DNA from: a virus
IMG/VR virus record: IMGVR_UViG_3300033153_012554
Location: 1-20,152 of that record
Length of the DNA: 20,152 nucleotides
Strand: one strand, 5' to 3'
In this document: positions 1 to 20,152 of the stretch, piece by piece
Numbering within the stretch: position 1 is the stretch's first letter
How the letters are laid out: the number at the start of each line of letters is the position of its first letter
The notes under the pieces: generated by a model
Told to the model about the DNA's origin: nothing
Databases searched by the model: none
Seen by the model: the letters and a program-made list of their open reading frames with translations, nothing else
Made by a program: the position numbers and the translations under genes

Positions 1-2
1 TC

Positions 3-785
3 TGTCGCTTTGGCGATATTTCTACCGAGCTGATTCAGATGTTTATGGCCGATCTGGCCCAGCGCCGCCATTTTATGCCCGCGACGATCCATAACTGGCA
101 CGCCTCAATCAGCTCGTTTTGCGAATATCTGATCAACTGCGGCCATTTGACCGTTAATCCGGCCCGACGGGTTAAGTTACCAAAAATAATTACCCCCCCG
201 CCGATATACCTCAACGCCGAGCAGGTGACCGAGACCCTGACCTGGGCCAAATATTATGGTTGCTACTTTGAGGTTCACACCGCGATCATGACCGGGCTGA
301 GGCGGTCGGAGTTGGCGGTCTTGCGTTGGGAGCACCTCGATTTGACACGCAAGATATTGACGGTGGTCAAAGGCAAAGGTGGTAAAACCCGGACGGTGTC
401 GATCGCCGATGAATTAGTCAATGAGCTGCGGTTCCTGACCCAGCCGGCGGGCCTTGTTTGGCCCAACCGGAAAGGAGTTGCCCACGGCCAGAGGCACTGG
501 GATCGCAAGATCGAGGAGGTCAAATCACGGATGCCGATGATTGTCGGCTGGCATACTTTTCGCCACACTTTCGCCTCGATTCTGGCCCAGCGGGGGGTCT
601 CGATATATAAAATCTCCGCCTGGCTGGGGCATTCTAAAGTCTCGACTACGGTGAGCTTTTATGCCAACCTGGCCCCTGAAGAATATGACCCCGACATTAA
701 CGCCCTGAGCTCACCGGCCGTCGGTATTGACCCACCAGCTCCCGAGCTGGCCACTGGTGGGTTTACCGACGGTTGGCAGGATTAG
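3..785 (+). CDS. int: Tyrosine recombinase (phage integrase), N-terminus cut by window edge
   Basis: Site-specific recombinase of the tyrosine recombinase family. The frame is open from base 3 without a convincing start, so the N-terminus lies outside the window; 260 residues are visible. Residue numbers count from the ATG at 39. The end of the SAM-like core-binding domain comes first (about 1-45), then the catalytic domain. The catalytic set is complete: Arg88 in TGLRRSEL, a beta-hairpin Lys in KGKGGKTR (113 or 116), His172 and Arg175 in HTFRHTF, His198 in LGH, and the nucleophile Tyr208 in VSFYANL. It should therefore be active. It faces the late operon, and its 3' end overlaps the last minus-strand gene by 23 bases. 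It probably integrates and excises this prophage, but it could belong to a neighbouring element because the left side is not visible. Confidence 0.95.
   Translation, partial: CRFGDISTELIQMFMADLAQRRHFMPATIHNWHASISSFCEYLINCGHLTVNPARRVKLPKIITPPPIYLNAEQVTETLTWAKYYGCYFEVHTAIMTGLRRSELAVLRWEHLDLTRKILTVVKGKGGKTRTVSIADELVNELRFLTQPAGLVWPNRKGVAHGQRHWDRKIEEVKSRMPMIVGWHTFRHTFASILAQRGVSIYKISAWLGHSKVSTTVSFYANLAPEEYDPDINALSSPAVGIDPPAPELATGGFTDGWQD
731..761. repeat. Inverted repeat at the 3' end of the integrase gene
   Basis: Eight-base arms, CCCACCAG (731-738) and CTGGTGGG (754-761), enclose 15 bases that hold a second small repeat, AGCT..AGCT (737-748). It lies within the last codons of the integrase and just beyond the end of the convergent gene. 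No U-tract follows on either strand, so it is not a canonical terminator. It could be an RNA 3'-end structure or part of a recombination site. Confidence 0.4.
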
Positions 786-1095
786 CTAAGACCTGTTGTT
801 CGTACGGCGGCCATTTGTTTTCTTTACAAAAATATCCTTTTTCAATCAATCCGGTCTTGCAGGGTAATCTTTTCATATTGCAAAATTCATGCGGTTCGCA
901 TTCATTACATATTGCCCGACAGAGGCGGCGGTATTTTTCTTTTTCAGATACACACTCAATTTTTTGATGAGTCTTCTCCCATTCTTTTCTTAACTCATTC
1001 CCTTTTTTCCGGGCGGCTTCATAGCTCATATCACTGTATTTACAGGCGGTAATGACTATATTACCATTTTTGGCTATTTTAACCTTATGTCCCAT
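763..1095 (-). CDS. Small cysteine-rich protein, last gene of the late operon
   Basis: A 110-residue protein I do not recognise. It has eight cysteines, seven of them in the second half (48, 59, 63, 66, 72, 79, 90), spaced C-x3-C-x2-C-x5-C-x6-C-x10-C from 59 on. This suggests metal binding or several disulfides. The N-terminal half is charged and probably helical (about 22-45), and no signal peptide is seen. It starts five bases after the preceding Cys-rich gene ends, and its own end overlaps the integrase by 23 bases. The ATG has no good Shine-Dalgarno site, so it probably depends on upstream translation. The coding DNA is clearly richer in A+T than the tail genes upstream, which suggests a later acquisition. 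It could be a host-interaction accessory protein rather than a virion part. Confidence 0.6.
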   Translation of the reverse strand: MGHKVKIAKNGNIVITACKYSDMSYEAARKKGNELRKEWEKTHQKIECVSEKEKYRRLCRAICNECEPHEFCNMKRLPCKTGLIEKGYFCKENKWPPYEQQVLANPANRR

Positions 1096-1100
1096 TCTAT

Positions 1101-1745
1101 CTATGATTCATTACTTACCGTCACCGAACCCCACACCCCTGGGTCGCAATATGGAGTTGAACCACTACAAGCCGTCTCCCCATCATCGTGGGTTGCCCAA
1201 ATAGTCGAGCAATTTAGGTCTTCTACCACTAATGACCAGGGGGACCATACCTCCGTATCATTTTGCCATGCTACTACTGATACCCCCAATTTTGCCCTGA
1301 AGCCATAAGTACAAGCTATAGATACTTTAACCTCAATAAAAAAATCAGTACCTCCACCAGTAAAAACAAATAATTTTCCAGTAGTACCCGTGCACTTCCA
1401 GGAATCCGCACCGTCAGAGGTCAAAGAAATTGTGTAAGGATTATGGGCGACAAAGTAGTCCCAACAATTTTTATGGCAATGACACCAGCGATGGTTTGGT
1501 GGTTCGCCGATCAGCTCCGTCCAGCCATCGTCCCAGCAATACTCATAGTCATAACCACAAGAATAGTCGCACGGTTCATCGTAATCGATGCAATTTGTCA
1601 GATCAAAATCAAGTTTGACCAAATTGCTGTTGCAGCATTCGCCCGGACAGTTGCAACAACAGTCACTATCGAAGGCAATCCCGGTTACTGTAAACAGGAT
1701 GCCGTTATTACCAATTGGCCAGTTATTGTAAAACTGTATCCCCAT
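1101..1745 (-). CDS. Cysteine-rich putative tail-tip or fibre protein
   Basis: A 214-residue protein of unknown family. The N-terminal half (about 29-94) is packed with cysteines, including the cluster CCCNCPGECC, and is rich in Asp, Tyr and Trp. The C-terminal half (about 105-214) has alternating hydrophobic and polar residues like a small beta-sandwich. There are 18 cysteines in all. The chosen start is the ATG at 1745, preceded by GGGGAT; the codon just before it is TTG. It lies in the distal tail region after the tape measure, so a virion adhesin or stabilising protein is a fair guess. The local DNA is more A+T-rich than the middle of the operon. Disulfides would have to form outside the cytoplasm or after lysis; metal binding is the alternative. 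Confidence 0.65.
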   Translation of the reverse strand: MGIQFYNNWPIGNNGILFTVTGIAFDSDCCCNCPGECCNSNLVKLDFDLTNCIDYDEPCDYSCGYDYEYCWDDGWTELIGEPPNHRWCHCHKNCWDYFVAHNPYTISLTSDGADSWKCTGTTGKLFVFTGGGTDFFIEVKVSIACTYGFRAKLGVSVVAWQNDTEVWSPWSLVVEDLNCSTIWATHDDGETACSGSTPYCDPGVWGSVTVSNES

Positions 1746-1760
1746 CAATATCTATCCCCA

Positions 1761-2423
1761 TCAGCAGCTATCGCCGGTATGATAAGAAGTGGCGGCCCCG
1801 GCGTCCCCGTCCTCCAACACATAAATTGCGGTGCGTTTTTGTTGCAATAATTGTTTATTACCAACGTTGACACTGCAATCAATAACCGTTGACATTGATT
1901 CCGGCTGGCCCCCCTCGGTGACATCCGCCCAGGCCGGGTTATTGACGGTTTGTATCTGGAATTTGTGCGTACCGCCTTCTCCGCCAGATACATTATACCG
2001 CCATTTAGTAATCGCGTTGGGGAAGGTGCCGGCGATACTCACCGGGGCGCCGTAATTGATAAAATTGCCCTCGTCGTCAATGGTGGCGTGGCCCTGGAGG
2101 TAATCGCCGACGCTGAGGGCCGAGGTACTCGCTTCGCCCGCCTCGGCGATGTTGAAAACGACCACCGCGTCATCACCGGCGACGATCGGATTGGTATTCG
2201 AGGTCCCAAAATAGGTGGCGTCGAAATTACACTCGACGCAGGTATAGTAAGCAAAATAGCCGGTGGGGGCCAGGCTGGTCACCCGCCACAGCTTCATCTC
2301 ACTGCCGGAGTTGTCCAGGACCGGCGGCCGGCGGGGGGGGGTAAAATCACGATTGCCCTCGAACCAGCGGACGAGCCGCCGGAGCCGGGCGTGATCGCGA
2401 ATGGTTAGAAAAATCTTGCCCAC
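1761..2423 (-). CDS. Putative tail-tip protein, GTG start
   Basis: A 220-residue protein I do not recognise. The basic N-terminus (residues 1-35, many Arg) is followed by a region predicted to be beta-rich with Gly, Thr and Asn turns, as in phage fibre or baseplate accessory proteins. The start is GTG at 2423, supported by GAGGTG eight bases upstream and by the one-base gap to the preceding gene. An alternative ATG at residue 43 has no good ribosome site. A run of nine C lies at about residues 28-30. The upstream gene is a beta-solenoid tail protein and the downstream gene a Cys-rich one, so the three probably form the distal tail or host-contact structure. Confidence 0.7.
   Translation of the reverse strand: MGKIFLTIRDHARLRRLVRWFEGNRDFTPPRRPPVLDNSGSEMKLWRVTSLAPTGYFAYYTCVECNFDATYFGTSNTNPIVAGDDAVVVFNIAEAGEASTSALSVGDYLQGHATIDDEGNFINYGAPVSIAGTFPNAITKWRYNVSGGEGGTHKFQIQTVNNPAWADVTEGGQPESMSTVIDCSVNVGNKQLLQQKRTAIYVLEDGDAGAATSYHTGDSC
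2333..2341 (-). other. C9 homopolymer inside a tail-tip gene
   Basis: Nine consecutive G on the plus strand (C9 in the coding sense) lie near the 5' end of the 1761-2423 gene. It is the longest G/C run I noticed in the window. A length change of one or two bases would truncate the protein shortly after residue 30. This is the kind of site at which slipped-strand variation occurs. Confidence 0.6.
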
Positions 2424-2424
2424 C

Positions 2425-3663
2425 TTAAGACACCTCGAAGGTCAGGGTCCCCGAATTACTAATCGGCACGATCTTATTAGTCAGGATAATCACGTTGGGA
2501 TCGTATTTGAGTTTACCGTCCGGGTCGATCGCCAGGGTAGTCACGGTCCGGGCCACGGCCGAGCGGGTGAAATCGACCTCGGCATCATTGCTGATATTCA
2601 GGGTGGTAATCGTCCCGGTCGAATTACTGATCAGCAGGCCACCCAGACAGGTATAGGTCGTTACCGTCCCCGACCCGTGGGTGGTCAGGGTGCCGGCATA
2701 AATGCCCGCGGTGGTCAGGGCGCAGCCGACCGTGACCCTGCCGCCCTTTTGGGTCAGGCCGGTCATGGTTACGCCGGTGCCGACATAGACATTGGCATCG
2801 GTCGTGATCTGGCTGACATAATCGACATAGATGTTACCGATGGTGGTAGTCTCGCCCGCCTCGAAGGCCACCCCGATTGAGCCCTTGCGAATATACAAAT
2901 GAGTGCTGGCAGAGTTGGCCTTGAGCCGGATGGCGGGTTTGGCGGTATCGGTGGCAGCCCCGGCATTATCGATCGTGACCGCGCAAGCGGTGGCGCCCAG
3001 ATCAATCTTGAGCCGCCCGGACCCGTTGGGCGTTCCCGGCCCGTTATGGTAGCCGATATTGAGGGCCGAGGCCTTGATTTGGAGGTAATCGCCGGCGAAA
3101 CCATCGTCCCCGTTAGGGCCGATCGAGCCGGTAAATGACTGGCCGATATTAAGACTGGCCAAAGTATTGGCGATCCCGGATTGATCGAGGCCATAAATTA
3201 TATCGTCATTGGCATCCTCAATATATACCTCCTCCCCGGCCCCGCCGCCGGGCAGGGACCCGGTGTCCCAGTTGTCCGCCACGTCCCAGCTCTTGGGCCC
3301 GGCCGAGGCGGTGACCGCCGCTCTAGTAAGTGTCTGGGTGTCATTGCCACCGCCTTCGGTAGTGCTGGCCGCCACGGAAAAGGCATTACCGGCCACATCG
3401 GCGGTCAGGTCCATGTAGGTCGTCTGATCGGACGCGGTGATCGGGGTACAAAGCTCGTGGGTATCGGCGTTCCAGGCGGCCGTCAGACCGGCGGTGACAT
3501 TGGCCACGGTAGCGGCGGTGGCGGTAAATGACACCGCGTGGCTATCACCGCTGCCGGCGGTAATGGTCAGGGTGAATACATCATCAACTTCGACATTGGC
3601 CGGCGTAAATTTATCGACCTGGGCAACCGCCTCGGCGGCGCCGGTCCATCTTATGGTACTCAT
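2425..3663 (-). CDS. Beta-solenoid-like tail or fibre protein
   Basis: A 412-residue protein. The N-terminal part (about 1-120) is a Thr/Ala-rich beta domain. Next comes a W..A.NW..G.LP signature (about 125-137), seen in many beta-helical surface proteins. The rest is a long series of short strands with repeated T-T-x-hydrophobic and N-I-Y-V turns, consistent with a beta-solenoid (inference from pattern only). It starts with the ATG of a TAATG overlap with the preceding gene. Its place after the tape measure suggests a tail-tip or host-recognition protein. I see no lambda J-like domains. Confidence 0.75.
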   Translation of the reverse strand: MSTIRWTGAAEAVAQVDKFTPANVEVDDVFTLTITAGSGDSHAVSFTATAATVANVTAGLTAAWNADTHELCTPITASDQTTYMDLTADVAGNAFSVAASTTEGGGNDTQTLTRAAVTASAGPKSWDVADNWDTGSLPGGGAGEEVYIEDANDDIIYGLDQSGIANTLASLNIGQSFTGSIGPNGDDGFAGDYLQIKASALNIGYHNGPGTPNGSGRLKIDLGATACAVTIDNAGAATDTAKPAIRLKANSASTHLYIRKGSIGVAFEAGETTTIGNIYVDYVSQITTDANVYVGTGVTMTGLTQKGGRVTVGCALTTAGIYAGTLTTHGSGTVTTYTCLGGLLISNSTGTITTLNISNDAEVDFTRSAVARTVTTLAIDPDGKLKYDPNVIILTNKIVPISNSGTLTFEVS

Positions 3664-4532
3664 TATTCCAGTCCTAAATTAGCGAATTTTGTTTCTCGAA
3701 AAATCTTGTTATATAGATAAACCGGCGTCCCACCTTTGGGTAAGGCCTGTCCGTTACCATCCAGCCACCGAGGCTGGTTTAGTATTTTACCTTCCTTACC
3801 GTTTTTATCCCGCTCCCGAAACATCTTATAGGTTATGGCCCCATATTCGGGATCATCCGGATCGGTAACCGTGCCGACAATTTTACGATAACCTTCATCG
3901 AGCCTTCGTTTTTCCCAACCGTCCCGGCGGCATTGAATCTCAATCCGGACCATAAATTCCATCCAGGTCAAACCGCTCCCGCTCACAGGCGATCCTTCAT
4001 AGGTTATTATCCGACACTGGCCTGGTTGAAACCCCCAGAAGCGATCACTGTTGACAGTGTTTATATATTCGAGGGCCTGATTATCGTCAAAGCCGATCAG
4101 CTTTTTCTCGAAGACCAGGACCAGGTCTTTGAATTCCCGCATCATCGGGGGGGTATAAAATTCATTGGCGCTATTAGTGAGTGGAATGCCATCAATATCC
4201 TGATCGATCGGCTCGCTGGACGTCGCAAAATGCCGCGACACCTTCCAATTCGTCGCGGTGCTCTGCATTGACTCATATATGACCTCGACCTCGTAATAAT
4301 GGGGGGAAATCGCCCGTGCATTCTTTTGGGTAACCGCAATATAGGGGGCGTTGGGGTGGGCCGAAAACCTGGCTGGTATGCCGTGGCTATCCTGGACGAT
4401 GACCGCCGCGGCCTTCGGGTCAAAGCCCTTGGAGAACAGAACCGTCCAGACCTGCGTATGGGTCAGGCCGCCACTGACCGACCAGCTCGTGCGGCGTTTG
4501 GTGGGGTCCTCTTTGACATCAATATCCGCCAT
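3663..4532 (-). CDS. Tail protein encoded directly after the tape measure
   Basis: A 289-residue protein of mixed alpha/beta character. I do not recognise the family. In siphophages the gene after the tape measure usually encodes the distal tail protein or a tail-tip component (lambda gpM position), and the length fits a distal tail protein. The N-terminal part (1-100) is beta-rich. The middle contains aromatic residues and a DRFWGFQPGQ stretch, and the C-terminus is polar with several Gly-Asn turns. It is joined to the tape measure gene by a TAATG overlap at 4532, so translation is probably coupled. The assignment to the tail tip rests on position alone. Confidence 0.75.
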   Translation of the reverse strand: MADIDVKEDPTKRRTSWSVSGGLTHTQVWTVLFSKGFDPKAAAVIVQDSHGIPARFSAHPNAPYIAVTQKNARAISPHYYEVEVIYESMQSTATNWKVSRHFATSSEPIDQDIDGIPLTNSANEFYTPPMMREFKDLVLVFEKKLIGFDDNQALEYINTVNSDRFWGFQPGQCRIITYEGSPVSGSGLTWMEFMVRIEIQCRRDGWEKRRLDEGYRKIVGTVTDPDDPEYGAITYKMFRERDKNGKEGKILNQPRWLDGNGQALPKGGTPVYLYNKIFRETKFANLGLE

Positions 4533-6115
4533 TAAAAATTACTCCCCTCGAAATCTTGTCCCAGCCTGTCCGGTTCGAGGTCTTCGGTGTTCTTGTCAAT
4601 CTTTTGCAATAACTGGACCATTTTTTTGACGCCCTGGGCGGTTTCCACGGCCGGGTCACGGCGGCTGCCATATTGCAGGAACCGCGACTCCTGGGGGGCC
4701 AGTTTCTGTCTGAGCAAATCGGCCAGGGTGAAGGCCGCCACGGCACCGCCGGCACCGCCAGCCCGGGCCAGCGGCCCGATATAACGCTCACCGCCAGGCG
4801 GTTTTGAGGGAGTCAGGGCGGCTATCAGGGCCCGGTTACGCTTGGCCGCGGCGGTCTGTAAGTCAGCCCTCATTTGTTCGGGCATCGTGTCGGTGATCTT
4901 CTTGATCGCCGCGGACCAGGTTTCCGATATTGACGAAATAGCAGATTTAATAATCCCCTTGCTTTCCTCCGCCGCCTCGGCGGCTAATCCCTCTCGAGCC
5001 CGCCGCTCGACGGTTTTCCCGTATTCTGTGTATTCTGATTGCCGTTCATAGCGGGCGGTTTTTGAATTCCATTTTTGTACAAACATATCATCCCGGGTCT
5101 TAAATTCACCCTTAAGGATCGCGTTTTCGCGGACCTTTTGTATCCTTGCCCCCAGGGGCGCCGTAAGACCCTTTTTAAGAGCCGCCCAGATTCCCTTGCC
5201 GCCGGCGAGGGCCAGATCAATGGCCGATTCCATGGCCGCTTTCATCAGCTCCAGAAATGAATCCCACATCCAGGTGAAGGACCCCTTCCAATCGGTCTTT
5301 ATCGCATCGACGATCGACATCACCACATCTTTAAAATACGTCATATAAGCGGCCGCTTTTTCAGCAAAGACCCGGATTCGTTCCTGGTTATTCTCAGCCC
5401 ACCTCTTGATCGCATCGGCCGACTTTTGTACCCAGGGCAAAAAAGCCGCTCCGATCGCTTCCTTGACGACATCGCCGAGGGTGTTTTTCATCTGCTCGAC
5501 CGGGCCCAGGGCCGTGCGGGCGTTGACCTGGACTAATTTGTAACCATCGGCCATAGCCTTCATTAAGATCGCGTGTTTTTCGGCCTCAGTATTGGCGGTA
5601 CGCAAGGCCACGATATAAGTCGATAAGCTGGCATATTCGCCCTTAAATGCCTGGGCGATATAACGCAGGGCCATCTCCGGCTTCATCCGGCCGCCAAACA
5701 TGGCCTGGAGACCATAGGCACCTTTGACTGCCTCTTTGATCTGGCTGGGTAATATCCCCAGGTTCAATCCCATCGACATGAGCGACTCGGTCATCTCATC
5801 GCCATAGACGGTAACCTTCTGGACCTGACTGGCAAAGTCCTGGAGGTCTTTAAAGGCCTCACGCGAATAGTTACCGGTATTTTTCATCGACTGGGCCAGC
5901 AGGGCGTTAGACCTGATCTGGACGGCTGCCAGCTTGACGGCGTCCTCCATAAATCGTTTGACCGCCCGGCCGGAAAAATAGACCGCCGCGGCGGCGGCGG
6001 CCTTTTTCAGGGCTGAGGCCATGCCGGTTGCGGACCCGCCGATCTTGTTAAACTTTTTGCTCGCCTCATCCCGGGCCTTGATCAGAACATCAATCGAATG
6101 TTTTCTTTTTGCCAT
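4532..6115 (-). CDS. Tail tape measure protein
   Basis: A 527-residue, mostly helical protein. It has the usual tape-measure layout: a charged helical N-terminus (I.ARDEASK..KIGG), an Ala-rich helix at about 38-50, long amphipathic and coiled-coil-like helices, a hydrophobic middle around 260-320, a charged region, then a Gly/Ala-rich segment and polar tail. It would act as the internal ruler of the tail and as a DNA-ejection factor. The start is ATG 6115 with AAGGA about nine bases upstream. That ribosome site overlaps the -35 box of the divergent moron promoter. It is short compared with lambda H (853 residues). The usual neighbour G-T is separated from it by the inserted plus-strand gene. 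Confidence 0.9.
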   Translation of the reverse strand: MAKRKHSIDVLIKARDEASKKFNKIGGSATGMASALKKAAAAAAVYFSGRAVKRFMEDAVKLAAVQIRSNALLAQSMKNTGNYSREAFKDLQDFASQVQKVTVYGDEMTESLMSMGLNLGILPSQIKEAVKGAYGLQAMFGGRMKPEMALRYIAQAFKGEYASLSTYIVALRTANTEAEKHAILMKAMADGYKLVQVNARTALGPVEQMKNTLGDVVKEAIGAAFLPWVQKSADAIKRWAENNQERIRVFAEKAAAYMTYFKDVVMSIVDAIKTDWKGSFTWMWDSFLELMKAAMESAIDLALAGGKGIWAALKKGLTAPLGARIQKVRENAILKGEFKTRDDMFVQKWNSKTARYERQSEYTEYGKTVERRAREGLAAEAAEESKGIIKSAISSISETWSAAIKKITDTMPEQMRADLQTAAAKRNRALIAALTPSKPPGGERYIGPLARAGGAGGAVAAFTLADLLRQKLAPQESRFLQYGSRRDPAVETAQGVKKMVQLLQKIDKNTEDLEPDRLGQDFEGSNF

Positions 6116-6127
6116 GCTGTTTTTTCC

Positions 6128-6156
6128 TTGTCATCGCGCAGCCTGCCGGCTATAAT
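6128..6156 (+). promoter_or_regulatory. Near-consensus sigma-70 promoter of the moron gene
   Basis: TTGTCA (6128-6133) and TATAAT (6151-6156) are separated by exactly 17 bases, which matches 11 of 12 consensus positions. Transcription would start near 6163, 30 bases before the ATG at 6194. A strong ribosome site AGGAG lies at 6181-6185. The -35 box overlaps the Shine-Dalgarno region of the divergent tape-measure gene. Confidence 0.85.
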
Positions 6157-6180
6157 AGTTATGGTTAATCAAAAAAACAC

Positions 6181-6185
6181 AGGAG
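6181..6185 (+). promoter_or_regulatory. Ribosome binding site deciding the moron start
   Basis: AGGAG, eight bases before the ATG at 6194. It selects this start over upstream in-frame ATGs (6098 and others), which would lie before or within the promoter. Confidence 0.8.
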
Positions 6186-6193
6186 CAAAAGCC

Positions 6194-6637
6194 ATGCAAA
6201 AGACGATTATTATCGCGGTTGTTGTCGGGATTCTCTGTTTCGCCGGTGGTTTTCTGGTAGGTAATTACCGGGTTAAGGTGGTAGTTGAACCGGTCAAGAT
6301 TGATGTTGCCGGGGCGATGCGAGAGTTTCAGGACGCCCTGGCGGATACCTCGGCAGAAAACATTAACAGTGAAAAACTTGATCGGCCGCATGGCTCTTGG
6401 TATGTTGGTGATAAAATGGATGATCGGTTTATCTCCCAGATTAAACAATTCATCAAAAGCAAAAAAGCGAAAACCAACAGTTACCAGCCCCCCGAATGTA
6501 TTATTGATATGATTACTAAACATAAAAACCAAGGTTTCTATTCCGTGAATCACGAAGAATCGGAATGTCTGACAATTTTTTTTGATTCCATGCGAGACGT
6601 AGTTGATTCTGTGGAGGCCATACTCTCTACTAACTAG
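6194..6637 (+). CDS. Moron: membrane-anchored protein of unknown function
   Basis: A 147-residue protein. It has a single N-terminal transmembrane segment (about residues 4-22, after MQK) and a polar domain of about 120 residues with a basic stretch (KSKKAK) near the middle. It may be an uncleaved membrane anchor with the domain outside, or a signal peptide; no lipobox is seen. The gene is on the opposite strand to the late operon and has its own promoter and ribosome site. It lies exactly between G-T and the tape measure, and it is A+T-rich. These are the marks of a moron expressed in the lysogen. Membrane-anchored morons often cause superinfection exclusion or alter the host surface; whether this one does is inference. 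Its stop TAG overlaps the G-T stop in a shared CTAG. Confidence 0.85.
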   Translation: MQKTIIIAVVVGILCFAGGFLVGNYRVKVVVEPVKIDVAGAMREFQDALADTSAENINSEKLDRPHGSWYVGDKMDDRFISQIKQFIKSKKAKTNSYQPPECIIDMITKHKNQGFYSVNHEESECLTIFFDSMRDVVDSVEAILSTN

Positions 6638-7343
6638 CTCAAGATTCCGAGTTTTGCCTTCCATTTATTCTGTTCTCCAAATATGAATTTACAGGCCGTC
6701 AAGAAGCCGTGGCTCTGGTCCAGGGCCCCGCCGGTGACCGGCGGTAAGCCTTTGGCGTAAAGCTCGGCATATTCGATGATCTCGAAGGTCTCACGATCAA
6801 CATAATCCAACGGACAGACGGTCAGGTCAAAATCACCGCGATTATCGCAATAATCACAACCGCCGCCGCCACAGACTACGCAGGGAAACCCGACGGGCGA
6901 GTGTCCGCTGGGTTGGTCTCGGCATTTTCCAGGTCCGGGGCAACTTTTGCAGATCTGTCCGAATCGGAAGGCGACGGCGACTCTAATTTTTTTTTATCAT
7001 CAATCGAGGGCGTTTGGGCCATGATCGCCTGCATGATCTCGACCGCCTCGGCCGGGGTTAATATCTCATCGAGTTCGAGATGATCTTTGTCAAAGATGAT
7101 CGGCTCATCAGCCCGATTGTTGAGATTTTCCCAGCCAACCAGGCCAACCTCGATGATCCGATAGACCGCATCGATCGCCCCGACGCCGGTGATCATCTGG
7201 TCTAAATCATCACTAACGGCGGCCAGTTTTTTCCATTGCCGGCCGTTCAGATATCTATAAATGAACGTCGGCGGATGTTTTTTGGCCCGGTCAGTGGCCA
7301 GAACTACCGGATAAGTCGTTTGCGGGTCTAGTGTTATGGGCAT
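6634..7343 (-). CDS. Tail assembly chaperone G-T, made by -1 frameshift at A9
   Basis: The reading frame enters at the G start (7343), runs to codon 119, slips -1 in the A9 run (6995-6987), then continues from 6987 to a TAG at 6636-6634. The product would be 236 residues; lambda G-T has 279. The extension of 117 residues carries a cysteine cluster (extension residues 13, 16, 22, 36, 39, 44, 47, 58) with three CxxC pairs and a GGGG linker, suggesting a zinc-binding T domain. Its C-terminus (GGALDQ...F.TACKFI..E.NKWK) resembles the Q..F..A...I..E.N.W ending common in tail chaperone second ORFs (recognised by pattern, not by search). G-T would bridge tape measure and tail tube protein during assembly. 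No independent start with a ribosome site is seen for the extension. Confidence 0.8.
6876..7343 (-). CDS. Tail assembly chaperone G, unshifted product
   Basis: A 155-residue acidic protein encoded between tail tube and tape measure, where lambda has G. Residues 1-115 look like a folded domain with helices. After Lys117-119 the unshifted frame gives only 36 low-complexity residues rich in Ser, Pro, Asp and Ala, ending at 6876. The start is ATG 7343 with a strong AGGAA ribosome site. It coats or binds the tape measure protein during tail assembly, in a defined ratio to G-T. It overlaps the small upstream gene by 53 bases. Confidence 0.8.
   Translation of the reverse strand: MPITLDPQTTYPVVLATDRAKKHPPTFIYRYLNGRQWKKLAAVSDDLDQMITGVGAIDAVYRIIEVGLVGWENLNNRADEPIIFDKDHLELDEILTPAEAVEIMQAIMAQTPSIDDKKKLESPSPSDSDRSAKVAPDLENAETNPADTRPSGFPA
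6987..6995 (-). promoter_or_regulatory. A9 slippery site for -1 programmed frameshift
   Basis: Nine A in the mRNA sense, exactly aligned as codons 117-119 (AAA AAA AAA) of G, give an A-AAA-AAA slippery heptamer. The -1 frame beyond it is open for 117 codons. A short hairpin (TCCG-ATT-CGGA) follows about 20 bases later as a possible weak stimulator. Polymerase slippage on A9 is an alternative mechanism with the same result. Confidence 0.8.
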
Positions 7344-7497
7344 CAGCTTTCCTTTCGTCTTTGAGATATAGTTTTTGGGTCGCCGGGTCGATCGAATTCC
7401 AGATGATCATGATCCGGTCATCGTCGAGGTTTTTGGCCCCGCCGTGTCGTTTTTCGATCGCGGCCCTGATAGTTTTAAAATTTGTAGTTGTTGCCAT
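7291..7497 (-). CDS. Small protein between tail tube and G
   Basis: A 68-residue charged protein (MATTTNFKTIRAAIEKRHGG at the start) that I do not recognise. The ATG at 7497 is preferred over a TTG at 7548, which would lie before a GC-rich structure. A GGGGGGAT tract is the only ribosome-site-like element, about 14 bases upstream and partly within a possible hairpin (7512-7533). Its last 17 codons overlap the G start in another frame, so translation may be coupled. It may be a small tail chaperone or connector accessory; there is no direct evidence. Confidence 0.6.
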   Translation of the reverse strand: MATTTNFKTIRAAIEKRHGGAKNLDDDRIMIIWNSIDPATQKLYLKDERKADAHNTRPANDLSGSSGH

Positions 7498-7546
7498 AAA
7501 AACGCTCACAATCCCCCCGGACGGCCCGGGGATAAAATAACGACCC

Positions 7547-7600
7547 AAAAAGTCAAGCCAGGCCCCGCTTTGGGCACCGGCGGCGGCTGGGGCCCCCTGG
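7547..7600 (-). terminator. Hairpin and T-run after the tail tube gene
   Basis: In the minus-strand RNA, CCAGG and CCCC (separated by a GGG bulge; plus coordinates 7600-7589) can pair with GGGG and CCTGG (7566-7558). A U5 run follows six bases later (7551-7547). It resembles an imperfect intrinsic terminator or 3' stabiliser just after the most abundant tail gene. A second possible GC hairpin lies at 7512-7533. Confidence 0.4.
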
Positions 7601-7608
7601 TGGGTCTG

Positions 7609-8547
7609 TCAGGTTACGGTCAGGGACCATTCATCGTCGCCGTTATCTATATTGTCAATATTACACTGGCCAACCACCTCGTCGGTCTGGACACCTTCAC
7701 GATCGCCCGGATCGATCGAGCGGTACTGGAATTTGGGCACCGCAAAGGCCATGTTTCGGGTCCCGTTGGACACGGTCAGGGCCAGGGCCACCTCGGTGCC
7801 GGCCAGAAAGTCTCCGAAAATATCGTACCCGGCCACCAGGTCCGATTCCGGATCGATCGTCCAGGTGGGGTCCCGATCGGTGATCATGGCGTAGGCCAGG
7901 CCGCCGGCGGCCGCGGCATCGGGCCGCAAAATGACCTGATTGCCCAGATCGAACTCGAATGTATTGATCTTGAGGGCCTCGGTAGCCAGGGTAAAGGCGC
8001 CACTGGCGTTGTCCAGTTTGAGCGGTAACACCGAGGTCGGGGCCCAGGTGGGCAGGGCGCCATCGGCGGGGGCCTGCCAGATGCCGGTGAATTCGAAATT
8101 GATCCAGACCCGCTCTCCGGCGACGCCTCTAAATTTGGCGTTCCCCATTGCCCCAACTAGTTGTTTTTTCTTGCCATCCTCAAAGGCGGCGATCGTGACG
8201 GTTTTCTGATCCGCATGGACGGACGTGGGTTTATAGACCTCAGCGTCCTGCTTGACCCCGCAGGCGGTTAAGAGGGCCACCAGGCCGAGGTCCAGGGCCG
8301 CCCCCGCCGTGGGGCGGAGTTCGACATCGAAGGAACACTTTCCGGCTCGGGGCCCGTCGATGATACCCGAAGAGGTATGGCCCAGGAACTTGCCGGCGGC
8401 CTTGCGGGAAGTGAAATTGAGGTCCGGGGTGAGGGATTGATTGAAGGCCAGGATGTCGGTATCGACGGCGATCAAAGTCCCTTTAGTGGTCTCGACCTTG
8501 ACCTGGATCACTCGTTTGCGGGTGAGTAGGGGGGCTGAAAGTGCCAT
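7609..8547 (-). CDS. Major tail (tube) protein, lambda gpV role
   Basis: A 312-residue beta-rich protein placed between the tail terminator and chaperone genes, as the tube subunit of siphophages is. The N-terminal part (MALSAPLLTRKRVIQVKVET) is the usual start of tail tube proteins, which often begin with an instruction to read a reference value (E.T.GT). The middle shows alternating strands and a GPRAGKCSF stretch. The C-terminal part has an ALALTVSNG strand series. The start ATG 8547 has AGGAG ten bases upstream, a strong site fitting high expression. The gene ends just before a hairpin. Length is above lambda V (246). Confidence 0.85.
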   Translation of the reverse strand: MALSAPLLTRKRVIQVKVETTKGTLIAVDTDILAFNQSLTPDLNFTSRKAAGKFLGHTSSGIIDGPRAGKCSFDVELRPTAGAALDLGLVALLTACGVKQDAEVYKPTSVHADQKTVTIAAFEDGKKKQLVGAMGNAKFRGVAGERVWINFEFTGIWQAPADGALPTWAPTSVLPLKLDNASGAFTLATEALKINTFEFDLGNQVILRPDAAAAGGLAYAMITDRDPTWTIDPESDLVAGYDIFGDFLAGTEVALALTVSNGTRNMAFAVPKFQYRSIDPGDREGVQTDEVVGQCNIDNIDNGDDEWSLTVT

Positions 8548-8571
8548 GATTATAATCTCCTGTTTTTTTTG

Positions 8572-9033
8572 TTATGCCGGCGGGTACGGGTCACCGACGG
8601 CGTGTCTAAATTCGATTGAGACCGCCAGGGCGATCCCGGACCAGCCGGCCCCATCGTTAAATATAGTCTGTTCGGTTATTACCGTATCGATGGCCAGGGA
8701 GCTCCGTTCCACGTCGGCCATTAATTTTTTGTAAATATCACTAGCGACCTTGTTACAGGTCGTTTCGATCGAAGTTGAGGTGGCGTCGCTTTCGATCACA
8801 AAACAGACCAGGATCAGCTCCAGGCTCCAGGTCTCCATCATGGCGGCGCCCTCGATACTGTCGAGGCCAGTCATTACGATCAGGACATCGTAATTAGCCG
8901 CCGCCACATCGGAAAAGTCCTGCCGCCTGGACCGGACCGCGTTGAGGGTCTGATTGAAGCCATTGGCCACGGTGACCAGATCGATGTTGGTGGCAACGTT
9001 GGCGATAATAGATTCGACGATCGGGGTGGTCAT
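8572..9033 (-). CDS. Tail terminator protein, lambda gpU role
   Basis: A 153-residue alpha/beta protein between the Z-like and tube genes. This matches the lambda order Z-U-V and the usual size of tail terminators (about 130-160). It has an N-terminal helix, central strands (DVLIVMTGL, LELILVCFVI) and a C-terminal strand IALAVSIEFRH, compatible with the gpU/minor tail fold. It would cap the finished tail tube and join it to the head. It overlaps the Z-like gene through ATGA at 9033-9030. The assignment comes from order and size rather than from a clear motif. Confidence 0.75.
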   Translation of the reverse strand: MTTPIVESIIANVATNIDLVTVANGFNQTLNAVRSRRQDFSDVAAANYDVLIVMTGLDSIEGAAMMETWSLELILVCFVIESDATSTSIETTCNKVASDIYKKLMADVERSSLAIDTVITEQTIFNDGAGWSGIALAVSIEFRHAVGDPYPPA

Positions 9034-9611
9034 CCGGCGGCCCTCCGCCGGGCAAAGACCAGCTCTAGTTGATAGTCTATATTTTTGTCGAGATCGCGAT
9101 AGGCCTCTTTGAGCATCCGGGCCGCCAGGCCGGGGGCCTTTTCATAGACCGCCGGGATCGAGGGGCCAAACAGTTCGGTGATCGGTAACCGTTTGCCCAG
9201 GCGACGAAATACCCCGCGGTGGCCGCTCTTTAGCGTGCCAATAAAGACCGGGTTCGATTCTTTGTCGTAGGATATCGTTGTCGGGCCGCCGGTCGGATTG
9301 ATCTGGTAGCGGATATCACCGCCGGCCATTTGTCGGGCACCAAAATAAATCAGCGGGATTCGGCGGCCGGTGATATGGAGTTTCGCCTGCCAGCGGGTGT
9401 AGGTGGCCCGGTCCAGACTGATCCGCTGGCGGATGGTCTTTTGCTTGACCTTGATCTCAGCGGCGATCGCCCGGACGATCCGGGTGCGGGCGGCTAGTGT
9501 GGTTTTATTGATCGCCCGGGACATTACCCGGGGCAGGGCCCCGGGGATTCCCTTAAGAAGCGCCTGGACGCGAGCCAGTTTCTTTTTATCAAATTTAATC
9601 TCAACTTCCAT
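9030..9611 (-). CDS. Minor tail protein Z (gpZ-like)
   Basis: A 193-residue basic protein with the features of the gpZ family. It has a RAINKT...AR..I..AIA.E...K...IR motif in residues 30-62, followed by a basic strand region (AKLHITGRRIPLIYFGAR) and a C-terminal helical segment that includes GPSIPAVYEKAPGL. gpZ acts at the head-proximal end of the tail during joining and DNA passage. Its position between the gpFII-like and gpU-like genes agrees. It starts one base within the previous gene (TGATG overlap). Confidence 0.88.
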   Translation of the reverse strand: MEVEIKFDKKKLARVQALLKGIPGALPRVMSRAINKTTLAARTRIVRAIAAEIKVKQKTIRQRISLDRATYTRWQAKLHITGRRIPLIYFGARQMAGGDIRYQINPTGGPTTISYDKESNPVFIGTLKSGHRGVFRRLGKRLPITELFGPSIPAVYEKAPGLAARMLKEAYRDLDKNIDYQLELVFARRRAAG

Positions 9612-9955
9612 CAGCGCAGCTCCAAAGTCAGCATTGCGCTATCCTGACTGATTATTTTAGTAATCCGACGAGCAACCGGGGTCTCTCCGATCCGGCGGGC
9701 TACACTAATTGTATCGCCACCAGTATCGACCTCGGCGGCGGTGATCCCTGTGGTAACATCGTTTTTGACCGTGGCGGTCAGGTCCGGACCGCCGCCATGT
9801 GGGACACCGTCGAGGGGGCCCGGCTGGCGCCGATCGATTACGGCGGTGATCGAGCGGGCCGCCGGGGCCCCGCCGGTGGGGGTATAAGTGACCGATTCGC
9901 CGAACTCGGCTAGCAGGTGATCGGCCGCGGCCGCTCTGGCAGTGGTCAAAGTCAT
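9611..9955 (-). CDS. Head-tail joining protein, gpFII-like
   Basis: A 114-residue small protein upstream of Z. A helix (TTARAAAADHLLAEFG) leads into a beta domain with VTYTP, ITAVIDR and ITKIISQ strands, the pattern of gpFII-like head-tail joining proteins. Its ATG overlaps the stop of the beta-helix gene (ATGA). It would form the connector ring that accepts the tail. Assigned from size, pattern and order. Confidence 0.75.
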   Translation of the reverse strand: MTLTTARAAAADHLLAEFGESVTYTPTGGAPAARSITAVIDRRQPGPLDGVPHGGGPDLTATVKNDVTTGITAAEVDTGGDTISVARRIGETPVARRITKIISQDSAMLTLELR

Positions 9956-11490
9956 CCGGTCAGCCCCCCTGCTATTCCCATGTTCCCCTTAGGCTGGGCA
10001 AAGTTACAACCGACGTTGTTGTGGTATCCTATAAAATTACAATCGCCGCCGCCGAGGCAGGGACTCAGGGCCCCGAGGGCGAAATTACCGCCGGCGGCAT
10101 TGTCAAACATCGGGTCTTTTTGAATATTGTTACTGCCGATCTGGGGGATAGCGGCATCTTTCGTTTTATCGTAATAAGGAATCGTCAACGCCGCCCCGGC
10201 CGCCGTTGAGTAAGCACAATTATAATCACAGTAAGCCAAAGACCCTAGATTCGTATCGTCAATTCTGACGGCATAGTCATCAATGGCAGGCATATCGAAA
10301 ATATTGTTCCAGGCTGCACCAATTGAATTCGCTCCTGAAATATCAAAAGCCATACCACAGCCGTAAAAAGTATTGTTATAAACATTGCAAAGACCGTTGC
10401 CTTTATATCTGACCCCTGCATAATTTGCGTTCAAAAACAGACAATTTTTTATTGTTGCCCCAGCTCCGTCTATATGCACACAACGATCATTGGCGGTATT
10501 TCCCATATCATATATCGAGTTGCTTATGGAAACACCGTTCGATGAGCTGTCAAAATAAGAACCGTAATATTGAGTGTCACCAAAATAACAATCATTCACA
10601 TAGAAGCCATTAAACTTGCCATATACGCCCGCCCCGGTAGCACTGGTATCTTCAAACCGACAATTCGTTACCCCACCGCCGTTTGTCGGGCCGGAAACAC
10701 TTGAACCGTAAAATAAATATCGCGTTCCGGTGATGTTTTTGAAGTGATAATTATGCCAGTGAACATTGTGTTGTTTGTTATTATCGATTAAATCATACGA
10801 ACCCCCGTCGCCGTCAATGACCCCCCAGGCCGCATTTGAATTTCGGAGCGGGTAGCTGTTGTAATCATTAAAGGCATTGATAGCCCCGCCATAATATGTG
10901 CCATCGGGTCCATCCATATCGCCGGGCGTGGTATGAAACGCTTTGATAAATACATGATAATCTTTTGCCACTGTGCCCGATATGTTCACGGCCAGCCCGG
11001 CCGTGAGTATCTCATCTTTGTTGCTCCAGAGATACCGATTAGCATTGTCGGCTTCATCGGCTTTGTCGATAGCGTTCTGTAGGGTATCAAAGGCACCGCC
11101 GACAATACATGATACCGCCACGTCATCGCCGCCGTGGGTCAGGTCCAGGTCCACATAATTGTCACTGACATCGACCGCCAACACTTCATAACGCCCATCG
11201 GTGCCGCCGGAATAATTATAAATATAGGCAATAGTACCGACAACAATCTCGGTATGATCGAATGCGCTAGCCTTGGTGACCCGCACCTTCCCATCGCCCC
11301 GGTCGGTCACGGCCGCCGAGTCATCGTCTATCTTGGTCCACGGCTCCCCGTTGGTGTCCATAAAATCGCTAAGGGAACCAGACGCATCCCAGGCAGCCTC
11401 GGTGCAGCCGCCCCCGGCATCGGCGTCGCCGGCTAAAGTGCCACGGCCGCCAACAAAATGTAAGGTATCTTTAGCAATCAATCCCGCCAT
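9952..11490 (-). CDS. Parallel beta-helix protein within the head region
   Basis: A 512-residue protein. Residues 1-150 have irregular beta structure. From about 230 to 440 there are short repeats of the type N-x-hydrophobic-x-N/D-C-x-F-x-G (for example TIKNCLFLNANYAGV, CNVYNNTFYGCGMAF), typical of right-handed parallel beta-helices of the pectate-lyase type. Near the C-terminus an ALSPCLGGGD segment resembles the cap motif found in many such proteins. No catalytic set was identified. Its place among head and connector genes, rather than in the tail tip, is unusual. It could be a capsid fibre or a host-glycan-binding decoration. The DNA of the helix core (about 10250-10850) is visibly richer in A+T than its flanks, suggesting that part was acquired separately. 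Confidence 0.8.
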   Translation of the reverse strand: MAGLIAKDTLHFVGGRGTLAGDADAGGGCTEAAWDASGSLSDFMDTNGEPWTKIDDDSAAVTDRGDGKVRVTKASAFDHTEIVVGTIAYIYNYSGGTDGRYEVLAVDVSDNYVDLDLTHGGDDVAVSCIVGGAFDTLQNAIDKADEADNANRYLWSNKDEILTAGLAVNISGTVAKDYHVFIKAFHTTPGDMDGPDGTYYGGAINAFNDYNSYPLRNSNAAWGVIDGDGGSYDLIDNNKQHNVHWHNYHFKNITGTRYLFYGSSVSGPTNGGGVTNCRFEDTSATGAGVYGKFNGFYVNDCYFGDTQYYGSYFDSSSNGVSISNSIYDMGNTANDRCVHIDGAGATIKNCLFLNANYAGVRYKGNGLCNVYNNTFYGCGMAFDISGANSIGAAWNNIFDMPAIDDYAVRIDDTNLGSLAYCDYNCAYSTAAGAALTIPYYDKTKDAAIPQIGSNNIQKDPMFDNAAGGNFALGALSPCLGGGDCNFIGYHNNVGCNFAQPKGNMGIAGGLTG

Positions 11491-11837
11491 TATTCGGACT
11501 CCGCCACAATCGGTTTACCATAAGGCCATAACTCTATGCGCAACTTGTCTTTTATATAACCATAGTCAAACTCGTAATCGGGATAGTTATTATCCAGCCA
11601 TGTTTTTATCTGAGCTTTAATTTTGTCCCTTACTGCCCGCCGTTCCAAATCGCGCAATGATTCCACAACCAATCTTTTAACCTTCTGTAATTCAGCATGG
11701 GAAAACTTATCGGGGAAGTCATTACCCAGTTGGTTTTTGACCTGCGGCCAGGTTGCGTTATCGACCCGCGTGGAGGTCATGTCATGGTTCCGGGCGTAGG
11801 TGTAAAGTTTATCCGCTATGGTTTGCAATCTTGACAT
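11490..11837 (-). CDS. Small helical protein of unknown function
   Basis: A 115-residue mostly helical, charged protein that I do not recognise. Two helical blocks (about 1-20 and 45-85, the latter rich in Arg, Lys and Glu) are followed by an aromatic segment (NNYPDYEFDYGYIKDKLRI). It overlaps the beta-helix gene by TAATG and starts one base after the previous stop. It might be a partner or chaperone of the beta-helix protein, but only adjacency suggests that. Confidence 0.65.
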   Translation of the reverse strand: MSRLQTIADKLYTYARNHDMTSTRVDNATWPQVKNQLGNDFPDKFSHAELQKVKRLVVESLRDLERRAVRDKIKAQIKTWLDNNYPDYEFDYGYIKDKLRIELWPYGKPIVAESE

Positions 11838-11838
11838 T

Positions 11839-12057
11839 TCAGGTACTCATCAATAGTTTTACCACCAGGGCACTAATCCCGCCGGCCCCCAGGCCACTGC
11901 CGATCATGCAACCAATTAAGAGGGCCTTTGATACCATCAGGCTTTTGCCGTGGGGACAGGTTTGGATATGGGTCCTGATCAATTTTTCGGTCACCTCGGT
12001 CACAATAGAATGAACCATTTCCATAACGATCGCCTTATCGCCTTCGGACAATGCCAT
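11839..12057 (-). CDS. Small membrane protein with one C-terminal helix
   Basis: A 72-residue protein. The amphipathic, charged N-terminus (1-32) is followed by a CPHGK motif (34-38) and then a Gly-rich hydrophobic stretch at about 44-70, long enough for one transmembrane helix. Similar short proteins with a CP.GK box ahead of a Gly-rich helix occur in phage structural regions (recalled pattern). A holin-like or membrane-associated assembly role is possible but not shown. No lysis enzyme lies beside it. Confidence 0.65.
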   Translation of the reverse strand: MALSEGDKAIVMEMVHSIVTEVTEKLIRTHIQTCPHGKSLMVSKALLIGCMIGSGLGAGGISALVVKLLMST

Positions 12058-12077
12058 ACCGCGTCCGCCTTTCTAAA

Positions 12078-12419
12078 TTAAATGGTGAAACCTTCGACGA
12101 TCACATGAACGTTACCGGCCGTGGCGGTACAGTTTAGGGCCGTCTCTTTGGTCAGTTTGATCGGAGTTTCCAGTTCATAGATTACCGGAGCGCCGACGGG
12201 GTCGTCAAAGACGATCGGGCCAATAATCGCGGTGGTACCATCAAATAAAGTAAATGACAGTGACGGCTCCCCGGAATCGAACATAAATTTTTTCAAGAAT
12301 AACGACTGGCCGCCGGTGGGGGCGGCCTTGAGTTCCTCGCTGCCACTGGCGTCGGCACAGATCGCATTAACTCCCCAGGCATGGCCCTCGGCCCAGTCAT
12401 TTTTGGTAAATGCTGCCAT
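12078..12419 (-). CDS. Putative minor capsid or decoration protein
   Basis: A 113-residue beta-rich protein with strands ending in a GNVHVIVEGF-type motif, as in small phage surface or fibre-like domains. A ribosome site AGAGG lies before the ATG at 12419. It follows the DUF2190-like decoration gene across a hairpin gap, so it is probably also a virion surface protein. I do not recognise the family with certainty. Confidence 0.65.
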   Translation of the reverse strand: MAAFTKNDWAEGHAWGVNAICADASGSEELKAAPTGGQSLFLKKFMFDSGEPSLSFTLFDGTTAIIGPIVFDDPVGAPVIYELETPIKLTKETALNCTATAGNVHVIVEGFTI

Positions 12420-12429
12420 AATTATAACC

Positions 12430-12477
12430 TCTCACAAAAATTAAGATAAACCGCCCGGGGTCTGGGGCCCCGGACGG
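12430..12477 (-). terminator. Hairpin after the decoration gene
   Basis: In the RNA sense, ten-base arms with one mismatch (12477-12468 against 12460-12451) enclose a seven-base loop. The stem is almost all G and C. TTTATCTTAATTTTTG follows, a U-rich tail. It is a fair candidate for a partial intrinsic terminator or an mRNA 3' stabiliser. Confidence 0.5.
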
Positions 12478-12517
12478 AAACACAAGAAAGCAAGCCAAAT
12501 GCGTCGCTTGTTTAAAT

Positions 12518-13264
12518 TTAAGATGTTACCCAGGTGCCGCGTTTTTCAATGCAACGCCAGGCGGTGGCGGCGACCGTACAGATCAAATGCAGATAATCAC
12601 CGCGGATACTGGTGGCCTTGGTATTGACCGCCGTCTTGGTCGCCGCGATGGTCAGGTTGGCCCCGCGGATTATCTCGTTACCATCCAGATCGACTACACA
12701 GCCGTTACCAGCATCAACCTCATCGTTCTGAATAATGTATTCCATACCCACCACTCCGGTCGGCAGGGTGATCTTGGTATCGGTGCCGGCGTCTTTGGTG
12801 ACGTGGATAACCTCGCCGCTGTGGGTGGCCTCAACCATGGTCAGATCGGCCGCGGTGGTCAGGTGGGCCCGGTTAGGCCAGTGGGGCAGTTGGGGATTGA
12901 CCTTATTGAGCCTGACGTAAGCATGGGTGTCGGTGGCGGCGGCGGCCACGGCCAGGGTCCCCAGCCAGAAGTCGCCGCTGGCGGCGGCCGGGGTGGCGCA
13001 GCCGCTCGAAGCAACACCGCCGTAGGGGCTGCCGTTGTTGTCATACCAGACATTATCGCCGGCGTTGGCCGCCAGGGCGACCCATTCGATTTTGATGATC
13101 CCTTCGACTAACAGACCGATGACATCACCGCTGGCGGCGTCGCTGGTGGGGATACCGACAATCCCATCGCTGATCTGGGTCGGGTCCCCGCCGGTTATCG
13201 CCCCGGTGGCCGTGTAGTCAAGGTACAATCCCTCTTGATAATTTTGAGCTTTTGGTTTAGCCAT
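12518..13264 (-). CDS. Capsid decoration protein (DUF2190-like) with C-terminal extension
   Basis: A 248-residue protein. Residues 1-125 match the DUF2190 pattern of phage capsid cement proteins: a QEG..LDYT start, a GDVIGLLVEGI strand, then EW.ALAANAGDNVWYDN and a final AYVRLN strand. Residues 130-248 form a second beta domain (STGEVIHVT-like, GMEYIIQND, YLHLICT), a fold common in phage fibre or decoration ends. It follows the capsid gene, as lambda D neighbours E. GAGGT before ATG 13264 is a good ribosome site. The extra domain is longer than in a simple DUF2190 protein (about 110 residues) and could display a surface knob. Family naming is from pattern only. Confidence 0.78.
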   Translation of the reverse strand: MAKPKAQNYQEGLYLDYTATGAITGGDPTQISDGIVGIPTSDAASGDVIGLLVEGIIKIEWVALAANAGDNVWYDNNGSPYGGVASSGCATPAAASGDFWLGTLAVAAAATDTHAYVRLNKVNPQLPHWPNRAHLTTAADLTMVEATHSGEVIHVTKDAGTDTKITLPTGVVGMEYIIQNDEVDAGNGCVVDLDGNEIIRGANLTIAATKTAVNTKATSIRGDYLHLICTVAATAWRCIEKRGTWVTS

Positions 13265-13318
13265 TTTTAACTACCTCGTTTTATTGATGGTTTTAATTTT
13301 AGTTTTTCAATTCAAAGT

Positions 13319-13345
13319 CGAGCGCTCCAACTGGTGGAGCGCTCG
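13319..13345 (-). repeat. Perfect 11-bp hairpin between capsid and decoration genes
   Basis: Arms CGAGCGCTCCA and TGGAGCGCTCG enclose a five-base loop. In the minus-strand RNA the next bases are ACTTTGAATTG, so there is no strong U-tract. It is more likely a processing or stabilising structure than a clean terminator. It follows the capsid stop by 26 bases. Confidence 0.65.
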
Positions 13346-13371
13346 GGGAGCAAAAACAATAAAGGAGTATT

Positions 13372-15498
13372 TTATGCAGTATTCTTTTGCATCCCGCGGA
13401 AGTCCAGGGCTTTGACGCCGACGTCTATATAGACCAGGAAGATCACGCCCAGACCATTGGGTGCGGCATTATAACGCTCGACACTCGGGGCCTGTTTGCC
13501 GTTCAGGAAGCTGACCTCGATGGTGTCAACGTCACCCGGCCGCCCGGTGACATACCAGGTAGTAGTTGAGTAACCGGTATAGGTCGTATTACTCAAGCGC
13601 GACTCGATCACCGGCTCGAGCATACCGGCGAAAACATTTTTCGCCGGTGCCCGGGCAGCGCTATTACCTGTACCGGTAGCGACCAGTAGCGGAGCGGTGT
13701 AAAACTCGCGGGCGGTGATCTCCAATTCGGGCGGTACCAATAAATATGCCGGCTCGACATCGATCGGCTGTTCGTCTTTGTCGGTTTGCTTGCGGAAAGC
13801 CTTCAGGGCCGTGGCCAGGCCCGTCTTGGCCAGGGCGGTCGAGGTATTCAGATTGTTATGGTCGGCGTGGAATAATGCCACTGAATCATCGACCATGGCC
13901 CCATTAGCCAGCAAGTGGGTATAGACCAGGTTGGCAACCGTCTGACCGGCCCGATTACCCATAGCTTGTGGGGTCCGGGTAAAGGCGCCCAGGTCATCGT
14001 TAATGATGTCCTGGCGAGTGACGCCGAATTGTTTGGCGTAGGTACCAATTTTGAAGGTCTCATACTCTTCCTGGGCGGTACCGTGTTTGACTGCGCCGCT
14101 ATTGCCCACCAGTTCCAGGGAGCCCGTATCGGTCATACGGACCCGGGTCTGGAGCTTAAAGTCATTGACCGAGCCGACGGAGCACCATTTTCGCCAGGTG
14201 GCACTGGCCAGGTTATAGCCGCGCAGGGCGGCCTTATTGGCCACCGCCCCGAGTAATTGTGGTAAGGTCGAGGACGAAAAGGCCGCCCTGATCACTGCCT
14301 CACGACCGTGGGGAACCTGTAAACCTTCGAGTTGTAGGGATCGGACCGCCAGGTCCGTCATCGACAGATCGCGAAACTTATCGGCGGTCTCGCAACGCTG
14401 CTCATCGTACTGCTCTATCAAAAATTCATCATCACAACCGGCCCGTAAAAGCATGGCACATTCGAGGTCCTCAGCCACGGCCGCCCGGCTGTTAGTGATG
14501 ATTGCCGGGGACCCCAGGGGCGATTTGTTGGCGCGTACTTCCTTGAGAAAGATGCCCTGGGCATCTTCGACGCTGCATTGCTGATCTTCCAGGCATCGCT
14601 GGAGTATTTCACCGGAAATATCGGCACCGGCCAAATCGCGGATTTGTTTTTGTCGATCGATCTCGGCGGCGACGGCGGCCTCGGCGACCTTCTTATCGGC
14701 GGCGATCCGGTCGGCGGCGGTAACGGCGGCGGGTTTTGTTTCGGAGGTTTTATCAACTTTTTCTCCCATCAATTCAAAGTCAGCCGCCAGGGCTGAGCGT
14801 TGGGCTTCGGAGAGGGATTCAGGGTCGATACCACGTTCTTTTAGCCATTTCTCAAACATAATTTTTTTTCTCCAATGTTCGGTAGAGTGGATAATTTTTT
14901 CGGCGTTATTGTCCGTCCGATTTGTCGCCTGGTCATCGGCGGGTATAATCACCGCCGAGTTCTCTATAATTTGGTATTTGGTGGTGATTCGCAGGGGCAT
15001 ATCATCGTCGGCGGTATAAAGAACGCCACGGACGGTCCGGGATTTGCCCGGCTCGATGGTAATTGCCCCGCCCTTTAAGATTCGATAACCGATCGAATTA
15101 GTATTGAGATGCCCCTCTTGGGTGAGGGTCCAGGCACGCTGGCCCTCGGGGGTGTTAGCAAAGATGTTTTTTGCGACTATTTTATCACCTTCGACACGGA
15201 GATCGACAGTCGATCCGATCTGGGCGGCCAGCAAACCGCGGTCATGGGAGTCTAAAAACGGAACCTTGTCGGGGAGCTGGGCGCCGGCGGTTAGGAGTAT
15301 TTCGCGAACCGGCGACCAGGAGCGCATATCGAAGACCTCAACCGGTTGCTCGGTGGCGATCACCGCCTCGACCGATCTCTCTTTTTCGTTTAAGGATTCG
15401 GCCCGATATGAATAATTACGGCAAGTCAGGTCCCGGTGCATCTGACCGCGGGTGTCGATGGTCTTAATTTGGGTAGCTTTTATTTTTGATCTTTTCAT
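13372..15498 (-). CDS. Fused prohead protease and Mu gpT-like major capsid protein
   Basis: A 708-residue fusion. Residues about 20-195 are a prohead protease of the U35/HK97 type: the His of FLDSHDRG (85), the Ser of NTNSIGYR (135) and the closing IIENSAVIIPADDQA motif (about 177-191). Residues 214-325 are charged and helical with Ala/Lys/Glu repeats, like a scaffolding delta domain. From about 335 on comes the capsid, with the Mu gpT-like block FKIGTYAKQFGVTRQDIIND (482-501) and LFHADHNNL (542-550). It would self-assemble and be cut by its own protease. The start ATG 15498 overlaps the portal stop (ATGA) and has AAGGA upstream. Residue 214 is a strong internal start. The fusion depends on an A8 run at 14869-14862; see findings. 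Confidence 0.85.
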   Translation of the reverse strand: MKRSKIKATQIKTIDTRGQMHRDLTCRNYSYRAESLNEKERSVEAVIATEQPVEVFDMRSWSPVREILLTAGAQLPDKVPFLDSHDRGLLAAQIGSTVDLRVEGDKIVAKNIFANTPEGQRAWTLTQEGHLNTNSIGYRILKGGAITIEPGKSRTVRGVLYTADDDMPLRITTKYQIIENSAVIIPADDQATNRTDNNAEKIIHSTEHWRKKIMFEKWLKERGIDPESLSEAQRSALAADFELMGEKVDKTSETKPAAVTAADRIAADKKVAEAAVAAEIDRQKQIRDLAGADISGEILQRCLEDQQCSVEDAQGIFLKEVRANKSPLGSPAIITNSRAAVAEDLECAMLLRAGCDDEFLIEQYDEQRCETADKFRDLSMTDLAVRSLQLEGLQVPHGREAVIRAAFSSSTLPQLLGAVANKAALRGYNLASATWRKWCSVGSVNDFKLQTRVRMTDTGSLELVGNSGAVKHGTAQEEYETFKIGTYAKQFGVTRQDIINDDLGAFTRTPQAMGNRAGQTVANLVYTHLLANGAMVDDSVALFHADHNNLNTSTALAKTGLATALKAFRKQTDKDEQPIDVEPAYLLVPPELEITAREFYTAPLLVATGTGNSAARAPAKNVFAGMLEPVIESRLSNTTYTGYSTTTWYVTGRPGDVDTIEVSFLNGKQAPSVERYNAAPNGLGVIFLVYIDVGVKALDFRGMQKNTA
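14857..14873 (-). promoter_or_regulatory. Internal ribosome site and ATG at the protease-capsid junction
   Basis: GGAG (plus 14873-14870) lies ten bases before an ATG (14859-14857) that is in frame at residue 214 of the fusion. This would give a separate 495-residue scaffold-capsid protein, comparable with Nu3 nested in lambda C. Most of the spacer is an A8 run. Confidence 0.7.
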
Positions 15499-17024
15499 GC
15501 CGCGTTTTCCTTTTTTTTATTACCGCCGGCGGCGGTCTGATCGACCGGGTCCTGATTATTGATCTGGTCCTGATTATCGACCGGGGGGGGCGGCTCGGCC
15601 GTGAGCCCCAGCTCCTCACAGTAGGCCACTTCTTTGGCACGCTGAGCGATCTGTTTTTTCCAGTCTTTGCCCTGCCGGGACCACTCCTCAGCCAGGTTGG
15701 TCGTTAAATTCGCCAGGCGGGTCTTCTGACCATTGGCCTCTTTTTGTGGATCGACGTGCTCGGTGCCCGGCCAGAACCATTGTGTTTTGATTTTCTTGAC
15801 TAAGGCCATCGGTAACAGGCCGCGGTACAAGCGGGCCTCGGTCAGCCAGGCCGCCAGGATCGGCTCACAGACTCGCAGCTCGATCCAGCGTTGCAGGGTC
15901 CGAATCGAACGAAAATATACCTGCCAGTCCAGCCGGCCGCTGGCGTAATTGTAGCCGGCACTGTTGGCGGCGGCCACGTTGTAGGGCATGTTAAGACAGC
16001 GCGCGATCTCGTTAATTATCTCGGCCTTAAACTCCTTGTAAGTTGACGAGGGTTGCTCGGCCTTGAACTGAAAGGTGTCCCAACCGGCGGGCAGGGATAA
16101 TATCGTACCACGCGGGATTTCGATTTCATCCATGCTTTCAATATCGGTTTCAACATTGAGGTCAGGACTGTTGGTTTTCATGACCGCGGCGAGGTCCGCG
16201 GCGGTCTCGGCCGCCTGGACTACCGCCAGGGTGTATCTCCGCAATTTGGCAAACAGCGGCAACGCCGGGGTCAGCCAGGGGACACCGCGATTTTGGCCGG
16301 GTCGATCCTGGCGAAATATATGGATGATCTGATCGGCATCGATTCGGTCGAATTCGCCCAGGACCGCCGCCGACCAGATGTCTTTGCTACCCGGGTGTTT
16401 TTGATTGATATGATAGGCGATCGGCTTGCCCAACTCGTTGACCTCGATCCCGTCGCGGATTTTTTGATTGTTCAAAAATTTCCAGGGGGTGGCCAAGCGA
16501 TCCGGCTCGATCATAAGAAGTCGATAACCAACATTACCACCCTTGGCCTCGCTGTCCGTCTGGCTGCCGATCAGGGCCTCACCCGATTCGCACAGTTGCA
16601 GGATCACCAGGCGGAGCTGGTCGGCCAGGCTGCCGATCCCCAGATAATCGCAGTGCATAGTCCAGTCAGTGAAGCGTTCTTCGACCGTGCGGTTAAATTT
16701 TTCATTATCTGTTAGAATCTGCAAGCGGGGCCCGGGGCCGATTATGTCGTTTGCCAGCGTATCGACAATTCCTTTAGCATAGGTGTTATTGCGAACCTCG
16801 TAACGAGCGCGGTTGCGCAGTTTGCCCAGATCAGCGGTGATCAGGGCGTTGGCATCCGAGTCATCGGCCCTCGACCAATGATTTTCGTTATGACGATCGG
16901 TCTGGGCGGCTGCATAATTGCGGTAATGCCGGCGGGCGGCCAGGCCCTGGTTTTTTGGCTGGGCCGGCAAGGGGTCAGCCGACCCCGGCATGACCAGTAG
17001 TACATTGTTGTCGAGGGTTCCCAT
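15495..17024 (-). CDS. Portal protein, lambda gpB family
   Basis: A 509-residue portal of the lambda type. Seen in order: an Arg-rich N-terminal region with NNTYAKGIVDTLANDIIGPGPR (about 78-99, part quoted), the helical and beta clip-stem region with LMIEPDRL, a DRPGQNRGVPWL motif (about 242-253), and a late SAGYNYASGRLDWQ segment that is characteristic of this family. Twelve subunits would form the DNA entry ring and bind terminase. The C-terminus (about 475-509) is disordered and contains a duplicated Asn-Gln-Asp unit. It starts two bases after the gpW-like stop and is overlapped by the protease-capsid start. Confidence 0.92.
   Translation of the reverse strand: MGTLDNNVLLVMPGSADPLPAQPKNQGLAARRHYRNYAAAQTDRHNENHWSRADDSDANALITADLGKLRNRARYEVRNNTYAKGIVDTLANDIIGPGPRLQILTDNEKFNRTVEERFTDWTMHCDYLGIGSLADQLRLVILQLCESGEALIGSQTDSEAKGGNVGYRLLMIEPDRLATPWKFLNNQKIRDGIEVNELGKPIAYHINQKHPGSKDIWSAAVLGEFDRIDADQIIHIFRQDRPGQNRGVPWLTPALPLFAKLRRYTLAVVQAAETAADLAAVMKTNSPDLNVETDIESMDEIEIPRGTILSLPAGWDTFQFKAEQPSSTYKEFKAEIINEIARCLNMPYNVAAANSAGYNYASGRLDWQVYFRSIRTLQRWIELRVCEPILAAWLTEARLYRGLLPMALVKKIKTQWFWPGTEHVDPQKEANGQKTRLANLTTNLAEEWSRQGKDWKKQIAQRAKEVAYCEELGLTAEPPPPVDNQDQINNQDPVDQTAAGGNKKKENAA
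15548..15583. repeat. 18-bp tandem duplication in the portal 3' end
   Basis: GGTCCTGATTAT recurs at 15548 and 15566 (period 18), coding two related six-residue units (NQDQIN, NQDPVD) in the disordered portal C-terminus. A C8 run (15583-15590) adjoins it. Confidence 0.6.
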
Positions 17025-17025
17025 G

Positions 17026-17247
17026 TTATGAACCCGCCTTTATGCGATGCAACTGGAACGCCTGGCCGCCGGCGGTGGTCCGCAATAAATTCGCATAGTA
17101 GGTGCGGGCCGCGAGCAGATCGGTCAGAGATCGGTAGGTGGTGACCTGACCATTGATGGACATACTGATCGGCTGACCGGCCCAGGCCTCGATCGCCGCG
17201 TCGATCGCATCAATTATCGTTTGATTGCTCATATAATAAGTGTGCAT
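17026..17247 (-). CDS. gpW-like head completion protein
   Basis: A 73-residue protein (or 68 residues if ATG 17232 is used) immediately upstream of the portal. Its shape matches lambda W: an N-terminal helix (IDAAIEAWAG), a short strand pair around a Gly-rich NGQV turn, a helix starting SLTDLLAARTYYANLL, and a basic end. gpW follows A and precedes B in lambda, as here. It stabilises packaged DNA and prepares the head for the connector. There is no clear ribosome site before either ATG; the sequence just upstream contains a terminator-like hairpin, which is odd for an operon-internal gene. Confidence 0.75.
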   Translation of the reverse strand: MHTYYMSNQTIIDAIDAAIEAWAGQPISMSINGQVTTYRSLTDLLAARTYYANLLRTTAGGQAFQLHRIKAGS

Positions 17248-17268
17248 TCAAAAAAGCCAAAAGCAAGC

Positions 17269-17288
17269 AAAAAAAACCGACCGGTCGG
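17269..17288 (-). terminator. Palindrome with U8 tract before the gpW-like gene
   Basis: CCGACCGGTCGG is a perfect 12-base palindrome (17277-17288). In the RNA it can form a four-pair stem with a CCGG loop, followed directly by U8 (17276-17269). It is terminator-like on the minus strand, though the stem is short. It lies 31 bases upstream of the next start, so readthrough must occur or a separate promoter must exist. Confidence 0.5.
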
Positions 17289-17295
17289 AAATACT

Positions 17296-17311
17296 ATGCT
17301 ACATGTAGCAT
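17296..17311. repeat. Perfect 16-bp palindrome, possible operator
   Basis: ATGCTACATGTAGCAT is perfectly self-complementary, and two further base pairs form outside a single mismatch. It lies seven bases to the right of the terminator-like palindrome. This dyad fits either a dimeric DNA-binding protein or an RNA hairpin. No protein is known to me for it. Confidence 0.7.
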
Positions 17312-17353
17312 GGTAGGACCATAATTTTTCAAAAAAAGACAAAAAAAGAGGTA

Positions 17354-17542
17354 TCAGACATCATCCCCGCCCCTGATCGGCCCGCCAGCGGCCTCTGAGG
17401 GGTCCGGTTTTTCCAGGGTTCGGACCCGCTTGCCACAGTGCCGACAAATCGAATAGCGTCGGGTCCCCTTGCTCAGTTTAATCGTATGCGAGACCCGTAA
17501 GTCCCGGCAGCCACACCGCGGACATTCGATCCCGTTAGCCAT
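17354..17542 (-). CDS. Zinc-ribbon protein (NrdR/Ogr-like)
   Basis: A 62-residue protein. It has CPRCG at 8-12 and CRHCG at 33-37, four cysteines with about 22 residues between the pairs, and the sequence VSHTIKL...RRYSICRHCGKRV between and after them. That spacing resembles the N-terminal zinc ribbon of NrdR-type regulators and small phage activators such as Ogr/Com-like proteins. A DNA- or RNA-binding regulatory role is inferred. The C-terminus is acidic and Gly-rich. The ATG overlaps the end of the upstream small gene by eight bases. It is the last gene before the palindromes at 17277-17311, so it could act there. Confidence 0.75.
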   Translation of the reverse strand: MANGIECPRCGCRDLRVSHTIKLSKGTRRYSICRHCGKRVRTLEKPDPSEAAGGPIRGGDDV

Positions 17543-17663
17543 TATTTACCCCCGCGAATAGAGGTTGATCTTCGACGCCCAGGGCGGCTTCCCGTCGGCT
17601 TTGTAAATCCCCATTACCCCGCATTACCTCTAAACAGTCACCCCGAATAATTTTAATGGTCAT
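17535..17663 (-). CDS. Very small ORF beginning like a DNA methyltransferase
   Basis: A 42-residue ORF whose start (MTIKIIRGDCLEVMRGNGD) closely resembles the N-terminal motif of N4/N6 DNA methyltransferases (typically GDCLEVL.. then DPPY). No DPPY follows in any frame, so it can only be a remnant or a coincidental match. ATG 17663 overlaps the preceding TGA (ATGA) and AGAGA lies upstream, which supports real translation. A longer TTG-started reading (to 17768) is less likely. Confidence 0.5.
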   Translation of the reverse strand: MTIKIIRGDCLEVMRGNGDLQSRREAALGVEDQPLFAGVNNG

Positions 17664-17812
17664 TTGGGTCTCTTTTTTAAATCCCAGCAGAACAGCGAAT
17701 ATGTCACGCAGGTCTTTATTAGTTTGCATGGGCCACCATCCGGCCAACATGTACGCAAATACAGACAAGGCGGGGGTTCTTTATCTTGTTTTTTCTTTGG
17801 TGTTTCGCTCAT
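17660..17812 (-). CDS. Cysteine-rich 50-residue protein
   Basis: A short ORF. The Lys-rich N-terminus (MSETPKKKQDKE) leads to five cysteines (16, 22, 29, 35, 42) at nearly even spacing and several aromatic residues. GGGGA lies upstream of the ATG, and its TGA overlaps the next ATG. It overlaps the end of the previous gene by 32 bases in another frame. Function unknown; a metal-binding or disulfide peptide is possible. Confidence 0.55.
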   Translation of the reverse strand: MSETPKKKQDKEPPPCLYLRTCWPDGGPCKLIKTCVTYSLFCWDLKKRPK

Positions 17813-17945
17813 TTTTATCCCCGCCAGACGCCAGGATGAGAATGCTGACCCCTATCAACACGCCGCCGCTCATGGAGTGGCCAAGGTTCAATGAATATAT
17901 GCCAAGCAATGCGAAGCATATCGCAAAAAACCCACGTAGAATCAT
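17781..17945 (-). CDS. Small two-helix membrane protein
   Basis: A 54-residue ORF. Two hydrophobic stretches (about 5-20 and 29-40) flank a short SLNLGHS turn, followed by a charged C-terminus (DKNERNTKEKTR). Its ATG overlaps the terminase stop (ATGA), so translation is coupled. The pattern resembles a small holin or membrane peptide, but no lysis gene lies beside it. Function not recognised. Confidence 0.6.
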   Translation of the reverse strand: MILRGFFAICFALLGIYSLNLGHSMSGGVLIGVSILILASGGDKNERNTKEKTR

Positions 17946-20065
17946 TTCTTTTGTCGTTTTTGTTGTTGGAGTTCTGATAGTTTGATCTTTTTGGTGTCGG
18001 CGGGTTTGGTCTTGGGCAGGGCCGAGAGGCCCAGGATCGCGGCGGCCGCCGCGGCCCCGGCCAGGGTGTCCAAAAAATGATTATGTTTGCTGTGGACCTG
18101 GAAACCCTCTGACCAGCCCTTGCCCGGTTTGAACTCACGGGTCCATATCTCAGCACAGATTTGCTCGGCCCAGGTTCGATGTTTGACCGGCTCGGTGCCG
18201 AATAAAGAGATCGCTCCGGCCTGACCGATCGGGGTCAGCATCCCGGTATGGACCCAATTTTTCCAATAGTCGGAATCCAGGTTAATCAGCCAGGGTGCCT
18301 CGTTCGACGGGCGGGTCATGTGCCAATGGGAACCGTGCCGGCGGGGTGATCCCTTCTTGGCTGGGATTCGATAGCGGCCGGCCAGTTGGTTGGAGCCCAG
18401 GCCCTTGGCTGGGCGGTACAGATCGGCGGGGACCGAGCGGCAAAAGGTATAAACCGGATCGGGCATCCAGCCTGAATCGACCAGGCAAATGTCGATATGC
18501 CGGGGCTGGTCGCTGTCGGTCTCGGGCCAGCCGGTGGCGGCCTGCCGATCCCGCCATTCAATTAGAGCGGTCAGGATTGCCTCTTGCGTGGCCTTGACGT
18601 TTTCTTTGGCGGTGATCTTGCCGGTGTGCGGAGAGTGGACCGGCTCGGTGCCATAGTCGATCACCGCCCCGGCCATATCAGAACGCCAGGCGACAACCGT
18701 CCAATGCAATAGCCGGCCGCCGACATCGATAAAGGCCGTTAAGAGTTTGGTGCCCGGGGGCACCAGGCCGCGGTCCAGGTGATTGATCTTATTGCAAACG
18801 TTGGCCACGTTGACGCCGGTGGTCTCAGGACCACTATCGGCCGGCGGGGCGTTTTGGTATTCGGTGGCGAAATTGTCCCAGCCCATATCGGCGATCAGAT
18901 TATAACAGTGCTGAAACGGCGATATTTCCAGATAACCCTTTTTACCGGGTAGCTTTTTGTGAATGAACCGGTGCGGGTTGCTGATCTTGGCGCCCTGGTC
19001 CATGACCTTGCGATGCCGACGGTAGAACTTCAGCGCCGTCCGACCGGTGGCATCGCCGTTCATTTGGTCCTGCTGGCGGAGCTCTATATATTTATCCCAC
19101 TTCTCCTTGTCGTTCGGCGGCCTGACTAACAGCTTTTGACGAATGCCATGCCAGGCGGGGTTTTGGGTTTTATCGGAAAACTGATCGGCCAGACATCCGA
19201 TTTTGATGATCGTGCAAAGGTAGGTTACCGCCATTTGCTTGCCCGGCCCGGCCAGGCCCAGGACATCTTGTTGCAAGGTGGCCTTGCGGGCCTCGGTCTC
19301 AGTCTGAGACCGGGCTGATTCGCGGGTCTCGATGTCATCGGCGATTACCAGGTCAGGCCGGCGGCCCTGGCGAACCAGACCCCGGATCGCCGCATCGATC
19401 CCGCGGGTAGTTATCACCGCCCCGGCCGCCGGCGATCCTTTGACCTGGGCAAAAACAATTTCTTTTCCCGACCATTGCAACCGGGTCCGGACCCCTTCGA
19501 AGTTCTGACTCTGGGCCCGCTGGGCGGCACCTTCCAGGGCCCGGATCGGGGCGCATATCTCGGGAAAATCATCCAGCATCAGATCGGAAAATTCGATATG
19601 GGTTTTGATGTCTTTCAGCATCGCTTCAGCAAAGGTGGCATTGGCGCCCAACAGCACGATATATTTTAAATGACCGTAGGCGGTGGCCCAGATACCGCCA
19701 ACAAACTTGGCGATCGATGACTTACCGTCCCCGCGGGCCGCGGCGATCGCCTGATATCCGCCGTGGCGGATTCGATCGACGATCCCGGCGACCATCTTTT
19801 TTTGATCACGGGTGAAGGTGTTATAAAAAACCTCGGGGAAATAGGTTCGACAAAATAGCTCGGGCCGGTTCTGGCAACGCCGGCGCCGCCGCAGATTTTT
19901 GATCGGGGGGATCACGATCGCCCGCTCGGCCAGCCGGGCCTGGGCTTTTTTTACCCGGTCCTTTTCTCGCTGGCTGGCCGATTCGTCCAGGTCATAAAAT
20001 CCAAAAGTGTTTTGTTTTGGAGTTGACATAATATCAAAACTTATTTCCGATATTTTCGCGGGCAT
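17942..20065 (-). CDS. Terminase large subunit (ATPase and nuclease)
   Basis: A 707-residue packaging motor. The N-terminal ATPase has Walker A ARGDGKSS (about 110-117) and Walker B DLVIADDIE (238-246), with a following coupling-type motif TYLCTII (281-287). The C-terminal RNase H-like nuclease shows three acidic residues at the expected places: Asp447 (FIDVGG), Asp530 (CLVDSGW) and Asp666 (NHFLDTLAG). It would cut concatemers and drive DNA into the prohead through the portal. Length and nuclease pattern recall GpA-type terminases. The ATG at 20065 is annotated; the ATG at 20029 is equally possible, and neither has a good ribosome site. The next gene begins inside its stop. Confidence 0.9.
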   Translation of the reverse strand: MPAKISEISFDIMSTPKQNTFGFYDLDESASQREKDRVKKAQARLAERAIVIPPIKNLRRRRRCQNRPELFCRTYFPEVFYNTFTRDQKKMVAGIVDRIRHGGYQAIAAARGDGKSSIAKFVGGIWATAYGHLKYIVLLGANATFAEAMLKDIKTHIEFSDLMLDDFPEICAPIRALEGAAQRAQSQNFEGVRTRLQWSGKEIVFAQVKGSPAAGAVITTRGIDAAIRGLVRQGRRPDLVIADDIETRESARSQTETEARKATLQQDVLGLAGPGKQMAVTYLCTIIKIGCLADQFSDKTQNPAWHGIRQKLLVRPPNDKEKWDKYIELRQQDQMNGDATGRTALKFYRRHRKVMDQGAKISNPHRFIHKKLPGKKGYLEISPFQHCYNLIADMGWDNFATEYQNAPPADSGPETTGVNVANVCNKINHLDRGLVPPGTKLLTAFIDVGGRLLHWTVVAWRSDMAGAVIDYGTEPVHSPHTGKITAKENVKATQEAILTALIEWRDRQAATGWPETDSDQPRHIDICLVDSGWMPDPVYTFCRSVPADLYRPAKGLGSNQLAGRYRIPAKKGSPRRHGSHWHMTRPSNEAPWLINLDSDYWKNWVHTGMLTPIGQAGAISLFGTEPVKHRTWAEQICAEIWTREFKPGKGWSEGFQVHSKHNHFLDTLAGAAAAAAILGLSALPKTKPADTKKIKLSELQQQKRQKK

Positions 20066-20152
20066 AACTTATTGTTTAACAAGAACTTACGGCAGCCCGT
20101 AGTGATCCTTTGGACCGAGTGACAATCTGGTAAATGCGCGGGGTTTTTGTAT
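20066..20152. other. Unassigned 87 bases upstream of terminase
   Basis: All three minus-strand frames stay open from the window edge to stops at 20087, 20076 and inside the terminase start, so the end of an upstream gene (a small terminase subunit is expected) cannot be confirmed or excluded. A short palindrome TTGTTtAACAA lies at 20072-20082. No good promoter is visible. Confidence 0.4.

Follow-up and report, generated by a model that had tools for sequence, protein, structure and literature searches.

Morons are a known kind of passenger gene in phage genomes, usually working for the phage during lysogeny; a terminator of their own is usual for them but not universal. Two such genes have been described in phage HK97. 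The "reverse moron" gp23 is a small antisense gene of the tail region, situated between I and J, that overlaps gp22 and has an annotated putative terminator. The other, gp15, belongs to a family linked to the N terminus of YebO and has the G-T frameshift chaperone gene on one side and the tape-measure gene on the other. It is a predicted inner-membrane protein that acts as a DNA-injection block and in superinfection exclusion (PMC10883804).

Antisense placement within late genes has been reported elsewhere. Tab, from Pseudomonas phage JBD26, is encoded by a gene of 83 residues between the terminase genes that is antisense in the late operon, has its own promoter, is expressed from the prophage and blocks tail assembly by targeting the tape measure; a separate late-strand gene encodes anti-Tab (PMC10884400). 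A membrane-bound nuclease, SNIPE, likewise associates with the tape measure of lambda (PMC13190303). In S. aureus phage 80-alpha, with its noncontiguous operons (ith/tha), lysogenic and lytic transcription have been measured and exclude each other (PMC11087260). A further report describes locus STMMW_20121 of ST64B, which is antisense to lytic genes, and the antisense RNA STnc6030 of prophage BTP1, which is antisense to phage structural genes and excludes its own phage (PMC7067206).

Layout of the insertion

The window, meaning the whole stretch of DNA that we analyzed, is an IMG/VR virus record of 20,152 bases. Nearly all of its genes lie on the minus strand, among them those for terminase, portal, capsid, tail tube, G, T, the tape measure and the distal tail. 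A tyrosine integrase gene on the plus strand at the left end is compatible with a temperate phage, and no repressor was identified within this 20-kb fragment. The phage group has relatives in Planctomycetota genomes. Rfam and tRNA scans of the window were empty. The features of the junction are as follows.

4532 to 6115, minus strand: tape-measure protein gene, 527 amino acids, ATG at 6115
6124 to 6129, minus strand: Shine-Dalgarno sequence AAGGAA of the tape-measure gene
6128 to 6156, plus strand: sigma-70-type promoter sequence TTGTCA-17-TATAAT, with the −35 box at 6128-6133 and the −10 box at 6151-6156
6181 to 6185, plus strand: Shine-Dalgarno sequence AGGAG, separated by 8 nt from the ATG of the inserted gene
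6194 to 6637, plus strand: inserted gene, a putative moron, 147 amino acids, orphan, pI 5.6, ATG at 6194 and TAG at 6635-6637
6206 to 6262, plus strand: predicted membrane-spanning segment, codons 5-23
6131 to 6664, minus strand: overlapping 177-amino-acid open reading frame (ORF), judged not coding from codon, first-base and amino-acid tests
6634 to 6993, minus strand: T frame of the G-T tail chaperone, made by −1 frameshift, stop TAG at 6636-6634
6876 to 7343, minus strand: tail chaperone G, 155 amino acids
6987 to 6993, minus strand: slippery heptamer A AAA AAA, site of the frameshift from G into G-T

G and T are securely identified by the in-frame A-run heptamer with T in the −1 frame, which was present in 15 of the 15 sequences examined (as AAAAAAC in L019). 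The tape-measure gene follows from a gene order shared with relatives, and its protein is 26 to 46% identical, over the best segments, to the product of the ORF after T in those relatives. A second in-frame slippery-type heptamer, G GGT TTC, lies near the G stop at 6885-6891 on the minus strand and is not listed for the 14 relatives. Within the T frame, positions 6637-6900 (minus strand) encode a CxxC-GxGC-xxC zinc-knuckle-like motif that is kept in most relatives.

The insert occupies the space between the T stop and the tape-measure gene. A tetranucleotide, CTAG at 6634-6637, is common to the stops of T and of the inserted gene, and at the other end the −35 box and the ribosome site of the tape-measure gene share 2 nt (6128-6129). 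The promoter matches 11 of 12 consensus positions; no other site in the window reaches 11. When the whole window was shuffled 200 times by dinucleotides, 17% of the shuffles contained such a site somewhere; of 2,000 shuffles of the 94-nt leader, none did. The encoded protein has a single predicted N-terminal membrane helix, with a Kyte-Doolittle 19-residue peak of 2.76 over residues 5-23 that was reached by 0 of 5,000 shuffled proteins; positive charges flank the predicted helix on both sides, which leaves its membrane topology ambiguous. The base composition of the insert is foreign, with a GC content of 0.43 versus 0.54 for the window, 0.553 for the tape-measure gene and 0.534 for T.

A reading of the DNA by a model that saw only the letters (the sequence-only reading) had proposed a moron-like insertion antisense to the late operon, with a near-perfect promoter, AGGAG, a membrane-anchored product, a shared CTAG and an overlap with the tape-measure ribosome site. 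The coordinates and shared stop proved exact, the naming of G-T was correct, and the remaining elements were borne out, the promoter as near-perfect with 11 of 12 matches, and the anchor as a prediction. Its term "self-contained unit" is too strong, as we found no plus-strand terminator-like site from 6637 to 9420 in a scan to which factor-dependent termination is invisible. A plus-strand transcript may therefore run antisense into T and G.

Taken from sequence, an antisense, single foreign gene at the T/tape-measure junction fits a phage moron. It was found to have a junction insertion, its own promoter sequence and a deviant GC content, with no terminator of its own; because a terminator is usual but not universal, filing it as a moron relies on the insertion and the promoter. 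It is a new example of the antisense moron, a kind that is itself already known. The gene shares with HK97 gp15 its position and a predicted helix, but it differs in length (147 versus 62 amino acids), in strand (gp15 is in the sense of the operon) and in the annotated putative terminator of gp15. The two proteins show no similarity (BLASTP E value of 3.7 over 10 residues), and the insert has no Pfam match above chance. Like gp23, it is a small antisense gene in a tail region, although gp23 occupies a different site and carries an annotated terminator. With Tab it shares antisense placement in the late operon and an own promoter sequence; it differs from Tab in position and size. Tab is accompanied by a separate late-strand gene; here a late-strand ORF of 177 amino acids is present, but only directly opposite the inserted gene and with noncoding scores. 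In layout it also corresponds to a noncontiguous operon, as an own-promoter gene opposite to the surrounding operon. This likeness extends to 80-alpha and ST64B, except that 80-alpha has the reverse arrangement, with the lytic-side gene ith lying within the lysogeny operon.

The junction in related phages

The sequence-only reading had held that the insert separates two genes that are normally adjacent. Relatives gathered by tail tube searches and by a T protein search bear this out: in 92 of 92 assessable relatives (86 viral records and 6 cellular loci), T and the tape-measure gene overlap or lie at most 137 nt apart (−20 to +137 nt), with no gene between them. The tube searches gave 22 viral loci, 21 of them assessable (L020 is cut off), and in all 21 the tape-measure gene directly follows T, from an 11-nt overlap to a distance of 137 nt. 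From the T search, the best 80 of 212 relatives were kept, giving 79 further loci. Of these, 77 were assessable (L101 and L110 are too short); 12 were already in the tube set, leaving 65 new ones. A script placed 75 of the 77 at −20 to +125 nt, and the other two, L041 and L107, were judged adjacent by eye; their apparent gaps of more than 1 kb had made them candidates for inserts, which we rejected because their tape-measure genes start at 2938 and 3258. The cellular loci numbered 7, and the 6 that could be assessed (L031 ends too early) likewise have no gene at the junction. Since many records are near-duplicates, independent lineages are fewer than 92. A conserved, intact minus-strand gene at this place, which the earlier reading had named as evidence against itself, was thus seen in none of the assessable relatives.

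The insertion was observed in a single record, and exact-match DNA probes for the insert and for the beginning of the tape-measure gene hit no other record. We rejected a recombination scar that damaged T or the tape-measure gene, since both ends match relatives (T ends KLGI.. and the tape measure starts MA..). The Shine-Dalgarno match of the tape-measure gene comprises 5 bases, longer than in 36 of 38 relatives, in most of which the gene overlaps or abuts T; a longer match would be expected if the two genes had lost their coupling through the insertion. A scan of a genome collection with a two-sequence tube alignment gave no match.

In L012 (7582-7676), and also in L013 and L023, a 95-nt AT-rich filler with repeated words and no gene lies between T and the tape-measure gene. 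When 83 related loci were screened for antisense ORFs lying in spaces of at least 200 nt between late-strand ORFs, 6 gaps emerged. An antisense block in L016 (14561-15904), with a 304-amino-acid ORF and small hydrophobic ORFs, lies beyond the tail genes and is possibly the lysogeny end.

Product, expression and role

Across all the libraries searched, the inserted protein remained an orphan. No homologue was found in IMG/VR, phage records or plasmids, and the best match in one Planctomycetota genome was at chance level (E value of 0.19). A search of 392 Planctomycetota genomes gave no homologue, the positive control for the query being the window itself only. Matches were likewise at chance level in PDB, PADLOC (no defense-family match; Cas8b, 0.018), NCBIfam (Cmx8, 0.068), Pfam (Thioredoxin_11, 0.11) and PHROGs (best E value of 0.14; for an Rz-like spanin aligned with residues 2-28, 0.32). 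A single-sequence AF2 model of the protein had a mean pLDDT of 45 and was unusable. Because no homologue was found among these libraries, our reading of function draws on position and topology only.

The account that we consider somewhat probable as a whole is that of an antisense moron, expressed from the prophage, that guards the lysogen at the membrane as HK97 gp15 does. In this account one foreign gene, equipped with a host-type promoter of its own, has entered the late operon precisely between T and the tape-measure gene; the insertion, the matches to a promoter and a ribosome site, the predicted anchor and the empty site in relatives are read directly from the sequences. Expression in lysogeny is likely. 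The protein would protect the lysogen, and its most likely means of doing so would be to keep the genomes of related long-tailed phages from entering, in the manner of gp15. An exclusion or defense function, taken by itself, is a tentative proposal by analogy; the precedents of HK97 gp15, Tab and SNIPE, together with the anatomy of the locus, make exclusion at the membrane the best guess. That the block would act by contact with the tape measure or tube is unlikely. By its layout, the late transcript must cross the insert, and activation of the late operon would lower expression of the inserted gene through polymerases moving against each other. The opposition between lysogenic and late transcription that the sequence-only reading proposed is plausible by analogy, and the precedents of 80-alpha and ST64B make it a reasonable model.

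If the gene does act in exclusion, the T/tape-measure junction would resemble a recurrent landing site for genes concerned with genome entry, and the antisense layout would serve to test whether opposing transcription can stand in for an anti-defense gene. The phage group, with its relatives in Planctomycetota genomes, is far from the enterobacterial and Pseudomonas models, and here a putative moron with a predicted membrane anchor lies antisense at the junction that gp15 occupies in HK97. A special form of the proposal, which we regard as very unlikely, is self-immunity by layout. The membrane-bound protein would block tape-measure-mediated DNA entry or tail assembly, and a separate anti-protein would be replaced by late transcription across both gene and promoter, the −35 box and the ribosome site of the tape-measure gene having DNA in common; if translated at all, the 177-amino-acid ORF would be an anti-protein from the same DNA.

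The strongest alternative accepts a real moron expressed in the lysogen and assigns its membrane protein to an envelope or fitness change, receptor masking or lysogenic conversion rather than to a block of DNA entry. An orphan protein with one predicted helix and no PADLOC defense-family match suits such a role, but the position beside the tape measure matches that of gp15, a known exclusion gene (PMC10883804), and we consider the alternative somewhat unlikely.

The product might instead be RNA: an antisense transcript from 6163 into T and G that silences leaky late genes or excludes kin. The lack of a plus-strand terminator-like site from 6637 to 9420 would permit it, and STnc6030 is a precedent (PMC7067206). 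Such an RNA would have no need, however, of a Shine-Dalgarno sequence, a 147-codon frame with coding bias or a membrane helix, which makes this reading highly improbable.

Coding strand of the inserted DNA

Slightly more improbable still is that the real gene is the codirectional minus-strand ORF, an ordinary late gene of which the plus-strand ORF would be the shadow. A test of strand was needed because this ORF of 177 codons (6664-6131) is intact and also fills the gap. Its start lies inside T and is preceded at 10 nt by GGAG, and 15 nt separate its stop from the tape-measure ATG. In its favor, too, TTA, CTA and TCA codons are missing from the plus frame, with a chance probability of about 0.045.

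The coding statistics point to the other strand. With a codon model built from the window's 19 late-strand genes, each left out in turn, the plus frame scored 0.046 per codon, whereas the reverse strand gave −0.042; all 19 window genes likewise came out higher in sense than in antisense. Amino acid composition gave 0.049 for the plus frame versus about −0.033 to −0.034 for the minus frame, in a test that preferred the sense strand in 18 of 19 known genes. First-position G was 0.35 in the plus frame and 0.22 to 0.23 in the minus frame, the latter below all 19 window genes (0.27 to 0.43). An AT-matched codon model from relatives put the plus frame ahead by 20.5 nats, in a test that was right in only 45 of 60 genes; by the same model the minus ORF scored −27.3 nats against its own antisense, under all 60 test genes (lowest, −21.6). 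No assessable relative has a gene at this junction, which argues further against the minus ORF, and its AF2 mean pLDDT of 35.5 is weak evidence in the same direction. On the codon, first-base and amino-acid tests, we rejected the minus-strand ORF as the real gene. We judge it to be the shadow of the plus-strand gene, and the insert is very probably a real gene on the plus strand.

That the insertion is decayed or nonfunctional, a host or phage scrap with no expressed product, would suit a single record with no homologue found but is extremely improbable given the intact frame, the 11/12 promoter and a position that fits precisely between the stop of T and the ribosome site of the tape-measure gene.

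Three other regions of the window, all on the minus strand, stood out during the survey. Positions 17354-17542 encode a small zinc-ribbon protein, CPRCGCRD...RRYSICRHCGKRV, that resembles NrdR- or Ogr-type zinc fingers by eye and could, we presume, be a late-gene regulator. The short ORF at 17535-17768 contains IKIIRGDCLEVM, which we take to be like a truncated DNA methylase start and thus a possible remnant. Between the integrase and distal tail genes, an AT-rich gene at 763-1095 has atypical codon use and a GC content of 0.39, the minimum for the window.

Follow-up and report, generated by a model that had tools for sequence, protein, structure and literature searches.

Genes between the tail tube and the tape measure protein

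We analysed a stretch of viral DNA of 20,152 nucleotides, here called the window (positions 1 to 20,152 of IMG/VR record IMGVR_UViG_3300033153_012554), in which the following features lie at or near the interval between the tail tube and tape measure genes:

7609..8547, minus strand: tail tube protein (Phage_tube_2, Pfam E 1.4e-7; PHROG 290)
7291..7497, minus strand: small conserved ORF of 68 amino acids that follows the tail tube gene and precedes G, also found in relatives (L008 2482..2661)
7343..6876, minus strand: G, putative tail assembly chaperone of 155 amino acids (ORF; 22-sequence alignment A6; AF2; hhalign)
6995..6987, minus strand: A9 slippery run on G codons 117-119 (AAA AAA AAA), with A AAA AAA in register
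6987..6637, minus strand, stop at 6636..6634: T, the -1 frame extension, 117 codons and a stop (A5 alignment of 23 sequences; AF2)
6814..6951, minus strand: cysteine site 1 of T, C13, C16, C22 and C58 (C-P), found in all relatives, cultured phages included
6847..6882, minus strand: cysteine site 2 of T, C36, C39, C44 and C47 (CxxC-GGGG-CxxC), found in the lineage of the window
6649..6795, minus strand: C-terminal helical part of T, whose GLPPVTGGALDQ loop (PPVxGGALDQ) is the best conserved motif (alignment, AF2)
6194..6637, plus strand: gene between T and the tape measure gene, 147 amino acids with an N-terminal membrane segment
4532..6115, minus strand: putative tape measure protein gene, from its position and its similarity to the ORF directly after T in relatives

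The first-pass annotation had likened this locus to the G/G-T device of lambda on the basis of product length and position, and this placement holds: G and T occupy the interval from tube to tape measure, and the predicted fold of G is like that of tail assembly chaperones. G had no meaningful match in Pfam, PHROGs or NCBIfam. The AF2 model of G (pLDDT 83) matched BFVD structures in Foldseek at E 4e-4 to 4e-3, with annotated tail assembly chaperones among the best matches at a TM of ~0.4-0.5, which is a moderate likeness. The model points, with moderate confidence, to a tail assembly chaperone fold. The small ORF upstream of G carries the conserved pattern R.AI...GG....DD.I..IW...D..TQ..YL and gave no family match. 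The tape measure candidate had no match in Pfam, and as search bait the tape measure recovered no relatives.

The first-pass annotation overlooked the opposite-strand gene that separates T from the tape measure gene in the window. This gene resembles a moron, an accessory gene inserted into the locus, since the tape measure gene directly follows T in the relatives L002 and L008. A sigma-70-like promoter (11/12) lies at 6128..6156 in front of it. Elsewhere in the window, the prohead protease and major capsid protein are fused in one ORF of 708 amino acids (13372..15498, minus strand), which matches NCBIfam NF045541 below its curated cut-off. A tyrosine recombinase is encoded beside the tail genes but on the other strand (3..785, plus strand), and suggests that the phage may be temperate.

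The probable frameshift junction in the window and its relatives

The A9 run falls exactly on G codons 117-119, as had been noted from the sequence, and the expected number of such runs per strand of the window is 0.03; a synonymous form of the run would be AAGAAGAAA. After a -1 slip on the run, reading continues ATT AGA GTC... for 117 codons to 6634, so that the length of 236 amino acids claimed for G-T is borne out (119 + 117). The -1 frame opens just two codons upstream of the slip. It was also said to have no start of its own, and we agree: no ATG, GTG or TTG is present for this frame near its opening in the window, and the sole in-frame start listed for T is a TTG at 6810, just past the last clustered cysteine. 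When the T stretch was shuffled with its dinucleotides preserved, 37 of 5000 shuffles (~0.7%) had no stop. The open -1 frame is by itself modest evidence, and comparison with relatives therefore had to decide.

Searches of viral contigs, genome contigs and isolated phages with the single T sequence of the window gave no matches. With the tail tube protein of the window as the query, we found three IMG/VR contigs in which G and T overlap likewise. The T of one of these (L001) is 45% identical to that of the window and has all eight clustered cysteines and the same GATAAAAAAAAAT site. An alignment search added L008/L009, and a second search, from a three-sequence alignment, gave 93 related places, 80 of which were kept. 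The three-sequence alignment alone reached the rest of the T family, and genome contigs scanned with it gave no matches. In all, 83 G-T loci were compared, the window included.

Across the 83 loci T lies in the same frame, -1 to G, and in 79 of them the distance from the slip-defined start of T to its first cysteine is 13 codons. A slippery heptamer stands in register at the junction of every locus except L029, in which an A10 replaces the A9 (~3991..4000), G and T stand in a +1/-2 relation and G is out of frame; this A10 may be an assembly error or a real variant. Runs of A8-A9 hold a heptamer in some register anyway, and the register test is strong for non-homopolymeric sites only, which among these loci are A AAA AAC in two contigs and G GGA AAA in one. 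In L070-type loci G stops on the slippery run. A side observation in L070 and L076-L088 is that ATGATG in the T frame overlaps the G stop after A8, and frameshift and restart could both feed T in these loci. In the 111-residue clade G stops at the slip, so that the downstream sequence codes for T alone. The median dN/dS of T in this clade is 0.048 over 208 pairs, and by this estimate T in one subclade, the group in which a stem-loop also follows the slip (below), is under strong purifying selection.

We also examined phages with related tail tubes between their tube and tape measure genes. Seven isolates, RcZahn, RcDurkin, RHph_I4, vB_RleS_L338C, JP1, P24 and Mae-JY22, from the host genera Rhodobacter, Rhizobium, Agrobacterium, Alteromonas and Microcystis, have T in the -1 frame and, in register, one of the textbook heptamers A AAA AAC, A AAA AAG or G GGA AAC. 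Their proteins are homologous to those of the window family by hhalign (E 6.6e-11 for T and 3e-13 for G). They carry four T cysteines in the pattern C-x2-C-x5-9-C...C-P, that is, site 1 only, whereas the window has two four-cysteine sites. The T frames of Vibrio ZX4290 and Microcystis yong1 have no cysteine motif. The authors of the RcZahn description saw no clear frameshift signal (PMC8601537), whereas we find A AAA AAC in register at position 4413 of this locus (L102). Loci and isolates together thus use A AAA AAA, A AAA AAC, A AAA AAG, G GGA AAA and G GGA AAC. The frameshift site, then, recurs in the homologues, which is where the first-pass annotation had proposed that its conservation be sought. 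This conservation of the T frame across relatives is decisive for the reality of the frame.

In the clade with an A8 site a stem-loop lies 3' of the slip, with z scores of -4 to -5 in L033, L044 and L070. In 24 sequences of this clade 94% of cells in the stem-loop are paired and 18 are double-change cells; the double changes fall in 4 of 16 pairs, and the covariation score was reached by none of 500 shuffles. A covarying structure at this place favours slippage by ribosomes as the mechanism of the family, and the window would rely on its A9.

Runs of nine A can be slippery for bacterial RNA polymerase, and the T frame could be reached by transcriptional slippage on the A9, in which the polymerase adds or drops an A and the same mixture of G and G-T results. 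The downstream sequence of the window also favours this route, as no significant stimulatory structure was found after its slip site (z +0.6 to +1.7). However, the homologous sites A AAA AAC, A AAA AAG, G GGA AAA and G GGA AAC suit tandem tRNA slippage and not slippage on a homopolymer, and the covarying stem-loop of one clade counts against it as well. We regard transcriptional slippage as quite improbable.

Even less probable, and in our view very unlikely, is a T that is started separately and coupled to G via overlapping stop and start codons. Such an arrangement could be read from the G of L070 and L076-L088, which ends in AAATGATG with an ATG in the T frame, from the ATG at the G stop of RcZahn and from the early in-frame start in the T of RHph_I4. 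Against this, no start precedes the cysteines in the window, L001, L008 or P24, the residues coded ahead of any such start are conserved, and the slippery heptamers are retained even where a start exists. Ribosomal frameshifting is the reading we favour.

The cysteine sites of T

A structure prediction of T had been recommended with the original claim. The AF2 model, built with 23 sequences, has a pLDDT of 89.7 and a pTM of 0.80, and Foldseek found no match to it below E 0.05 in the PDB or BFVD. Pfam, PHROGs and NCBIfam likewise gave no meaningful match for T.

The cysteines rank with the most conserved residues. The three CxxC pairs of the first-pass annotation are all there (C13/C16, C36/C39 and C44/C47), but the conserved C22 and C58 were missed, and the true count is two sets of four. 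It also overlooked that the core set is common to the isolated phages. Site 1, C-x2-C-x4-8-C...C-P, is constant in the T family, and site 2 has the pattern C-x2-C-x4-C-x2-C. Both sites (4+4 cysteines) are present in 80 of the 83 loci and site 1 alone in three (L013/L014 and L025). Where site 2 is missing, in these three loci and in all seven isolated phages, it is missing as a unit. The nearest neighbour of the window in the tree is L023, which is weakly supported. L013 is placed among two-site sequences, which suggests, with weak tree support, that site 2 may have been lost there.

Two sets of four cysteines with joint absence are the pattern expected from two independent metal sites. Most likely, each of the two sites would hold one metal centre, zinc or, for site 1, an Fe-S cluster, folding the T domain. 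The cysteines might instead form disulphides or an inert structural core with no metal, and small proteins can indeed be stabilised by disulphides. This is unlikely, however, given that the cytoplasm is reducing and that the layout is usual for metal sites: CxxC pairs come in sets of four with one set absent as a unit, and insertions change the distance from pair to pair but leave the pairs themselves, as in L026, L032 and L060, where insertions lie within site 2 and its four cysteines are still in place.

Site 2 also has the look of a DnaJ-type zinc ribbon such as that of BSD2, with its CxxC-(N)GxG-CxxC. PDB profiles of this type matched only at E 0.16-0.27, with no Pfam match, and the ribbon may be no more than a look-alike. 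In the open-access literature we found no relevant report that links tail assembly chaperones to cysteine, zinc or Fe-S.

Proposed role of G and G-T

Lambda G-T binds the tape measure protein through its G part, as G does, and the tube subunit through T; neither protein stays in the finished tail (PMC5009743). TP901-1 makes no tails when gpG or gpT is lost, and a fixed fusion leads to non-infectious particles (PMC4493119). The locus in the window resembles the lambda pair (Levin 1993; Xu, Hendrix and Duda 2004, 2013, 2014; reviewed in PMC5009743) in lying between the tail tube and tape measure genes, in a -1 slip close to the 3' end of the G gene, in a T frame that has no start of its own, in comparable sizes and in the fold class of G. 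In contrast, neither G nor T has detectable similarity to its lambda counterpart, and kinship of T with lambda gpT was rejected by hhalign (probability 0.1%). The T of lambda has no cysteines whereas that of the window has two four-cysteine sites, and the slip site is of the GGGAAAG type in lambda and nine A in the window.

A second known family of T extensions, DUF1799 (PF08809), occurs in Synechococcus S-LBS1, Dhillonvirus, eiAU and others at the same place and, by position, with the same role, and S-LBS1 shares its tail tube family with the window. These extensions have no CxxC and no profile similarity to the T of the window. Assignment of T to DUF1799 was rejected, with no Pfam match and an hhalign probability of 0.4%.

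Taken together, we put the probability at roughly 0.87 that the locus encodes a tail assembly chaperone pair of the lambda type, produced through -1 programmed ribosomal frameshifting, with a T of an undescribed cysteine family. The majority of ribosomes would make G, and a minority would slip back one base on AAA AAA AAA to make G-T. Since the anatomy is the same as in lambda, the roles would be the same: G would coat the tape measure protein, the T part of G-T would recruit tail tube subunits and so start polymerisation around it, and G and G-T would leave after tail assembly. The sequences themselves show that the frame and the slip register are conserved, that T is under selection, that G and T have homologues, what folds they are predicted to have and that the cysteines are inherited together; from these we infer the actual frameshifting, the metal binding and the binding partners. 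It is conceivable, but doubtful, that site 1 is an oxygen-sensitive Fe-S cluster, or that both sites hold a labile metal, and that the host's metal or redox state governs when tail tube polymerisation starts. If this were true, tail assembly would be gated by a cofactor that sits solely on the rare frameshift product.

G/G-T as a device is already known; what appears to be new, as judged from sequence comparison, is a T family with no relative in Pfam, PHROGs or the PDB. As had been predicted, standard annotation misses it. The public labels of T in the isolates are hypothetical or tail assembly chaperone, and five of the seven are annotated without the full cysteine motif or without T: the T of P24 has no annotation, and in RcDurkin, L338C, JP1 and Mae-JY22 the annotated gene begins past three or four of the cysteines (the five cases are at L103 5073, L106 4390, L108 4298, L006 5505 and L007 5272..5567). 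The cysteines of T are often missed because the frameshift takes its N-terminal part out of the predicted genes.

T domains in general are diverse and poorly characterised. Here a large undescribed T family spans uncultured phages and isolates from five host genera, and its invariant four-cysteine site suggests that the protein proposed to begin tail polymerisation carries a metal cofactor. The cultured relatives open the role of T to assay, through cysteine mutants and metal content.

Follow-up and report, generated by a model that had tools for sequence, protein, structure and literature searches.

In phage lambda the protease gene C contains an internal in-frame start, Nu3, which gives the scaffold, and the capsid protein gpE is encoded by a separate gene. 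In the Salmonella phage Gifsy-2 a protease, a middle scaffold-like region and the capsid reportedly lie in one gene. For this tripartite capsid gene, PMC3121763 cites Effantin et al. 2010 (Virology 402:355). HK97 and D3 (gp4-gp5) have an S78-type protease upstream of a capsid protein that carries an N-terminal scaffold domain and has the HK97 fold, protease and capsid being encoded by separate genes (PMC12749128, PMC10275583). The HK97 prohead contains 415 capsid proteins and about 60 proteases, and that of D3 about 90 proteases (PMC12749128). A gene in which protease and capsid are fused would pose a dosage problem, since a single fused product implies a 1:1 ratio of protease to capsid, and an HK97-like capsid takes several capsid subunits for each protease.

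We examined a stretch of viral DNA of 20,152 nucleotides (IMG/VR record IMGVR_UViG_3300033153_012554, hereafter the window), which has the same upstream S78-type protease, scaffold-like part and HK97-fold capsid as HK97 and D3, but in one gene, made up as follows:

13372-15498, minus strand: prohead protease-scaffold-major capsid fusion gene, 708 aa (NF045541, Pfam Peptidase_S78 and Phage_capsid_4, PHROG 4523)
15507-15511, minus strand: AAGGA, approximate SD of the first start, upstream of the ATG at 15496-15498 (reads TAAAAAAAAGGAAAACGCGGC-ATG)
14929-15396, minus strand: protease domain, residues about 35-190 (Pfam S78, alignments, model)
14860-14928, minus strand: linker, residues 191-213 (model confidence low at 195-206)
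14488-14859, minus strand: helical scaffold-like part, residues 214-337 (helices at 204-324 in the model)
13375-14487, minus strand: major capsid domain with the HK97 fold, residues 338-708 (Pfam, model, Foldseek)

The protein matches the NCBIfam profile for prohead protease/MCP fusions (NF045541) practically end to end and in one frame, residues 36-707 corresponding to profile positions 1-632 of 634. Its score of 436 bits lies under the curated cut-off of 525 bits, and it is thus a relative of this family below formal membership. All 49 sequences of our alignment A2 match the same profile. Both Pfam domains exceed their gathering scores (Peptidase_S78 with 23.1 bits against 21, Phage_capsid_4 with 164 bits against 27), the scaffold and capsid part matches NCBIfam NF045540, and the protein also matches PHROG 4523. 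In the protease domain H85, S135 and E179 are conserved; within alignment A2, S135 is invariant and H85 is conserved in at least 90% of the sequences. An AlphaFold model built from 49 relatives (mean pLDDT 86.6, pTM 0.55) has a protease rich in beta structure (about 35-190), a loose linker of low confidence (195-206), helices (204-324), a further loose stretch (327-335) and the capsid, in this order. When the whole model was used as a Foldseek query the top match was HK97 Head I (E 5.4e-10), the matches being dominated by the capsid domain, which from about residue 345 resembles the capsids of HK97, D3 and GTA. At its left end the window cuts a tyrosine recombinase gene (3-785, plus strand; Pfam Phage_integrase, 74.7 bits), which suggests that the window is probably from a temperate phage or prophage.

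The gene contains a run of eight adenines (A8) shortly after the protease domain, and a reading of the sequence without database searches (the sequence-only reading) had left two options, a real polyprotein or two genes joined by a homopolymer sequencing error, with the fusion depending on the length of the run. A single-base change in the run would indeed break the frame: one extra base (A9) leads to KKNYV followed by a stop and one base fewer (A7) to KKLCLRNG and a stop, just as had been predicted. Furthermore, separate genes do exist in some phages, such as the Faecalibacterium phage FP_Epona, whose capsid gene begins after an AGGAGG near the point where the internal start of the fusions lies (see below), its product aligning to the profile from position 196 onward. 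However, scans of viral contigs and genomes recovered 175 related loci, and 154 of them (viral contigs and prophages), in addition to the window, have protease and capsid in a single uninterrupted frame. The nearest relatives, at 44-51% identity, are uninterrupted fusions and none has the A8 run, nor do some 150 more distant loci that carry the same fusion. The fused frame therefore does not depend on a miscounted homopolymer, and the existence of an NCBIfam model for protease/capsid fusions likewise argues against an artificial joining of two genes, to which we give practically no credence. The polyprotein reading is supported.

Two loci that appeared to have split genes were rejected. One (L088) is really a ClpP-type fusion broken by a frame change. 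The other (L098, 2505-3647) is a lone capsid ORF without a protease or scaffold part, which has its own AGGAG and an unrelated upstream neighbour, and no protease ORF lies upstream of it in its 5.5 kb contig. The Planctomycetes bacterium syqfu chromosome carries five related fusion genes (L120-L124), and therefore these are probably five prophages.

Around codon 214 the coding (minus) strand of the window reads CAT TGG AGA AAA AAA ATT ATG TTT GAG, so that all three elements named in the sequence-only reading (A8 run, upstream GGAG and in-frame ATG at residue 214) are present:

14870-14873, minus strand: GGAG, SD core of the putative internal start (sequence and comparison with relatives)
14862-14869, minus strand: A8 run separating the SD from the ATG, with A AAA AAA in frame
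14857-14859, minus strand: internal in-frame ATG, codon 214 (M214; sequence and comparison with relatives)
14852-14854, minus strand: TGA at which translation from the protease frame would stop following a -1 slip or on an A9 transcript (sequence)

Of the internal ATGs in this ORF, M214 alone is preceded by a convincing SD. The site is of moderate strength (SD energy -6.4), its spacing of 10 nt between GGAG and ATG falls at the long end of the family range, and its accessibility is lower than that of the first start (unpaired fraction 0.47 vs 0.68).

Conservation of this site was assessed in the junction zone, from the last conserved protease residue (D188) to the conserved E..R motif (E279), by requiring an in-frame ATG with a GGAG, GAGG or AGGA core 4-12 nt upstream. 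The loci were reduced to 64 lineages with less than 60% identity to each other, although some kinship remains after this cut. Both large scans had used patterns from the capsid part, so that the set is not selected for the junction, while an initial small scan included one pattern that overlapped it. Such an in-frame SD and ATG, as would be expected of a nested start at the protease end, is found at the junction in 147 of the 155 loci and 61 of the 64 lineages, within a protease/scaffold linker that is otherwise variable; the putative internal start is thus conserved across very diverged relatives. Equal-sized zones shifted downstream contain the combination in only 2-14 of 64 lineages, and 57% of the in-frame ATGs in the junction are preceded by an SD core vs 9% elsewhere. 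By frame, the junction has it in 61 lineages in frame, 14 at +1 and one at +2 (n=64). For the Rhodobacter capsulatus phage RcFrancesLouise, a fusion phage available in culture, the internal start is predicted at M214 as well.

One may also consider that the full-length polyprotein is the sole product, with a protease on every subunit that is cut off later, and that the SD and ATG result incidentally from a charged linker (KE/GE) and a structural methionine. The linker does account for part of the signal: after synonymous shuffling, which keeps the protein, the motif still occurs in a mean of 38 of 64 lineages, because residues beside the methionine (such as KE and GE) favour it. However, the maximum in 300 such shuffles was 48, below the 61 observed, and for the strict AGGAG/GGAGG motif the shuffles averaged 18.6 lineages and never exceeded 26, compared with 41 observed. 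When the order of the codons in the linker was shuffled, 18 of 64 lineages had the motif on average and 30 at most. Moreover, the codon phase of the SD differs between lineages, with all three phases represented (40, 15 and 6 lineages), and the SD is hence encoded by different residues, which implies that it is kept as a nucleotide sequence and not merely as protein.

The exceptions are few. Three of the 64 lineages have no SD core, and two of these (L065 and L082) have GGG-type variants. The third (L154) is a prophage from a Chitinophagaceae MAG; its junction contains an in-frame ATG with nothing SD-like before it, and an SD is absent before all other listed genes of this prophage too. Bacteroidota largely do without SD sequences, and an internal start without one fits this habit; a lineage that does not use SDs being the one that lacks it also speaks against the polyprotein as sole product, an explanation we regard as improbable. 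In several annotated phages without the core (Shewanella 1/44, Vibrio 1.050, PBb001 and Pben1) a weaker purine-rich stretch precedes the linker ATG. Most fusions with a ClpP-like protease have an internal SD and ATG at the corresponding place, and by inspection mEp213, mEp460 and F10 have them at homologous positions.

We therefore favour, with considerable though not full confidence, a nested gene that is translated from two starts in the same frame and yields both a polyprotein and a scaffold-capsid subunit. Initiation at codon 1 would produce the full protease-scaffold-capsid polyprotein, whereas initiation at codon 214, from the GGAG and ATG in the linker, would produce a scaffold-capsid subunit of 495 aa, the counterpart of the HK97 capsid precursor. 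The sequence-only reading had proposed that capsid could be made alone from the internal start; the comparative evidence strongly supports the possibility of a protease-free capsid part, but in the model M214 falls within the helix that opens the scaffold-like part, and the product would therefore comprise scaffold as well as capsid, as the HK97 precursor does, instead of bare capsid. Since two starts in one gene allow an unequal ratio, the conserved internal start would solve the dosage problem of the fusion, and for each protease it probably allows many capsid subunits to be made. We infer that both products are made, with the scaffold-capsid product presumably in excess, so that the procapsid would contain many capsid subunits and few proteases. 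These few would be retained inside the shell via their own capsid part, and the protease would then remove itself and the scaffold by cutting. By analogy, the window gene may combine a tripartite organisation like that of Gifsy-2 with internal initiation of the lambda C/Nu3 kind. As in lambda, an internal in-frame start after the protease is predicted to let one gene supply an assembly protein that lacks the protease, but here this product would include the capsid; the tripartite layout is that of Gifsy-2, whose protease is ClpP-like whereas that of the window is of the S78 type.

Public annotation of ten fusion phages gives the long product only. If the internal start is used, database entries for the fusion family omit what is probably the most abundant product, and the start predicts an N-terminus that can be sought in capsid precursors. 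A literature search for an internal start in protease-capsid fusions returned nothing relevant; the Gifsy-2 paper lay outside this search, and an earlier report may exist.

The sequence-only reading had also raised possible slippage that releases free protease. On the A8 run, slippage by RNA polymerase, or by the ribosome (-1) on A AAA AAA, would terminate the protease frame within a few codons, with M214 still starting the capsid. The heptamer does lie in frame, as in dnaX-type slippage, and there are nearby stops in both other frames, one of which overlaps the internal start region. On the other hand, the two further marks of dnaX-type slippage, a stimulatory structure downstream and a conserved slippery site, are absent: no stable RNA structure was found downstream of the run (fold z 0.38 vs shuffles), and among the 64 lineages only that of the window has at least seven adenines in the 20 nt that precede the internal ATG. 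Runs of seven or more adenines occur in six other junctions, placed elsewhere than before the internal ATG, and the window sequence itself has several comparable A8 or A9 runs on the coding strand. Slippage that frees protease is thus unsupported, and we consider it very unlikely; most simply, the run is incidental, just an A-rich stretch that separates SD from ATG in this phage. There is also only a slim chance that a more far-reaching proposal applies in its entirety, namely that the fusion gene of many diverse phages hides an unannotated scaffold-capsid protein which is the true main capsid subunit, that the strength of the ribosome site sets the protease:capsid ratio, and that the A8 spacer of the window in addition frees some protease.

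Two of the further coding-strand A8 runs lie just upstream of start codons, at 15511-15518 (the fusion gene itself) and 8563-8570 (a tail-tube gene), both on the minus strand and adjoining SDs, and A-rich leaders seem habitual for this phage. Elsewhere in the window, a gene at 9952-11490 (minus strand) encodes a protein of 512 aa that matches a right-handed beta-helix and lies amid head-tail connector genes, an odd site for a spike-like protein.
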